Source: Rhodohalobacter mucosus
Lineage (GTDB): Bacteria; Bacteroidota; Rhodothermia; Balneolales; Balneolaceae
Direction: 5' to 3'
Length of the DNA: 64,000 bases
Assembly (NCBI RefSeq): GCF_003150675.1
Contig: NZ_QGGB01000003.1
Coordinates: 62,001-126,000, forward strand
Shown here: positions 1 through 64,000 of the stretch, one piece after another
Position numbering within the stretch: the first letter of the stretch is position 1
Layout: each line of letters starts with the position of its first letter
Program-made: the position numbers and the translations under genes
The notes under the pieces: generated by a model
The model's input: the letters and a program-made list of their open reading frames with translations, nothing else
Databases searched by the model: none
Told to the model about the DNA's origin: nothing

Positions 1-252
1 CTTGCTCAGGAACATAGCGGTGATTCCTTTGCCTCAGTCCTTACCAATGAAGGCAGGGCCTATCATCTGAAATGGGTGGAAAGATGTTTTGGTCCTCATT
101 TATCTGGGAAGAGTTCTGAGATTTTTGATGGAATTGTGGTTGCCACTGATATCTATACCTGGAAATTACTGCGGCTCGATCTTGGCAGATCCATTGGCAC
201 GACAAATAAAGTTATCGTTGGCATGGTAAGAAGAATTCTGGGGGCGTCATGA
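1..252 (+). CDS. TetR/AcrR-family transcriptional regulator, C-terminal part
   Basis: This is an open frame running in from the left edge and ending in TGA at 250-252. It was read directly from the sequence. The translated tail contains ATDIYTWKLLRLDLG, a stretch typical of the C-terminal ligand-binding/dimerisation domain of TetR-family repressors. The DNA-binding N-terminus lies outside the window. The stop overlaps the start of the next gene (ATGA at 249-252), so the two are translationally coupled, and the regulator probably controls the glycosyltransferase. Family assignment rests on this motif only. Confidence 0.7.
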   Translation, partial: LAQEHSGDSFASVLTNEGRAYHLKWVERCFGPHLSGKSSEIFDGIVVATDIYTWKLLRLDLGRSIGTTNKVIVGMVRRILGAS

Positions 253-1487
253 AAACCGTACTGATCTACACATCTCCTGCGCGGGGTCACCTTTATCCGA
301 TGATGGATGTTGCCATTGAGCTCAGAAATGAGGGGTATGAAGTTATAGTTCAAACCCTGAGCAGTGAAAAAGATCATGTTGAATCCGAAGGCATCCAATT
401 TGCACCCATTTCCCCGGATATTGAATCGCTGCATCTTCAGGATTACAGAGAAAACAACCCCATTTCACAGATCAGATCCGCTTTCAAAAGCTGGTTGTCA
501 AGAGCCCCCTATGAAATTGAAGATCTCAGGACCAGCTGCAACGAATTTAATCCGGATCTGCTCATTGTAGATGTCAATACGTGGGGAGCCGGAGCCTATG
601 CTGAAGCACGGGGCAATCCATGGGTTATGTTTATGCCGTATTGTCTTCCCATATTCTCTGATGACACCCCGGCTTTTGGGCCTGGATTTGCACCTCCCAC
701 CAATTTTCTGCATCGTTTCAGGGATCGTGTGGTGGATGGGCTGATTCAAAAAGCTGTAAAAAGCATTATCGACGAGTTGAATAACGTACGATCAAGCTTG
801 CATGTACCCAGGCTTGAAAAATACGAAGATATTTTTTTCAGGCCTGACCTGGTGCTATACCGCACGGCTGAACCTTTTGATTACCCGCGAAAGGACTTCC
901 CGGATAATATTCTTTCAATCGGACCCGGACTTTGGGCACCTCCGGGTAACAAGCCGGAGTGGATTGAGGATCTTCCTTCACCAAAAATACTGGTGAGCAT
1001 ATCCACAGAGATGCAGGATGACGGAGCCATCATCGAAACTGCACTGCGTGCCACATCCGGCCGGGAGGGAAGCGTAATTGTAACGACGTCTGCATTTGAT
1101 CCTGACCGGTTTAATGCATCCCGTAATAATGTACATATCACCAAATTCCTGCCGCATGCCCAGGTTATCCCGGAAATGGACCTGGTCATCACACATGGAG
1201 GTATGGGGACCACACAGCGCGCATTGTCTGCCGGTGTTCCGGTTTGTGTGGTTCCATGGGGACGGGATCAGAATGAGACTGCCCGCAGGGTGGAGGTGAG
1301 CGGGGCCGGGGTCATGCTTTCAAAAAACAGGCTAAATAAGAAGCGACTTGGGAAAGCAATTCAAGAGGCCATGAACTGTTCGGAAGGAGCCAAAGAGATA
1401 GCTCAGGCCTTTAAGAGAGCCGGCGGCGCTAAACGGGCAGTAAAGGCTATTGCTGATTTGCATCCCGTTCAAAGCGTAGAAAAGTAA
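249..1487 (+). CDS. GT1-family (UGT/MGT-like) glycosyltransferase
   Basis: This is a 412-residue soluble enzyme of the GT-B fold that probably transfers a sugar from a nucleotide sugar to a small hydrophobic acceptor. The N-terminus has the acceptor-domain start seen in macrolide and UDP-glucosyl transferases (a GHLYPMMDVA stretch near residue 13). The C-terminal half has the donor-binding signature: a histidine in THGGMGTTQRAL near residue 315, followed by GVPVCVVPWGRDQNETA. The length matches the family. The ATG overlaps the stop of the upstream TetR gene, suggesting an induced detoxification or natural-product glycosylation role. The acceptor cannot be predicted. Confidence 0.85.
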   Translation: MKTVLIYTSPARGHLYPMMDVAIELRNEGYEVIVQTLSSEKDHVESEGIQFAPISPDIESLHLQDYRENNPISQIRSAFKSWLSRAPYEIEDLRTSCNEFNPDLLIVDVNTWGAGAYAEARGNPWVMFMPYCLPIFSDDTPAFGPGFAPPTNFLHRFRDRVVDGLIQKAVKSIIDELNNVRSSLHVPRLEKYEDIFFRPDLVLYRTAEPFDYPRKDFPDNILSIGPGLWAPPGNKPEWIEDLPSPKILVSISTEMQDDGAIIETALRATSGREGSVIVTTSAFDPDRFNASRNNVHITKFLPHAQVIPEMDLVITHGGMGTTQRALSAGVPVCVVPWGRDQNETARRVEVSGAGVMLSKNRLNKKRLGKAIQEAMNCSEGAKEIAQAFKRAGGAKRAVKAIADLHPVQSVEK

Positions 1488-1602
1488 TAATAAAGATGTG
1501 TAAGCCCTTCTTAAGTCAGGGAAATTCGAATCGGCAGGATTACGGTCCGTTTAAAATCCTTGTTATAGGTTTGAACTATTCAAGTTATTCACCGCCCCAA
1601 CT

Positions 1603-2964
1603 CTAATCAGTTTCCCGGTACAGTGGGATCCTCCACATATTTTTTTCATAATCAATTTCTCCGCCTATCACTTCGGTTACAACCCGATCCGTAACAATCA
1701 GCCCTTTGCGGGCCATGTTTTCAAACGTGTCGATGCCATCATCTGGAAAGTTTTGCCTGGTTCTGTGAATATTGAAGCGATTGGAGAATGTTCTGCCGAA
1801 AGTTTCTTCAATTCCCTTCTTTCCGATCATAAACCCAATCAAACCACCCCACGTTGCGGTTGGATTATCAGAATCCCATCCCGCCAGGGTTCCAATTTTT
1901 ATGGTTCTTTTTAAGTCGCCATCTCCATAGAACAGACTTACCAGGCTCGCTGCGAAATTTATTCCAGCCGCGAAGCAGCCATTGCAATACAAATTCTTTG
2001 AGGTGATATCATAACCATCTTCTTGATTTACCTGATATCTGTAATAGATTGAATCTCTTGCTTGTTCCCATGGAATTCCGGAATTGTACAGGTCCAATGA
2101 ATAATCAAACATTTTTGCCGGATACGAATCATCGGGAAGAACCTCTCTCGCTTTCTGAGCCATCCATTGTATTCTGTGGCTCATAGCTTTATCGGTATTC
2201 AGTGACGCCAAAGAGTGCATGGTTACATAAAACAGGGCGATGTTTTCGGCTTCTTTCCTTGATGTGGTTTGTATGGGAAGGTGAGCCATTCGAGAAGCCA
2301 CATCGGGCCTGGCCGGCGAGAACAGGCCGAATATCTCAGTGGTTAACTGAGCATCTATCATCGCATAATGTTCGTTCAGGTTCGGACTTCCCGTTTCGGG
2401 AGGAAGGATGCCATCCTGCATTAAGTCAAATGCTTTTTGATTGGATACCCATAAATAATTCTCTTCTTCAGACTTTATATGTTTTAACCAGCCATCCCGT
2501 ATTTGCCCGGGAGACAGAAAGCTGCTCTCATGTGTATAGAGGAGATGTTGATACATGTATTCAATATCGGTATCGTCATCTGCCCCCCAGTCTTCATGAG
2601 TGTCTCTGAATACAAAATCAATTGTAGGGGACAATTCACTGGGAATACCTTCACTCCATATGCTGGGCTGATCGGGTTTACCCCAATCTGCACGCGTATA
2701 GAAATCTCCGGTTTTTATCTCTCCGACATTGCCAATTTTATCCATCTCAGTCACGAGCCCGGTCCAATTGGCAATAGACTGTCCCAACCAAAAGCCATAT
2801 AGTTGATCTTTGTAGGTTTCTCTTGAGATCGTGACATATCTGTTTTTCTCTTGAAGAACGGTTGTTCCTTTTGTTTCCCCTTTTCCGGTTTCAGTTGTAA
2901 AGCCGGAGAATAAAAGAAGGAATAAAGAGAGTATGATATTGATGTTGAAAGCGGATCTTAACAT
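1603..2964 (-). CDS. Secreted ADP-ribosylglycohydrolase-fold protein
   Basis: A 453-residue protein with an N-terminal hydrophobic signal segment (residues about 5-22), so it probably acts in the periplasm. The ADP-ribosylglycohydrolase (DraG) fold is indicated by FWLGQSIANWTG near residue 58, an acidic DDDTDIEY metal-binding motif near residue 130, and GWDSDNPTATWGGLIGF near residue 365, which together would coordinate two Mg ions. Intracellular DraG enzymes remove ADP-ribose from proteins. Exported members in Bacteroidota-like genomes are poorly characterised, so the substrate is unknown. It stands alone, and its 3' end faces the glycosyltransferase gene. Confidence 0.8.
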   Translation of the reverse strand: MLRSAFNINIILSLFLLLFSGFTTETGKGETKGTTVLQEKNRYVTISRETYKDQLYGFWLGQSIANWTGLVTEMDKIGNVGEIKTGDFYTRADWGKPDQPSIWSEGIPSELSPTIDFVFRDTHEDWGADDDTDIEYMYQHLLYTHESSFLSPGQIRDGWLKHIKSEEENYLWVSNQKAFDLMQDGILPPETGSPNLNEHYAMIDAQLTTEIFGLFSPARPDVASRMAHLPIQTTSRKEAENIALFYVTMHSLASLNTDKAMSHRIQWMAQKAREVLPDDSYPAKMFDYSLDLYNSGIPWEQARDSIYYRYQVNQEDGYDITSKNLYCNGCFAAGINFAASLVSLFYGDGDLKRTIKIGTLAGWDSDNPTATWGGLIGFMIGKKGIEETFGRTFSNRFNIHRTRQNFPDDGIDTFENMARKGLIVTDRVVTEVIGGEIDYEKNMWRIPLYRETD

Positions 2965-3178
2965 TGCAATAGAACCGGTGCTGTTCAGGTTATGCGTTCA
3001 TCGGGAATAAGATTACGGATTCTGCTTATGCATTTATCGGTTTGAAGTTTCTGCGTCGCAGGGAGAATTTGATTAAAGCATCGAAAATGATTCCGGGCAA
3101 TCAATTTTCTGTCTAACCCTTCTGCCCGCAATTTAAAACGTATTTCCGGGTAATCATATGTTCCGATCAAAGACCGGA

Positions 3179-4000
3179 TTAACGATCAATGAGCTGAAAA
3201 TGGTTGACTCTCACCTCCATTTCTTTAGTAAATGTATCCAGGGAGAATTTGGTTTTTTCCGCAGATCCCGTGCTCATGGTGTTGATTGACTGCTGATTTT
3301 CCCTGATAGGGAAGAGCTGCGACTCCAATGTAAAGAAGGAAGTTGCACCCGTATTTTCAGTGCATACGTAAACGTTTGAACTCTGGAATTCATCAAAACA
3401 TTTTTGGAAAAGTTTATCGAAACTTACATAGCGGGTTACCTCTGTTTTAAAGCCGGCAAGTTCTATCTCTTCAGCTTCTTCAAGGAATACGGTCTTACCT
3501 TCGTTAATTGAAATTTCTAAGCGGTAACTGCCTCCGGTACCCTCTGAAAAGTGAACTGTAAAACTGAACCCGTTCTGATCAAATTCATTAATTTCAATAT
3601 GTTCGATGTGATGCATTCCCGCTGCCGGAGATTTCTGTAATTCTTCCTGATTTGATCTTTCTGATCCTGTATTGTCGGCCGACCATTCACTGATAATTCC
3701 GGATAAAATTAAGAAAATGATAAAGACGCCGAGTGCACCTAATGAGTATGTGGCTATTACGGTATAATTCTTCTCTTTACTTGATTTATAGCCTATCAGG
3801 ATAAAATAAATGCCCGAAGCCACCAGCGGGATGCCTATAAAAACAAAAATAAGATACCAGTAGATGACAGACTGATCGGCTTTATCGAGGGCATCAATCA
3901 CCGAATAGATGTAATAACCTATACTCGCTATTCCCAGAAAAAGCAAAAGAACACCCGCGGCTATAGAAATGACAATTATTGATTTTCGGGAGTGTGGCAT
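3179..4000 (-). CDS. Unrecognised membrane protein with C-terminal soluble domain
   Basis: A 273-residue protein I do not recognise. Three hydrophobic helices are visible (about residues 8-33, 45-68 and 80-104). They are followed by a polar linker rich in Ser, Asn and Glu and a soluble domain of about 140 residues with alternating strand-like segments (HHIEHIEINEFDQNGFSFTV and following). With three helices the C-terminal domain would lie on the opposite side from the basic N-terminus, most likely outside the cytoplasm. It starts at a clear ATG at 4000-3998 and has no close operon partner. Confidence 0.6.
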   Translation of the reverse strand: MPHSRKSIIVISIAAGVLLLFLGIASIGYYIYSVIDALDKADQSVIYWYLIFVFIGIPLVASGIYFILIGYKSSKEKNYTVIATYSLGALGVFIIFLILSGIISEWSADNTGSERSNQEELQKSPAAGMHHIEHIEINEFDQNGFSFTVHFSEGTGGSYRLEISINEGKTVFLEEAEEIELAGFKTEVTRYVSFDKLFQKCFDEFQSSNVYVCTENTGATSFFTLESQLFPIRENQQSINTMSTGSAEKTKFSLDTFTKEMEVRVNHFQLIDR

Positions 4001-4367
4001 CTTATTTGTGATATGGAAAATTCAGTCACGCAAAACCTGATGAAAACTTCAGTATAGTATTCACGATGAAGGTATAAACTAAATAAAAATATGACTACAT
4101 GGCGGTTTGGTTTTCCCCTGCCGGGCCACTAACTCTGAAGTTCAGCAAAAAATCTGACCCGGTTAGCGGGAACCGGTGGTTACATCAATGGTTTTCATCA
4201 GGTGACACACTCTGTCGGATGAACGGCAATCTGGGATAATTCCCTTCTTCGTTGCGAATCAAACGACAGAAGCCGGAAACCTGGATCGCCTGGCGAAGCA
4301 GAGGCCTTTTGACAAATCCGTGCGTATATGGGTAACAGCAGCCGAAGCGCACATATTCTAACTCTGT
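4001..4367. other. Intergenic stretch without a recognisable gene
   Basis: The 367 bp between the membrane-protein gene and the VOC gene contain no frame that I can support and no clear terminator. The A+T-rich part next to 4000-4100 is the likely promoter region of the minus-strand membrane-protein gene. The rest is unassigned. Confidence 0.4.
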
Positions 4368-4709
4368 TTAGTTATCAGACCATACAGCCAGTTCATTTCC
4401 AGATGGATCCATAAAATGAAAACGCCGGCCGCCCGGAAAAGAGAAGATATCCTTTGAAATGGTGCCGCCCGCATTTTCAATATCTGCTTTTATAGACTCC
4501 AGGTCTGCATGATATAGAACCACAAGTACCCCGTTTAGAATGGGATCTTCTGTCTTTTCAAACCCTCCATAGACACCGGAATCAGAAAAAGAGATGTAGG
4601 TGGGGCCGTAATTGGTAAACGTCCAGCCGAAGAGGCTATGGTAGAAGGTTTTGATCTGCTCCAGATCATGAGCTTTAAATTCGATATAGGAAATCTCATT
4701 GTTCTTCAT
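4368..4709 (-). CDS. VOC-family (glyoxalase/bleomycin-resistance fold) protein
   Basis: A 113-residue single VOC module, built as two beta-alpha-beta-beta-beta repeats. The first is seen in ISYIEFKAHDLEQIKTFY and GWTFTNYGPTYISF, and the second ends in FHFMDPSGNELAVWSD, the usual close of this domain. Members bind a divalent metal and act as lyases, dioxygenases or binding proteins for small electrophiles. The activity is not predictable here. I chose the ATG at 4709. A GTG three codons upstream is possible but gives an atypical N-terminus. The gene is monocistronic. Confidence 0.85.
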   Translation of the reverse strand: MKNNEISYIEFKAHDLEQIKTFYHSLFGWTFTNYGPTYISFSDSGVYGGFEKTEDPILNGVLVVLYHADLESIKADIENAGGTISKDIFSFPGGRRFHFMDPSGNELAVWSDN

Positions 4710-4796
4710 AATGTGCACCCTCTGTTGTTTTGTTACATGACTCTTTGAAACATCTTATTGTGTATGAAAATGGCCGGATTGACCTGATAAGAAAAC

Positions 4797-6836
4797 TCAA
4801 TCCAGATCCATATCCAGACGTTGCCGTCGTTTCACCAGCGTAAGGATCGTGTACTCGGCCACTATCTCCTCATCCTGGTTGGTCACATGCACGTCAAACC
4901 ATACCATGCCGTACGGTTCTTTATCGGTCTCGCGCTTCTGGCGAACGGTCTTCTTTTTTACAATCAGTTTGGCCTGAATGGTATCGCCTGGAAAGACCGG
5001 GGCTACAAACCGCAGGTCCTCCAGGCCATAGTTGAGCATTACGGGGCCGGGAGAGGGGTGAACAAACATACCGGCCGCTGCCGAGAGCACAAAGTAGCCG
5101 TGTGCCACACGCTTGCCGAAGAGTGAGTCTTTTGCCGCAACCTCGTCAAAATGGGCGTAGAAGTGATCACCGCTCAGGGATCCGAAATTCACGATATCGG
5201 CCTCCGTCACGGTTCGCCTGTGAGTGGTAAGTGCTTCTCCAACATGGAGATCTTCAAAATATTTCTTAAAAGGATGGATGTCGGCCTCCGTAGTTTCGGC
5301 TCCTTTCACATACTGATTGACGATATGCATCAGCGTGGTGGGCGATCCCTGCAGGGCTACCCGCTGCATGTTGTGAAGCACCGCCCGTGCACCGCCCAGC
5401 TCCTCACCGCCGCCGGCACGCCCGGGTCCGCCGTGCACCATGTGCGGCATCGGAGAGCCGTGCCCGGTCGACTCTTTTGCTGAATGGCGGTTGATGATCA
5501 TAAACCGTCCGTGATAGGGGGCACAGCCCAATGTAATAATCCGCGCTGCATCATCATCGGCGGTAAATAGAGAGCCCACAAGCGAGCCGTCGGCCTTGTT
5601 GGCGATGGCGATCGCTTCATCCATATTTTTGTAGGGGAGGAGGGTGGTTACGGGACCAAACGCCTCGATCGTGTGCACGTCGTCCACTTCCACGGGTTTG
5701 TGGCACAGCAGCACGCGCGGAGTGGTGTAGGCGTCGGTGCTGCCATTGCCCGTGGTGTAGAGCGTGTCGGATACTTCCGTCAGCTTCTGCAGGTTTTGTT
5801 CAAACCGGCCGGCCTGATCGGCGCTTGCGAGCGGACCCATTTTTGTATCCTCCTTTGCAGGATCACCGATCGATGTTTTCTCCAGCCGTTTTTTCAGGGC
5901 GGCGGCCACGTCATCCACCAGCTCTTCCGGTATGATGGTACGACGGATGGCGGTGCATTTCTGTCCCGTCTTGACGGTCATCTCGTTGGCTACCTCGCGG
6001 ATGAACAACCCGAATTCCTCCATGCCGGGGGTCACATCGGGCCCCAGGATGGAGCAATTCAGGGAATCAGCCTCCAGGTTAAAGGGTACGCTATGGGCAA
6101 TGATGTTGGGATGGGCCTTCAGTTTTCGCCCGGTCAGCGCCGACCCGGTAAAGGAGACGCTGTCCTGGCTGCCCAGATGATCCAGCAAGTCGCCCGGCAC
6201 ATTGGCTGCAATAAACTGAACCGAACCCTCGGGAAGCAGCCCCGATTCGATCATCTTCTTAAAAACAGCATGAGCAAGATACGATCCGAGGGGAGACGGT
6301 TTGACTATGGATGGAACACCCGCAATGAAGGCCGGCGCAAATTTTTCAAGCATGCCCCAGACGGGAAAGTTGAATGCATTGATGTGAACGGCAACCCCGT
6401 GTTTGGGAACGCAGATATGCTGGCCGATAAACGTACCGCCTCGTGAGAGGCGCTCCATGCCGCCCTCCACATGAAAGGGGAGGTCGCTGAGCTCAATGCG
6501 GGCTTTGCTGGAGAGGGTGAACATGGATCCGATACCGCCTTCAATATCGATCCAGGAGTCCCTGCGGGTGGCTCCGGTATGGGTGGAGAGCGCATAAAAC
6601 TCCTCTTTATGCTTCATCAGGTACTGGGCAAGAAACTTGATTTTAAATGCACGCTGATGAATGGTAAGTTCGCGAAGCGCGGGTCCGCCCACCGTTCTTG
6701 CATGCATGCACATCGCATCATAATCCAGGTCCGGCTCAACCAGCGTTGCAACCGGCTGGCCATCCACTGCACTGTGAAGTTCGGTTTCCTTTCCTTGTTC
6801 AATCCACTTGCCCTGTGCGTACGAGGTAACCTTCAT
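4797..6836 (-). CDS. paaZ: Bifunctional aldehyde dehydrogenase / enoyl-CoA hydratase PaaZ
   Basis: A 679-residue protein close to the 681 residues of E. coli PaaZ, which opens the oxepin-CoA ring and oxidises the resulting semialdehyde in aerobic phenylacetate breakdown. The N-terminal aldehyde dehydrogenase domain has the catalytic Cys in [12 protein letters not shown] (about residue 300) and a Glu in FNLEADSLN. The C-terminal MaoC-like hydratase domain has the Asp/His pair in [12 protein letters not shown] start it at the ATG at 6836. The frame stays open for 97 more codons upstream, but these are translated tandem repeat and not protein. No other paa gene is visible nearby. Confidence 0.9.
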
Positions 6837-7140
6837 GCTGTTAACAGATTTTGTGTTGGTAGACAGTTTATTTGCGGAAGATAGTAAAATAGGATGATCT
6901 CTGAATGGAGGTATACTATTTTTGAGTCTTGAGTATTGAGAAGGCTCCATTTCGCCAAGGCTACGAGGAGCAGGCAGGAGGCAGAAGGCAAAAGGCAAAA
7001 GGCAGAAGTGAATCCTAAACATTGTGCCTTGAACCCTGAAACCTGAAACCTGAAACTTGAAACCTGAAACTTGAAACCTGGGGCCTGAAACCTGCACCCT
7101 GCACCCTGCACCCTGAGCATCGCTCATCGCCAGTCGTGAA
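6837..7140. other. Spacer between DUF4175 gene and paaZ
   Basis: The 304 bp upstream of paaZ hold the heptamer repeat (6967-7115) and a short A+T-rich stretch (about 6840-6935) that is the likely paaZ promoter region. No terminator hairpin with a T-run is evident after the DUF4175 gene. Confidence 0.5.
6967..7115. repeat. 7-bp tandem repeat tract (two blocks)
   Basis: Read on the minus strand, the first block is a run of degenerate heptamers of the form GCAGGGT, then TCAGGTT/TCAAGTT (about 7027-7115). The second is TTCTGCC/TTTTGCC (about 6967-7009). Both have a 7-bp period and fill most of the gap between the DUF4175 gene and paaZ. The repeat stays open in several frames, giving false extensions rich in QVSGF and LLPFAFC. 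The tract is noncoding low-complexity DNA. Confidence 0.85.
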
Positions 7141-10100
7141 TCATCTCTGTTCTTGACGCCTCAGCAGCTCAAAGTAGCGCTCAATAAGCCGCTGGTACTG
7201 TTCGGAAAAGCGTGTGTAGTTCGGGTCCTGAAGGCGGGAGCGAATCTCCTGTTCCAGCTCCTCCAGCGTCATCTCCGGTGGAAGCGTGCGGTCGTATGTG
7301 TTCGAAGCGGTACCTTCGCGCTCCTCCGATTCCCCGCGCTGCTGAAGCGATTGCTCGGTCTGCAGCATGCGTGAAAGGATGTTTTGCTGTCGCTGAACCA
7401 TGATCGGATCACTTATGCCGCCCCTCATATCATTGATGGACTCTTCCATGTCTTCAACCATTCGCTGCAGATCGCTCAGTGCGCGATCACCGGGTTCGAG
7501 GGCTCCGCGCTGCTGCAGCTCCCTCAGCTGGCGGCGGATCTCATTCTGCTGGCGGGCCATCTGATCCAGCCGTTCCGACTGTTCACGCGTAAGGCGGTCG
7601 CCCTGCATATCGTTGATCATCTGCTGAAGCTGTTGGTTCAGCCTCATCTGGTCGCCCGACATCTGCTGAAGCTGTTCTGCCATCTGCTCCATGCTCATTC
7701 CCCCGCCGCCGGCCCCGCCGCCCTGCATATTCATCAGCTGATCAATCAGGGAAGCTATCATGGATGTGAGATCGTTCATCCCTCCGAGCGCTTCACGCGA
7801 GGTGACGCTTGATCCGCGTTGATTCCGCTCTACCATCTCGTCCAGGCTGCGCTCGAGCTCCCGCTCCACGTCGGCTTTTTTTTGATTAATGCGGTTGGGT
7901 ATGCCGGGTATCTGCGATGAGATCGCAAAAAGAGTGTCGGCAACGATCGTAAACTGGTCGGATATGTTTTTTTGCTCCCGGGCCAGTTCCACAAAGCCCT
8001 GGCTGCGGCTTCTGGTTTCGGAAGCACTCTGGGTGAGGTGCTCCTGTGTTTCGGAAAGATCAAAAAGGGTGTAAAGAGCCTGCTGAAGGGCTGCGATATT
8101 AACCTGCATCTGCTGTCCGCTCATCTGCTGCATGGATGAACGGAACCGTTCCGACTCACTGCGCATCGATTCACTCAGTTGCTGCTGGCGATTTTGCAGC
8201 GACTCATCCGGTGCGGCATCGCTGTTCCCGCTTTGCTCTTCCGATTGTGCGGCCGCCTCACGGTTCAGATCCCTTGTTTCGTTACGAATCTGTTCCAGAG
8301 CAGACTGTGACTGCTCCTTCAGCTGCCGCAGGCTTTCTGCTGCATTTCGCGGTGGATTGCTGTCAAGTTCTTCAAGCTGCTCCTCCAGGCTTCCGAGGTC
8401 CGAGTCTACCGTCTCAAGCTCTTCTTCAAGCCGTTCAAGAGTCTGTCCTTCACGCGGTGCCGTCCGCTCAGCCAGATCTTCATAGCGGGCAGCGAGCTTG
8501 TCAAGGTCGCTGTTCATCTTGAGCCGTTTGAACAGCTCTGCAGTACGCTGAAGCCGTTCCTTATAGAGTTGTTCATTGAACTCCATGTTTTCAAGCGCCC
8601 GCTCAATCTCCTGCGGCGACATGTTTTCGAGCGCCTGCTGCATCTGTTCCATCGCTTCGCGCAAGGCCGGGTTGTCCAGCTCCTCCATCAGCTGCTGCAG
8701 TTCCCGGTAGGCCTGCCGGGTCTCTTCGGAAATGCGGTCGCTGCGGCTGAGTTCACTTCGTATCTGCTCAAACCGATTGGTCATCTCCCGTACAGACTCT
8801 TCGATCTCTTCACGGCGTTCGGAAATCTCCTCCATCATTCGCTGCTCTTCAAATCCGCCATCGGGGTTCTGTCTCAGTTTTTCAAGGAGCTCCCTGTATT
8901 CGGTCTCCATCTGTTCGAAATTCTCGCTGACCACGTCCAGGTCTTCCTGAACTGCACGTTCGTCCGAGTCAAGCTCGTCAAAAAATTCGGCAAGGGAAGG
9001 CACACTGAGAGTAAGAGTTTGGGATTCGCTCCACTTTGCTCCATTGTAACCGTCGTTATCCCATACCCTGACTCTGAATGTCAGTTCATCTCTGGGACGC
9101 AGTTCAAGATCTGACAGATCCCAGTCAAAACGTTCGGTTCTTCCGTTCCCGGGACGGTTCAGCTGGAGGGATCCTGAAAGAGGTTCATCCACAAAGGCCC
9201 TGGAAAGATCCCATCTCAACTCCGCCTGAGTAAGGCCAAAATCGTCAGACGCCCTGAAGAGAATTAACAGTTGCTCAGGGTTGGCGGTTACAACGGGTTC
9301 GTCCGGCTCCAGAATGGCTACGGAAGGGTAGATGTCGTCACGCATGGTAATGACAGTACGGAATCGGTTCGTGTTACGGAGGCCGTCGGCATCGGTAAGC
9401 CTGAACTCCAGAGTGTCACTATCAACCGGCGTCAGGCTTATGGTGTAGGCCCCTGCATTTTCAAGAGACGTTGGTTCCAGCTCCGTCCACTCTCCCTGAA
9501 TGCGAATCTCTGCAGATTCAATTGCTTTGTTCGGTATAGCCTGCAGCTCGATTCGGGACCCATAATAGGCTGTTACCTGAGAAAAGGGATAGGAAAATTG
9601 TGACTGGTCAAGTGACGTGTAGGCGGGTGGTGTCACTGTTGCGGTAAGTTGTTCGAATCGTGGCTGCATTTCAACGGATGCCCGATAGGTTTCACTCAAA
9701 AAACCGTCCATTTCGAACCGATAGCTGATATCCGAGGTCAGCTCAAGGTTGTCTGAACGAAAAATGGATTCACTATTCGAACTGGCGGGTTCGGGATAAA
9801 CCGGGCGGACCCGAAACTCCTCTTCCACATCAGTTTTAAAGGCAAGATAGAGTTCACGAGGCACATCACCGGAATGAAATAGTATGGAAGGAGCCACACT
9901 GGAGCCCTGCTCTATCGTTGTGTCGGCGGGTAATACCGTAAAGAGGTAGGGGTTGGGCCGTTCAAAATCCGCCCAGAACTGAACAGAACGGTCAAAGGCA
10001 CCGCCGTATATGGAGGCGGATGATACCAGTGCCAGAAACCCGCCTGCAAAGAGAATCAGCCCCTTTTTAAACCGGATAACGGGCCGGGTGCCGTTTAAGA

Positions 10101-10542
10101 ACCGCTTTAAGGATACGCTGAAAGTATTGCGGTCAAATCCTTCCAGATTGGTTTGAAGTGCTGATTGGTAAAATAAGGAGGAGTGCTCTTCCCGGCCCAG
10201 ATAGAGATCAAGGGCGCTGTGAAGTTTCTTATCATGTATGCTTTCCAGAAACCGGCTGTAAAACGCATTGAATGATTCTGTTTTCCTGTTGTAATAGATT
10301 GTTGCTACAGATACGGCCGGAACAAGAAAGGCAAAGAGAATCCATCCGGTTTTAATCGTTGAGTCCAGGTACCATTCAGACTCCGCAAGGATGTATACAG
10401 AAAGCAGAAGCATCCATATTCCTGCACATATAAACATCGCAGCCTGCAGATAGCGCCGTCTGTAAAGCGAATGAGATTGGCGAAGCTTTTCAGCAATGCC
10501 GGATATCAGCTCTTCAGGTTGTTGGATGCCTTCGGGTTTCAT
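7141..10542 (-). CDS. DUF4175-like giant coiled-coil membrane protein
   Basis: A 1133-residue protein. Near the N-terminus are two adjacent hydrophobic helices (about 33-52 and 66-84) and a third at about 163-182. A beta-rich region of about 300 residues with Ig-like repeats follows (TATVTPPAYTSLDQ and similar). From about residue 530 to the end it is almost entirely coiled coil, very rich in Gln, Glu, Arg and Met. A flexible GGGAGGGGMSMEQMAEQ hinge interrupts the coil at about residue 945. The architecture matches DUF4175 proteins of Bacteroidota and relatives. Function is unknown; a structural or envelope-spanning role is a guess. Confidence 0.75.
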   Translation of the reverse strand: MKPEGIQQPEELISGIAEKLRQSHSLYRRRYLQAAMFICAGIWMLLLSVYILAESEWYLDSTIKTGWILFAFLVPAVSVATIYYNRKTESFNAFYSRFLESIHDKKLHSALDLYLGREEHSSLFYQSALQTNLEGFDRNTFSVSLKRFLNGTRPVIRFKKGLILFAGGFLALVSSASIYGGAFDRSVQFWADFERPNPYLFTVLPADTTIEQGSSVAPSILFHSGDVPRELYLAFKTDVEEEFRVRPVYPEPASSNSESIFRSDNLELTSDISYRFEMDGFLSETYRASVEMQPRFEQLTATVTPPAYTSLDQSQFSYPFSQVTAYYGSRIELQAIPNKAIESAEIRIQGEWTELEPTSLENAGAYTISLTPVDSDTLEFRLTDADGLRNTNRFRTVITMRDDIYPSVAILEPDEPVVTANPEQLLILFRASDDFGLTQAELRWDLSRAFVDEPLSGSLQLNRPGNGRTERFDWDLSDLELRPRDELTFRVRVWDNDGYNGAKWSESQTLTLSVPSLAEFFDELDSDERAVQEDLDVVSENFEQMETEYRELLEKLRQNPDGGFEEQRMMEEISERREEIEESVREMTNRFEQIRSELSRSDRISEETRQAYRELQQLMEELDNPALREAMEQMQQALENMSPQEIERALENMEFNEQLYKERLQRTAELFKRLKMNSDLDKLAARYEDLAERTAPREGQTLERLEEELETVDSDLGSLEEQLEELDSNPPRNAAESLRQLKEQSQSALEQIRNETRDLNREAAAQSEEQSGNSDAAPDESLQNRQQQLSESMRSESERFRSSMQQMSGQQMQVNIAALQQALYTLFDLSETQEHLTQSASETRSRSQGFVELAREQKNISDQFTIVADTLFAISSQIPGIPNRINQKKADVERELERSLDEMVERNQRGSSVTSREALGGMNDLTSMIASLIDQLMNMQGGGAGGGGMSMEQMAEQLQQMSGDQMRLNQQLQQMINDMQGDRLTREQSERLDQMARQQNEIRRQLRELQQRGALEPGDRALSDLQRMVEDMEESINDMRGGISDPIMVQRQQNILSRMLQTEQSLQQRGESEEREGTASNTYDRTLPPEMTLEELEQEIRSRLQDPNYTRFSEQYQRLIERYFELLRRQEQR

Positions 10543-10610
10543 GTATTGGTATTGGATTACATCTCCTCAATACGAGCAGGGTGTTCGGTCTTAACGTGGG
10601 CAGGCCGGCT

Positions 10611-11483
10611 TTATTCGATATCTGCCAGTGTTAGTGACCGGTCCATACTGAATTTACGGTCCTCTTTTTTTACGGTGATCACCTCATTCGAAGCATCATG
10701 CTCAAGAAAGAGAAACCAGCCTTTTTCGACTGCTTCATCAAGAAACGCCTCTTTCTCTTCCAGCGTTTGTACGGGCACCATGTCATACCCCATGACCCAT
10801 GGCAGGGGCACGTGCGCAAAAGTGGGCAGCAGATCGGCCGCAAAGATCACGGTGCGTTTGCTGTCGGAAAGTACAGGCAGCTGCTGGCCGATTGTATGTC
10901 CGTCCATGGGCAGGGTTGTGAATCCATCTTCAAAAGTATGCCGGTCATTCACCAGATTCAGACGACCGCTTTTTTCTATGGGCTCCAGGTTTTCTGCAAA
11001 GAAACTGGCTTTTTCTCGGGCGTTTGGGTGATTCGCTGTTTCCCAGTGGCGTTTGTTGACATGGTATCTGGCGTTGGGAAATACTTCAGTCAGGTTCCCC
11101 GACTCATCGTATTCGGTTGTTCCACCGCAGTGATCAAAATGGAGGTGGGAGAATACCATATCCGTAACCTCTTCGGGTTGAACGCCCGCTTGACCAAGCG
11201 ATGAAATCAGATCACTGTGTTCATAATCCAGTCCGTAAATTCCGATCATTTTTTCGCTAAACTTGTTTCCCGACCCGTTATCAACGAGATAGATTCTGCC
11301 TGTGTTCATCGATTTTACAAGCAGGCAGCGCATGGCCATGGGAATACGGTTCTTGTCGTCGGCGGGGATCTGCCGGCTCCAGAGTGTTTTTGGAACCACA
11401 CCGAACATGGCGCCGCCGTCGAGCATGAAGCGGCCGCTTTCTATAGGATAAAGTTCAAGGTGTTCTAAAATCAGAGGTTTCAT
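10611..11483 (-). CDS. Metallo-beta-lactamase-fold hydrolase
   Basis: A 290-residue MBL-fold enzyme. The metal-binding HLHFDHCGG motif is near residue 115, a distal His lies in MDGHTIGQQ, an Asp in FAADLLPT, and a final histidine in PVQTL/LEHDASNE near residue 260. These are the ligands for a binuclear zinc site. The long N-terminal part and overall length resemble the quorum-quenching-lactonase-like branch, but the substrate cannot be assigned. I begin at the ATG at 11483. An in-frame TTG five codons upstream is less likely. A 12-bp palindrome lies about 140 bp upstream. Confidence 0.85.
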   Translation of the reverse strand: MKPLILEHLELYPIESGRFMLDGGAMFGVVPKTLWSRQIPADDKNRIPMAMRCLLVKSMNTGRIYLVDNGSGNKFSEKMIGIYGLDYEHSDLISSLGQAGVQPEEVTDMVFSHLHFDHCGGTTEYDESGNLTEVFPNARYHVNKRHWETANHPNAREKASFFAENLEPIEKSGRLNLVNDRHTFEDGFTTLPMDGHTIGQQLPVLSDSKRTVIFAADLLPTFAHVPLPWVMGYDMVPVQTLEEKEAFLDEAVEKGWFLFLEHDASNEVITVKKEDRKFSMDRSLTLADIE

Positions 11484-11622
11484 AGTGATCTGCTGCAAAT
11501 TTGGCGTGGCTGATTAATTTAATTCTATGTCCAGCGGAATGGACGATTCATTTACGGCTGAACGTTTCCATTTATTCAAGTATCGAATACGCGCCTGCAT
11601 AAATGTATTTCACACCGCTAAA

Positions 11623-11634
11623 TGTAACGTTACA
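11623..11634. promoter_or_regulatory. Perfect 12-bp palindrome, candidate operator
   Basis: TGTAACGTTACA is perfectly self-complementary and lies in the 220-bp gap upstream of the MBL-fold hydrolase and just past the cox4 terminator. Its size and symmetry fit a dimeric repressor site. There is no direct evidence of what binds it. Confidence 0.3.
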
Positions 11635-11649
11635 ATAAGGTTTTTGCAT

Positions 11650-11681
11650 AAAAAAAGCCGATTTCCTGGGAAACCGGCTTT
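11650..11681 (-). terminator. Rho-independent terminator of the act-cox block
   Basis: On the minus strand AAAGCCGGTTTCC and GGAAATCGGCTTT form a 13-bp stem (one G-U pair) with a 2-nt loop, followed directly by a T-run. It lies 22 bp after the cox4 stop and closes the 13-kb respiratory transcription unit. Confidence 0.9.
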
Positions 11682-11703
11682 GTGAAAATGAATCGGAAGA
11701 TTG

Positions 11704-12006
11704 CTAAAAAGAGGGGATGGGATCGTCTCTGTACAGAGTGTCGAGCAGTGTGATGCCAATCATTAGTATGAAAAACGCTATGGATAAAAACAGCAGCATC
11801 AGGTTAAACTTGTCATCCCAGTATAGATTCATAAAAAAGAGAGCTACTATCGTGGCTTTTACAAGAGCCACCAGAATGGCCACTACAACATTCCACGGTC
11901 CGGGAATATGGATCCAGGTAACTGCCACCGTAATCACGGTGAGGACAAAGAGTGCGGCTCCGATCGTCCAGAGAAATTTTGCTGATGAAATATGATGTCC
12001 GCTCAT
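11704..12006 (-). CDS. Cytochrome c oxidase subunit IV (prokaryotic COX4 family)
   Basis: A small 100-residue integral membrane protein with three hydrophobic helices (about 10-30, 37-60 and 67-88), ending in a short polar tail. It is the last gene of the respiratory block, after cox3, where caa3-type oxidases carry the small subunit IV. This subunit stabilises the oxidase complex and has no catalytic residues. Family identity comes from size, topology, the central VALVKATIVALFFMNL stretch and position. The terminator follows at once. Confidence 0.85.
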   Translation of the reverse strand: MSGHHISSAKFLWTIGAALFVLTVITVAVTWIHIPGPWNVVVAILVALVKATIVALFFMNLYWDDKFNLMLLFLSIAFFILMIGITLLDTLYRDDPIPSF

Positions 12007-12039
12007 AAGTTTCGTTGCTTTATCAGTCTTGGTTTCAGG

Positions 12040-12699
12040 TTAGTCGATGAGATACAGCAGTGGGAAAAGGAAAATCCAGATGATATCCACCAAGTGCCAG
12101 TAGAGGCCAGTAATTTCCACAGGAGTGTAGTATCCGCTGTGATAAACACCCTTTTTGGCTTTGTATACAAGCCAGATCATAAGGCCAATGCCGATTGTGA
12201 CGTGAAGCCCATGAACGCCGGTCATCATGTAGTAGATACTGAAGAAGATATTGGCCTTCTCGTGTGCTATTCCCTCATATGTGTAATATTCACCGGGAAA
12301 AATGCCTTTATCGAACTTGTGCGTGTATTCAAAAAACTTGATAACCATAAATACAAATGCAAGGCCGATGGTGATGTAAAGATTGTATATGAGGCCCTTA
12401 ATCTGGTTAAGCTGCGCTGAACGGATAGCCATGGCTACGGTCAGTGAACTCCCGATCAGCACGGCGGTATTAACGGCTCCCCAAAACGTGTCCAGCTCGG
12501 CAGAAGCCTGCAGATAGAGGTCCGGATACCATGCACGGTATACAATGTAGGCGGCAAAGAGCCCTCCGAAAAAGAGAATTTCAGTTACCAGGAAAATCCA
12601 CATTCCCAGCTTTGCAGAATCAAACTGCTGATCGCTGTCTACAAAGTGATGCTGTATATGGGCTGTTTTTGGATCTGAAACAGCTGAATGTTCTGACAT
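12040..12699 (-). CDS. Cytochrome c oxidase subunit III
   Basis: A 219-residue membrane protein with five hydrophobic helices, matching the short, five-helix subunit III of bacterial caa3 oxidases. Typical stretches are AKLGMWIFLVTEILFFGG in helix 1, and GVHGLHVTIGIG and GLYWHLVDIIWIFLFPLLYL at the end. Subunit III binds lipids and stabilises the subunit I proton-uptake path. It lies 27 bp after cox1 on the same strand and is clearly part of the same operon. Confidence 0.93.
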   Translation of the reverse strand: MSEHSAVSDPKTAHIQHHFVDSDQQFDSAKLGMWIFLVTEILFFGGLFAAYIVYRAWYPDLYLQASAELDTFWGAVNTAVLIGSSLTVAMAIRSAQLNQIKGLIYNLYITIGLAFVFMVIKFFEYTHKFDKGIFPGEYYTYEGIAHEKANIFFSIYYMMTGVHGLHVTIGIGLMIWLVYKAKKGVYHSGYYTPVEITGLYWHLVDIIWIFLFPLLYLID

Positions 12700-12726
12700 G
12701 TCGATGGTTTCTTAGTGTTACTTTGA

Positions 12727-14469
12727 TTAGGCTTTTTCTACGGTACCCGTAGTTTCATGAACATCAGCAGTTTCATGGGTATGGTGACCGTTATGAGATG
12801 ATGCAATACCAAGCTGAAATTCAGACATCGGCTTATGATAGTCGTACGGGCCGTTGATGACTACCGGCGTATGTTCAAAATTGTGCAGGGGCGGGGGAGA
12901 AGATACCTGCCACTCCATTGCCCGGCTGCCCCACGGATTGGAGGACGCGCGACGGCCTTTCAGAAGCGAGTGCAGCAGATAGAAGAACATGATCGTAAAC
13001 CCAAGTCCTATTATGTAGGAGCCGATGGTGGAGGTAACATGGAAGCCCTGGAACTGGTCGATATAGTTAAAGTAACGACGCGGCATACCCTGCGAGCCCA
13101 TAACAAACTGCGGGAGAAACGTCATGTTAAAGCCGACAAATATAATTCCTGCAGTTATTTTGGCTATGGTTTCATTGTACATTTTGCCAAACATCTTGGG
13201 CCACCAGTAGTGCAGGCCGGCCAGAAACGCCATCACCATACCACCCATCATCACGTAGTGAAAGTGGGCAACAACATAGTAGGTGTCGTGCAGGTGAATG
13301 TCCACAGCGAGCGATCCCAGCATAATGCCTGTAAAACCGCCAATCATGAACAGGAAGAGAAATATGATAGCATAAACCATGGGTGTTTTCAGGTCAATGG
13401 ACCCCTTGTACATGGTTGCCACCCAGTTGAAAATCTTGATACCCGTCGGAATACCCACCAAAAATGTCAGAAAGGAGAAAACCATAGCCGCAAGTGAAGA
13501 TTGACCGGCTGTAAACATATGGTGTCCCCATACCAGGAATCCGATAAACGCAATGGCCAGTGAGGAGAGTGCAATCGCCCAGTAACCGAAAATAATTTTC
13601 TTGGAAAACGTGGAGATCACTTCAGAGATCACACCGAAGCCCGGAACGATCATAATGTACACGGCGGGGTGGGAGTAGAACCAGAAAAAGTGCTGATAAA
13701 GCACCGGATCGCCTCCAAGGGCCGGGTCAAAAATACCGATACCCAGGGCACGCTCCATGGTGAGAAGCAGAAGCGTGATCGCCAGTACGGGAGTGGCCAG
13801 GATCTGAATGATGCTGGTAGCATAAAGCGCCCACATATTCAGGGAGAGCTTGTTCCATGTCATGCCCGGTGCCCGAAGCTTGTGGATGGTGGTCATGAAG
13901 TTAACGCCCGTGAGAATGGAAGAGAATCCGAGGATGAAAACCCCGAGAGTCATTGCCATTACGTTTCCGCCCGTGCTTGCACTGTAGGGGGTATAGAAGG
14001 TCCATCCTGTGTCTACACCGCCCGTAAAAATTGCAAAAAGCGTGAAAAGCGCTCCAATTACATAGATGTAGAAACTGGCCAGGTTTAACCGCGGAAAAGC
14101 AACATCCTTGCAGCCCAGCTGAAGCGGCAGAATAAAGTTGCCGAGCGCCGCCGGTACGGACGGTATCAGAAAGAAGAAAATCATAATGGCGCCGTGCAGG
14201 GTAAACACCTGATTGTAAACGTCGGCGTCCATAAAATTTTGTGATGGAGTAAGCAGCTCGGTTCTCAGAAGAAGAGCCAATACACCGCCAACAAAGAAAA
14301 ATACGGCTACCGAGGCCAGGTACATCAGGCCGATCTTCTTGTGATCAACTGTGGTCATCCAGGCCCAAAGCCCTTTCTCTTCATTTAAATAGTGCTTATC
14401 CGGATTCTCTTCCGGCTTAAACCGCTTTACTTGCAGCTTTTTATATGCTGGTGCTTCTGTAGTTGCCAT
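12727..14469 (-). CDS. ctaD: caa3-type cytochrome c oxidase subunit I (A2-type)
   Basis: A 580-residue subunit with twelve predicted membrane helices. It holds the low-spin haem and the haem-CuB centre where oxygen is reduced. Histidine ligands are visible in [11 protein letters not shown], in the CuB motif [15 protein letters not shown], in WGHHMF, and in [13 protein letters not shown]. The CuB motif has YSHPAV in place of the Glu-containing form (HPEVY). This is the hallmark of A2-type haem-copper oxidases such as Rhodothermus marinus caa3, where a Tyr-Ser pair replaces the D-channel glutamate. The N- and C-terminal His-rich tails are lineage-specific. Confidence 0.95.
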
Positions 14470-14473
14470 GTAG

Positions 14474-15415
14474 CTATTCTATGGTTTTGATATACTCAAT
14501 AATTGCATCGACCTGCCTGTCGTTAAGTGAACCGGCAAATGCAGGCATCACCGGATCGTAACCCTCAACCAACTTGGCATTGGGTTCAAGGATACTCTCG
14601 CGGATATAGTTTTCATCTGCCGTAACGGTTTCACCGCTGGCAAGAGTTCGTTCGGAGCCAAAAAGTCCCTGAAACGAAGGCCCCAGAATTTCTGAACCGT
14701 CAACGGAATGACAGGTCACACAGGCGTACTGATTTGTAAGCTGTTCACCCCGCTCAACCGGATCCATATCGTCATTGGCGGCGCCTGCACTTGCCAGCCA
14801 CGTTTCAAACTCCTCCTGTTCATGTACGATTACGGTTGCAAGCATATTGGAGTGGGCCCTGCCGCAGTACTCTGTACAGAAGACAACGGATTCCCCGGTT
14901 TCGTTAGCCTCAAACCAGAGACTGGAATAGCGGTTTGGAAGCACATCTCGTTTCACCCTGTAGTCAGGAACGTAAAAGGAGTGGATTACGTCATCGGAGC
15001 TCATGATCAGCTTTACCGGCCTGTTTACGGGTACATGCAGTTCATTAATGCTCACATTCCCGTTGTCGTAATGAAACTCCCAAAGCCAGCTCTTGCCAAC
15101 CACTCTGACTTCATAGGCATCGGAGGGAACCGTTCTCAGGTTCACGTAACCCTGAAAACCCCAGGCGAAAACAATCATAACAAGAATGAGCGGAATCACG
15201 GACCAGGTGATCTCAAGCTTGCTGTTGTGGGAGATAACGGGCGTTACCTCATCGTCGGATTTACGCCTGTATTTCCAGGCAAACCAGATTATGGCTGCAG
15301 TGATACTGATGATGAATATCAGGCTGGCCACATTGATAAAGTAGAATAATGCATCCGTGATTTCAGCCGTCGGACTTTTCGCCGGCGGGAGCATGTATTC
15401 GATAAATCGCTTCAT
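14474..15415 (-). CDS. ctaC: caa3 oxidase subunit II with fused cytochrome c domain
   Basis: A 313-residue protein with two N-terminal membrane helices (about 22-48 and 64-86) and a periplasmic cupredoxin domain. The CuA site is seen as [15 protein letters not shown] (two Cys, His and Met). A C-terminal haem c domain follows, with CVTCH near residue 232 and a distal Met in the DPVMPAF segment. CuA takes electrons from the haem c and passes them to subunit I. Its start overlaps the sco stop as ATGA (15412-15415). Its cytochrome domain closely resembles the second haem domain of ActE encoded upstream. Confidence 0.95.
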
Positions 15416-16245
15416 TTCTCAAATTCAATTTTAGATGTTCTGTCAGCGCCTTTTTCGCGTCGCCATAAAACGGTCAGAAATATACCGAGAATAATCACGG
15501 TAGCCAAGCCGCCAAGCTTCATTATGTTCATCGCAACGGGCACATAACTTTGGGAGGATGGATCGTAGGTAAAACAGTATAAAACAATCTGGTCGACGGG
15601 GGTGCCGATCTTTCCGTCGGCGGCTTCATACAGTCCGTTACGGAAATCAAATTCATTAAAATTAGTGCCATAGAGATAGCGTGTAATCACGCCCTCCGGG
15701 CTTATCATCATCACACTGGCAAGGTGCACGTACTCTTGTGTGCGTTCGTCCTTTTTGTAGCGGAACCCAATCGCATCCGTCAGCTGCCTGATCTGATCCT
15801 CACGGCCCGTAAGAAAATGCCAGCCCTCTTCAGCACCCTGACGATTGAGGTCGCCCAGGTAGGTGTCGCGGGTCTCTTTAGCCAGGGCTGGACCTTCATC
15901 CGGATCGATGCTGAAAGAAATTATGGTGTAGTCTTCACCGGGAGTCCATGCCATATCCTCGACCGCACTGAATACTCTGTCAAGCACCAGGCTGCACAGG
16001 GAAGGACATTCATAATAGAGCGGGTTCAATAGCAATGGCTTTCCACTTTGAATGAGATCACCGAGCCGGACAGAATCGCCATTTGAATCGGCAAATCGAA
16101 GGTCCAGGGGAATGGTGTCACCCAGTTTCTCATCTACGCCGATTTCATCAAGTATGGCCGGCCTGTTCTGGTTAAGCTGGGCGTGTGATACATCAAACAT
16201 GAAAAACAGTGACCACGCAAAAATCAGTGTCAGCTTGTTTCTCAT
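15412..16245 (-). CDS. SCO1/SenC-family copper chaperone for the oxidase
   Basis: A 277-residue thioredoxin-fold protein that delivers copper to the CuA site of subunit II. It has an N-terminal signal segment ending near AQLN, the copper-binding CPSLC pair, and the third ligand histidine in VHLASVMMI. A C-terminal membrane helix (VPVAMNIMKLGGLATVIILG) is an addition found in this branch. I use the ATG at 16245. A TTG eleven codons upstream would overlap the preceding gene. The stop overlaps the cox2 start by 4 bp, so chaperone and client are translationally coupled. Confidence 0.92.
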   Translation of the reverse strand: MRNKLTLIFAWSLFFMFDVSHAQLNQNRPAILDEIGVDEKLGDTIPLDLRFADSNGDSVRLGDLIQSGKPLLLNPLYYECPSLCSLVLDRVFSAVEDMAWTPGEDYTIISFSIDPDEGPALAKETRDTYLGDLNRQGAEEGWHFLTGREDQIRQLTDAIGFRYKKDERTQEYVHLASVMMISPEGVITRYLYGTNFNEFDFRNGLYEAADGKIGTPVDQIVLYCFTYDPSSQSYVPVAMNIMKLGGLATVIILGIFLTVLWRREKGADRTSKIEFEK

Positions 16246-16258
16246 AAACTTCAATTGG

Positions 16259-16768
16259 TTACTCAGCTTCTTCGGCAATGAGGGTCATGGCACTGTCGAT
16301 CGGTATGCGATAAATGCCTTCTTCCAGATCAACTACGCCGTATGAATCCAGGATTGCGCTGTCTCTTGCCTCAAGTTCGCTGATATTATAAAATTGGCTC
16401 TCTGAAGCCCGGCTTTGTTCCGCACTCGTAATCGTATAATTATAGACAGCCATAATGGCCAATACCGTTATGACGACAATCCCCGTACCGAAAAGGGACC
16501 AGAAGATCAGTCTTGGGTAGTTCAGCCTGTCGGGAACGGCTCCAAATGAAACCGATTCTGCGAAATCTTCATTGGCCTCCAGAGAGACGGTTTCTTCGCC
16601 TTCAGTAACGGACCTGGAGCCGGTTTCGCGTATCCATTTTTCGATCTCTTCCACCGTAATACCGTGTTTCTCCGCAAGTTCCTGCTTCGCAGAGGGATCC
16701 CCTGACTGAGCTTTCAGGGCTATGGCAGCTCTTTCTTCGGCAGTAAAGTTTTTCGGGTCAGAACTCAT
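16259..16768 (-). CDS. Helix-turn-helix-like / single-helix membrane protein in the respiratory operon
   Basis: A 169-residue protein I cannot assign to a named family. Residues 1-45 are charged and helical, with a segment (QELAEKHGITVEEIEKWIRE) that resembles the helix-turn-helix of small transposase-like or sigma-type DNA-binding modules. An acidic linker, one membrane helix at about 84-108, and a periplasmic tail of about 55 residues follow. It sits 17 bp after actF and 13 bp before sco, so it is made with the respiratory complexes. It could be an assembly factor or a membrane-bound sensor. Both are guesses. Confidence 0.7.
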   Translation of the reverse strand: MSSDPKNFTAEERAAIALKAQSGDPSAKQELAEKHGITVEEIEKWIRETGSRSVTEGEETVSLEANEDFAESVSFGAVPDRLNYPRLIFWSLFGTGIVVITVLAIMAVYNYTITSAEQSRASESQFYNISELEARDSAILDSYGVVDLEEGIYRIPIDSAMTLIAEEAE

Positions 16769-16785
16769 GTCAATCGCGCTAAAAA

Positions 16786-17985
16786 TTAGTGATGATAGTG
16801 TTTGTTAAGCGACTCTGAGAGCTGCGGGTCATTGACCGGAACCATGTTATGGCTTCGAAACTTGTGAAAGAAAAGACCCATAAAGATTCCTCCGAGACCG
16901 ATGAAGGTCGTCACATCGAGCCAGCTCAGGGTAAATCCGTGATAGTGAATAACAGGCATTACGATCCAGTGCAGTTCGATCAGGTGCATTGTTATAATAA
17001 GTATCGAAACAAACGTGAGAAGCTTTTTATTATGCTTTGGCTCCCTGTTAAGCAGCAGTATGAACGGCAGTATAAACCGTCCGATAAGAAGTCCATAGGT
17101 AATGAATGCCCAGCTGCCTTCCAGACGGTGATAGTACCAAAGCGTCTCTTCAGGTATGTTTGCATAGTAGATCAGCAAAAACTGACTGAATGCGATGTAT
17201 GCGTAAAATACGGTAAACCCAAACAGCCAGGCTCCGAGGTCATAGATGTGTGCCTGGCCAATCGTGTTATTGAGGATACCTTTTTTCTGCATCCAGAGAA
17301 CCATCAGAATGATCACCGGAAACAGCGCCTGAAAACTCATGGCAAAGAAATAGACGCCGAACATAGTGGAGAACCAGTGTGCGTCGAGCGACATCAGCCA
17401 GTCAAAACTTGCAAAGGCTACGGTTATGGCAAAGATAAGAATGCCGGGTGCGCTGAATTTCCTTAACAGAACAGTGAGCCCCCAATCGTTGGTCCGGTCC
17501 ATTTCCACAGAGATTTTATGCAGCTTGTGGCCCAGAAAACCCCAGATTCCGAAATAGATAAACTGCCTGATTACAAAGAACGGCTCATTCAGGTAAGGAA
17601 TTTTCCCAACCATGATAGGGTCGTTCATCACATACTCCGTGCTGGTCCATTTGTAAAGGCTGGTCATACCAAGCAGAATGGGGATCATGAAGACAGACCA
17701 GATACCGATATTGGCCAGAAAGGATTCCGGAATGCGCCGCATCACCGTGCCCCACGACGATTTGGTAACGTGGTGAATCATAACCAAAATCAGCGATGCC
17801 AGCGCAATACTGGTGAAAAACGTGAAGCTGGTCAGGTACGAGTAAAAGAATTGCTTGCTGTTCAGGAAAAATCCGAAACTGCTGGCTATGAGGCCAACGA
17901 TGCCTATACCGTAAAAGGTTTTGGCGACATCCATTTGAGCCGGAAATTGGACTGAATCGGTTAATGTAGGACTACTTGAAGCCAT
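16786..17985 (-). CDS. actF: Alternative complex III subunit ActF (quinone-binding membrane subunit)
   Basis: A 399-residue integral membrane protein with about ten hydrophobic helices, of the NrfD/PsrC-related type found as the second large membrane subunit of alternative complex III. It is homologous in design to ActC and helps form the quinol-oxidising membrane part. Identity rests on length, topology, stretches such as FGVYFFAMSFQALFPVIILM, and its place directly after actE. The C-terminus is short and His-rich. Confidence 0.9.
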   Translation of the reverse strand: MASSSPTLTDSVQFPAQMDVAKTFYGIGIVGLIASSFGFFLNSKQFFYSYLTSFTFFTSIALASLILVMIHHVTKSSWGTVMRRIPESFLANIGIWSVFMIPILLGMTSLYKWTSTEYVMNDPIMVGKIPYLNEPFFVIRQFIYFGIWGFLGHKLHKISVEMDRTNDWGLTVLLRKFSAPGILIFAITVAFASFDWLMSLDAHWFSTMFGVYFFAMSFQALFPVIILMVLWMQKKGILNNTIGQAHIYDLGAWLFGFTVFYAYIAFSQFLLIYYANIPEETLWYYHRLEGSWAFITYGLLIGRFILPFILLLNREPKHNKKLLTFVSILIITMHLIELHWIVMPVIHYHGFTLSWLDVTTFIGLGGIFMGLFFHKFRSHNMVPVNDPQLSESLNKHYHH

Positions 17986-18011
17986 GAAGTTTGTCTTTTA
18001 TTCGCTCAGTG

Positions 18012-18998
18012 TTAATTGTCGGATAGAGTTTTAATAAACTCAATGATAGACTCTATCTCGCCTTCTGACAGATAGCTGTAGTTGGCCATTACGTTTTGAT
18101 AGCCTTCAACAATTTTAGCGTCGGGCTGTACGATCGACTCGGTGATATACGCATCATCGGCAATGGCTGATGTTCCGTCCGTAAAGTTTCGTTCGCTTTC
18201 ATAAAGTCCCGCAAAGGAGGGACCCACAACTGCAGACCCGTCAACAGAGTGGCAGGCATTACATGCATTTTGCACATAGAGACGCTCACCGCGCTGGGCC
18301 GTTACTTCTTCTTCTGCTGAAGCCGCCTCGCGCGCTTCAGCCATAGCCTGCTGACGCTCCTGTTCTTCTGTAAATTCTGATCTGAGCTCTGCCAGGTCAA
18401 CATCAAATTGCTGCATTTGCTCTTCAGGAACATACTGGCTGCGCTGCAGTGCCCGTACATAGGTAACAATGGCCCACCGATCTTCTACCTTAATCTGTGA
18501 TGCGTACGAAGGCATATTCCTAACGCCGTTGGCAATAGCTGAATAGATCTCACCATCCGGAAGGCCCCTTAGCCGTTCAGAATGAAATGTAGGGGCCGGT
18601 ACATATCCGTAATTGCCCGTCATAACGATTCCGCGCCCGTCTCCGGTGCCGCCATGGCAAACTGTGCAGTAAATTTCATAGGAATTGCGTCCGCGTTCGA
18701 GAAAATCGCGGGTTACGTCCACGGGAATATAGTCCACAAACTCACCGTTCTCATCAAGGCCTTCAAAAATCTCAGATTCCTGACGGAGATTACCGCGGGC
18801 AACGGTGCCTTCCACAGGTGTTCTCATGGCTCTTCCGTCAGCAAAGAAACTGTTCTCCTCCTGGGCATTGAAGCGATCCTGAAAATCCATATTCAGGTTC
18901 GGATGTACCGGAGGTTTCTCCGAAGTCTGGCCCCTGCAAGACATAAGCGTCAGCGCAACCAGCGAAAGAGCAAATAAGCGGGTTATGGGTGTAAGCAT
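18012..18998 (-). CDS. actE: Alternative complex III cytochrome c subunit ActE, with a second haem domain
   Basis: A 328-residue lipoprotein-like cytochrome. The N-terminal signal ends in LTLMSCRGQ, a lipobox with Cys near residue 21. The first haem site is CTVCHGGTGDGRG near residue 112, matching the monohaem ActE domain. An acidic, Ala/Glu-rich linker (about 200-232) joins it to a second haem domain with CNACH near residue 242 and a Met in NVMANYS. This second domain matches the COX2 C-terminal cytochrome at about half its positions by eye. Characterised ActE carries one haem, so the extra domain is unusual. Confidence 0.9.
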   Translation of the reverse strand: MLTPITRLFALSLVALTLMSCRGQTSEKPPVHPNLNMDFQDRFNAQEENSFFADGRAMRTPVEGTVARGNLRQESEIFEGLDENGEFVDYIPVDVTRDFLERGRNSYEIYCTVCHGGTGDGRGIVMTGNYGYVPAPTFHSERLRGLPDGEIYSAIANGVRNMPSYASQIKVEDRWAIVTYVRALQRSQYVPEEQMQQFDVDLAELRSEFTEEQERQQAMAEAREAASAEEEVTAQRGERLYVQNACNACHSVDGSAVVGPSFAGLYESERNFTDGTSAIADDAYITESIVQPDAKIVEGYQNVMANYSYLSEGEIESIIEFIKTLSDN

Positions 18999-19052
18999 AA
19001 TTCGTAGAGTTCTGTGTGGAAAACGTTAAAGTATGGTTCTGATTTGCACCTT

Positions 19053-19604
19053 TCAATCCTCGTAAATCTCTTCAATGGTAGCAGCACCTGCATCCTGGAG
19101 CAGCTTCTGAACCTTTTCCGATTCGAATTGAGGATCTTCAGATTCAATGCAGACGAAAAAACCGTCGTCCGTTACTTTTTTAAAATTCTCAGAATTAAAC
19201 AGCGGGTGATTCAGTTTGGGCAATCCATTCAGAAAAAACATCCCGAATACCGCCCCGAATGCCGATAAGAGAACGGTAAGTTCAAAGGTTACCGGTATCC
19301 ATGCCGGCACATTCATAAGTGTTTTGCCGCTGATGTTGAGCGGATAGTCTACCACCATCATCCAGTAAATCATGGCCAGTGCACCGGAAAACCCAAGCAG
19401 TCCGTGACTGAGAACAATCCACCCCAGTTTTGATTTTTTAAGGCTCATGGCGCGATCCATTCCGTGAATCGGATACGGACTGAACGTGTCGTAATGTCTG
19501 TAGCCGTTCTGGTTTACCAGTCTGGCGGCATCCATCAGCTCTTTCGGTGTTTTGAATTCAGCAAGTACGCCGTACAGGTTGTTATTTGTTATTTGCTGGC
19601 TCAT
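19053..19604 (-). CDS. actD: Alternative complex III subunit ActD (DUF3341)
   Basis: A 183-residue protein with a soluble N-terminal domain beginning LYGVLAEFKTPKELMDAARL, which is typical of DUF3341. Two membrane helices follow (about 62-84 and 97-124), then a short soluble tail. The family occurs as the ActD subunit, which caps the membrane part of alternative complex III, and the order C-D-E here is canonical. It starts 13 bp after the actC stop. Confidence 0.92.
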   Translation of the reverse strand: MSQQITNNNLYGVLAEFKTPKELMDAARLVNQNGYRHYDTFSPYPIHGMDRAMSLKKSKLGWIVLSHGLLGFSGALAMIYWMMVVDYPLNISGKTLMNVPAWIPVTFELTVLLSAFGAVFGMFFLNGLPKLNHPLFNSENFKKVTDDGFFVCIESEDPQFESEKVQKLLQDAGAATIEEIYED

Positions 19605-19616
19605 AGCGTGATAGTC

Positions 19617-21053
19617 TTAGGCTGATTCCTGTGTGGTAGTGGGTTCCGGTACCGTCACTTCTGGCTCTTTGTACTCCCCGGTTTCCTCGTCATAGTTGTG
19701 CGGGTCGGCTTGCGGCAGTACTGCTTTAAGCTCCGCCACGGCAACCATCGGCAGAAACCGCAGAAACAGGAGGAAGAATGTGAAAAACAGGCCGAATGTG
19801 CCCACATAGGTGATTACGTCCCAGAATGTGGGTGAGTAATACCCCCATGATGAGGGGAGAAAGTCGGTTGAAAGTGATGTAACCGTAATAACGAATCGTT
19901 CAAACCACATACCGATATTCACAACGATCGATATGATAAATGTAAAGGCAACGTTGCGCCGCAATTTCTTCGACCAGAAGAACTGCGGAGACAGAACGTT
20001 ACATGTAATCATAATCCAGTATGCCCAGGCGTAGGGACCGGTTGCCCTGAGAATAAATATAGCCTTCTCATACTCAACGCCGCTGTACCATGCGATGAAA
20101 AACTCCATCAGATAAGCGAATCCAACCATCGTACCGGTAACCAGTATGATGATATTCATCTTCTCGATATGGTCGTCCGTCATGATATCCTCAAGTCCGT
20201 ATATCTTGCGGCAAACGATCATCAGTGTAAGCACCATGGCGAAACCTGAAAAAACGGCCCCCGCAACGAAGTAGGGCGGGAAAATGGTTGTGTGCCAACC
20301 CGGTATGATGGATACGGCAAAGTCGAAGGATACAATGGTGTGTACAGAAAGCACCAGCGGAGTGGCCAGCCCGGCAAGAATCATGTACGATTTTTCGTAG
20401 TTCCACCAATGGCGGTTACTGCCCCTCCAGCCGAGTGCAAAAGTACCGTAGAGAACTTTTCCAACCTTGCTTTTGATGCGATCACGAACCGTAGCCAGGT
20501 CGGGCACAAGACCAACATACCAGAAAAGAAGGGATACGGTAAAGTAGGTTGAAACGGCAAATACGTCCCAGAGCAGGGGAGAGTTGAAATTGGGCCACAT
20601 TGCCATCTGGTTCGGAATGGGAAATACCCAGTAAATAACCCAGATTCGACCTACGTGAATGGCCGGGAAGATACCCGCACACATCACCGCAAAAATGGTC
20701 ATCGCTTCAGCAAAACGGTTAATGGCCGTTCTCCAGTTCTGCCGGAACAGAAAAAGGATCGCTGAAATGAGCGTTCCGGCATGGCCGATACCCACCCACC
20801 ATACAAAGTTGATAATGGCCCAACCCCATCCAACAGGGGCATTCAGGCCCCAGATACCGGTTCCTTCCCAGATCAGATATCCGATTGAACCGAGAAGCGC
20901 AAGCAGCAGCAGATTGGCAAAACCAAATGCCACATACCACAATTTGGGTGTTGGACGGATATTGATATCCGTTATCAGCTCGGTAATGCTGTTGAAATTG
21001 TGATTTCCCTTCACCAAGGCAGGTTCCGGAACGTATTCGTACGTTTTACTCAT
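19617..21053 (-). CDS. actC: Alternative complex III subunit ActC (NrfD/PsrC-like)
   Basis: A 478-residue integral membrane protein of the NrfD/PsrC family with about ten helices. It forms the main quinol-binding membrane subunit that passes electrons to the iron-sulfur subunit ActB. Recognisable segments include [20 protein letters not shown] and [15 protein letters not shown], typical of quinone-interacting NrfD proteins. I place the start at the ATG at 21053. A TTG two codons upstream is less likely. It lies 34 bp after actB. Confidence 0.93.
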
Positions 21054-21087
21054 GTTCAATCAGTTGCGATTATATATCCTGGCTGGC

Positions 21088-24000
21088 TTAAGCCAATTCT
21101 GAATTAGCATTTCGTAGTTTGGCAAGATAGGATGTTCGCGGACGAACATTTATCTCTTCAAGCATCACATAATTTCGGTCATTTTGCTTGTCGACTGACA
21201 CCCTGCTCTGTCTGTCGGTCAGGTCGCCAAAACTGATGGCGTTGGCAGGGCACGCCTGCTGACAAGCCGTCTGAACGGTACCGTCAGCCGGTTTTTTGGA
21301 CCCGGTGGCAATCTTTGTTTCAATCTTGGCCCGGTTCACGCGCTGCACACAGTAGCTGCACTTCTCGATCACACCGCGGAAACGGATAGTTACTTCCGGA
21401 TTCATCGCCATCTGGATGATTTCCGGATCGTCGCCGGTTGTCAGATACTCTTTTGTATAGTTGAAGAAGTTGAATCGGCGGACCTTGAACGGACAGTTAT
21501 TGGCACAGTAACGGGTACCGATACATCGGTTATAGGTCATCTGGTTCATGCCGTCTTCACTGTGTGTGGTGGCTGCTACCGGACAAACCTGCTCACAGGG
21601 GGCCAGTTCGCAGTGCATACAGGGTACGGGCTGATGATAAGCTCTTGGATTGTCCTGGTCACCTTCGTAGTAGCGGTCGGTGCGAATCCAGTGCATAATT
21701 CGGCGTCTGCCCACTTCCCGCTTGCCAATTACGGGGATGTTATTTTCTGCCTGGCACGCAATCGTACACACACCGCATCCGAAGCATGCATTCAGGTCAA
21801 TGGCCATACCCCACTGCGGCTGATAATCCGGGCCGTACTGCTCCTCAAAAAGGGATATAGGCCCGCGTTCATCACCCTCTTCTTCAGCTTCCTCAATACC
21901 GGGTACTTCATACCCGTGAATACTTTTATATGTGGCAAAGTCCGGCTTCTCGCGGTACTCTTCGAGTGTTGCTGTACGGATCATGTCACGGCCCTCCAGG
22001 CTGTGGTGATCCTGAACACAGGCAATCTCATAGCTGCCTCCCGTAACTTCCACGCTGGCTTCCTGATAAAACATGGCGCTGCTGATACGCAGGGGATAGA
22101 TATCTACGCCTACGCCGTCAGCAACACGGCCAAGATTCTGCCGTCCGTAACCCACGGTTAGTGTAATGGAGTCATCAGCGTGACCCGGTTGCACCCATGC
22201 GGCAATTTCAACGGACCCGGTGCCCGCCGAAATTCGAACGGTGGGAGTTTCATTGGAGTCAAAATCTCTTTCTGGTGGAATTCCAAGAGCCTGAGCCGTT
22301 GAGGGACTCATCAATGCCACATTGTCCCATGTGATTTTAGTCATGGGTTCAGGCAGCTCCTGCAGCCATCCGCTGTTTGCAAAACGTCCGTCAAACAGTG
22401 TGGCGTCAGGTTTGATGTTAATCTCTATTCCATTTATCCCTTCTGCACTCAGGGCAGGGGTGATTTCGGATGCAAAATTACCGGAAGGGGATACATTAAC
22501 CGCTGCATACGGGTCGTTTTCGTCGAGGCCGTCGTGCAGAATCTGTTCCCAGCGTGTTTCAAAGTTTCCGGTCACAAAGCCCTGCCAGGTTTCCCGTACA
22601 CGGTCATAGCCCGATGGCTGCTGTCCGTTTATAATAATGTCAAGCATCTCTATGTCACTGATGCCGTTGTGAAGCGGCTGGATTTGCGGCTGGATCACAC
22701 TTCGGTGACCCGTGTAGGATCTGCCGTCACCCCACGATTCAAGAAAGTGAGCCCGGTTTACATGCCAGTCGCTTAATGCGGAAGTTTCGTCATAATAGAG
22801 GGAAAGGTGAATTTTGGTCCCGGTATTGCGCAGGGCGTCCTCAAAATCCATATCGGCAGGAGTATTGAACCCTGCATTGGTGCCAACCATCACCACTGTA
22901 TCGTACAGGCCGGAGCGCATTCTTTCAACTGCTTCGGTGAAGGCAGTCATTTCATTTCGATTCTCCCGATAGGGCAGTGTGTGATATGTTACGGTAGAAC
23001 CCGCATTATCGAGAGCGCGGTTCATGGCCGCAACCGCTGCATGTACCTCCGCTGAGTGTTCACGGCCGGCGGTCAGAATAGAATCACCGCGATTGCTTAG
23101 AAGCTCGTCTGCAAGCACACCGATCCAGTCATGATCGCTGAACGCATTATTTACGCCGCTGAAGGCAGACAAACCGCTCAGCGATTGAGAAAGACGTGAT
23201 GCAAGCGCAAAGGTAAAGGGGGCAATTTCAGAGGTTTTGAGCCTCAGCCTGTGGTCGGCATATGAACCGGTATTTGTAAACGTGTTTTCCACGCAATAGA
23301 AACGCGACATATCATCGCCGGTGCCGGTCACTTTACGGGTGCCTGTAATTTTTACCGCATTTTCAACGCTGTTGTTGTCAGCGTGGGGGCTCATAAAATC
23401 ATGGTCGAGAGAAACAACCAGGTTTGCGCGGTCGTAGTGATTTACAGCGCGCAGACGCCGGCCAAAGGCAATGCGTGTTCCTTCAAGGGCACTCGCATCC
23501 GAAAAAGGCTCATAAGAAACCCACTCCGCATTTGGAAAGAGGTTCAGGATATCTCCCCTCAGTCTGTGATACGTGGGAGAAGAGGTGTATTCATCAATAA
23601 ATAGGATGTTTCGGCTGCGGTCGGCAAAATGCTCAGATGCGAACGCTATAAAATCTTCTTGTGATACCGTCTCTCCGTTTCGGCGCGGTGAGCGGGACCG
23701 GTCGGGATCATACATTTCCAGAATTCCGGCCTGCTGAAAAATACTGGTGCGTCCGGCACTTGCGGGATGGTCTGGATTCCCTTCAATTTTTGTGGGGCGC
23801 CCCTCATTATTTGTAACCAAAAGCCCGGTTACGGAATCCTGAAACGGCATAGATGTTGCGTAAAAGTTCGGATTACCTAAAACAACATCTTCGGGCTGAC
23901 GGGTATAGGGCAGAATTTTCTGAACGGGTTTGCGGCAGGAGGCAAATCCTGCAAGCGCGATAGATGCGCCCATAACTCGAAGAAAGCTTCGGCGGGAGAC

Positions 24001-24123
24001 CTGGTCGGTCATTTCTGTTGCGTTCTCCGGGAACTCCCTTTCGGTAAATTTTTTATACTCTTCGTTCTTGGCAAGTTCGCTTAAACTCTTCCAGTACGTG
24101 GTTTGGTTCGGCTGATCACTCAT
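21088..24123 (-). CDS. actB: Alternative complex III subunit ActB (molybdopterin-like / iron-sulfur)
   Basis: A 1011-residue periplasmic fusion. The N-terminus has a twin-arginine motif (SRRSFLRVMG near residue 43) followed by a hydrophobic run and a Cys, so it is Tat-exported and perhaps lipidated. Residues of about 60-730 form a molybdopterin-oxidoreductase-like domain that in known ActB lacks the cofactor. The C-terminal ferredoxin-like part has four cysteine clusters (starting CFGCGVCTIAC, CMHCELAPC, CIGTRYC and CSYC, plus CQQACP) for [3Fe-4S] and [4Fe-4S] centres. It relays electrons from quinol to the haem subunits. Confidence 0.95.
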   Translation of the reverse strand: MSDQPNQTTYWKSLSELAKNEEYKKFTEREFPENATEMTDQVSRRSFLRVMGASIALAGFASCRKPVQKILPYTRQPEDVVLGNPNFYATSMPFQDSVTGLLVTNNEGRPTKIEGNPDHPASAGRTSIFQQAGILEMYDPDRSRSPRRNGETVSQEDFIAFASEHFADRSRNILFIDEYTSSPTYHRLRGDILNLFPNAEWVSYEPFSDASALEGTRIAFGRRLRAVNHYDRANLVVSLDHDFMSPHADNNSVENAVKITGTRKVTGTGDDMSRFYCVENTFTNTGSYADHRLRLKTSEIAPFTFALASRLSQSLSGLSAFSGVNNAFSDHDWIGVLADELLSNRGDSILTAGREHSAEVHAAVAAMNRALDNAGSTVTYHTLPYRENRNEMTAFTEAVERMRSGLYDTVVMVGTNAGFNTPADMDFEDALRNTGTKIHLSLYYDETSALSDWHVNRAHFLESWGDGRSYTGHRSVIQPQIQPLHNGISDIEMLDIIINGQQPSGYDRVRETWQGFVTGNFETRWEQILHDGLDENDPYAAVNVSPSGNFASEITPALSAEGINGIEINIKPDATLFDGRFANSGWLQELPEPMTKITWDNVALMSPSTAQALGIPPERDFDSNETPTVRISAGTGSVEIAAWVQPGHADDSITLTVGYGRQNLGRVADGVGVDIYPLRISSAMFYQEASVEVTGGSYEIACVQDHHSLEGRDMIRTATLEEYREKPDFATYKSIHGYEVPGIEEAEEEGDERGPISLFEEQYGPDYQPQWGMAIDLNACFGCGVCTIACQAENNIPVIGKREVGRRRIMHWIRTDRYYEGDQDNPRAYHQPVPCMHCELAPCEQVCPVAATTHSEDGMNQMTYNRCIGTRYCANNCPFKVRRFNFFNYTKEYLTTGDDPEIIQMAMNPEVTIRFRGVIEKCSYCVQRVNRAKIETKIATGSKKPADGTVQTACQQACPANAISFGDLTDRQSRVSVDKQNDRNYVMLEEINVRPRTSYLAKLRNANSELA

Positions 24124-24185
24124 TCTTTACAGAATATTATTTAAAAATCGTTGGATTAAAGTTGCCTGTTCCGAAATCATATAAA

Positions 24186-24830
24186 TTAATAGTGACATCC
24201 CTGGCAGTACGTCGGGGCATTGATATTGTGCTTGGCCACAAGTTCCAAACCAAGTTCCAGCTGATTATCCGCTACATATCCCATGGTGGTAACCTCTGAT
24301 ACGGGCCTGACATGTTTCTCCGGTTCCCTGTGACAGTCGAGGCACCATCCCATGCTGAGTGGTTCAGCCTGGTACACAACCTCCATACGATCGATTCGCC
24401 CATGGCATGATTCACAGCCTACCCCCACATTTACGTGGGCCGCATGGTTGAAATAGGCGTAGTCTGGCAGCATGTGCACCCGAACCCACTCAATCGGTTC
24501 ACCCGTTTCCCAGCTCTGACGAACCGGCTCAAGTGTTTCCGCATCCGTTCGGATCTGGCTGTGGCAGTTCATACAGGTCTGCGTGGCGGGTATATTTGCA
24601 TGCTTCGATTCGGCTACCTGTGTGTGGCAGTACTGGCAATCCATACCAAGCTGACCAACGTGCACTTTGTGGCTGAATGGAACAGGCTGTTCAGGAGCAT
24701 ACCCTACATCGGTAAATTCAGGAGAGAAAAAGTACCAGACTCCGAAGACTGCAGCGTTTAAAAAGACAATAGCACCAATGAGAATTCGTTTCGGGGCACC
24801 GTTTGCCCACTTGGGAAAAATCTGAGCCAT
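24186..24830 (-). CDS. actA: Alternative complex III pentahaem cytochrome ActA
   Basis: A 214-residue cytochrome c with one N-terminal membrane anchor (about residues 14-34) and five CxxCH haem sites: CQYCH, CMNCH, CESCH, CLDCH and CQGCH, the last ending the protein. Five haems is the number known for ActA, the electron-exit subunit of alternative complex III. It is the first gene of the long minus-strand respiratory block, so the operon promoter should lie in the 567-bp gap upstream. Confidence 0.95.
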   Translation of the reverse strand: MAQIFPKWANGAPKRILIGAIVFLNAAVFGVWYFFSPEFTDVGYAPEQPVPFSHKVHVGQLGMDCQYCHTQVAESKHANIPATQTCMNCHSQIRTDAETLEPVRQSWETGEPIEWVRVHMLPDYAYFNHAAHVNVGVGCESCHGRIDRMEVVYQAEPLSMGWCLDCHREPEKHVRPVSEVTTMGYVADNQLELGLELVAKHNINAPTYCQGCHY

Positions 24831-25397
24831 AAATTCAGTTGAGAATGTTCAATTACTTGTAAGTATTCTGCCTGAGCAAAGCCGGCAAGAAGGTACCGAA
24901 AATCTTGAAAATCCTCATACCTTTCATGAATAATAGCCGGATATTTAAACTCATTCTAAATAGATGTTGAGCTTCGTATTTCAGGAAGCCTGATGGTGAT
25001 TGAATATATGGCAAGCCCCATAAAAATGCAGAATTATCGGTTTTCTTTTTTCGTATTTGATAAACGGTCGATTCTACTGATTTTAACAGTGCCCCCACAG
25101 CCAAAAAGGACTGTACTCAAAGGTATTAGGAATGGTGATGAATGGTAAAATGGTTTACGGTTCGTAGATTTATGAATGGGCGGAAATCAATTACCTTTGA
25201 AAAAGGATGGAGACGACTGCCTGTTCTGTGCGTATTTCGGGCTTCTCTGCTTAACTTCATGATTACTTAACGTGAAGTTCGGATCATCCCCGTTAAATAA
25301 ATTGCAATCGAACCTCCGCAGATCAGATAACGTATGTTCAGACTGATCTGCTGCCAAATTCAAACAAGGTTTTTGTCATTTTCTAACTCTGGTCAGC
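24831..25397. promoter_or_regulatory. Divergent promoter region between actA and the DUF420 gene
   Basis: These 567 bp hold no gene I can support. An 83-codon minus-strand frame at 24853-25104 lacks family features. The region should contain the promoter of the 13-kb act-cox block and that of the DUF420 gene. Visible elements are TACCTTTG-type boxes (the TAnnTTTG form used in Bacteroidota) on the minus strand at 25118-25125 and on the plus strand at 25192-25199, and a 7-bp inverted repeat AACTTCA/TGAAGTT at 25253-25279. None has a convincing upstream box, so the exact start sites are open. Confidence 0.4.
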
Positions 25398-25967
25398 ATG
25401 GATTCATCTTTAAATAAACAGTTAACCGTTCAATTTCTGAAAAATCTCAGCGTGCCCAAGGCATTAGGCATGATCATGCTCGTGAGCGTTGCGGCTTTTC
25501 TGTTTTTGATATGGCTGATCTATTTCAGGGATACCGCTGAGGATACTGCGGCATGGGTTGCCAATCTTCCGGCTCTCAATGCTGCATTGAATAGTGCGAG
25601 CACCGTGTTGATCATAGCGGGTTTTATCGCTATCAGGAAAAAGAAATATATAACGCACATGAAGCTGATGCTGACGGCGTTTATAACATCATCACTCTTT
25701 TTGATCAGCTACCTGGTTTATCATCATAATATAGGTCATGTACCTTTTCCCGGAGAGGGAAACATAAGAGTGGTCTATTTCACCATTCTCATTTCACATA
25801 TCATCCTGTCTGCTTTTGTTGTACCGCTGGTTCTTACAAGCTACTATTTTGCTTTCTCCGGAAAATTCAAGACGCACCGCAAAGTTTCAAAGTGGACTCT
25901 TCCAATCTGGCTCTACGTATCGGTAACCGGAGTGGTAATCTTTTTTATGCTGAACGCATATGTATAG
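25398..25967 (+). CDS. DUF420-family membrane protein (oxidase assembly associated)
   Basis: A 189-residue protein with five membrane helices. The family (DUF420, CtaM-related) is recognised by HMKLMLTAFITSSLFLISYLVYH, the histidine-bearing SHIILSAFVVPLV, and FKTHRKVSKWTLPIWLYVSVTGVV. Members are found beside cytochrome oxidase genes, and the Staphylococcus relative CtaM is needed for oxidase function. Its position divergent from the act-cox block fits an assembly role. It is transcribed alone. Confidence 0.85.
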   Translation: MDSSLNKQLTVQFLKNLSVPKALGMIMLVSVAAFLFLIWLIYFRDTAEDTAAWVANLPALNAALNSASTVLIIAGFIAIRKKKYITHMKLMLTAFITSSLFLISYLVYHHNIGHVPFPGEGNIRVVYFTILISHIILSAFVVPLVLTSYYFAFSGKFKTHRKVSKWTLPIWLYVSVTGVVIFFMLNAYV

Positions 25968-26049
25968 ATTATCCTTCTTTAACGGGATAAAGCATTACAG
26001 TCACTATTCGAGTAAGGAAGGCTGCACAGGAAGTGAACCGGGCTAACGG

Positions 26050-27306
26050 TTAGATACGATAATTTAATGAAATAAAGGTCCCCATCGAGTACAACCTTGC
26101 ATTTCCCCATCCAACTTCTCGCAAAGGGAGGCGTAAAAAGGGCTCCGCACGTAATGAAAAATTTTGATTCAGGTCAAACTCATACCCGACTGAAATCCCG
26201 GCACTGCTGAGCAAGTATGCTTTGTTTGTATTTTCATTATATCCCTCGAGTCCGCCGTTTACATTATCACTGTACTGGAAACTGTAATCTTCGTTTTGCA
26301 TGTAATATGATGACAGTGTGGCCGAGCTGTATATCCGTGACCGGGTGAAGTTAAACAGATTGTACTTAAGCGTAACCGGAAGATCGAGCATCAGACAAGT
26401 GGCAATAATTTCAGAGGGGGAAGCTCCCGGCTGCCAGTAGTACGGGGGGTTGTATTCAGAGGCAGATGCACGGTAGTTTACTTCGGTTTGTATGACACCC
26501 AGGGAAATTGACAACCGTTTGGTAAGTGCATATTCAAGAATAGCTCCGGCTTTATAACCCGGTGTACGAAACCCTGAAACAGAACCGACCCCGGTCACAT
26601 CCGGTGACATAACAAGTCCCGCAGTCATGCGTGATCGTTGAACCCGTTCAGATTGAGCATGCCCTGATTCACCTGATTGGCTAAAGAAAGTGGATCCATT
26701 CGGGCTATCCATTACAATAGTGGCTAGTCGGTCCGAATAAAGATCTATTTCAGGCTGATAGAACTGATTGTTAAACTCTGCATAAACAGGAAGCGGATTA
26801 ATGGAAGAAGCATCCGTTAGATATTGCGCAATTTGTCCATCAGATTCCGAAGGATATGCTATTTCATCCAATTGTGATTCTGCTGGATCAGAATCGGAAA
26901 TTATCTTTCCGGCATCACGACTGATGCCTGATTGGGTATCGGGATGGTGTTGTTCAGTGGCATCTGCTTCCGGGATCACCGAATCCGAATTAACTGTGAC
27001 TTCGCTGCCAGAATTCCCGGATTCAATACCATCGTTCTGTTCGGATTGAGCAATTTGTTCGGGGAGCTCATTTTCTGTACCGGTACCCTGGAAAATGAAA
27101 TAGCTGAAAACCATGATTAAAAAAACTGCAGCAGCAGCAATCAGCCTGATTCTGAACAGCCTTGCGGCTTTGGCATCCATCAAGTCAAGACCGGGTTCAA
27201 GAGCTTTCCAATCCGATTCCTGATATTCGATATCAAACTCGCCAGCTTTTTCACGAAAAAGCTGCTCCATCGGATCCATGTCATTATCGGTATCAGAGTG
27301 ATTCAT
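26050..27306 (-). CDS. Probable anti-sigma factor fused to an outer-membrane-type beta-barrel region
   Basis: A 418-residue protein. Residues 1-45 are an acidic, helical cytoplasmic segment (DPMEQLFREKAGEFDIEYQE) typical of Bacteroidota anti-sigma partners, followed by a membrane helix at about 50-70. Then comes a long Ser/Glu/Asp-rich linker. The C-terminal 200 residues are strand-rich with alternating aromatic residues and end in FISLNYRI, resembling a PorT-like beta-barrel. Its start overlaps the stop of the ECF sigma gene by 14 bp, the standard arrangement for a sigma factor and its inhibitor. The role is inferred from context and topology. Confidence 0.7.
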   Translation of the reverse strand: MNHSDTDNDMDPMEQLFREKAGEFDIEYQESDWKALEPGLDLMDAKAARLFRIRLIAAAAVFLIMVFSYFIFQGTGTENELPEQIAQSEQNDGIESGNSGSEVTVNSDSVIPEADATEQHHPDTQSGISRDAGKIISDSDPAESQLDEIAYPSESDGQIAQYLTDASSINPLPVYAEFNNQFYQPEIDLYSDRLATIVMDSPNGSTFFSQSGESGHAQSERVQRSRMTAGLVMSPDVTGVGSVSGFRTPGYKAGAILEYALTKRLSISLGVIQTEVNYRASASEYNPPYYWQPGASPSEIIATCLMLDLPVTLKYNLFNFTRSRIYSSATLSSYYMQNEDYSFQYSDNVNGGLEGYNENTNKAYLLSSAGISVGYEFDLNQNFSLRAEPFLRLPLREVGWGNARLYSMGTFISLNYRI

Positions 27307-27844
27307 TAACCTTTTCTTGATTTATATTTTTGTTCAAGAGGATTCTGAGATTTTGCTTTGCCTTGTAAAGGTTCGACTTGGATGTGCCCTCGGTAATATT
27401 CAGCTGATCCGCAACTTCTCTGTGAGTGTAACCTTCAATCACGTAAAGATTGAAAACCATTCTGTAGCCCGGGGATAATTGCTGAATTATTTCAATCAGC
27501 TCCCGGTATGAAATGGCACTGATTACAGTCGACTCAATGGGAGACATCCCCTCCGAAAACTGCTCATGGTTTCTGAATGAGTCTCTTTGGGTCTTGTGGT
27601 AGTGGTTAATGGCTGTATTCAGCACAATGCGCCTGAACCAAGGTTTAAAAGGTCTTTCGGTATCATAACTGCTGATATTTTCAAAGACTTTCAGAAATGC
27701 GTCATTCAGTATCTGAGCGCCTTCATTTCTCGAATCAGCATACCGAAGGGTGATGCTCATTCCGTAAGCATAGAATTGCTCATACAGCTTCTTCTGGCTG
27801 CTGCGATCTCTTTTACGGCATCCCTTTATGATCGAGTCGAACAA
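27293..27844 (-). CDS. ECF-type RNA polymerase sigma factor
   Basis: A 183-residue sigma-70-family factor. Region 2 spans about residues 8-75 (KLYEQFYAYGMSI and DAFLKVFENISSY, then PFKPWFRRIVLNTAIN). Region 4 spans about 115-170 with the helix-turn-helix EGYTHREVADQLNITEGTSKSNL, split here as EGYTHREVADQLN and ITEGTSKSNL. I accept the TTG at 27844 as start. A stop lies 12 codons upstream, no ATG or GTG intervenes, and homologues need these N-terminal residues. Its promoter carries the same bipartite element as the cupredoxin operon, implying autoregulation. Confidence 0.9.
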   Translation of the reverse strand: MFDSIIKGCRKRDRSSQKKLYEQFYAYGMSITLRYADSRNEGAQILNDAFLKVFENISSYDTERPFKPWFRRIVLNTAINHYHKTQRDSFRNHEQFSEGMSPIESTVISAISYRELIEIIQQLSPGYRMVFNLYVIEGYTHREVADQLNITEGTSKSNLYKAKQNLRILLNKNINQEKVNESL

Positions 27845-27906
27845 ATTCCGAATCTCTGTATTAATATGAAGAGGTCATCCAATAAAATGGTTACCTCTAT
27901 CTACTG

Positions 27907-27935
27907 ATACAAACTCATACAATAAAGGGTTGCCT
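27907..27935 (-). promoter_or_regulatory. ECF-type promoter of the sigma factor gene
   Basis: On the minus strand AGGCAACCCTTTAT (27935-27922) is followed 11 nt later by GTAT (27910-27907). This is a -35-like GGCAACC, a 17-nt spacer and a -10-like GTAT, the spacing normal for ECF sigma promoters, whose -35 box usually contains AAC. The predicted start site would give a leader of about 50 nt before the sigma gene. The same arrangement occurs upstream of the cupredoxin gene. Confidence 0.65.
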
Positions 27936-28008
27936 CTCAAATTCTAATTTCTGGTCATTCTTAAATTTTCCTGCAACGGGTGCACAGCGGGATTCAATGT
28001 TTTGGAAT

Positions 28009-28857
28009 CTAGAGCCTGAAAGTCCGGTGAATATTAAATCCAAACCTGATGTCGCCTTCCAGAAAACTTTCCCTATTGTTTGCCATGATAAATTGCTCAT
28101 TATGCCACTGAGAGCTTGAAAGGTAAAGTTGAAAAACGTGTCCGCCGGTATTGATGTTGATTGCTACCGCTCCGGTATTTTTGGTTCCTGTATTCCGGTT
28201 TCCAATTACAGGCAGATATTCAGCACTCAATGAATATCGCTCTGACAGGTTATAGTCCATTAAGATACCGATCCCGTACAGCTGGTTCGGGTTTGTGGGG
28301 GCAACAGTATTAAAATGTGAGACCATGGGTGATACCTGAATGCTGAATTCATCGATTTTTTTGGCAATCATGGCAGTAATGAGATAGCTCAGCCGTTCAT
28401 CTGTTTGAAGTCCGATATCAGGTGTCGTGTTTGCCGCCGCCGATAATTTCATGGCAAGGCTTAGAGGAACACTGCTTGACTCAGTCTGCCGGAGGAAGTG
28501 AACCTTTCCTCTGATGTCGACCACTTTATTGAACGTCATTCTTCCTATTCCAACGGAAAGATTGTCGAATACCCCGTAGTCCAGCCCGAGTCGTGTATTG
28601 GCTCCCTGGTCAAGACCGAAAAACTGTTCCACACCGCTGTTTACAAGCCCAAACGTATGGGCTATTGTGGTATATAAGTTGCCTTTAGGAATATTATATA
28701 CCGTGGATATGCCAATATTTACAGGGGCCTGAAACTGAATGATTTTTTCATCTTCGGGAGCTGCCCGTTCCCGTTTGAGCTGCGCTTCGGTAATTTGGGG
28801 AGCAATCAGATTGATTGTAAGGAAAACTACTATGCTCACTGTCAACGGTTTCATCAT
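28009..28857 (-). CDS. DUF5777-like outer-membrane beta-barrel protein
   Basis: A 282-residue protein with a signal peptide (residues about 1-25, ending TEAQ). The body is strand-rich, with alternating polar and hydrophobic residues throughout (LGLDYGVFDNLSVGIGRM, GIGILMDYNLSERYSL), ending in aromatic FGFNIHRTFRL as expected for a barrel inserted into the outer membrane. The pattern fits the DUF5777 family, which tends to travel with YceI proteins. It is the third gene of the cupredoxin-yceI operon (8 bp after yceI). Function is unknown. Confidence 0.7.
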   Translation of the reverse strand: MMKPLTVSIVVFLTINLIAPQITEAQLKRERAAPEDEKIIQFQAPVNIGISTVYNIPKGNLYTTIAHTFGLVNSGVEQFFGLDQGANTRLGLDYGVFDNLSVGIGRMTFNKVVDIRGKVHFLRQTESSSVPLSLAMKLSAAANTTPDIGLQTDERLSYLITAMIAKKIDEFSIQVSPMVSHFNTVAPTNPNQLYGIGILMDYNLSERYSLSAEYLPVIGNRNTGTKNTGAVAININTGGHVFQLYLSSSQWHNEQFIMANNRESFLEGDIRFGFNIHRTFRL

Positions 28858-28865
28858 CTTTCTCC

Positions 28866-29432
28866 TCAGTTATATACAGAGTCCCTGGCGCGGGGAGTCA
28901 ATTCAGTATTAATATCAATTTCCTGGGTTTCATCTACGCGATAGAAAAGAATTCCGGGTGGCTCGATTTCATAATCATCCAGGTTTATGGTGAAAGAAGC
29001 TTTCAGATAGATGCTATCAACCTGTTTGCTGATCGTGCCTTCCACACTTTTTTCCCTTTGGATACCATTTATCGTAAAGGTTCCGGTAACCTCAACCGAC
29101 TGATGTTCACCGGAGCTTAGATCCAGCGGATTGTCAAGTGTACCCGTAAACTCTGCAAAGGGATGGGTTTCCACATTTAGCGTTTTATACATATCGGAAT
29201 CGCGCTTTCGGATGCCTGTTTTCAGAGTTTTTAAATCCAGGTAGAAGTCCACCAGGTTGCTGTCAGGATCTATCATGCCGGTCAGATGATCCGACTCACC
29301 GCTGAATGAGTGCAGGGGAACACTCGAGGTGAAGGTTACATGTCCCGATTCCGTGACGTAAACCGGACCCGATGTGTTAATGGCATGGTATCCGGCCAGG
29401 AGTAAAACGGCTGAGATCAGATGTCGTATCAT
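28866..29432 (-). CDS. YceI-family periplasmic lipid-binding protein
   Basis: A 188-residue exported protein (signal peptide to about residue 20). The YceI fold, a lipocalin-like barrel that binds isoprenoid-type lipids, is indicated by GHVTFTSSVPLHSFSGES, LKTGIRKRDSDMYKTLNVET, and the closing strands with GTFTINGIQREK. Members are made under stress or alongside quinone-linked electron transfer. It lies 12 bp after the cupredoxin gene and 8 bp before the barrel gene, in one ECF-controlled operon. Confidence 0.9.
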   Translation of the reverse strand: MIRHLISAVLLLAGYHAINTSGPVYVTESGHVTFTSSVPLHSFSGESDHLTGMIDPDSNLVDFYLDLKTLKTGIRKRDSDMYKTLNVETHPFAEFTGTLDNPLDLSSGEHQSVEVTGTFTINGIQREKSVEGTISKQVDSIYLKASFTINLDDYEIEPPGILFYRVDETQEIDINTELTPRARDSVYN

Positions 29433-29444
29433 TTTATGGGATGC

Positions 29445-29870
29445 TTACTGCGGTTCAACGACCACTATGGATGCGTTCATCCCGGGATGGGGTATGCAGT
29501 AGTAGTCAAACGTGCCGGTTTCATTGAATGTATATGAGAAGGTACTGCCCGGGGAGATGTTGCCGCTGTCGAACAAGCCATCATGGTTCCGGTTTGAACC
29601 GCTGGTTACGGTATGGACTTCACTGCTTTCGTTCTGCCAGGTGATCGTGGTTCCCCGTTCTATTTCGAGCGTGGCGGGAGTAAAAGCCCTGTTAACCATC
29701 CAGACCTCGTTGGGTCCCGGGCCTTCCATTCCGTTTCCGTTATCATCCGAATCATCTACACCACTGCTGGTACCGCTGCAGCTGAAAAACAGAAAGGATA
29801 GAAACAGACTGGTTGCAATAAGTGATAGTACAGAACTGAATTTGGACGAATTTTTTCGGGATAGTATCAT
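29445..29870 (-). CDS. Plastocyanin-like cupredoxin lipoprotein
   Basis: A 141-residue type 1 copper protein. The signal ends in LFLSFLFFSCSG with a lipobox Cys near residue 31, then a Gly/Asp-rich linker. The copper ligands are all visible: the first His in SEVHTVTSG, then Cys, His and Met in YYCIPHPGM near the end. It would carry electrons in the periplasm or buffer copper. It heads the operon and has the ECF-type promoter about 60-90 bp upstream of its ATG. Confidence 0.92.
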   Translation of the reverse strand: MILSRKNSSKFSSVLSLIATSLFLSFLFFSCSGTSSGVDDSDDNGNGMEGPGPNEVWMVNRAFTPATLEIERGTTITWQNESSEVHTVTSGSNRNHDGLFDSGNISPGSTFSYTFNETGTFDYYCIPHPGMNASIVVVEPQ

Positions 29871-29932
29871 ATCTGATGGTTTTAGTTGGATTGAAGCCAG
29901 GCGTTTTAGAACCTGGGGAGTCTACTCAATCC

Positions 29933-29961
29933 ATACAGTGACATCAGATAAAGGGTTGCCT
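29933..29961 (-). promoter_or_regulatory. ECF-type promoter of the cupredoxin-YceI-DUF5777 operon
   Basis: On the minus strand AGGCAACCCTTTAT (29961-29948) is followed after exactly 11 nt by GTAT (29936-29933), the same 14-mer and spacing as upstream of the ECF sigma gene 2 kb away. The surrounding sequences differ, so this is not a recent duplication but a conserved promoter signature. The leader would be about 55 nt. Confidence 0.65.
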
Positions 29962-29984
29962 GTTAATCAGAAATAGATTTTTTA

Positions 29985-32207
29985 TCAATAAAATGTATAG
30001 GTGTACTTGACCAGCAGAACCCGGTTTTGGTAGGCTGGAAGGGCCGGTATAACCCTGTCGCGTTCAGTGTTCATCGTTTCGCTCAGTACAATCCATAAAT
30101 CATGACCCTCCCTGAAATTATATCTGAAACGTGCATTGGTGCTGATGCGTCTGGATAGGAGGTTGTACTGGCTTAGGATCTGCAACGATACTTTTATATT
30201 CAGCGCCGCGAGTGCTCTCAAACGGAATACGTTCAGATATTCGCTCTGATTTCGGTCGGGAAAATTCAAATAGTTGATTTCGAATCCTCCGCTGAGCTCC
30301 AGGTGTCGCGACTGATTCCAGGTGGGACTCAGGGATACGGAATATTGATACCCGTCATAAAAAGTGAGCAGTTTTGCCGCAAGATCAGATCGCAGTGCCG
30401 TGGCGCTGTTCATTCTGTAATTGGCCTCGGCTCCGAAGAATGAGTAGCTGCCTGGATCAACAAACGTATCATCGCTGAAAAAGAGCGGCTGCCTCAGATC
30501 TTCATACCACCAGTTGGCGGTAAACCTCAGCTCGGTATTATTTTTAAAGTTAAAATCCCACGAATTTTCTACCAGCATGGATTCAACACTGCGATCTTCG
30601 TTCCGGAAAGTTACAAAATACCGTAGCTGGGGAGTGGTGACTCTCAGCGGTGATGTGGTACCATGAAAGAATCCGTAGTTGATGCGCGCATCATAAAGGG
30701 TGTAGTTGAATCTTGATTCGAATCCCATGGCAGGTTTGTAACCTTCACCCGATCGCTTTGCGGTAAACCGATAAAAGAATCCGCTGGATGTTTGGCGATG
30801 AAGATTAAAGCGGATAAGGCCATTGGAGAAAGGGCTGAATGCACCTTCTGCACCGCTGTCGAAGGTTGCCGCATACTTAAGGTCAACAAAATGATCGCCC
30901 GTGTAATTAAGCAGCAGATCAAAACCGGTACCGATATTGTACTCACCGTTTGCGCCAAGCCGGGTGGTAAGAATACCTCCTGCGTGCGATTCGGTACCGA
31001 TATCCCGCCGTGTTCTCAGTACGCCAAAATTTTCTGAAGGCAGATTGATATCGGCTATTTTTTCGGTCTGCATATTCAGCATGCCAACCTCCCACTTGCC
31101 CGATCGGCCTGCAAGACGGGCGCCGCCGTAAATCCGAACGGGCTGACCCTGCGCCAGACCGATACGCCTGCTGTAGAAAAGTGTATTATTTCCCCCCAGG
31201 TTAAAATCAAAAATGTCGGACCGCTCCTGAAAAAACTGTCGCTTCTCAGGGAAAAAGAGCGGCTGGCGCGACAGGTTCACCTGCGCTTCATCCGCTTCCA
31301 CCTGGGCAAAATCTGTATTCAGTGTTACATCCAGATTCAGGTTCGCCGTGACGGGATATCGGATATCGAGCCCTGCTTCGGTCGTGTAGTCTGTAGTGCG
31401 GGAGTACCTGTCTCCGTTATCATTGAGGCTGTAAAGCTGTTCCGCGCCACCGAGGAGGTAGGGTGTGATATAAATTGGCTTTTCATAGTCAATCCCTGTC
31501 ATTCGCACTTTCTGAGCCTGAGAAGGTTTTGTAAATCCTCTTGACCACTCCGGAGCTATATCGGGAAAAATGTGCCGCTCAGCCTGTCGGGCCATCCATC
31601 GATAGGCAATAAGCCCCATGATCACTTCGTCGCTGTTGCTCTCTTTTGTGAAGCCAAGGCTTGAAAAAGGAACTCTGATTTCAACCTCCCACCCCTGATC
31701 CGTAATCCGCGCAGCTGCGTCCCAGTACGTAGTCCAGTTTCTGTTAATGGTATTCTCTCCCTCAGAATCCTTCGATATGAGCATATCGATCCGGTTTCCT
31801 GTCGGAGTTACGAAAAACCATTTTGCGTTTTCATTGTCATTAAAGGAGTCCAGGATAATGGCAAATGTTTCATCACCGCTGTAGCTGTTGCGATAAAGGC
31901 TGTTGGCTACAATTTTGTCCGGATCTGAGTCGTGAAGTACACCGGATAAATAGACAAACTCATTGTCATAGGCTGCGCGGACCAACGACTTTTCACTCAT
32001 TTCGCCCCTGTGAACGGGTTGATACATCGTCATGGGAAGCGGAGCGATATCCGACCACGCCTCTTCATCCACATGTCCGTCAATAACAATATCACCGGTA
32101 AGTTTCGGAAGGTTCCATGCAGAGCCGTCCTGGGCACGGGCGGTTTGTGACAAGAACTGCAGGAAGAGAAGCAGGAGAAGGAGCAGGCAGTTTCGTATTT
32201 GAATCAT
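29985..32207 (-). CDS. DUF5916 outer-membrane protein with CBM9-like N-terminal domain
   Basis: A 740-residue protein with a signal peptide ending near TARAQD. Residues of about 35-230 form a carbohydrate-binding-module-9-like domain (GDIVIDGHVDEEAWSDI, then YLSGVLHDSDPDKI). The remaining 500 residues are a DUF5916 beta-barrel with repeated amphipathic strands (LDIRYPVTANLNLDVTLNTD, FFPEKRQFFQERSDIF) and a C-terminal aromatic strand. It probably sits in the outer membrane and may handle glycan or peptide ligands, but no member is well characterised. I chose the ATG at 32207 over a TTG four codons upstream. Confidence 0.85.
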   Translation of the reverse strand: MIQIRNCLLLLLLLFLQFLSQTARAQDGSAWNLPKLTGDIVIDGHVDEEAWSDIAPLPMTMYQPVHRGEMSEKSLVRAAYDNEFVYLSGVLHDSDPDKIVANSLYRNSYSGDETFAIILDSFNDNENAKWFFVTPTGNRIDMLISKDSEGENTINRNWTTYWDAAARITDQGWEVEIRVPFSSLGFTKESNSDEVIMGLIAYRWMARQAERHIFPDIAPEWSRGFTKPSQAQKVRMTGIDYEKPIYITPYLLGGAEQLYSLNDNGDRYSRTTDYTTEAGLDIRYPVTANLNLDVTLNTDFAQVEADEAQVNLSRQPLFFPEKRQFFQERSDIFDFNLGGNNTLFYSRRIGLAQGQPVRIYGGARLAGRSGKWEVGMLNMQTEKIADINLPSENFGVLRTRRDIGTESHAGGILTTRLGANGEYNIGTGFDLLLNYTGDHFVDLKYAATFDSGAEGAFSPFSNGLIRFNLHRQTSSGFFYRFTAKRSGEGYKPAMGFESRFNYTLYDARINYGFFHGTTSPLRVTTPQLRYFVTFRNEDRSVESMLVENSWDFNFKNNTELRFTANWWYEDLRQPLFFSDDTFVDPGSYSFFGAEANYRMNSATALRSDLAAKLLTFYDGYQYSVSLSPTWNQSRHLELSGGFEINYLNFPDRNQSEYLNVFRLRALAALNIKVSLQILSQYNLLSRRISTNARFRYNFREGHDLWIVLSETMNTERDRVIPALPAYQNRVLLVKYTYTFY

Positions 32208-32229
32208 CAGTTTTCTCAATTAATACATG

Positions 32230-33720
32230 TCATCTGGCCCAGTCCGGAACCATGTTCGGCTCTATTCCAAAAACCCATCCCAACAGGGTATAGCACGCAA
32301 TGGTGAGCAAAAATGAAACAAAGATGTTCAGCCATAATCCTGCTTTTGCCATATCGGGGATGTTTACCTTGCCGCTTCCGTACACGATGGCATTGGGAGG
32401 CGTGGCAACGGGCAGCATAAATGCACAGCTTGCCGCAACGGCGGCCGGAATAACAAAAAGCATTGGGTTTTGTCCGATGCCAAGGGCCGAGGATGCCAGG
32501 ATCGGTAGGAATGCCGCAGCAGTAGCCGTATTGCTTGTGATCTCCGTCAGAAACACCACAATGGCAATGGTACTCAGCAGCAGAAGAAACAGGGGTATCG
32601 CTTCCAGTCCGCTTACCGCTTCACCTATCCATGCAGCAAGGCCCGAAGAGCTGATCGCCATGGCAAGGCTCAATCCGCCTCCAAACAGAATTAGAATTCC
32701 CCACGGCAGTTCCTTCAGGTCACTCCATGTAATCAGCCTCCTGCCCGAATCGGTTCCGCCCGGAATGATAAAAAGGGAAACCCCTGCAGCTATGGCGATG
32801 CCTGCATCCGACAAACCCGGAACCGCACCGCTCAGTAGTGGTCTGAAAATCCATAAAAGTGCGGTAATCACAAATACGGCTGCAACGCGAATCTCCGGTT
32901 TTGTAACAGACCCAAGCTTCTCAAGCTGTGCCTCAATAATACCGCTGCCACCGGGCAGCTCTTTGAGCGCGATGGGATAAGTGAACTTGGTGAGCACCAC
33001 AAACATCACAGGCAGCATAATAAGCATCAAGGGAACACCGACGAGAAGCCACTGCGCAAAACCAATTTCAATACTGTAGGTCTCAAACATAAAGGCCGCC
33101 AGAAGGGCATTGGGCGGAGTTCCTATAAGCGTGCCGATGCCTCCGATATTACACGCATAGGCAATAGCCAGAATAAGGGCGATCTGAAAATTGGCGACTC
33201 CGCTGCCCGATGCGGCTCCGGACCCATCAGGATCTTCTTCGGCAATTTGCAGCACCGACATGGCTATGGGAAGCATCATCAATGCGGTTGCTGTATTGCT
33301 GACCCACATACTCAGAAAAGCGGATGCAATGATAAAACCGATGATTATGGAGGTTGGTTTTACACCCACATAATGGACAATCCTCAAAGCAATGCGCCTG
33401 TGCAGGTTCCATTTCTGCATGGCAATGGCAATTATAAAGCCACCCATAAACAGAAATATCAATGGGTTTGCGTAGGGTGCCGTTGTGTCGGAGATAACGG
33501 CTATATCTAAAACGGGAAAAAGTACAATCGGCAACAGTGCGGTTGCATAAATAGGTATGGCTTCCGATATCCACCATGTAGCCATCAGGGCGGCAACGGC
33601 GGCTGTTTTCCAGGCAGCACCCTCCAGGCCTGCGGGCGCCGGCACCATGAGAAGCACCACAAAGAACACAATACCCAGGATAAAGCCGAGCTGATTTGAA
33701 TCGAAAAACCGCAGATTCAT
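32230..33720 (-). CDS. SLC13/DASS-family sodium-coupled di/tricarboxylate transporter
   Basis: A 496-residue inner-membrane symporter with about eleven helices. Two SNT sodium/substrate-binding motifs, the signature of the divalent anion:sodium symporter family, are visible: SNTATALMM near residue 145 and SNTATAAAF near residue 390, each at the tip of a re-entrant hairpin. Other family marks are TWWISEAIPIYATALLPIVLF and PVATPPNAIVYGSG. It most likely imports C4-dicarboxylates, though sulfate or citrate cannot be excluded. It lies 22 bp upstream of the DUF5916 gene and may be co-transcribed with it. Confidence 0.9.
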   Translation of the reverse strand: MNLRFFDSNQLGFILGIVFFVVLLMVPAPAGLEGAAWKTAAVAALMATWWISEAIPIYATALLPIVLFPVLDIAVISDTTAPYANPLIFLFMGGFIIAIAMQKWNLHRRIALRIVHYVGVKPTSIIIGFIIASAFLSMWVSNTATALMMLPIAMSVLQIAEEDPDGSGAASGSGVANFQIALILAIAYACNIGGIGTLIGTPPNALLAAFMFETYSIEIGFAQWLLVGVPLMLIMLPVMFVVLTKFTYPIALKELPGGSGIIEAQLEKLGSVTKPEIRVAAVFVITALLWIFRPLLSGAVPGLSDAGIAIAAGVSLFIIPGGTDSGRRLITWSDLKELPWGILILFGGGLSLAMAISSSGLAAWIGEAVSGLEAIPLFLLLLSTIAIVVFLTEITSNTATAAAFLPILASSALGIGQNPMLFVIPAAVAASCAFMLPVATPPNAIVYGSGKVNIPDMAKAGLWLNIFVSFLLTIACYTLLGWVFGIEPNMVPDWAR

Positions 33721-33820
33721 TCCGTCATGTTATGTTTGGTAGATGGTTGTTTCAATATTCAGAGGATAGACAGCGCCAAAGCTGCCTACCCCTAAGGAAA
33801 GTTATCGGCTGTGTAAAAAT

Positions 33821-35041
33821 TTAGAAACTGGTTGATTCAAAAATGGCTTTCATCATCTTCTCATACGCGGGAGTAAGCGTTATTGACCTTCGTTCCATCA
33901 TTCGGCTCATGGCTTCAACGGCTTTTTCAAAATGGTAGGGCACCATGTCGTGCCCGCTTACCCAGCTGAATGAGGGGACATGTTTGGGGGGGTACCCGTC
34001 GGAGAAAAGGTTGCAGCATACACCGCAAAGAGTGCCTGTATTCAGCATCGAGTTGATACCCGTTTTACTGTGGTCTCCCATGATGGTACCGATAAATTGC
34101 TGGCCCGTATCTGTATCACGGCCCGTTTTCCAGTCGGATACTTTCACGGAGCTGTAGTTGTTTTTGAGATTCGATGTGTTGGTGTCGGCACCCAGATTGC
34201 ACCACTGGCCAAAAACGGAATTACCCGCATATCCGTCGTGCGCTTTGTTGGAGTATGAATGAAATATAGAATTCGATATTTCACCTCCTACCTTGCAAAC
34301 GGGACCGATTGTCGTGTCTTCGTATATCCTGGCACCCATTTTTACAACCGACTTTTCACATATGGCAGAAGGGCCTCTAATGATGGAATTGGCCATGATA
34401 TGCGCATTTTTTCCGATGTAGATCGGTCCGTTATCTGCCAGCAGCATGGCACCGGGCTCAATTTTCGCTCCCTCTTCGATGTAGATTCTGTCAGGATTCG
34501 TGAAAACCGTGTGCGGAAAGATATCCTCTTCTCCATAAGCAATTTTACCTGAGATGCTGATGTCGAACAAGATCTGCTCACCGTTCATCTGAAAGAGCTC
34601 CCAGATATTTTTTAGGATGACAAGCTCCGTTTCGTGAAGCTCCTGTTGTGCACCCTTGAACGAGTTCAGCTGTATGCCCTTCTTCATCCAAGAGCGATGT
34701 GTTTTAAGATCCACCAGGGCGGCGACCAGTATGCCTTCGTGAGTGATATATTCCATCATGTCCAGATCCCTAACTCTATCAGCTAAAACGGGTAACGGCA
34801 CATATCTCGGATTAATCCAAAGTACGCCGTCCGGTTTGTTTTTAAGTTCAGGTTCCGGGAAAACCCCTTTTAAATGTTCGCGCAGGGGACCGCAAAAATC
34901 CCGGTCTGACTTCAGGGCATACGACCACTTTTCTGCCAGCGTAAAAACTCCCACGCGCAGATCGTACATCGGCCGGGTAAGCGTAAGGGGATGAAAATTA
35001 TCCAGGAACTCATCTTCAAACAGGCAGTAATCAATATTCAT
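33821..35041 (-). CDS. GlmU-like sugar-1-phosphate nucleotidyltransferase/acetyltransferase (Bacteroidota type)
   Basis: A 406-residue protein starting MNIDYCLFEDEFLDNFHPLT, the N-terminus of the Bacteroidota-type GlmU family. Its N-terminal part is a degenerate nucleotidyltransferase domain. The second half is a left-handed beta-helix of hexapeptide repeats (YIGKNAHIMANSIIRGPSAI, VKMGARIYEDTTIGPVCKVG) with C-terminal helices. It would complete UDP-GlcNAc synthesis after GlmS and GlmM, and glmS is divergent from it across 94 bp. The alternative is an uncharacterised sugar nucleotidyltransferase without acetyltransferase activity. Confidence 0.8.
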   Translation of the reverse strand: MNIDYCLFEDEFLDNFHPLTLTRPMYDLRVGVFTLAEKWSYALKSDRDFCGPLREHLKGVFPEPELKNKPDGVLWINPRYVPLPVLADRVRDLDMMEYITHEGILVAALVDLKTHRSWMKKGIQLNSFKGAQQELHETELVILKNIWELFQMNGEQILFDISISGKIAYGEEDIFPHTVFTNPDRIYIEEGAKIEPGAMLLADNGPIYIGKNAHIMANSIIRGPSAICEKSVVKMGARIYEDTTIGPVCKVGGEISNSIFHSYSNKAHDGYAGNSVFGQWCNLGADTNTSNLKNNYSSVKVSDWKTGRDTDTGQQFIGTIMGDHSKTGINSMLNTGTLCGVCCNLFSDGYPPKHVPSFSWVSGHDMVPYHFEKAVEAMSRMMERRSITLTPAYEKMMKAIFESTSF

Positions 35042-35135
35042 TATTAGAAGATTCTTGATTTTTTATCGGTTCAGTATTTGTAATTTAACGCAGCTTGAGA
35101 ATAACAATAAATAGGTACAAAAAAGAAAAGGTATT

Positions 35136-36977
35136 ATGTGCGGAATTGTAGGGTACGTTGGTGACAGAGATGCAGGAGATGTACTTGTTAAAGGACTGAA
35201 GCGTCTGGAGTACAGAGGATACGACTCTGCAGGCGTTGCCATTTTGAATGGTCAAATGAGCATTCAGAAGGGCAAGGGAAAAGTGGTAAACCTTGAAAAA
35301 TTAATAAAAGTTAACGGGGTAAAAGGGAATATCGGGATTGGCCACACCCGTTGGGCTACTCATGGCGAGCCGAATGATGTGAATTCTCATCCGCACCTGA
35401 GCGAATCGGGCAAAGTAGCCGTGGTCCATAACGGCATTATCGAAAATTACGGGTCTCTCAAGAAAAAATTATCCGATAACGGAAGAACGTTCAAAAGCCA
35501 GACCGACACCGAAATTATCGCCCAGCTGATCGAGGAGATCTATTCAAAATCAAAAGATATATCGTTTGAGCAGGCAATCCGCCTTACGCTCAAACAAATT
35601 GTTGGCACATACGGCCTTGCAATCGTGAATATTGAGGAGCCGGGTAAAATCTATATTGCCAGAAAAGGTTCACCGCTGCTGCTGGGCATCGGTGACAATG
35701 AGATGTTTATTGCATCCGATGCCTCGCCAATTGTAGAGTACACCAATAAAGTGGTTTATCTGGATGATGGCGAGATGGCGGTGGTTGACCGGAGCAGCTA
35801 TGAGGTAAAAACCATTGAGGATGTGAGCCTCACCAAAGAGGTTCATGAACTGGCAATCAGCCTGGATGAGATTGAAAAAGCAGGATATCCACACTTTATG
35901 CTTAAGGAGATCTTCGAACAGCCGAAAGCGCTGGCGGACTGTCTCAGGGGCCGCATCAATCCCAAAAAGGGAACCGTACAGCTTGGCGGTGTTGCAGATG
36001 TAATGGATCAGATTGTAAAAGCGAACCGAATTGTCATCGCAGCATGCGGAACCAGCTGGCATTCAGCTCTTGTCGGTGAGTACCTGTTTGAGTACCTGGC
36101 AAAGGCTCCGGTTGAGGTTGAGTATGCTTCCGAATTCAGGTACCGGGATCCGCTGATTGGTGAAGGCGACGTACTTCTGGTTATTTCGCAAAGCGGTGAG
36201 ACGGCAGATACGCTTGCAGCCCTCAGAGAGGCCAGGGAGCGCGGTGCATTGGTGCTGGGAATCTGTAATGTGGTAGGGTCCACCATCTCCCGTGAGACGG
36301 ATGCGGGTGTATTTACCCATGCGGGACCCGAAATCGGTGTGGCATCAACCAAAGCTTTTACGGCACAGGTGGTGGTGCTGACCATGATGGCACTTGAGCT
36401 TGCAATGCGAAAGGGTACAATCACCAAAGAGAAAGCCAAAAAGTATATTAAAGAGCTCGATCAGATTCCGGGTAAGGTGGAGCAGATTCTGAAGGAGTGT
36501 GATGAAACAACCCGTGAAATGGCTCGCCTGTTTACTTACGCCCCTAACTTTCTCTATCTGGGCCGAAGCTATAATTTCCCGGTTGCACTCGAAGGGGCGC
36601 TTAAGCTTAAGGAGATCTCATACATACATGCAGAAGGATATCCCGCAGCCGAGATGAAACACGGCCCCATCGCTCTTATCGACGAGATGATGCCTGTGGT
36701 GGTAATTGCCGCCACCGATCACACAAACGACAAGATGATATCCAATATCGAAGAGGTGAAGGCTCGCAAAGGACGAATTATTTCGATCATGAATAAAGAG
36801 AACAGCGATGTGGAAGAACTCTCTGAATTCTCGATCTCGATTCCATCCACCTACGATTGTTTTTCTCCGCTTCTCACGGTTATTCCTTTGCAGCTGCTTT
36901 CTTATTACATTGCCGTGAACCGGGGCTGCAACGTAGATCAGCCCCGAAATCTCGCCAAAAGCGTTACCGTGGAGTAA
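35136..36977 (+). CDS. glmS: Glutamine-fructose-6-phosphate aminotransferase (isomerising)
   Basis: A 613-residue enzyme making glucosamine-6-phosphate, the first step to UDP-GlcNAc. The N-terminal glutaminase domain starts MCGIVGYVGDRDAG with the nucleophilic Cys2, and has HTRWATHGEP and HNGIIENY. Two SIS sugar-binding domains follow, with SQSGETADTL and GRSYNFPVALEGALKLKEIS. The C-terminus ends PRNLAKSVTVE, the almost invariant tail of GlmS. The length is as usual. The divergent GlmU-like gene acts in the same pathway. Confidence 0.97.
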   Translation: MCGIVGYVGDRDAGDVLVKGLKRLEYRGYDSAGVAILNGQMSIQKGKGKVVNLEKLIKVNGVKGNIGIGHTRWATHGEPNDVNSHPHLSESGKVAVVHNGIIENYGSLKKKLSDNGRTFKSQTDTEIIAQLIEEIYSKSKDISFEQAIRLTLKQIVGTYGLAIVNIEEPGKIYIARKGSPLLLGIGDNEMFIASDASPIVEYTNKVVYLDDGEMAVVDRSSYEVKTIEDVSLTKEVHELAISLDEIEKAGYPHFMLKEIFEQPKALADCLRGRINPKKGTVQLGGVADVMDQIVKANRIVIAACGTSWHSALVGEYLFEYLAKAPVEVEYASEFRYRDPLIGEGDVLLVISQSGETADTLAALREARERGALVLGICNVVGSTISRETDAGVFTHAGPEIGVASTKAFTAQVVVLTMMALELAMRKGTITKEKAKKYIKELDQIPGKVEQILKECDETTREMARLFTYAPNFLYLGRSYNFPVALEGALKLKEISYIHAEGYPAAEMKHGPIALIDEMMPVVVIAATDHTNDKMISNIEEVKARKGRIISIMNKENSDVEELSEFSISIPSTYDCFSPLLTVIPLQLLSYYIAVNRGCNVDQPRNLAKSVTVE

Positions 36978-37036
36978 AGTGCGGATCTGAAGGGTGGCCT
37001 GAAACGATCTTGCGGGATTGAACCGTTATAGGTGAT

Positions 37037-37600
37037 ATGAAAATCGCGATAAAAAATATGGTTTGCCCACGCTGCATCGAATCGGTTGCCGGTATCCTTG
37101 CAGACATGTCTATTCCCGTGGAGGAAGTAGATCTTGGCTTTGCCCATACAGCCCGAAAACTAACGGATAATGAGCTGCATCTTCTTGACCAGAAACTTCT
37201 TTCAAAAGGTTTTGAAAGGGTTGAAGATCGTGAATCGGAGCTTGTGAACCTGGTGCGGGCGATGTTGATCCGGTACATTGATCATGTTGAGAATTCCGAG
37301 AATCCCAATAAACTTTCGGTATTTATTTCAGAGCATACCAGCTACAACTACTCCTACCTTAGTAACGTCTTTTCCGATCAGACGGGTATCACCATCGAAA
37401 CCTGCCTGATACGGCTGAAGATTGAGCGTGTGAAAGAACTACTGCATTTCAGAAAATGGACGCTGAGCGAAATAGCGTGGAAACTGAAATACAGCAGTGT
37501 GCAATATCTCTCCAACCAGTTTAAAAAAGTTACAGGCCAAACCGTTACTGAGTATCTCAGGGCCAACATATCGGGGCGCAAGGCTCTGGATCAGATTTAG
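37037..37600 (+). CDS. HMA-AraC one-component regulator, probably copper-responsive
   Basis: A 187-residue fusion. Residues 1-70 look like a heavy-metal-associated (HMA) ferredoxin fold with the metal-binding CPRC pair at residues 10-13. Residues of about 85-180 form an AraC-type double helix-turn-helix (SYLSNVFSDQTGITIETCLI and LSEIAWKLKYSSVQYLSNQF). The usual AraC sugar-binding domain is absent. Its place 218 bp before copA suggests it senses Cu(I) through the HMA domain and controls the copper genes. Sensing and target are inferred. Confidence 0.85.
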   Translation: MKIAIKNMVCPRCIESVAGILADMSIPVEEVDLGFAHTARKLTDNELHLLDQKLLSKGFERVEDRESELVNLVRAMLIRYIDHVENSENPNKLSVFISEHTSYNYSYLSNVFSDQTGITIETCLIRLKIERVKELLHFRKWTLSEIAWKLKYSSVQYLSNQFKKVTGQTVTEYLRANISGRKALDQI

Positions 37601-37818
37601 CCAAAAATTTTACACAACTGGATTTCCTTACTGTAACCCCGGAAAGGAAAATCATCCTATCTTAAAGGCCGAAACCAGCTGGGATGAACGTGAGTCCCGG
37701 AATGTGACTCAAACTCGTTTCATGTCCCTGTTACCCACAATGATCACTACCCGGGAGAGGGGCGATCAGCGGTACTCATTATGACAGGCTAACGCTCGCA
37801 TTTAATTGATAGAAAAGC

Positions 37819-38259
37819 ATGAAAAAACGTATAACAATCGATGGCATGCACTGTGCAGGATGTGTGAACTCTGTTGAAAAGGCGATCCGGAAAGTTGATG
37901 GTGTACAGAACGTATCGGTACAGCTTACCACAGAGTCGGCGTCTATAGAATACGAAGGAGTTTTCCCTGCGGAGAAGGTTAAAAAGGCCGTCGAAAATGC
38001 CGGCTATGAACTTGCTGAAGATCCCGCCGTAAAAGAGGTTGCTTTCGATATTGAAGGAATGCACTGTGCTGGGTGCTCGGCTGCCGTTGAAAAAGCTGCG
38101 TTAAAAACAGAAGGGGTTACGGATGCAAATGTGAATCTTGCTACCAACAGGGCATTTATTAGCTTTGATCCCGGCCGGACTGACGCCGATGAAATTGCAA
38201 AGCGTATCGATGACGCCGGCTATTCTGTGGTTCGGCAAAAAAAAAAGAGAATAGGTTAG
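37819..38259 (+). CDS. copA: CopA N-terminal part: two heavy-metal-associated domains (in-frame product)
   Basis: A 146-residue product read from ATG 37819 to TAG 38257-38259. It holds two complete HMA domains of about 70 residues each, with GMHCAGC metal sites near residues 10 and 79. It ends RQKKKRIG right after an A10 tract. These are the two N-terminal metal-binding domains of a Cu(I)-exporting P-type ATPase whose membrane part follows in the -1 frame. Read alone the product is a plausible soluble two-domain copper chaperone like E. coli CopA(Z). The alternatives are a homopolymer sequencing error or a true frameshift mutation. Confidence 0.9.
38236..38259 (+). other. copA: Candidate -1 frameshift (recoding) site in copA
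   Basis: The zero frame reads CAA AAA AAA AAG and stops four codons later at TAG. The heptamer A AAA AAG (38241-38247) is in the exact phase needed for a -1 shift, the same slippery sequence used in E. coli dnaX. After slipping, reading continues as GAG AAT AGG into the catalytic part without a stop. The A10 run (38237-38246) could equally cause transcriptional slippage (A11 or A8 transcripts). I see no clear stimulatory stem-loop or upstream Shine-Dalgarno element. Confidence 0.6.
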
Positions 38260-40283
38260 AGGAGAAGAGGGAAAGAGAGGAAAAGAAGCTCTCGGATGCG
38301 CGTTCCCGGTTGACCAGAAGCTGGTTTGTCACGCTGCCGCTGATGATCTGGATGTTCCTGGAGATGATATTTGGGATCCATCTGCTGCCATCCCTGGCCA
38401 TGGAACTGATCATGATCGCGGGTGCCGGCTATGTGATTTTCGGCCCCGGCCTGCCAACCCTCAGGAGCGCTTTTCGTTCATCACTGAGCCTGACACCCAA
38501 TATGGACGTGCTCATTGCGCTGGGTACCCTCGCGTCACTCGCTACCGGCCTGATCGTGGTTGGTTCGGAACTGGGCCTGATTGAATCCCGCTTTTACAGT
38601 TTTACCGGCATTGCAGCAATGATCATGGCCTTCCACCTTACCGGACGATACATTGAAACCAAGGCCCGGGGCCGCGCTTCGGAAGCCATCACTAAGCTTC
38701 TCACTCTTGAGGCTAAAACCGCGCGGGTTATCAGGAACGGTGCGGAGAGAGAGGTACCTGTAAATGAACTTACGGTTGGCGATGTGGTGATTGTAAGGCC
38801 GGGTGAAACGATACCGGTGGATGGCGTAGTGGTGGATGGCAGAGCTTCCGTAGACGAATCGATGATGACCGGTGAGCCGTTGCCCGTGGTGAGAAAAGAG
38901 GGAGATGAGGTAATCGGAGGTACAATAAATGCGGAAGGATCCGTACGGGTGCAAACTGCCAGGCTGGGAGAAGATACATTCCTGAACAGGGTCGTCAGAC
39001 TGGTTGAAGATGCGCAGGCTTCAAGGGTGCCGATTCAGGATTTTGCCGACCGCATTACGGCAGTGTTTGTGCCCGTTATCCTGGTACTTTCACTTCTTAC
39101 CTTTACGGTATGGGTGCTTTTCCCAGAATCGATGCGAACTCTACTGCTATTTGCCGAAGGCGCAATTCCATGGATCATAACCGACCTTGATCCGGCCAGC
39201 CAGGCCTTTTTTGCCGCACTCGCGGTGCTTGTGATAGCCTGTCCCTGTGCATTGGGTCTGGCCACTCCCACAGCACTGATGGTGGGAAGCGGCCTGGGTG
39301 CTGAAAACGGAATTCTGATACGAAAAGGGGAGGCTATACAAAGGCTCAGTGAAGTAACTGCATTTGTATTCGACAAAACAGGCACTCTTACGGAAGGGAA
39401 ACCGGAAGTGGAGAAATGGGTCACAATCGAAGGGGATGAAAACCGGCTGAAAAAGCTCCTGGCCGCAGCTGAAAATTTCTCTGAACATCCAGTCAGCCGC
39501 GCAATCATTCGATACACGGGAACTGAACAGATGCCGGAAACAGACCAGTTCCAGTCGTTTACGGGAATGGGGGTGCAGGCCCTTGTTCAGAATAGCACCG
39601 TACTGGCAGGGAACGAAGACCTGATGAAGCAGTTCAATGTTGACCTTGATCGTGCCGTAAGTGATGAAGCCGATCGTCTGAAACAGAATGGATATACCAC
39701 GATTATCATGGCTGTGGATAACTCTGTGAAAGCACTGATCGGAGTAAGGGATGCAATAAAAAAAGAGACGCCCGCGATGATATCATCGGTCAGGCAAATG
39801 GGGTATAAAACCATGATGCTGACCGGTGATCAGGAGAAAGCGGCACGACAAATAGCAAACGAAGCTGGAGTGGATGAGGTTATTGCCGGGGTAAAACCAG
39901 ACCAGAAGGCATCCGTTATCCGCGATCTTAAAAAGAGCGGGAGCGTGGTCGCAATGGTTGGTGACGGAATCAATGACGCGCCTGCGCTCTCCGAAGCGGA
40001 TGTGGGTATAGCGCTGGGAACAGGAACAGACATTGCCATTGAGGCTGGAAGCATCATTCTGGTAGACGGAAATCCGGCGGGAATCGTCCGTGCTATCACT
40101 CTCAGCAGAGAGACCTTTAAAAAAATACGTCAAAACCTTTTCTGGGCTTTTTTCTACAATGTTGTGATGATTCCGGTAGCCGTTATCGGATGGATGCATC
40201 CTGTTCTTGCAGAAATTGCAATGGCGTTAAGTTCAATAAATGTAGTGGGTAATTCGAGAAGACTGCAGAAGAAAAAATTGTGA
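38247..40283 (+). CDS. copA: CopA catalytic part: Cu(I)-translocating P1B-type ATPase
   Basis: About 678 residues in the -1 frame relative to the HMA part. The frame begins at the slippery site and runs through a charged linker ([20 protein letters not shown]). The first usable start inside it is a TTG at 38310. It has eight expected membrane segments, the Cu-binding CPC motif ([16 protein letters not shown]), the actuator TGE in MMTGEPLP, the phosphorylated Asp in DKTGTLTEG, the HP motif in SEHPVSRAI, and the hinge [10 protein letters not shown]. Joined with the HMA part the enzyme is about 821 residues, the normal size for a two-HMA CopA that exports Cu(I) from the cytoplasm. Confidence 0.92.
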
Positions 40284-40288
40284 TCTTT

Positions 40289-40297
40289 TGTGGATAA
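40289..40297 (-). promoter_or_regulatory. DnaA box 1
   Basis: TGTGGATAA, the exact complement of TTATCCACA, six bases after the copA stop. Confidence 0.6.
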
Positions 40298-40393
40298 AAG
40301 AGGTCCTTATTTTTTTCTTAAAAATGTTTGTAACAAAAATTTCCCTCCATCTTCTTTAGAAATAGAGATAATCAGTTGAGGAGACCGATATAA

Positions 40394-40402
40394 TTATCCA
40401 CA
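40394..40402 (+). promoter_or_regulatory. DnaA box 2
   Basis: TTATCCACA, a perfect consensus copy. It forms a perfect inverted pair with box 3, separated by seven A/T bases. Confidence 0.6.
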
Positions 40403-40409
40403 AAAAAAA

Positions 40410-40418
40410 TGTGGATAA
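40410..40418 (-). promoter_or_regulatory. DnaA box 3
   Basis: TGTGGATAA, a perfect reverse copy facing box 2. Together they could also form a 9-bp hairpin in RNA, but no T-run follows to make a terminator. Confidence 0.6.
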
Positions 40419-40505
40419 CTTGATCTTTTCAGAAGAAATCCGTAAATGTGGGTCGCGTCTCTATTGGGTAAGTTGAATTGCTAAATAAACTCTCGTTCCA
40501 AAAAA

Positions 40506-40580
40506 ATGAAAAACTGGAAAACACTACTATTTAAGGTTGCTCTTCTTGTGGTGATTGCTATCGTGGCATTTACCGGGTAA
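40506..40580 (+). CDS. Possible 24-residue single-helix membrane peptide
   Basis: A short frame from ATG 40506 to TAA 40578-40580. It encodes a Lys/Trp-bearing N-terminus (MKNWKTLLFK) and then an uninterrupted hydrophobic stretch (VALLVVIAIVAFTG), the layout of small membrane proteins with the positive end inside. It has no visible Shine-Dalgarno sequence and only composition supports it. It lies alone between the DnaA-box cluster and the histidine kinase gene. I do not recognise it. Confidence 0.35.
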   Translation: MKNWKTLLFKVALLVVIAIVAFTG

Positions 40581-40675
40581 AATTAGAATTATCTGTTACG
40601 CTAAATTCTCATCACTATCCGTGATCTCCATTCACTACATTAACTGTACACTTTTCAACAAATTGACAGACTGTA

Positions 40676-42655
40676 ATGAATGGAGATTCTTTTTTTTCCC
40701 GACATCCCGGCCTGGCTGAACAAATATCAAGACACCTCTTTAATGCGGTCGTTATTTATTCGTTTGAAAGCGGAGAGCCGGCCTCTGTCTACGCAAATCC
40801 CCTTTTTTACAAACTGACAGGAGCCTCTCCGGACGACATTATTGGCAAACCTCCCCAGCTGTCGTTCAATCACAGCCGTACACCATCCGATCGCTACCTG
40901 GATTTTATGAACCATGTTTTGGAAAGGAAACCTGTACATGGGGAACTTCAGCTGTTTACAGAAAATGAACAGTCTCTGTGGGTGACGGCCAGGTCGGTGC
41001 CTCTCACAACTCCAGGTCAGAATCCGCCGGCTCTTTTAGTTGTGCTCAACGATCTGACCCAACTCAAAAAAAAGGAGAGGGAACTGGAACAGGCTCAACG
41101 CACTGCAGATGAGTCAGCCCGGGTGAAAGAGAAGTTTCTCGCGAAAATGAGCCATGAGATGAGAACACCCATAAACGCAGTGCTTGGCATGGCGCAGCTG
41201 CTGGAAGATACACCGCTGAACCAAAAACAAAAAGAGTTTGTCGAGGAGCTTCGCCTCTCTTCCGAGAATCTGCTTGCTATGGTGAATGATATTCTGGAAT
41301 TCAATATGATTGACTCAGGCGGGCTGCAGCTCAATCACCGGCCATTCAATATCAGAAAACAGCTGCAGCTTCTTGTGGATAAACTCACAGAAAGAGCAAA
41401 AGAGAAAGGACTGTCAATGGAGCTGGTGATTTCTGAAAAGGCTCCTGAAAAAGTCGGCGGCGATCCGGTTCGGCTGAGTCAGATTCTTATGAACCTCATA
41501 GCCAATGCAATCAAGTTCACCAAATACGGAGGGGTGAAGGTACTCGTGCGCTCCGAAGAACATTCCAATGAAAAAGTGCTCATTGAAATTAAAGTGAAGG
41601 ATACGGGCATCGGCATCTCACCGGAACTGATGAGCAACATTTTTGAAAACTTTCCGCGGGCATCGGGTATCACCAATTATACATACGGAACTACAGGCCT
41701 GGGGCTCTCCCTTGCCAATGAGCTTACTCGGTATATGGGAGGGAAACTGGATGTGGAGAGTGTGGTTGGAACCGGATCGGTATTTACAGTATCCATTCCA
41801 TTCGAGAAAATCGGTAAAACCAAAGAAAGCGGGGAAGCGGAACCTTCCCGCAATAAAACGGATGATGATAAAAGTCTGGAAGGAAAGCGCATCCTGGTGG
41901 TGGATGACTACATGGTGAACCGCAGGATTGTAAAAGGCATGCTTGAAAAAGAGGGGTGCAGCGTTGACCAGGCCGCAGACGGTGAAACCGGATTGAAAAT
42001 GATCCGTGAAGGCGAATACGATATCGTTTTTATGGATGTACAGATGCAGGGCATGGACGGGCTGGATGTAACGCGTAAAGTTCGTGAGGAGGAGGCTGAA
42101 AGCGGCAGGCACCTGCCCATCGTGGCAATCACAGCCTCCGTACTCGATAAGGATATCATCGCTTGCAGGGAGGCAGGCATGGATCATTTTATCGGGAAAC
42201 CGTTTAACAAGAACGATCTGATTGAAGCTGTAAAGACAGACTATTCCTCAGAGACTACGGCCAAAAAGACAAGCCCTCCCGAAACAGAAACAGATTCAGA
42301 AACAGATATTGAAGACCGGATAAACCTCTCGGTACTCTCGGAAATGGCGGGCGGCAACCGGGAGATGATGGACGATATGATCGACCTGTTTAAAACACAG
42401 ACACCTGAATTGCTGAGGAAAGCTGATGATGAAATAAGACAGGGTGAATTTCTGGCTGCCGGTAAAACGGTACATACCCTTAAACCTACTTTCACCTACA
42501 TGGGGCTTGATCGTGCCTTTAATCTGTCTGCAGAGATAGAACGCCTTGCTGCGGATCATGATGAGAATGAAGAGGTTGATGCAGATACATTCAGGGAAAA
42601 ATTCGCAGAGCTGAAAACAGGAATAGAGAATGCCCTGAGCAAGATCGGATCCTGA
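40676..42655 (+). CDS. Hybrid sensor histidine kinase (PAS-HisKA-HATPase-REC-Hpt)
   Basis: A 659-residue soluble hybrid kinase. It has an N-terminal PAS domain (about 10-130), a short coiled coil, and HisKA with the phosphorylated His in KMSHEMRTPINAV near residue 160. The ATPase domain has its N box (LMNLIANAIKF) and G boxes (DTGIGIS, TTGLGLSLANE). The receiver domain (about 405-525) has the acceptor Asp in DIVFMDVQMQGMDG and Lys in FIGKPF. The C-terminal Hpt domain has its His in VHTLKPT near residue 601. No transmembrane segment is visible, so the PAS domain senses a cytoplasmic signal. No partner regulator lies nearby. Confidence 0.93.
   Translation: MNGDSFFSRHPGLAEQISRHLFNAVVIYSFESGEPASVYANPLFYKLTGASPDDIIGKPPQLSFNHSRTPSDRYLDFMNHVLERKPVHGELQLFTENEQSLWVTARSVPLTTPGQNPPALLVVLNDLTQLKKKERELEQAQRTADESARVKEKFLAKMSHEMRTPINAVLGMAQLLEDTPLNQKQKEFVEELRLSSENLLAMVNDILEFNMIDSGGLQLNHRPFNIRKQLQLLVDKLTERAKEKGLSMELVISEKAPEKVGGDPVRLSQILMNLIANAIKFTKYGGVKVLVRSEEHSNEKVLIEIKVKDTGIGISPELMSNIFENFPRASGITNYTYGTTGLGLSLANELTRYMGGKLDVESVVGTGSVFTVSIPFEKIGKTKESGEAEPSRNKTDDDKSLEGKRILVVDDYMVNRRIVKGMLEKEGCSVDQAADGETGLKMIREGEYDIVFMDVQMQGMDGLDVTRKVREEEAESGRHLPIVAITASVLDKDIIACREAGMDHFIGKPFNKNDLIEAVKTDYSSETTAKKTSPPETETDSETDIEDRINLSVLSEMAGGNREMMDDMIDLFKTQTPELLRKADDEIRQGEFLAAGKTVHTLKPTFTYMGLDRAFNLSAEIERLAADHDENEEVDADTFREKFAELKTGIENALSKIGS
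41374..41382 (-). promoter_or_regulatory. Fourth perfect DnaA box, inside the kinase gene
   Basis: TGTGGATAA occurs within the HisKA/ATPase linker coding sequence, about 960 bp from box 3. Being within a gene, it may be coincidence, but it adds to the local excess of this 9-mer. Confidence 0.3.
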
Positions 42656-42658
42656 TTA

Positions 42659-43111
42659 CTATTTGGGCATTGATACCCGGATCATTTCAACATGGGGTAT
42701 GCCGTCCAGTATATACTCATCGCCGTCCGCCTCAAACCCAAGGGATTCATAGAACGTCAGAAGATAAGTTTGAGCTTCAATCCTGATTGTATTTTGGCCT
42801 GATTTCTCAGCAATACCGATTGCCCGCTCTACCAGTTCTTTTCCAATACCGCGGTTCCTGTATGATGACGAAACGGCTATTCTTCCGATTGATAATTCCG
42901 GATACTTGACTCCGGGGGGGACCAGCCTTGCACACCCTATAACCGTATCTGCCTCGGATAAAACAAGCTGAGAAGAGTGCTGATCCAGGTTGTCGATGTC
43001 TTCGTATATACAATCCTGCTCAATAATAAACACATCCTGGCGAAGCTTCAGCAGCCCGTATAAAATATGCGGGGGGATTTTATCAAAAGCCTCATAATAG
43101 ACCCACTTCAT
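42659..43111 (-). CDS. GNAT-family N-acetyltransferase (ElaA-like)
   Basis: A 150-residue GCN5-related acetyltransferase. The acetyl-CoA-binding signature is RNRGIGKELVERAIG near residue 83, and the N-terminus MKWVYYEAFDKIPPHILYGLLKLRQDVF (read as MKWVYYEAF then LLKLRQDVF) resembles ElaA of E. coli in sequence and length. The substrate is unknown. I chose the ATG at 43111. A further in-frame ATG at 43198 would overlap the divergent membrane-protein gene and adds residues not found in the family. It is convergent with the kinase gene, with a 3-bp gap. Confidence 0.88.
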   Translation of the reverse strand: MKWVYYEAFDKIPPHILYGLLKLRQDVFIIEQDCIYEDIDNLDQHSSQLVLSEADTVIGCARLVPPGVKYPELSIGRIAVSSSYRNRGIGKELVERAIGIAEKSGQNTIRIEAQTYLLTFYESLGFEADGDEYILDGIPHVEMIRVSMPK

Positions 43112-43175
43112 GCGCAACGATAACTTTTTTCTGTTAATTTCGTACTGCGTGGAAATGTAACGAAATCCCGCTTCT

Positions 43176-43502
43176 ATGTTAAAAGTACTTCTCATCAATT
43201 CCGTCGTTATCTTTTTTGCAGCCTATCTGCTTGAAGGCGTTAAAATGAAAAATTTTCTTACCGCCATAGGGGTTGCAGTGCTCCTGGGACTCATAAATAT
43301 GTTCATCAAACCACTGATCGTCTTCATCACACTGCCTCTCACAATTCTTACACTGGGCCTTTTTATTCTGGTTATCAATGCCTGGGTTCTGATGCTTATC
43401 GATAAACTTGTTGACGGGCTGGAAATTAAAAGCTTCTGGTGGGCCGTTGGCTACAGCCTTCTCATATCCATTCTCAATTCCATTCTGCTGAAAGTTTTCT
43501 GA
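43176..43502 (+). CDS. Phage-holin-4-superfamily (YvlD-like) membrane protein
   Basis: A 108-residue protein with four hydrophobic helices and the short loop MFIKPLIVFITLPLTILTLG (about 45-64) that marks the PF04020 family. Despite the family name, such proteins are common chromosomal inner-membrane proteins (YvlD in Bacillus) without a lysis role, and no phage genes are nearby. Function is unknown. It is divergent from the GNAT gene across about 64 bp. Confidence 0.85.
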   Translation: MLKVLLINSVVIFFAAYLLEGVKMKNFLTAIGVAVLLGLINMFIKPLIVFITLPLTILTLGLFILVINAWVLMLIDKLVDGLEIKSFWWAVGYSLLISILNSILLKVF

Positions 43503-43619
43503 TAGTCGTACCCTGAGCGGAATAATGTGTATTGTATTCGATTGAGTTGTGCTGATTTGTTATTTTAACGAAGCTTACAACCTGTTTCCGCAGACTATTT
43601 AAAAACCCGTATCTACAGA

Positions 43620-43892
43620 ATGATCACAAAAACAGTAAAAGTACTGAATGAATCAGGTCTGCACGCCCGCCCTGCTTCGAAACTTGTGAAAACAGCTTCA
43701 GGTTTTGAATCTGATTTTTTCATTAAGATGTACGGTTACAAGGTTAACGGAAAGAGCATCCTGGGGGTGATGACGCTGGCAGCAGAATATGGTGCGGAGA
43801 TGGAGCTCATTTTTGACGGGCCGGATGAAGATGAGGCGCTGGAAGCTATAAACCGCCTTTTCGATTGTAAATTTGAATCAAATTCAAAATGA
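43620..43892 (+). CDS. ptsH: Phosphocarrier protein HPr
   Basis: A 90-residue HPr protein. The phosphorylated histidine is in ESGLHARPASKLV (residue 15) and the regulatory serine in VNGKSILGVMTLA (about residue 46), so both EI-dependent and kinase-dependent phosphorylation are possible. The stop overlaps the Enzyme I start as ATGA (43889-43892). No sugar-specific EII gene is in the window. In such genomes the pair often serves regulation more than sugar uptake. Confidence 0.95.
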   Translation: MITKTVKVLNESGLHARPASKLVKTASGFESDFFIKMYGYKVNGKSILGVMTLAAEYGAEMELIFDGPDEDEALEAINRLFDCKFESNSK

Positions 43893-45616
43893 GCAACTCA
43901 CACAGAACCGTACACATGAAGGGTACACCGGCTTCTTACGGGGTCGGAATTGGTTCTGCATGGATTCTCGAGGAAAAAAAGGTATCCGTACGCCCTAACA
44001 GAATTCTCGATAACGAGGTTAAGGAAAACCTGGAACGGTTTGAACGAGCAGTGGAGGAGCTTCTGGAGGAATATTCCGAGATGCGCGATTCAACCTCAGG
44101 TGATGCAGCCGATATACTTGAAGCGCAGATCCAGACTCTCAAAGATCCCGAACTGCATAAGCTGATCCGGAGGAAAATCAGCGAAAATCATTTTGAAGCT
44201 GTTTATGCCATCTTCAGCTCGTTCAACGATTATGTGCAAATGATCGAATCGGTTGGTGTATCCTGGACCGACGACCGCACCATCGACATTGTGACCATCC
44301 GGGATCAGCTGATCGCTGCCCTGCGAAAAAAACGTAAGGAGCTTTCCGTTCCGCAGGGTGCCGTAGTGTTTGCCAATGAGCTGTCGCCGACCGTGTTGAT
44401 AGAGCTTACCCGAACAAATATTTCAGGAATCGTTCTGCACAAAGCCGGACTAACGTCACATGCGGTTATCTTGTCGCAGTCGATGGGGATTCCATGCGTT
44501 GTAGGGGTAAACTGGAAGGCTCTCAATATTTCCGGCAATTGTGAGGTTTTAATTGATGGTGAAACGGGAGAAGTTGTATTTCATCCGAGTGATGCAGAGA
44601 AAAAGGAATTCATTACCCGAAAGAAAAAAGAGAAGAAAAGGGTCAAAGAGCTTCTAAAAGCTGCCGCTTTGCCCCATGAAACCGGATGCGGTTCATCCTT
44701 TACGCTGCGCGCCAACGTGGAATTTCTGGAAGAATTACCGCGGATCAGCAAGCACGGTGCAAAGGGAGTGGGGCTTCTCAGAACCGAGACGCTGTTGTTT
44801 CAGCGAAATTTTGAAGTTCCTGCCCAGATCGAATTTTATGAAAAGGTACTGCAGGCATCGGGCACCGATCCGGTAACCATACGCCTGTTTGATGCGGGCG
44901 GCGACAAACTGCTTGAAGAGGCAGAAGAAGAGCCTAATCCGTTTCTTGGCTGGCGCGGTATCCGCCTTTTGCTCCATCAGCGAAAACTGTTGCGCAACCA
45001 GATAGAAGCCATCTGCCGGGTTTCAGGCAACTATCCGGGAAGGGTGAGCATACTCGTGCCTATGGTCACTGATTTGAATGAGATCACCCGGGTGAAGGAA
45101 AAAGTGTCGAAGATCATAGCGGAACTCAAATCCGATGGTGCGGATGTGGATGAAGAAATGAAGGTGGGGATTATGGTTGAAGTGCCTGCTGTTGCGCTGA
45201 TGGCTGAGGAAATTGCACCCTTCGTAGATTTCTTCAGCATCGGAACAAACGACCTTACGCAATATACCCTGGCAGTTGACAGGGGTAACGACAGAATTTC
45301 TGAGCTTTTTGAGCCGTTTCATCCGGCTGTATGGAAGCTGATCCGCATGACGATGAAAGGAGCCGAAAAGCATGGGATTCCTGTATCCGTCTGTGGGGAA
45401 TCGGCTTCAATTCCGGGCGCCGCCGCAGCCTTCATAGGACTCGGGATTACAGACTTGAGTATGACAACCAATGCGCTTCTCCCCGTAAAAGAACTTCTTT
45501 GCAGCCGGTCTCTGCAAGAGATGAAGGAGCTGGGCGTGAGGGTGGCAGCATCCCGAAGCACGGATGAGGTAAAAGAACTGTTTCAGCAATTCACGGAAAA
45601 AGGAACTGTTAAATAA
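43889..45616 (+). CDS. ptsI: PTS Enzyme I (phosphoenolpyruvate-protein phosphotransferase)
   Basis: A 575-residue enzyme transferring phosphate from PEP to HPr. The phosphohistidine domain has its active His in KAGLTSHAVILSQSMG near residue 190. The C-terminal PEP-binding barrel has GVGLLRTE, GWRGIRLLL, MVEVPAVALMAEE, IGTNDLTQYTLAVDRGN and the catalytic Cys in VCGESASIPG near residue 500. The length is standard. It is translationally coupled to ptsH. No EII component is nearby. Confidence 0.96.
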   Translation: MSNSHRTVHMKGTPASYGVGIGSAWILEEKKVSVRPNRILDNEVKENLERFERAVEELLEEYSEMRDSTSGDAADILEAQIQTLKDPELHKLIRRKISENHFEAVYAIFSSFNDYVQMIESVGVSWTDDRTIDIVTIRDQLIAALRKKRKELSVPQGAVVFANELSPTVLIELTRTNISGIVLHKAGLTSHAVILSQSMGIPCVVGVNWKALNISGNCEVLIDGETGEVVFHPSDAEKKEFITRKKKEKKRVKELLKAAALPHETGCGSSFTLRANVEFLEELPRISKHGAKGVGLLRTETLLFQRNFEVPAQIEFYEKVLQASGTDPVTIRLFDAGGDKLLEEAEEEPNPFLGWRGIRLLLHQRKLLRNQIEAICRVSGNYPGRVSILVPMVTDLNEITRVKEKVSKIIAELKSDGADVDEEMKVGIMVEVPAVALMAEEIAPFVDFFSIGTNDLTQYTLAVDRGNDRISELFEPFHPAVWKLIRMTMKGAEKHGIPVSVCGESASIPGAAAAFIGLGITDLSMTTNALLPVKELLCSRSLQEMKELGVRVAASRSTDEVKELFQQFTEKGTVK

Positions 45617-45814
45617 CAGTAAATCTAAGTCAATTCACCCGCACTCTCTGCCATCTTAATCCGGGAAACGATTCCATAGTTTAACAGAAAAAGGTAGTGT
45701 TAACTTTAAATTAACTTAGTTAACAGTAAATTGGACATAAGCAGAATTAATCAGTTGATAATCAATGTATAGCTAAATAGTTTGTAGTAAAACCTCAAAC
45801 CAGGCAAACGCGTT

Positions 45815-46114
45815 ATGATCAAGCAGCAATTCACACCCAAGAGAACCGTATGTAAAGTAACATTCTCCATCCCGGAAGAATGGGCAAACTCCAGCGCCGA
45901 GATTGTTGGAGATTTTAATGAGTGGCAAACAGGCGCCGATTCACTCACAAAAAACAAAAATCGCTGGGAAACAACTCTTCGCCTGAAACCCGGTACCGAA
46001 TACCGGTTTCGATATCTGCTGGATGGAGAGAGATGGGAGAATGATGATGCGGCAGATGCGTATATTCCAAACGAGTATGGAAGTGACGATTCTGTTGTGA
46101 GAACCGGAACATAA
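45815..46114 (+). CDS. Glycogen-binding-type CBM48 / isoamylase early-set domain protein
   Basis: A 99-residue single-domain protein. The early-set fold is indicated by VTFSIPEEWANSSAEIVGDF, then NEWQTGADSL, RWETTLRLKPGTEYRFRYLL, and DGERWENDD, the pattern of AMPK-beta and isoamylase N-terminal domains that bind alpha-glucans. Stand-alone copies are common in Bacteroidota and related groups and may tether partners to glycogen. It lies 4 bp before birA, so the two are probably co-transcribed, perhaps only by chance of position. Confidence 0.85.
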   Translation: MIKQQFTPKRTVCKVTFSIPEEWANSSAEIVGDFNEWQTGADSLTKNKNRWETTLRLKPGTEYRFRYLLDGERWENDDAADAYIPNEYGSDDSVVRTGT

Positions 46115-46118
46115 TCCG

Positions 46119-46931
46119 ATGAAACAACCTTTTGATGTGGATTTATTGAATAGCAGGCTCAGCTCATCCTGGCTTGGCCGCAAATTTATTCACATGGATC
46201 AGGTTGAATCGACCAACTCTTATCTGAAAAAACTGCCGGGCGACAAGCTTGTTCACGGTACCGTGCTTCATACCGATCACCAAACGGGCGGCAGGGGGCA
46301 GTATAAGCGAATATGGCACTCAGGTCCTAACCAGAATCTGACCTTTACCATCGCTTTCAGGCCGTCTCATGCAGACCGGGTTCCGCTTCTTACACTTGCC
46401 TGTGCCCATGCAGTCTCTGAGGCGCTCAGTGGCTTCAGCAACGAGCCGGTACTGATTAAGTGGCCGAATGATCTCATTGCAGGCGGTAAAAAGCTGGGTG
46501 GGATTCTTACAGAATGCATTTTTTTGGGAAACAAACCGGATCGCATTTTGATTGGATTGGGCCTCAATATCTTCAAGGAAGGCTATGAGGGTGTTAGCCC
46601 GGAGCAGGCAGTGTGCCTGGAAGAACTGAACGATGAATCTGCCGAGCTCAAAAGGGAAGAGATTCTCGCAAAGTGCCTGAAGGCTATAGAGAAAGCCTAT
46701 TTGCAATGGGAGAAGCAGGACCCGCAGCTTCACAACACGGTCAGCAGGAGGTTGATTGGCTATGGGCAGTGGGTTCGCATTGCCATTAACGGCCGGCCTG
46801 AGGACGGACGATTTAAATTTTTGGGAGTAAACAGAGAAGGTGAGCTTACAGCCTTGAATGAGGAGCTGGATGTGAATACATTTAAGCATGGGCAAGTTCG
46901 AATCCTCACCGGTAACGAAGACGTTTCTTAG
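46119..46931 (+). CDS. birA: Biotin-[acetyl-CoA-carboxylase] ligase
   Basis: A 270-residue biotin protein ligase that activates biotin and attaches it to acetyl-CoA carboxylase. It has QVESTNSYL, the biotinyl-AMP-binding GGRGQYKRIWHS, and KWPNDL with KLGGILTE. The N-terminal DNA-binding domain of the E. coli repressor is absent, so it is a group I, non-regulatory enzyme. Its 3' end overlaps the tilS start by 44 bp. Confidence 0.93.
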   Translation: MKQPFDVDLLNSRLSSSWLGRKFIHMDQVESTNSYLKKLPGDKLVHGTVLHTDHQTGGRGQYKRIWHSGPNQNLTFTIAFRPSHADRVPLLTLACAHAVSEALSGFSNEPVLIKWPNDLIAGGKKLGGILTECIFLGNKPDRILIGLGLNIFKEGYEGVSPEQAVCLEELNDESAELKREEILAKCLKAIEKAYLQWEKQDPQLHNTVSRRLIGYGQWVRIAINGRPEDGRFKFLGVNREGELTALNEELDVNTFKHGQVRILTGNEDVS

Positions 46932-48243
46932 TGCACACCAAAAGTTCCTGACAAAGGAAAACAGAATCATAGTGGGTGTAAGCGGAGGGCCTGACTCTAT
47001 GGCACTTCTCTACCTGCTTCATCGAACCGATACCGATTCCGTAGCTGTACACTGCAATTATGGTTTGCGGGGAAAGGATTCTGACAAAGACCAGGAACTG
47101 GTTGAAGAGATGTGCAAGCTGTGGGAAATAGAGTGTGTTGCAGTCAGGCCCGAGATTGACAAAAACTCCGGCAACTTTCAGAATAAAGCCAGGGATGAGC
47201 GCTACAGAATTTTTGAAGAGTTAAAGAGCGAGTACGGAGCCGACTACATTGCAACCGCTCATCACAGGGACGATCAGGTAGAAACCATCCTGCAGAAACT
47301 ACTCAGGGGAGCGGGTATGGGATCGTGGAAAGCGATGAGCCCCCTGGACGGTGAGTTTTTCAGGCCACTGCTGGATATACCGAAATCAGAAATTTTGAAT
47401 TTTGTCCAGCTGATGAATGTGCCGTTTCGGATGGATGGCTCGAATGAAGAGTCGACCTATGCAAGAAACTTTCTGCGTCACGCTTGGTTCCCCGATCTGA
47501 GCCGGCTTTTCCCCGGATGGAAAGAGAACCTGCTTAGATTGCCCGATCGTGCTGATGAATATACAGCTATGGCAGACACCATTCTTGCAGGCTGCCTGAA
47601 CGGTACAACCCGGCTCAACCGTGATAGATTTTTGAGTCTGCCGGATACCATACGGCAGGGAATAATGCACAGGTTTCTCGAAAAATCGATCGATGGTCTG
47701 AGTGTATCCGCTGCATTTCTAAATACCCTGAATACGCTCGATTCCCTCCAGACAGGAAACCGAATCAGTATAAACGAACGGTACGATCTACTTCGGGACA
47801 GAGATGAATTTGTGCTCAGCGATACAGAAACGGCAGAATCTTCTTTTCAGAAGGTGGTTATACAGCAAAACCATCTTCAAAAAATATTCAGGGCAAATGG
47901 ACTGATTCTGAGAATTGAAAACTTTAACGGCTCTTTCGATAACCGCTCCCTGAAGCTGGATAGTGAGAAGGTTGCATTTCCGGTTACGCTGCGCCGCTGG
48001 AAGGAGGGAGACCAGTTTACACCGCTGGGAATGGACGGAACCCAACGTATTTCGGATCATCTTACCAACAGAAAAATATCATCTGCTGAGAAATCGGATG
48101 CGTTTGTATTAGAATCGTTTGATGGGGTGATTGTTGCCGTTATATTTCCGCACTCTGCAGCAGACGGGCAGATAGGCACAATTTCCGAGCAGGTCAGATG
48201 CAGCGACAATACCCAAACCACAGTTACAATCAGAAAATCATAG
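46888..48243 (+). CDS. tilS: tRNA(Ile)-lysidine synthetase
   Basis: A 451-residue enzyme that converts C34 of tRNA-Ile(CAU) to lysidine so that it reads AUA. The PP-loop SGGPDSMALLYLL is near residue 31, and family features follow: HCNYGLRG, ATAHHRDDQVETILQKLLRGAG and the C-terminal TilS domain (RRWKEGDQFTPLGMDGTQRISD). The ATG at 46888 lies inside birA, in another frame. The C-terminal domain is complete, and the length is normal. Confidence 0.94.
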   Translation: MGKFESSPVTKTFLSAHQKFLTKENRIIVGVSGGPDSMALLYLLHRTDTDSVAVHCNYGLRGKDSDKDQELVEEMCKLWEIECVAVRPEIDKNSGNFQNKARDERYRIFEELKSEYGADYIATAHHRDDQVETILQKLLRGAGMGSWKAMSPLDGEFFRPLLDIPKSEILNFVQLMNVPFRMDGSNEESTYARNFLRHAWFPDLSRLFPGWKENLLRLPDRADEYTAMADTILAGCLNGTTRLNRDRFLSLPDTIRQGIMHRFLEKSIDGLSVSAAFLNTLNTLDSLQTGNRISINERYDLLRDRDEFVLSDTETAESSFQKVVIQQNHLQKIFRANGLILRIENFNGSFDNRSLKLDSEKVAFPVTLRRWKEGDQFTPLGMDGTQRISDHLTNRKISSAEKSDAFVLESFDGVIVAVIFPHSAADGQIGTISEQVRCSDNTQTTVTIRKS

Positions 48244-48251
48244 ACAAACGC

Positions 48252-48842
48252 ATGGAGCTTTATCATCCTGAAACCGTTCATGTAAACGGCCAAGAGTTCA
48301 GGGTTTATCTCACCCACGAGGAGATACAGCAGCGAATCAGACAGATCGGCAATGAACTCAGTAAAACCTTCCATGATAAAAAACCCATTTTTATCGGGAT
48401 ACTGAACGGATCGTATATTTTTCTGGCAGACCTCATGCGCTATGTAAGCATACCCTGTGAGGTTGATTTTCTGAAACTGAGCAGCTACGGAGATGAAAAA
48501 GTATCATCCGGGGAGGTGCAGGAACTGAAAGATATTGACGCGGAAGTGAAGGGGCGACATGTAATACTGGTAGAGGATATCATCGATACCGGCCTCTCCA
48601 TGAACTATCTGATCGACAAGCTGAAGCGCATGGGCCCTGCATCCCTCACTGTTGTAACACTGCTGCATAAAGCGGAGGCCACGGTGCATGATGTGCAGAT
48701 CGATCATGTGGCATTCCGTGTCCCTAACCTCTTTGTGATTGGTTATGGGCTCGACTACGCACAGGAAGGCCGTAATCTTGCACAGATCTATATTCCCGCG
48801 GGTGCGCCGGATGAAAACGGCGATGCAGCGGATGAGATATAA
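48252..48842 (+). CDS. hpt: Hypoxanthine phosphoribosyltransferase
   Basis: A 196-residue purine salvage enzyme converting hypoxanthine or guanine with PRPP to IMP or GMP. The PRPP loop is VILVEDIIDTGLSMNYL near residue 100, with GSYIFLADLMR and the flexible-loop SSYGD earlier, and a C-terminal base-binding RNLAQIYI. I chose the ATG at 48252, 8 bp after the tilS stop. An upstream in-frame ATG at 48198 would overlap tilS by 46 bp. The tilS-hpt order is common in bacteria. Confidence 0.93.
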   Translation: MELYHPETVHVNGQEFRVYLTHEEIQQRIRQIGNELSKTFHDKKPIFIGILNGSYIFLADLMRYVSIPCEVDFLKLSSYGDEKVSSGEVQELKDIDAEVKGRHVILVEDIIDTGLSMNYLIDKLKRMGPASLTVVTLLHKAEATVHDVQIDHVAFRVPNLFVIGYGLDYAQEGRNLAQIYIPAGAPDENGDAADEI

Positions 48843-48851
48843 AGCGGATTT

Positions 48852-48872
48852 TATGCAACTAACTGTTGCATA
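48852..48872. repeat. Perfect 8-bp inverted repeat after hpt
   Basis: TATGCAAC and GTTGCATA flank a 5-nt loop just after the hpt stop. No T-run follows, so it is not a typical terminator. It may be an RNA 3'-end hairpin or a binding site. Confidence 0.45.
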
Positions 48873-48940
48873 GGCGGGGAAAAGGTCCCTATATTTAATG
48901 CTCTTTGACAGATGGTCTGCACGACCAGATAAATCGACCC

Positions 48941-49030
48941 GGAGAGATGGCTGAGTGGTCGAAAGCGCTCCCCTGCTAAGGGAGTATACCCCCTTAAAGG
49001 GTATCGAGGGTTCGAATCCCTCTCTCTCCG
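48941..49030 (+). tRNA. tRNA-Ser (anticodon GCU)
   Basis: A 90-nt class II tRNA. The acceptor stem GGAGAGA/TCTCTCC is perfect, with discriminator G at 49030. The anticodon stem CTCCC/GGGAG encloses the loop CTGCTAA with anticodon GCT at 48975-48977. A long variable arm (TATACCC/GGGTATC region) identifies a serine tRNA, and the T-arm has GGTTCGAATCC. It reads AGC/AGU codons. The CCA end is not encoded. Confidence 0.97.
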
Positions 49031-49076
49031 CTTCTACAATTTTGCAGGTCGTTCCCGGCCTGCGGCAATCTCTGCT

Positions 49077-49112
49077 AAAGGATGCCGGCTGAAAAGCCGT
49101 CATCCTTTTTTT
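49077..49112 (+). terminator. Rho-independent terminator after tRNA-Ser
   Basis: AAAGGATG-CGGCT and AGCCG-CATCCTTT form a long stem with a GAAA loop and one internal mismatch, followed by seven T residues (49106-49112). It ends the hpt/tRNA transcript. Confidence 0.9.
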
Positions 49113-49172
49113 ATAATGTATTGTTACCCGTCAATGCCTCTTGCTTAATGCGGGCTTTATACTGATAGACTC

Positions 49173-49748
49173 ATGTTTGATCTCATTCCCGAAGCATACG
49201 TTCCGCTTTTTATCTTTTTCGCACGCATTCTGGATGTAAGCACAGGCACGCTTCGCATTATGTTTGTCTCAAAAGGAATGAAAGGAAAATCCACGATACT
49301 GGGTTTCATCGAGGTATTGATATGGATCGTTATCGTGGCACAGATTTTTCAGAATCTGAATAACTGGATGAACTATGTGGCTTTCGCCGGTGGATTTGCG
49401 GCAGGCACCTATATCGGTATGTACATCGAGGAGAAGATGAAAATGGGTGTGCAGATTTTCCGCATTATTGTAAACCGGGAGAGTTCAGGCCTGGCCGAAG
49501 TGTTGAAAAGTGCTGATTTTCGGGTTACAACCATCGATGGGGAGGGAAAATACGGGCCGGTAAAGGTGCTGTTTACAATTGCGAAGCGCAAACGATGGCA
49601 TGAACTCGCAGATCTTGTAAATGAACATGCACCCAACGCTTTTTATTCGGTAGAGGATGTGAAGCACGTTTCAATGATGGATGAGGAGATGCAGCCCTAT
49701 AAACAGGATCTGATTACACGGATGCTTAAACTGAAGAAAAGCATCTGA
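49173..49748 (+). CDS. UPF0316 membrane protein (DUF5698/DUF2179)
   Basis: A 191-residue protein with three membrane helices (about 10-28, 44-62 and 66-86). The N-terminal DUF5698 region includes ARILDVSTGTLRIMFVSKGMKG, and the C-terminal DUF2179 soluble domain runs from about 95 to 180 (VLFTIAKRKRWHELADLV). This is the YebE-like UPF0316 architecture, of unknown function. DUF2179 is thought to bind a small ligand. The gene stands alone after the tRNA terminator. Confidence 0.9.
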   Translation: MFDLIPEAYVPLFIFFARILDVSTGTLRIMFVSKGMKGKSTILGFIEVLIWIVIVAQIFQNLNNWMNYVAFAGGFAAGTYIGMYIEEKMKMGVQIFRIIVNRESSGLAEVLKSADFRVTTIDGEGKYGPVKVLFTIAKRKRWHELADLVNEHAPNAFYSVEDVKHVSMMDEEMQPYKQDLITRMLKLKKSI

Positions 49749-49763
49749 CATCTGCCTCTATCT

Positions 49764-50720
49764 CTATTCTGAATCTTCATCCAGCCATGCAACGCGCTGA
49801 CTGGATGTATGGGGAGATGTCATCACCTCCCGGTACAGATCTGTTCGTCGTGCGTTCTTATAGCGGTAACCTCCAGCCTGATTAAGCTTGTCGGTTGTTG
49901 CTTCCGCCAGAATCATGTCGTCGCCCAGTTCCGTGCATTCAGCAAGTATGTCACCAAATGGATCCAGGATCATCGAACAACCGTTTTTGAGCTGATCGTG
50001 ATCCATGCCAATCGGGTTTGTAAACACAACGTAGGCGGCATTGTCATAGGCCCTGGATGGGAGCCACTTCATGAGCCATTCACGTCCTTTCAATCCGTTA
50101 AACTCTGCCCTGAGAGAGGTTGGGTCTGTTTTTCGGTTTTTCCATAATGCCGGATCCACGAAGCCTGCACCCGGACGCGTGGATGGCGTACACATGGTTA
50201 CATGAGGCATGAATATTATATCGGCACCCAGCAGATTGGTGGCCCGTACGTTCTCCGGGATATTATTGTCGTAACAGATCAGAATTCCGCAGGTCCATCC
50301 GTTCAGCTCAAAAAGGGTGTAGGAGTTGCCGGCGCTGAGATCCGGGTGGATGAACGGGTGCAGCTTTCGGTGAGAGGCAACCGGCCCGTTTTTATCTGCG
50401 CAGACGTAGGTATTGTAGATCCGGTTCTCATCATCCCGTTCAAATAAGCCGGCCAGGATCGTGATCCCGTTCTTTTTGGATAACTCTGAAAGGCGTCTGA
50501 TGGACGGTCCGCCGTCGACGGGTTCGGCCAGCTCCAGCATCTCATTCCTGTTCAGCGTGCGCGCAACCGTGTATCCGGTAATACAGCATTCATGAAAGGC
50601 AATTGTATCGGCACCTGCAGTTGCCGCTTCAGCGCTCATGGCATCAATAACGCCAAGATTATACTCTTTGTCGAGGCTCCGGTGTTCAAACTGGGCTGCA
50701 GCTATTTTGAAGGGCTTCAT
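49764..50720 (-). CDS. Nitrilase-superfamily carbon-nitrogen hydrolase
   Basis: A 318-residue enzyme with the Glu-Lys-Cys triad of the superfamily: Glu in IAFHECCITGY near residue 44, Lys in SHRKLHPF near residue 120, and Cys in CGILICYDNNIPE near residue 153. It probably hydrolyses an amide or carbamoyl group. The branch cannot be set from sequence by eye, and it is not clearly a true nitrilase. It is convergent with the UPF0316 gene and has no operon partner. Confidence 0.88.
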   Translation of the reverse strand: MKPFKIAAAQFEHRSLDKEYNLGVIDAMSAEAATAGADTIAFHECCITGYTVARTLNRNEMLELAEPVDGGPSIRRLSELSKKNGITILAGLFERDDENRIYNTYVCADKNGPVASHRKLHPFIHPDLSAGNSYTLFELNGWTCGILICYDNNIPENVRATNLLGADIIFMPHVTMCTPSTRPGAGFVDPALWKNRKTDPTSLRAEFNGLKGREWLMKWLPSRAYDNAAYVVFTNPIGMDHDQLKNGCSMILDPFGDILAECTELGDDMILAEATTDKLNQAGGYRYKNARRTDLYREVMTSPHTSSQRVAWLDEDSE

Positions 50721-50807
50721 TGGAAATAAAAAAGGTTCATTTTCCTGTTAGATGCACCAAAATAGGAAAATGAACCCGAAATACCGTTATGACCGTCTTG
50801 TTGTGTG

Positions 50808-51761
50808 TCAGGACTTTACAAAAAGGACTTCTGAAAAACCGTTTTTCTCCAGTCCGGGTCCGGAAATCGTATAGCTGTTTGCAAGGTTTGATCGGGAACC
50901 TTTAAGGCATGTTGCGGACTGTTCACGATTTCCGGACCGTATGATAACCTCACTCAGGTTTTCAAACTGGTTAAAATCTATCATATGGTGAGCGGCGGTT
51001 CCTGCTTCTGAAGCATTTTCAGAACAGAAAGCAGAAGCGATCTGGTTGTCATTTTTCATGTCGCTGTATCCAGGAAACAGCGGATAAGTTACTTCTACAG
51101 GGCTATTTGTACCGCTTAAATTGATTTCGATCTCTGCAAGCGTGGTAATTGACCACATCGGATTACCCTCTTCATCAATCATGCTGTTTGAAATGAGCGT
51201 ATCAAGATCCGAATCTGAAAGTTTCGCAAGTGCAGCGCTAATCTCATCCCTGGAAAAAGTAACAGGAATATCAAAACGATTCAGAAATGACGTAATCTCA
51301 CCGGATGTAAGGCCGTTCTGATTGTAGGATGGCACAGCCTGAAAAGTAACGGCAGAGGCCGAATTCAGCGTTGTATCCGTGACGGCCAGTTCAAAGCTAT
51401 TCAGTGTTGCATATATATCGTAGGGCAGGGCACCGAAAGAACTTTCAGACTGAAGCGATACGGCTTCAATTTTGGTCTGAAGGGTAACGGTTGTACCATC
51501 CTGAACGGATGCACCGGGTGTAAACGAAAAAACGGCGAAATCACTGTTCAGTTCAAGGCGGCTGTCTGCAAATACATCATCATTGCTGCTCATGAGCTGA
51601 ACGCCGGGGACCGGCAGGCCGAATGTCCCCTCAAATTGAATTTGTGTATACTGAGCCCCATCGCTAAATCCCCCCTGGAATGCAATTCTCTCCGCATGGG
51701 GCTTCAGTAACACAAAAAGCATAAAGGCCGGAACAAGATATTTTGAGATAAACTTTTTCAT
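50808..51761 (-). CDS. Unrecognised secreted protein
   Basis: A 317-residue protein with a signal peptide (MKKFISKYLVPAFMLFVLLK). The rest is rich in Ser, Thr, Asn and short strands (QYTQIQFEGTFGLPVPGVQL, TVTLQTKIEAVSLQSES) with only two cysteines late in the chain. It looks like an exported beta-rich, perhaps surface, protein, but I recognise no family. I begin at the ATG at 51761, which places the signal peptide at the N-terminus. An earlier in-frame start would put 25 polar residues before it. Confidence 0.65.
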   Translation of the reverse strand: MKKFISKYLVPAFMLFVLLKPHAERIAFQGGFSDGAQYTQIQFEGTFGLPVPGVQLMSSNDDVFADSRLELNSDFAVFSFTPGASVQDGTTVTLQTKIEAVSLQSESSFGALPYDIYATLNSFELAVTDTTLNSASAVTFQAVPSYNQNGLTSGEITSFLNRFDIPVTFSRDEISAALAKLSDSDLDTLISNSMIDEEGNPMWSITTLAEIEINLSGTNSPVEVTYPLFPGYSDMKNDNQIASAFCSENASEAGTAAHHMIDFNQFENLSEVIIRSGNREQSATCLKGSRSNLANSYTISGPGLEKNGFSEVLFVKS

Positions 51762-51985
51762 AACAGGTTGTATTGATATCAGAGACTTTGTTTGAGTAAC
51801 TGTTATCAATGTAGCCCTGCCAGACCCCGCAAACACTACCCGAACATGTGGTTGTTCATGTAGTGAAGCATTTACTGAAATGACATATAACCAATTTTAT
51901 CAATTAGTTATAAAATTTAAGGCCTTTTTCGTGGATGAGAAAGATACGGGCTGGCGCAGTGCCTTTAGAAACCCCATTTGAGGGC

Positions 51986-52408
51986 TCAGGAACCCATCAA
52001 AGTGATGACGATCCGCCGTGAACCGCCTCTGTTGCGATGTTCACACAAATAGATACCCTGCCAGGTTCCCAGATTAAAACGTCCGTTGGTAACGGGTACT
52101 GTAACAGAGTGGCCCAGAATGGAGCTTTTCAGGTGGGACGTCATATCATCCGGGCCTTCCAGGGTATGTTCAAACAGTGAGGTGTCTTCGGGAACCATGC
52201 GGTTAAAGTGTGTTTCGAAGTCACGACGCACAGATGGATCTGCGTTTTCGTTAATGGTAAGCCCTGCACTGGTATGCTGAATGAAAATGTGTGCAACTCC
52301 ATGCTGAATTTCCCTGATCTCGGGTAGGTGGTCCAGGATTTCTTCCGTGATCAAATGAAAACCTCTTGGCCGGGATTTAAGGGATATTTCTTTTTGGATC
52401 GTACTCAT
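51986..52408 (-). CDS. YjbQ/UPF0047-family protein
   Basis: A 140-residue protein of the YjbQ family, some members of which have weak thiamine-phosphate synthase activity. Conserved stretches are HIFIQHTSAGLTINENADP, HLKSSILGHSVTVPV and LGTWQGIYLCEHR. The conserved His and Asp/Glu residues form a trimer-interface metal or phosphate site. It begins 3 bp after the SDR gene stops, so both are in one operon. Confidence 0.92.
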   Translation of the reverse strand: MSTIQKEISLKSRPRGFHLITEEILDHLPEIREIQHGVAHIFIQHTSAGLTINENADPSVRRDFETHFNRMVPEDTSLFEHTLEGPDDMTSHLKSSILGHSVTVPVTNGRFNLGTWQGIYLCEHRNRGGSRRIVITLMGS

Positions 52409-52411
52409 GGA

Positions 52412-53188
52412 TTACCCGAACAGTCCGGATATGACTCCTCCGTCATGACTGATGGTTTGACCTGTTACATACCCGCTTTGGCCGGAAAGCAGCCAGACAG
52501 CCAGTGAGGCCAGCTCTTCGGCTTTACCCATCCTGCCGACGGGCACATTTTCTTCCATCTCTTTTTTTGCACGATCATACGAAATTCCGCGGACGCTGCT
52601 GTTGTTTTTAATGACGCGCTCAATTGCAGGGGTTTCATGAGATCCGGGTGCCAGTACATTGACAGTGACGCCGCTTTTTGCGATTTCAAGCGCCAGTGAT
52701 TTGGCAAAACCCACCACGCCTGCACGGTAGGCATTGCTTAACACCAGTGAGGGGAGAGGCTGTTTAACCGACTGACTCTCAATAAAGAGCATTCTGCCGT
52801 ATTCATTATCCCTGAAAACCGGGGCCAGGCGCAGTGCAAGGTCAATTTTCCAGCGCATTACAAGCTGCCAGGCCGAATCCCAGTCTTTCATGTCGGTCTG
52901 TAGGGGAGTTCCGGTTGGCGGTCCGCCCGCGTTAAAAACAATTCCGTGTGTTTTCAATGAAGCCACGGTCTTTTCAATCTTGTCGAGCGTTTCGCTGTAG
53001 ATCAGGCTGCCTTCAATGATTTCCGTTTTATTTGCGAAGTGGCTGAACTTTTCATTCAGAAGTTGTCCGCGCCTCGCTACCAGAACAACATCCGCCCCCT
53101 CTGTGAGCAGCTGTCGGGCAATGGCTTCACCAAATCCGCTGCTGGCACCGCATACCACAAAGCGCTGATTATCCAGGTTCAAATTCAT
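52412..53188 (-). CDS. Short-chain dehydrogenase/reductase
   Basis: A 258-residue classical SDR. It has a glycine-rich NAD(P) motif in VVCGASSGFGEAIARQL, NAG in VFNAGGPP, a catalytic Ser in FIESQSVK, and a tail with YVTGQTISHDGG as in enoyl-ACP reductase-like and 3-oxoacyl reductase-like enzymes. The usual Tyr-x-x-x-Lys appears as SNAYRAGVVGFAKSL, where the position after Tyr-x-x-x is Val/Gly, so the catalytic Lys is not in its canonical place. The substrate is unknown. It is followed at 3 bp by yjbQ. Confidence 0.88.
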   Translation of the reverse strand: MNLNLDNQRFVVCGASSGFGEAIARQLLTEGADVVLVARRGQLLNEKFSHFANKTEIIEGSLIYSETLDKIEKTVASLKTHGIVFNAGGPPTGTPLQTDMKDWDSAWQLVMRWKIDLALRLAPVFRDNEYGRMLFIESQSVKQPLPSLVLSNAYRAGVVGFAKSLALEIAKSGVTVNVLAPGSHETPAIERVIKNNSSVRGISYDRAKKEMEENVPVGRMGKAEELASLAVWLLSGQSGYVTGQTISHDGGVISGLFG

Positions 53189-53245
53189 TGCGAGTGGATT
53201 TTGATGTGCATGATTTTCTGAAAATCAATTTTTTATGGAGATGAA

Positions 53246-54040
53246 TCAGTCGGGACAATTGATGTAGCTGAACTCAATGTTTTGTCCGGAAGGAAGCGTC
53301 TGAATAACAGGCTTGTTGCTTTCGCTGTATTGGTAACTGAACTCAAAGGTTTGGTCGTTTTCAGTAAAGGATAAGATATTGTTCTCCGAAAAGAATCGGA
53401 CATCCGGGAAATTGCTGCTTCCAAAAAAGGGCAGCCAAAGCTCTTTTTGAGGACTGCTCGACCCGTCGTAGGTGTACCTGCGGTCCTCCAGCTTTCGAAA
53501 GCCTGATGGATCTTCATCAGTGGCCCTGAACCGTTCATTTCGTACGATATTACCATCCGGCCCGGTGTGATAAAGCGAGTATCCGACGTAAAGTACGTCA
53601 CCTGTACTGGCCTCGCGTGTCATGTCAATCCGTATCAAATCGTCTTCAGGATAGCTGAATTCATGGAAAAGGAGCACGCCGGACGATGTGAAGTAACGCG
53701 TAACAGTGGCCGGCCTGTCATTTTCCATTTCGATCGTCATAAAAGGAAATGGAGAGATAGAGTCTTGCTGATCGGTGACCTCAATTTTATTTTCGAAGTA
53801 TTTGAATAAAAATGAACCTACAATTCGCGCTTCGCCCTCTTCCGGCCTGAACTCCTGCAGCACTCTGTAAATCCTGCCGCCGGAGATTGTCTGAAACTTA
53901 AGGCTGTTGAACGGATCGAACTGTATCTCTTCAAGAATACACTCGGTCTGCTTGTCTTCGTTAGATTCCAGGATGGAACAGGAACTGAACAATAGAAGCA
54001 AAAGTGCTGCTAGGGAAATTGACAGATATCTGAAAAACAT
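53246..54040 (-). CDS. Unrecognised lipoprotein
   Basis: A 264-residue protein with a lipobox (LLLLFSSCSILES, Cys near residue 21). The body consists of short repeated strand pairs (VTRYFTSSGVLLFHEFSYPE, FEFSYQYSESNKPVIQTL), reminiscent of DUF4595-like lipoproteins of Bacteroidota with RHS-type strands. No catalytic motif is visible. It would be anchored to the inner or outer membrane. It has no operon partner. Confidence 0.65.
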   Translation of the reverse strand: MFFRYLSISLAALLLLLFSSCSILESNEDKQTECILEEIQFDPFNSLKFQTISGGRIYRVLQEFRPEEGEARIVGSFLFKYFENKIEVTDQQDSISPFPFMTIEMENDRPATVTRYFTSSGVLLFHEFSYPEDDLIRIDMTREASTGDVLYVGYSLYHTGPDGNIVRNERFRATDEDPSGFRKLEDRRYTYDGSSSPQKELWLPFFGSSNFPDVRFFSENNILSFTENDQTFEFSYQYSESNKPVIQTLPSGQNIEFSYINCPD

Positions 54041-54209
54041 AGGATGTCCGGTTTGATCATGCTCCGGTTATTCGGACGAAAGCATAGTATATAAATTATT
54101 GAAGAAAAATTAAGTGAAAATCATTCATCATGTATATCAGAGGCCTGTAGCATCGCATCGATATGCTTGTCGGGACAATCAATCTGCGATTATCAGATGA
54201 AAAATTTAT

Positions 54210-54416
54210 TTATTCTTCCGCGTATTCAAGCAGGTCGCCGGGCTGGCAATCGAGAGCTTTGCAGATGGAGGCAAGTGTTTCAAAACGTACTCCTTTGGCC
54301 TTTCCGGTTTTCAGAAGTGAAAGGTTTGTTACCGAAATGCCCACTTCTTCAGCCAGCTCTTTGAGAAGCATTTTCCTCCGGGCCAGCATTACGTCTATTC
54401 GAACAATGATTTTCAT
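54210..54416 (-). CDS. Small helix-turn-helix (XRE/YozG-like) regulator
   Basis: A 68-residue single-domain DNA-binding protein. The helix-turn-helix is RKMLLKELAEEVGISVTNLSL, followed by LASICKALDCQPGDLLEYAE, the common end of YozG-type regulators. Its start overlaps the DUF2975 stop (ATGA), forming the widespread DUF2975/HTH pair, in which the membrane protein is thought to accompany or modulate the regulator. Confidence 0.92.
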   Translation of the reverse strand: MKIIVRIDVMLARRKMLLKELAEEVGISVTNLSLLKTGKAKGVRFETLASICKALDCQPGDLLEYAEE

Positions 54417-54976
54417 ATGATCATGTTGTTTTCTTCAAGAAGCATTTTTCCTTCACGAAACACTTCAGCCAATACCAGACAGGCCAGTGAGAACAGAAGG
54501 GGACCGGGAACGAGCCCTAGGGTAATCTGCATGCTGCCCCCGATATAGCTGAAGTTGATACCGCTTGCAATGAAGGCGATAAACCCCAGAAGTGACAAGT
54601 CGCGAAAGTGCTTTATGTTGCTGCCATAAAATGTTTTAACCTCATCAATCGATGTAAGGACCAACATTATTTTTCTGATTATCAGCACTGTAATTCCCAG
54701 GAAGAATAAGCTTCTGAATACGATCCAGCCGACCATAAAGCCGCTGAGTTCACTGAGGCTTACGGTATCCGTTGAATGGTCCGCAGTCATAAAATCGAAG
54801 CCGTTCAATCCGTATCCTGTTTCGACACCGGCTGAGACGCGTATACCCGAGAGCTGATCAGGTGCTATAAGCCAATAAAAAAAACCAATGACCAATAGAG
54901 CCATCAGTACGATGCATAGCCATTCAATCAATCGGCACGCGGTTTTGGAAAGACTGAGAATTCTGTTTTTTTCCAT
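54413..54976 (-). CDS. DUF2975 membrane protein
   Basis: A 187-residue protein with four predicted helices (about 16-36, 86-106, 125-145 and 150-170). The membrane arrangement and the gene pair with an overlapping small helix-turn-helix regulator identify DUF2975. Function is unknown. It stands upstream of the regulator, with which it forms a two-gene operon. Confidence 0.85.
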   Translation of the reverse strand: MEKNRILSLSKTACRLIEWLCIVLMALLVIGFFYWLIAPDQLSGIRVSAGVETGYGLNGFDFMTADHSTDTVSLSELSGFMVGWIVFRSLFFLGITVLIIRKIMLVLTSIDEVKTFYGSNIKHFRDLSLLGFIAFIASGINFSYIGGSMQITLGLVPGPLLFSLACLVLAEVFREGKMLLEENNMII

Positions 54977-55190
54977 AAAAATTGAAGGTCTGAATGATTA
55001 TTGAGTCATAAATCGTTGTATTAGTATAATAATTTTATGTAAAACATAAAAGTAATAGCATTTCACATAATCAGATTACGGTAAAACAGTAGCTCTGTTC
55101 AGCAAAGAACCGGTTCAGTTATACAGGTATCGGTGAGCGGATCAATCATGAGACCGCCGGTAAAGCGGCCGGAAAAAATGTTGATCTGTT

Positions 55191-55862
55191 TTAAAGCATG
55201 GCTAACGAGAGAAAGCAAAGGTAGAGAAGTACAGCCACGGGAATGCCAAGCCATTTTTCTTTCTTTGATCTGGAATTGGCATTCAAATAAGAGCTGATCA
55301 GAAAAAGGAACCCTAAGAAAGGGTATGCTTGCGGCAACAGCGGTCGGTTGGCTGCCTCAGTCCAAAGCAGCAGTAGAATAAAAACAAAGAGCAGGGATGA
55401 GAAGGCGCTGCCATAGCGGAGTTTATCAGGCAGAATTTTATACTCACCGCCCCATGCAAAATGTCCGAGCGGTAAGCCAAGAAACAGCAAGAGCTGAAAA
55501 AGAGCCATGAAGCCGGAGAGGATCAGAGCGAGGATGGTAAGCATACCCGTTAGATGAAAGTGTCGCGTATAATCAGAATCCGCTACCAGGTTTGATTCAT
55601 TAAATATCACGGCGCAATCCGTACTTCCCATGTTGAATGAACTCGAGAAATAAAGGCTGTCAGAGTCAGTTCCGGTTTGGTTGTCAACATTCAGCAGGTT
55701 GGCTGTTTCAAGCGTGCTAAAAACATAATCTTTCGACTGCCCTTCGCTAAACATGGAGCAAAGAATTTCAATCTCTTTTTCGGCCTCAATCCAGTAAATG
55801 AGTCCGGCACTGGAGGCCAGCAGAAAAATTGTGAATAGCAGATTTTTTAAAAGAAGATTCAT
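55191..55862 (-). CDS. Unrecognised multi-pass membrane protein
   Basis: A 223-residue protein with one N-terminal helix (about 5-24), an extracytoplasmic stretch of about 70 residues containing two cysteines, and four or five further helices in the C-terminal half (FMALFQLLLFLGLPLGHFAW, SLLFVFILLLLWTE, FLGFLFLISSYLN). No family is recognised. It starts 9 bp after the Vat-type acetyltransferase stop and is probably co-transcribed. Confidence 0.6.
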   Translation of the reverse strand: MNLLLKNLLFTIFLLASSAGLIYWIEAEKEIEILCSMFSEGQSKDYVFSTLETANLLNVDNQTGTDSDSLYFSSSFNMGSTDCAVIFNESNLVADSDYTRHFHLTGMLTILALILSGFMALFQLLLFLGLPLGHFAWGGEYKILPDKLRYGSAFSSLLFVFILLLLWTEAANRPLLPQAYPFLGFLFLISSYLNANSRSKKEKWLGIPVAVLLYLCFLSLAML

Positions 55863-55871
55863 GATATAATA

Positions 55872-56504
55872 TTATGAATTTGCTTCAATCAGTGCACGTA
55901 CATCACCACCGGATAGAAGCGAGATATTATGGGATATTTTTTCAACCGGCCAGTCCCACCAGCTCATTTCCAGCAGGTGTTCAATTGTGTCATCATCAAA
56001 TCGTTTTCGGAGGGTACGTGCAGGATTACCGCCCACAATGGCATAGGGTTCCACATTCCTGGTAACGGTGGCGTTGGTTGCGATAACTGCACCATCCCCG
56101 ATCTGAACTCCGGGCATGATAGTGGCATTGTGCCCAATCCACACATCGTTTCCGATTACGGTATCCCCCTTATATGGGTACTCTTTTCCATCCATGGCAC
56201 TTTCCCAGCCGTTTGCAAAAATGGCAAACGGATATGCGGAGATCGCTTCGGTAAGGTGATTGCCGCCGTTCATGATAAAGCTGGCACCGGAGGCTATCAT
56301 ACAGAATTTGCCGATGATGAGTTTATCGCCGATAAAATCGAAGTGGTATTTTACGTTTTTCTCAAAATTTCGAACATCCTCGAAATCATCGTAATAGGTG
56401 TAGTCACCCACGATGATATTGGGGTTTGTAACAAGATTTTTCAGAAAGCAAAGCTTATCGTGATCAGCCAGGGGGTAGAGGGTGTTTTTATCAGGACCTT
56501 TCAT
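55872..56504 (-). CDS. Vat/CatB-type xenobiotic O-acetyltransferase
   Basis: A 210-residue left-handed beta-helix acetyltransferase. It has the hexapeptide pattern IGNDVWIGHNATIMPGVQIG and AVIATNATVTRNVEPYAIVG, and a catalytic His in NGGNHLTEAIS near residue 80. The start MKGPDKNTLYP matches the N-terminus of the Vat streptogramin and CatB chloramphenicol acetyltransferase group. Members acetylate antibiotics or sugars, and resistance cannot be inferred. I prefer ATG 56504 to a GTG 11 codons upstream. Confidence 0.88.
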   Translation of the reverse strand: MKGPDKNTLYPLADHDKLCFLKNLVTNPNIIVGDYTYYDDFEDVRNFEKNVKYHFDFIGDKLIIGKFCMIASGASFIMNGGNHLTEAISAYPFAIFANGWESAMDGKEYPYKGDTVIGNDVWIGHNATIMPGVQIGDGAVIATNATVTRNVEPYAIVGGNPARTLRKRFDDDTIEHLLEMSWWDWPVEKISHNISLLSGGDVRALIEANS

Positions 56505-56606
56505 AAACTTTTGTGAGGTAGTATGACTTTTTATCACCCTGTTGAGGGATCAAAAAAACGATTAATAATAAGGTGTAAAATTTATAGATGCTTATGGAAT
56601 GTGCCG

Positions 56607-57284
56607 TTAATCAGTTGCCGGCCGTATTCCGTAGATCAGTAAGTACCCGATCATCCAGAATTCGCCGATGGTTGCGGGAACCGTTAACAGCCTGGTAAAT
56701 GATGTTTCAAAACCCGAATAATTTAAAAAGGTACTTGAAAGATACCCAATACTGCCGATGATAAGAGTCCATCCCAGCCAGACCGGCATCCTTTTTGAGC
56801 TAATGATGATATAGCCCATCGGAATAAGCCAGAGTCCAAAGAAAATGCTGCCAACACCCCAGGCATTGGAACCCAAACCTGTTAATAGTTCAGTTAACAT
56901 TACCTGATTCACCGGTTCCATTGCAGATTGTGCAATTGAAATTGCTGAACTCATAGAAATGGCACTGATCATAATGGCTGCGGAATTGACCATTCCCCAG
57001 ATACCAAGCGTCCAAGCAGCCCATTCATTCACAGATCTGAATAATTTATAAAACCAAACGGCGGTTAGCGCCTGGGAAATAACAATTACAAATTCCAGGA
57101 GTAACCGGGTTCTGGCTAGTCCTTCATGGTTAATTAAATTTGTCAAAGTCATTTGAGGATCATTGGCAATAAATACTTGCGGATGAACAATCATGAACCC
57201 CGAAATGCCTGATACTGCCAATATTAAATACCAGAAACCAGTAGTTCTGGCGGTGTTAAAAAGCGGATTATTGTTATTGCTCAT
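56607..57284 (-). CDS. DUF4386 membrane protein
   Basis: A 225-residue protein with six predicted helices. Typical DUF4386 traits are the N-terminal RTTGFWYLILAVSGISGFMI, a LLLEFVIVISQALTAVWFYKLF helix, and SNAWGVGSIFFGLWLIPMGY in the second half. Function is unknown. It precedes a DoxX-type gene on the same strand across 61 bp. Confidence 0.82.
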   Translation of the reverse strand: MSNNNNPLFNTARTTGFWYLILAVSGISGFMIVHPQVFIANDPQMTLTNLINHEGLARTRLLLEFVIVISQALTAVWFYKLFRSVNEWAAWTLGIWGMVNSAAIMISAISMSSAISIAQSAMEPVNQVMLTELLTGLGSNAWGVGSIFFGLWLIPMGYIIISSKRMPVWLGWTLIIGSIGYLSSTFLNYSGFETSFTRLLTVPATIGEFWMIGYLLIYGIRPATD

Positions 57285-57345
57285 GGAATCGATTTCATTT
57301 TATAGCAAAAACCGGTGACTGCTTTACGCATATTTCATCGAAAGG

Positions 57346-57909
57346 TTAGTCAATACGGGTCTTTTCTTTTTTGGATTGTTTTTGACGCATCCTCCTCAGT
57401 AACCAATAATCTATACCTAGCTTACCCGAACCGAGAATCAGCGAATACCCCGCTACGAAAACAAACACGCCAAACGTTGTATATGATGTGAAGGGGATAA
57501 TTCCGTTAACTATCAACCCTTCCGATAATGTCCAGAGAATAGACAATGCGGTAAGTCTCGTGTTGAAACCCGCTAACATCATTCCGCCCATTGTCAATAA
57601 ACCCAGCGAATCAAACCACTTCAACAAGCCGGTATCCAGCCATTCAATATCTTCGAGACTGGTGAAGTTCTGCTGCAGAGTTTCATGGTACACTTCCGGC
57701 GGCAGCCCCATATCAATATGCCAGATACCGCTTAAGATCATGAGTCCAATGATGACCCTTGGAACAGCGATAGCGGCATTCTTCCACAATGACTCAATTT
57801 TTATCGGAGTAAATAACTTTCTGACCAACCGAATCAGTTTGCCTGAGATTTGCAGAAAATGATTTATGATATCATCAGAGGTTAACCGGCACCGTGTTTC
57901 ATTTTTCAT
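57346..57909 (-). CDS. DoxX-like membrane protein
   Basis: A 187-residue protein with four hydrophobic segments in the C-terminal two thirds (VPRVIIGLMILSGIWHI, LGLLTMGGMMLAGFNTRL, YTTFGVFVFVAGYSLILG). The pattern of four helices and the PRVIIGLMIL start of the core suggest the DoxX superfamily of quinone-linked membrane proteins, although the first 45 residues are unusual. Assignment is tentative. Confidence 0.6.
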   Translation of the reverse strand: MKNETRCRLTSDDIINHFLQISGKLIRLVRKLFTPIKIESLWKNAAIAVPRVIIGLMILSGIWHIDMGLPPEVYHETLQQNFTSLEDIEWLDTGLLKWFDSLGLLTMGGMMLAGFNTRLTALSILWTLSEGLIVNGIIPFTSYTTFGVFVFVAGYSLILGSGKLGIDYWLLRRMRQKQSKKEKTRID

Positions 57910-57979
57910 CAGAAAGGAGAATTGAGTGATGAATACAGGGGTGAAAAGCTGGTGCTCACCCCTGGAACGTTTTCACAAC

Positions 57980-58543
57980 TTAGTAGAAGTTGAATCCGAC
58001 TCCGGCAAATACCATCCCGGCATCATAGTGGGTGTCATTTGTATGCATCCTGCCTGCCTGTATCGTACCTTGCAGATCGATTGTAAATTTTCCCTTCCGG
58101 TAGATTTCATAACCGCTGCTGATCATGAACGCGGTTCCCAAATTCAGGCTGTCCTGATCATGATCATTTTCGTAGAATGCCACGGTGTCAAGACCAAGGC
58201 CGATACCGCCGTTGATCCACCATTTCGGAAGTACCCAATGCTGAATTGAAGGAACAATGGCATCGAAACTTCTGTCCACACCTTCCGATTCATAAGCCAT
58301 TCCGGGTAAGCTTAACAGCACCGCGGTGTTTGACCTGATCATCCAGCCTATTTTTAAGTTCGGCCATGAAAATTTTCCGTCCTCGTATACCGCCGGCGCC
58401 GCATCACCTTCTATGGAGAGGTACCCGGCTCCGGCACTGAGTCCGATTACGAATCCTTTCCGCGTTGGTTCTGATTCATTGTTTTGTGCAACTGCTTGCA
58501 CGCTTGCCAATATCATGATGAGAAGAGGTATTATTTGTTTCAT
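57980..58543 (-). CDS. Small outer-membrane beta-barrel protein
   Basis: A 187-residue protein with a signal peptide (MKQIIPLLIMILASVQAVAQ). The remainder alternates hydrophobic and polar residues in strand-length segments (FVIGLSAGAGYLSIEGDAA, FMISSGYEIYRKGKFTIDL), and ends in VFAGVGFNFY, a typical outer-membrane targeting terminus. No specific family is assigned. It lies 16 bp downstream of the NAD-binding gene and is probably co-transcribed with it. Confidence 0.65.
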   Translation of the reverse strand: MKQIIPLLIMILASVQAVAQNNESEPTRKGFVIGLSAGAGYLSIEGDAAPAVYEDGKFSWPNLKIGWMIRSNTAVLLSLPGMAYESEGVDRSFDAIVPSIQHWVLPKWWINGGIGLGLDTVAFYENDHDQDSLNLGTAFMISSGYEIYRKGKFTIDLQGTIQAGRMHTNDTHYDAGMVFAGVGFNFY

Positions 58544-58559
58544 ATCTGAATGTTTTTAT

Positions 58560-59426
58560 TTATTTGTGATTTTGTTTGAGGGTTGCATTCTGGTTAAAAA
58601 AGTGCTGTAGCCGGTGTGAACCGTATCTGGGAGCCATATTGTCCTGTCCCAGGCCGGTAAGCATAAATTCCACGGGGCCATAAGTTTTCGCTGATGTAAA
58701 TATTCTGAATCCGGCAATGATCGCTCTTCTTGTCCAGTCGGGCAGGTAGCTAATTTTTGGTTCTTTTCCCAAGGCTGTAAAAGCCATCTCAGCAATTTCA
58801 TTATGTGTTAGAATGTCCGGTCCACCCACCGTGATTTCTTTGGATTTTTCAGAGATAGATCGAACACATATTTCGGCGAGGTCGGCGCCATGGATGGGAT
58901 TCAATTTGTATTCACCATTCCCGAAGAGATAGATCTTTCCTCTTCTTGCCATCATCAGCACCTCTTTCATATCCGAGTAGAAGCCATTGGGTCGAATAAT
59001 GGTATAATCCAGCCCGGATTCTTTCAGCTCATCCACAAATTTTTCTTTTGCAGACGTTAGGGCAAGGTGACGATGTGTACTCCCGTTTATGACTGAGATG
59101 TAAATAAACTTTCGAACCTGTGACCTCTGGGCCTCGCGTAAGAGGTTCATATTGGCACGGTAATCAACATCCATGTATGAGAGGCCGTCTCTCTGGCGAG
59201 TGATACCCACGGTGGAAATTACCGTATCAACTTCCTTGGCCAATCCCGTCAATGTTTCTGGGCGGGTTACGTCTGCTATGGCTACCTGAACGCTTTCTGA
59301 ATTCACGTCATCGATGCCAGGCAGACGTCTTGTCAGCGCAATGGTCGGGATTCCCCATAAAGTCAATTCTTTGAGAATATGTTTTCCAAGGTACCCTGTG
59401 GCACCTGCCAGTAAAATAGTTTCCAT
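58560..59426 (-). CDS. NAD(P)-binding, NmrA/atypical-SDR-like protein
   Basis: A 288-residue Rossmann-fold protein. The dinucleotide motif is ILLAGATGYLGKHIL at the N-terminus, followed by NmrA-like stretches (VDTVISTVGITRQRDG, KFIYISVING, YTIIRPNGFYSDM). No classical SDR catalytic Tyr-x-x-x-Lys is evident, so it may act as a sensor or an atypical reductase. It forms an operon with the small porin-like gene. Confidence 0.85.
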   Translation of the reverse strand: METILLAGATGYLGKHILKELTLWGIPTIALTRRLPGIDDVNSESVQVAIADVTRPETLTGLAKEVDTVISTVGITRQRDGLSYMDVDYRANMNLLREAQRSQVRKFIYISVINGSTHRHLALTSAKEKFVDELKESGLDYTIIRPNGFYSDMKEVLMMARRGKIYLFGNGEYKLNPIHGADLAEICVRSISEKSKEITVGGPDILTHNEIAEMAFTALGKEPKISYLPDWTRRAIIAGFRIFTSAKTYGPVEFMLTGLGQDNMAPRYGSHRLQHFFNQNATLKQNHK

Positions 59427-60005
59427 GACGCAGTGTCTTTTTAAGATTCTGGCTCAAAGATGAGAACACCGCCGCCGCGCATCGTCCGGAATTATGAAAC
59501 CGTACCTTTTAGTGAGATTCCGGACCTTTGGCTTGTTAAGGTAGCAGGGTAAAAAAACAATCAACCGCCGTTTATGGGGATAGAAAACCGTGTGTCAATC
59601 CATTGGTGAAACAATCACTATGTGAATTTTTGAAACCGCAAAACGTATAGAATCTCAACCCGGTTCACAGAGATAAAGAATTCCGGGCATTGGAATCCTT
59701 TCCGGACAGTAAGCAGTAAGATTAAATCTGTAGGAAAGTGAAGTATCTCTTTCATATAATATCCAGGTGAGTTTGAGAACAGATCCTCACCAGATTAGAG
59801 AGCGATTTATGTAACCGGTTTTTTTGACTGAATATACATCGTCGCTGAAATACAAGAACCCTTTCAAAATGAATAGCACAACCTGAAAAATTTGCAACAC
59901 GGATCAGTTATATACAGGGCGTATAATTTTGGCATTATGAAGGTTCGAAACGGGATAAATCTAAACGGCAAATGACGGTATAATTTATCTGCTACGGAAA
60001 ACGAT
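59427..60005. promoter_or_regulatory. Divergent regulatory region upstream of the Crp/Fnr gene
   Basis: The 579 bp between the NAD-binding gene and the divergent Crp/Fnr gene hold no supported gene. A TAATTTTG box of the Bacteroidota TAnnTTTG type lies at 59924-59931, and a TATAAT at 59979-59984 lies about 25 bp before the Crp start. Either could serve the Crp promoter. No clear palindromic Crp-type operator is seen. Confidence 0.4.
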
Positions 60006-60587
60006 ATGGATAATGTGAGAATGTCGGCATTGGTGTCAGAACAGCTTCCACTTACGGAAGAGGAAGCGGCAGCCATTGATGAATGCATACCGATCAGACG
60101 GTTCAGTAAAGGCACGCTATTATTACGTGAAGGTCAAATCGCTACAGACAGCTACTTCAACCTGCAGGGTTGTGTACGACACTATTATCTCATTGACGGA
60201 GAGGAGAAAACAACGGCTTTTTATACCGAGGGTGAATCCATAGCCTCCCTGAGCAGCTACATCAACAAGACTCCTGCAAATCATTACCTGGAATGTGTGG
60301 AAGAGTGTACCCTTGCGGTATTGAATTACGATAAAGAACAGGAACTCTATGGGCGTGTGGAAGGATTTGAAAGCCTCTGCAGGGCCTCAGTAGAGGAGGA
60401 TCTGGGCAAACAGCAGCAGTTGCTCGCACAGTATATCACCAAAAGCCCGGAAGACCGCTACCTTGATCTGCTCAAAAACAGGCCCGATCTGATGCAGCGT
60501 GTTCCGCAATATCATCTGGCAAGCTATATCGGTGTGAAGCCGGAATCGCTGAGCCGGATCCGGAAGAGGATTGCAGAGAGAAAATAA
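60006..60587 (+). CDS. Crp/Fnr-family transcriptional regulator
   Basis: A 193-residue regulator with an N-terminal cyclic-nucleotide-binding-like domain (about 25-115) and a C-terminal winged helix whose recognition helix is HLASYIGVKPESLSRIRKRI. The classical cAMP-binding Arg/Ser residues are not obvious, and no Fnr-type cysteines exist, so its signal is unknown. The start ATG 60006 is backed by an upstream TATAAT box. It may regulate the divergent operon or the downstream hydrolase. Confidence 0.88.
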   Translation: MDNVRMSALVSEQLPLTEEEAAAIDECIPIRRFSKGTLLLREGQIATDSYFNLQGCVRHYYLIDGEEKTTAFYTEGESIASLSSYINKTPANHYLECVEECTLAVLNYDKEQELYGRVEGFESLCRASVEEDLGKQQQLLAQYITKSPEDRYLDLLKNRPDLMQRVPQYHLASYIGVKPESLSRIRKRIAERK

Positions 60588-60959
60588 AGTCACCGATCAT
60601 GATTCGGTCAGCTTAAAAGGATGAGATGCCTGTATTGCATAGAAGCTGTTATAACACAGATTCCGGGTTTGAATAACGGCTTAAAGCTGATTTTAAAGTC
60701 AGGTTGACTGCTCATTCAACTTGATATTCAGTTTCAAGATCTCTCAGGTCTGCACTGCTCATTCTACTGGGTCAAAACTGATTTGTGAGTGGGCGGATCT
60801 CTACCCCCGGCAATGAAATCGTTTATTCATAGCCGAATTATAAGTAAACCCCGCCAACATTGAGAGTGAGATTAAAACTAACTTGACAATTAGTAAAACA
60901 AACTTTACTATTTGTAAAGCTAAATTACCAGAGTGTGGTGATTAAGCTGATTATTGGAA
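60588..60959. promoter_or_regulatory. Promoter region of the secreted alpha/beta hydrolase
   Basis: The 372 bp contain no supported gene. A TTGACA at 60883-60888 lies 17 nt before TACTAT at 60906-60911, a plausible sigma-70-like promoter. The next entry describes the inverted repeats on top of it. Confidence 0.45.
60891..60919 (+). promoter_or_regulatory. Inverted-repeat operator array over the hydrolase promoter
   Basis: TAGTAAA (60891-60897) and TTTACTA (60904-60910) form a perfect 7-bp inverted repeat with a 6-nt spacer. CTTTAC (60903-60908) and GTAAAG (60914-60919) form a second one. Three GTAAA-type half-sites thus cover the spacer and -10 region of the TTGACA/TACTAT promoter, a layout expected for a dimeric repressor. 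The protein is unknown. Confidence 0.45.
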
Positions 60960-61088
60960 ATGTCGTCAAGAAAAGTACGTACCCGTTTAATTCCTGAGAT
61001 CAAATATCCGGTTTTAAGTGTGGAACGGTCACTCCACGGACTCATTTTCCAGGACATAACGAATAACATTTTAAATAAGACCTCATGA
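60960..61088 (+). CDS. Possible 42-residue leader protein before the hydrolase gene
   Basis: A frame from ATG 60960 to TGA 61086-61088 overlaps the ATG of the hydrolase gene as ATGA. The product is basic at its N-terminus (MSSRKVRTRLIPEIKYP) and unlike any family I know. Coupling of its stop to the next start suggests it may be translated as a leader. Equally, it may be a chance frame. Confidence 0.3.
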   Translation: MSSRKVRTRLIPEIKYPVLSVERSLHGLIFQDITNNILNKTS

Positions 61089-62491
61089 ATAACTTAGTAA
61101 AAGCGTTGGCTACCGTCGTTTTTGTTGTTTTTTGTGGTTTCTCAGATACACAGGCGCAAAGTTTTACAGGTGAATGGTATGGAGCCATGGATGTACAGGG
61201 CATGAAGCTTGACATAGTATTTCACATTGATGAATCTGAAGGTGGGTATACGGCTACCTTTGACAGTCCGCTGCAGGGGGCATTCGGAATTCCGTTTACC
61301 AGTACTGCTGTTGATGGGGCTAATATTTCCCTTAAACTTGAAAATATCGGTGCATCCTTTGATGGAGTGCTGGCTGATGAACTCATTTCAGGCTTGTGGA
61401 AACAGTCTGGAAGTGAATTTGAGCTGGTGTTATCAAAGGGAAAAGCGGAGAGCAGCAGACCCAACAGGCCTCAGGAGCCGACCAGGCCCTATCCGTACAA
61501 AGAAGAAGAGATCCGTTTTACCAACGTAAACGATCAGATAGAGTTGGCGGGAACGTTAACGATGCCTCATGGTGGAGGGAATTTTCCGGCGGTTATTCTG
61601 ATCTCCGGAAGCGGCCCACAGGACCGGGATGAGACCTTTATGACACATAAACCATTTCTTGTGTTTGCAGATCACTTAACCAGAAACGGAATAGCTGTTT
61701 TGAGATTCGATGACCGGGGGTTTGGAGAATCGGAAGGGGATCACTCAATAGCTACATCCCTGGATTTTGCTTCCGATGTTGAGGCTGCTTTTCAATACCT
61801 GCAAGCCAGGCCGGAAATCAATAAAAAGCACATTGGCTTAGCCGGCCACAGCGAAGGAGGGCTGATCGCCCCGATTACAGCATCACAAAATGAAGAGGTT
61901 GCTTTCATCATTTTACTGGCAGGACCCGGTATAAACGGGCTTGAGATACAGAAGCAGCAGATTGAAAGTTTTGGACCTGGAATGGGGCTGACTGATGAAC
62001 AGATTACAATTGAAAAAAGAAATGTTGAAGAAATAGCGGAAATAGTAAGAACGCATGAACCAGGTGAACAACTGACCCTTGCCTTAACTCAATTTTTTGA
62101 GGAAAAGCTTGGCGATATGGAACAGGTTCAGGGGATTCCCAGAGAGCAATACATTCAGGCCCAGATATCGCAGCTAAACAGGCCGTGGTTCAAATATTTT
62201 ATCAATCATGAACCATCTGACTACCTGCAGCATGTCAGGGTACCCATTCTTGCCATCAATGGAGAAAAAGACATTCAGGTCACGGCGGATAATCTTGCGG
62301 CCATTGAGCAGTCTGTTATGGACAAAGAACTCATAACCATAAAGGAGTATCCGGGCATGAATCACCTCTTTCAGGAATGTACCAGCTGCATGATGAGCGA
62401 GTACGCGCAGATCGAGGAAACGATATCGCCTTTGGTTTTGACAGATATTACAGATTGGATACAAAACGTGATAACCCGGGAAAATAAATAA
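61085..62491 (+). CDS. Secreted alpha/beta hydrolase (serine aminopeptidase S33-like)
   Basis: A 468-residue protein with a signal peptide ending near TQAQS. Residues of about 25-130 are a beta-rich domain (FTGEWYGAMDVQGMKLDIVF). Residues of about 155-460 are an alpha/beta-hydrolase fold with the nucleophile in GHSEGG near residue 257, an oxyanion region SGSGPQDRDET, an Asp in ILAINGEKDIQV, and a His in PGMNHLFQ. It is a periplasmic esterase or peptidase-like enzyme of uncertain substrate. Promoter repeats are described above. Confidence 0.88.
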   Translation: MNNLVKALATVVFVVFCGFSDTQAQSFTGEWYGAMDVQGMKLDIVFHIDESEGGYTATFDSPLQGAFGIPFTSTAVDGANISLKLENIGASFDGVLADELISGLWKQSGSEFELVLSKGKAESSRPNRPQEPTRPYPYKEEEIRFTNVNDQIELAGTLTMPHGGGNFPAVILISGSGPQDRDETFMTHKPFLVFADHLTRNGIAVLRFDDRGFGESEGDHSIATSLDFASDVEAAFQYLQARPEINKKHIGLAGHSEGGLIAPITASQNEEVAFIILLAGPGINGLEIQKQQIESFGPGMGLTDEQITIEKRNVEEIAEIVRTHEPGEQLTLALTQFFEEKLGDMEQVQGIPREQYIQAQISQLNRPWFKYFINHEPSDYLQHVRVPILAINGEKDIQVTADNLAAIEQSVMDKELITIKEYPGMNHLFQECTSCMMSEYAQIEETISPLVLTDITDWIQNVITRENK

Positions 62492-62671
62492 CGTGTAATG
62501 TTCTGATCTTAAATCCGTGGTTTTATCTCACACATGCGCACATATGACCAAAGTATGAGGAATGGATCAGAATATTGCGTACCAAGTGTTGACTTGCCAG
62601 CGGTTCCAATTTCACGGTTGGGTTTCGGCGGGTGGATTCATTCACGCTTCCGGATCGGTTACATGTTCCTT

Positions 62672-63526
62672 TTAGCTTTTCTGATACACCCGTACCCAAT
62701 CCACAACCATTTGCTGCGGGAATACGGTGGTGTCATCGGGCCGGCCGGCCCATGTTCCACCCACAGCGATGTTTAGCAGCAGAAAAAACTCTTCGTGAAA
62801 TTCAGACAGTTCATCCGGGGTGATATCTGCGGTGGCGTATTCATTTCCATCGACCAGCCAGGTGATCTGATCTTCATCCCATATTAATTCGAATATGTGG
62901 AAATCATCCGCAAATGTTCCGGTTTCCAATTCATAATCGACAGCACCCATTTGGGTATGGGATCCGGATGCATCCGCATAATGTATATTTGCCTCAACAA
63001 CCGAATTGCTCTTGGTTCCATAGAGCTCCAGGATATCAATTTCGCCGCTTTGCGGCCAGGGGGTATCTCCGCCGTTTTCATCGATATTGGCCCCGAGCAT
63101 CCAGAAGGCGGGCCAGATGCCTTCACCGTAGGGAAGTTTTATCCGGGCTGCAATTTTTCCGTATTTGAAGGTTACTTTGTTTGCCGTATTCAGCCTGGCA
63201 GAGGTGTATTGATTCATGCCGTGGTCATCACTTTCATGAATAGCCTCAATAACCAGTTTCCCATCATCAACATAGGCATTTTCACTGTTATCCGTGTATC
63301 GCTGCCACTCTTCATTGAATCGTCCGGCGCGTACTACCTGACGGTTCCAGCTGCTTTCGTCCAGGCTTTCGCCCTCAAACTCATCGCCCCAAAACAGTTC
63401 CCAGTCCGAACCGGGGTCGTAGGTGTCATCTGGTGAATTATTGCTGCTATTTTGATTGTTCTGGCAGGAAGATGCTGTCATGATAAGTGTGACCAGGATT
63501 AATAGATGAAATATATGGCTACTCAT
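62672..63526 (-). CDS. Glycoside hydrolase family 16 (laminarinase-like) lipoprotein
   Basis: A 284-residue enzyme with a lipoprotein signal (LIMTASSCQNNQN, Cys near residue 21) and an Asn/Ser linker. The GH16 beta-jelly-roll has its catalytic motif SGEIDILELYG (E-I-D-x-x-E) near residue 165, preceded by PAFWMLG. It ends in VVDWVRVYQ, the usual closing strand. This branch cuts beta-1,3-glucans such as laminarin, which fits a marine heterotroph. A second GH16-like gene follows upstream. Confidence 0.93.
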   Translation of the reverse strand: MSSHIFHLLILVTLIMTASSCQNNQNSSNNSPDDTYDPGSDWELFWGDEFEGESLDESSWNRQVVRAGRFNEEWQRYTDNSENAYVDDGKLVIEAIHESDDHGMNQYTSARLNTANKVTFKYGKIAARIKLPYGEGIWPAFWMLGANIDENGGDTPWPQSGEIDILELYGTKSNSVVEANIHYADASGSHTQMGAVDYELETGTFADDFHIFELIWDEDQITWLVDGNEYATADITPDELSEFHEEFFLLLNIAVGGTWAGRPDDTTVFPQQMVVDWVRVYQKS

Positions 63527-63675
63527 AAGAGGGGGATTTAGTTGTGTATGAAATGCAGTACGGTATGGAGATTTTAGTTACCAAGCTTGAATGGTGCTGG
63601 TAGAACCACCCCCGGCCCCTCCTTTCAAAGGAGGGGAGGTTCATTAGTAATTATATTTACGTAAGAAATTAATGA

Positions 63676-64000
63676 TCAATCGGAGGCATACTCGTGTTTT
63701 ACCCAGTCCACTTCCATCACCCATTCACCTTCCATCGGGTTATCGGTGATTTTGGCGTAGTTCAGAATTGCAAACATGGGCTCAGGGTAATTGTCTCCCT
63801 GACCTTCGTTGCGATAGATCTCCTCGCCATTCAGGCGATACACCAGGTCGCTGCCTTCCCACTCCACGGAGTATTCGTGGTATTCGTTTAAATCAGCGGG
63901 AAAGTTCGCCCGCAGGCTCCACCAGTCACCCTGATCGCATTCACCCAGGCTTTTGATGGCTCCGGTCGTAAACTCATTGTCAAGATGGTCGCCGTGATGC
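63676..64000 (-). CDS. Second GH16-like glycoside hydrolase, C-terminal part (cut by window edge)
   Basis: The minus-strand frame ends at TGA 63676-63678 and stays open to the right edge. The visible part of about 108 residues reads HHGDHLDNEFTTG at the edge, then EYHEYSVEWEGSDLVYRLNG and MEVDWVKHEYASD. This is the second half of a GH16 jelly roll, with the usual HxYSVEW strand and the closing WVK strand. The catalytic motif is outside the window. It lies upstream of the laminarinase-like gene, and the two probably work on the same kind of polysaccharide. Confidence 0.75.
   Translation of the reverse strand, partial: HHGDHLDNEFTTGAIKSLGECDQGDWWSLRANFPADLNEYHEYSVEWEGSDLVYRLNGEEIYRNEGQGDNYPEPMFAILNYAKITDNPMEGEWVMEVDWVKHEYASD

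Follow-up and report, generated by a model that had tools for sequence, protein, structure and literature searches.

The copA gene of Escherichia coli reportedly gives both CopA and CopA(Z) through a -1 ribosomal frameshift, a result attributed to Meydan 2017 and Drees 2017. As described in PMC5009743, PMC7558416 and PMC9548414, CopA and CopA(Z) arise from E. coli copA by such a shift; the zero frame encodes the pump, the shift yields a 70-amino-acid protein with a single HMA domain and is assisted by a slippery sequence together with a pseudoknot and the nascent chain. The tssM1 gene of Citrobacter rodentium contains an A11 run at which about 20% of decoding shifts frame (PMC4256274). It is described as interrupted soon after the poly-A run, restored in frame by slippage, expressed as two length variants that were shown to be needed, and free of Shine-Dalgarno-like (SD-like) or structural stimulators. 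The absence of stimulators was argued there first, and slippage was then proved on RNA. The dnaX gene of Thermus thermophilus undergoes transcriptional slippage at an A9 tract (PMC1088944, PMC5009743), giving two products of one gene with nearby stops in the other frames. For E. coli dnaX, a sole tRNA-Lys(UUU) is given as the condition that makes the A_AAA_AAG site shift-prone for E. coli ribosomes (PMC5009743).

The copA gene of Rhodohalobacter mucosus lies at 37819-40283 on the plus strand of the window (the whole 64-kb stretch of DNA that was analysed) and is divided between two frames, with the HMA half in the zero frame and the pump half in the -1 frame. Feature coordinates are collected in Table 1. 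The zero frame extends from an ATG at 37819 to a TAG at 38257-38259, three codons past the A10 tract, for a total of 146 amino acids. The -1 frame is open from just past a TGA at 38211-38213 through to 40283, and a -1 reading at the tract gives a CopA of 821 amino acids. The zero-frame codons at the tract are CAA AAA AAA AAG AGA, which places A_AAA_AAG in the dnaX phase.

Table 1. Features of the copA locus, in window coordinates.
Feature	Position	Strand	Description
Upstream AraC-type regulator	37037..37600	+	187 aa; N-terminal CPRC motif (MVCPRC stretch)
copA zero-frame product	37819..38259	+	146 aa, two HMA domains, CopZ-like
Putative slippage site, A10 + G	38237..38247	+	A10 at 38237-38246, G at 38247; A_AAA_AAG at 38241-38247 in phase
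-1-frame CopA part, transmembrane and catalytic	38247..40283	+	678 aa and stop; above TIGR01511 and TIGR01525 cut-offs
-1-frame linker after the tract	38248..38309	+	protein-level selection in broken species

The Pfam HMA model matches the short product in two stretches. The short product scores above the NCBIfam cut-offs of NF033794 (110.3 versus 95), NF033795 (110.2 versus 91) and NF047957 (106.8 versus 85), and also passes that of TIGR00003. By sequence it belongs to the CopZ family, with two domains rather than one. The pump half scores 546 bits against the TIGR01511 cut-off of 397 and passes the TIGR01525 cut-off as well, which places it among the copper-translocating P-type ATPases (P1B type). 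Its second-half sequence contains readable TGE, CPC, DKTGT, HP and GDGINDAP stretches, which we take to be the motifs of those names. The first-pass annotation had described a copA split after two HMA domains with a -1 continuation, an A10 switch point with A_AAA_AAG in the E. coli dnaX phase, a 146-residue two-HMA protein on stopping, an 821-residue CopA on slipping, and intact catalytic motifs in the second half. The frame coordinates, the family scores and the -1-frame translation bear out this description.

Judged from the frames, the locus resembles E. coli copA in that one gene would give a pump and a small HMA-only copper carrier, with a -1 shift past the N-terminal HMA region. Unlike in E. 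coli, the zero frame encodes the short two-HMA form, the shift leads to the pump, the site is an A10 tract after the second HMA domain, and conservation of the kind expected of a pseudoknot was not found. The interruption soon after a poly-A run is shared with tssM1, which differs in gene and function and in having its slippage proved on RNA; copA is known here from sequence. The A9 tract of Thermus dnaX, with its two products, matches the in-frame congeners described below, whereas the zero frame of the window gene encodes the short form.

The gene was compared across 28 species of the genus, with the window genome as G000. Close copA orthologues comparable in both halves and the linker number 21, window included; a 22nd (G025), whose in-frame status was assigned by inspection of the contig carrying its N half, was added later. 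Partial orthologues are present in G024 (N half) and in G020 and G009 (C end), no copA match was found at the cut-off in G016, and G026 and G027, where contig ends truncate the locus, are absent from the tree. A -1 break is present in 13 of the 22 close orthologues (the window and 12 others), with a tract of A10G in 12 and A9G in one (G014). None of the breaks is +1. The pump halves of these broken orthologues are 67-71% identical to that of the window. When the 13 broken linkers are aligned (some rows of the alignment end early), the tract forms an almost invariant block amid variable sequence.

The remaining nine orthologues are in frame, each still with A9 or A10 in the linker. Five have A9G at the same place (G006, G012, G002, G013 and G003), two have A10T at the same place (G007 and G025), and two have A9G slightly downstream (G009 and G022). 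A run of at least nine A is present in the linker in all 21 orthologues scored, and in G025. The first-pass annotation had expected recoding to show as the same tract and the same frame break in relatives, and an uninterrupted frame to come with no tract. The first part holds in 13 of 22; the other nine are in frame yet keep the tract.

The genus orthologues form one clade (100/100). The best tree built without the linker contains four changes between the broken and in-frame states (3-4 in bootstraps), and a single clade of broken genes is also compatible with the data (p-AU 0.133). In three congeners (G011, G004 and G015) the only copA is a distant one (44% identity), which is in frame and has no run of nine. 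In other genera, 11 of 11 copA loci are in frame, and a long A run occurs in two (A10G in G097, and A9C further downstream in G033). The A10G of G097 (locus L144) lies in frame, past HMA2 and ahead of the membrane part, and a modelled one-base slip there gives products of 150 or 162 amino acids. From G097, the slippery-tract trait of copA may reach beyond the genus. Among the best 80 copA loci in a comparison with other phyla, 78 have an HMA match nearby, in the same frame in 76 of those 78. The two different-frame loci are L062, which belongs to the window genus (G010 contig), and L066. In L066, from a Candidatus Falkowbacteria MAG, the HMA match precedes the ATPase part by 143 bases and is in another frame, and a long homopolymer was not noted; this match is perhaps a separate chaperone gene.

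The -1 linker was examined between the run and the start-like codon that lies ahead of the first membrane segment. Pooled over the 13 broken species, pS is 0.891, pN is 0.264 and pN/pS is 0.296, compared with pN/pS of 0.251 in the ATPase body and 0.423 in the HMA part of the same species; synonymous sites are near saturation in these values. The HMA-pump fusion is evidently made, because linker residues under protein-level selection in the -1 frame imply ribosomes that enter from the HMA part.

The run itself is concentrated in the linker. Runs of at least nine A number 23 in the linkers of the 21 copA genes and zero in the other 47.8 kb, with two in the flanks, for a linker interval chosen with the runs already known. 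In 18 of the 19 species with a junction run, the codon preceding the lysines has A as its last base, compared with a frequency of 0.04-0.44 for codons of this kind across these genes; the exception is G012 (GTT), and the list of 18 codons was likewise drawn up with the runs known. An A-ending codon at this position makes the run longer than a heptamer needs. With amino acids and codon use taken into account, a run of at least A9 has a probability of 0.06-0.59 per species; multiplying the highest values from each of 11 clades gives 2e-5. Other KKK triplets occur 11 times in 19 of these genes. Eight are outside the linker, none of them encoded as at least A9, and three are extra triplets within the linker, two of which are A9 (sister pair G006/G012). 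This second A9 of G006 and G012 (L009 and L014) is in frame, about 30 bases past the start of the C half.

Transcripts were modelled in which the run had lost or gained one or two bases. With such slips, broken and in-frame genes end up with the same pair of products. Eleven broken species have a complete two-HMA N half; their templated run length gives 144-152 amino acids, and one extra A gives 821-829 amino acids in the 10 of these in which the gene is complete. For six in-frame species whose run lies at the same place, the product is 822-825 amino acids at the templated length and 141-148 after any slip of one or two bases. This is the arrangement of products in E. coli copA. G005 copA has one HMA domain and a short form of 82 amino acids, close to the 70 reported for E. 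coli. The modelled products of G022 (L024) are meaningless due to an in-frame TGA inside HMA1, and its N part is either interrupted or mis-sequenced. The default product has probably been swapped between related species, from short form to pump or the reverse, as read from their frames.

Taken together, copA is very probably one gene decoded in two ways by recoding of some kind, and both protein products would be present in cells. The earlier proposal of a CopZ-like protein and a full CopA from this gene is strongly supported by the shared break and the selected linker. In the proposed mechanism, standard reading would end past the A10 tract and give the two-HMA CopZ-like copper carrier, while a fraction of decoding would move to -1 at the tract and give the full pump of about 821 amino acids. 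The slip is attributed to RNA polymerase rather than to the ribosome: an A would be added on the run, and some of the transcripts would then be translated normally into the pump. In the in-frame A9 or A10 congeners, slippage of this kind would instead yield the short protein. We judge transcriptional slippage to be probably the main route. It had been named as a possible mechanism in the first-pass annotation and is now ranked first, above ribosomal slippage, although both may contribute.

The conserved feature is a run of at least nine A, not the phase of the dnaX heptamer. A_AAA_AAG is in phase in seven of the 13 broken genes and 13 of the 21 orthologues overall, with A_AAA_AAA in phase in the rest. 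Run phases 2, 1 and 0 occur in 12, eight and one of the 21 orthologues, and the broken genes show phases 1 and 2. The early emphasis on the dnaX heptamer is thus correct for the window gene and does not extend to its relatives, where the run and not the phase is kept. Insertion at A7-A11 runs is at least twice as efficient as deletion, as cited in PMC6260861, and this preference would explain why only -1 breaks have persisted.

A programmed -1 frameshift of the ribosome on A_AAA_AAG or A_AAA_AAA within the tract would also yield the full pump, with the same products overall. We regard it as rather unlikely, though it is the most substantial of the alternatives. The heptamer is in phase in the window, some lysine heptamer is in phase in 21 of 21 orthologues, all 13 breaks have the -1 direction that ribosomal slippage predicts, and E. 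coli copA is described as making its two proteins by a -1 frameshift (PMC7558416). As in the E. coli dnaX case, the only tRNA-Lys found is UUU, among 40 tRNA matches in the genome (150 of 190 first-look candidates scored). Polymerase slippage would be further disfavoured by some stable folds and by the lower readiness of E. coli RNA polymerase to slip on A than on T runs (PMC6260861). Single folds downstream of the tract in 12 of the 13 broken species (G021, nearly identical to G001, was left out) are mixed, with z from -2.99 to 1.05; the window sequence (-1.55) folds slightly better than shuffled sequence, and two other species clearly do so (z of -2.99 and -2.45).

Against the ribosomal reading stand the variable heptamer phase and the failure to find conserved stimulators, both of which separate copA from E. 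coli dnaX. No consensus RNA structure was found across the 13 broken sequences with folding programs that do not predict pseudoknots, and no conserved stem-loop like that of dnaX was found. A conserved upstream Shine-Dalgarno-like site was not found, a short motif of this kind being present in only four of 21 orthologues. Synonymous conservation near the tract is not raised (0.433 versus a mean of 0.409, sd 0.035; 173 of 666 windows are higher).

The A10 of copA is the sole A or T run of at least nine in the window (lengths 6-13 counted), and the 3.9 Mb genome has seven sites with at least 10 A in a row. Many bacterial genomes are described as showing selection against A or T runs from a length of nine on (PMC1088944). 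Avoidance is not strict here, since in-frame A9 runs lie inside several long open frames elsewhere in the genome (L204, L208, L214, L215, L223, L226 and L231, for example). Among the sites with at least nine A, 37 of 59 were read (7 of 7 with at least A10 and 30 of 52 with A9), and only copA is a convincing split. On visual inspection, two frame pairs at other A runs (L216 and L227) seem spurious. Other A9-bearing genes may also give truncated by-products if the polymerase slips efficiently in this organism.

A true split, with a separate HMA protein and an HMA-less ATPase made from an internal or coupled start such as the TTG at 38310, is very improbable. A start-like codon is present at this place in the window, an ATG or GTG occupies the matching codon in 11 of 12 other broken species, and a purine-rich sequence lies upstream. 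However, the residues between the tract and this codon are under protein-level selection in the -1 frame, and the same methionine occurs in in-frame relatives, so that it need not be a start. Eleven of the 13 broken species have 21-24 codons in the -1 frame before the first ATG, GTG or TTG, and the other two, G001 and G021, have 15. In G021 the matching place lacks a start codon and a TTG occurs earlier; the window linker has none of the three codons before the TTG at 38310. A plain split also leaves the retained A run unexplained. Internal initiation is disfavoured on these points and may be a minor source of ATPase.

Phase variation, in which replication slippage toggles full-length CopA and the assemblies caught different states, has an equally slight chance of being correct. 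A homopolymer tract is present and both states exist in the genus, but all 13 breaks are -1 and none +1, the tract is exactly A10 in 12 of 13, the close pair G001/G021 agrees, and in every broken species the linker downstream of the run shows adaptation to the -1 frame. A homopolymer sequencing or assembly error, named in the first-pass annotation as the main alternative, would fit the error-prone nature of such runs and is effectively excluded by a break common to the assemblies of 13 species (A10G in 12) and by the selected linker, as is a recently decayed gene by the strong selection on the pump part.

The short form is put forward as a copper chaperone on the basis of its family and of the HMA gene content of the genomes. 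In the window genome (97% complete), a PF00403 search gave two matches, both in copA, and found no stand-alone CopZ. In 20 of 20 congeners with a junction run, window included, HMA matches occur only in copA, which fits a chaperone role for the short form. The run-less congeners G011, G004 and G015 have HMA matches in short frames of 81-111 amino acids (frame lengths of putative genes). Absence of a separate CopZ was tried as a predictor of the run and holds only in part, failing in four relatives of other genera (G095, G028, G099 and G101). These are run-less and have two HMA matches each, inside copA in G095, G028 and G101 and, for G099, with one of the two inside copA among the matches listed; no stand-alone CopZ match is among those listed for any of the four. 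The short form is thus not needed everywhere.

The AraC-type regulator upstream of copA is present at 19 of 21 congeneric loci and 9 of 11 loci of other genera, and at 0 of 3 loci of the distant congeners. Its MVCPRC stretch is metal-binding-like, and Pfam does not call it HMA. The regulator is a possible copper sensor and regulator of copA, and the recoding does not require it.

That copA can supply both a chaperone and a pump is already known in E. coli; the signal and the reversal of roles differ. In titles and abstract openings among the open-access papers listed by full-text searches, no description of transcriptional slippage or of a conserved homopolymer break in copA was found. The main text of the GeneTack survey (PMC3711429) contains no occurrence of ATPase, copper or heavy metal. 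We lean towards the view that the production of chaperone and pump from one gene arose a second time, by RNA polymerase slippage, in this genus of the Balneolaceae, with the tract length modulo 3 flipping the default product while both are kept.

A gene caller blind to recoding would report two genes at this locus and a pump without its metal-binding domains. The in-frame A9 and A10 genes, the broken A9 and A10 genes, and the one-HMA and two-HMA forms make up a natural comparative series for the chaperone-to-pump ratio. If the proposed reading is true, copA would parallel dnaX in the interchangeable use of two mechanisms, and the tract would tune the chaperone-to-pump ratio over evolution. The one-gene arrangement of chaperone and pump would then be selected strongly enough to have arisen by different decoding signals in distant bacteria.
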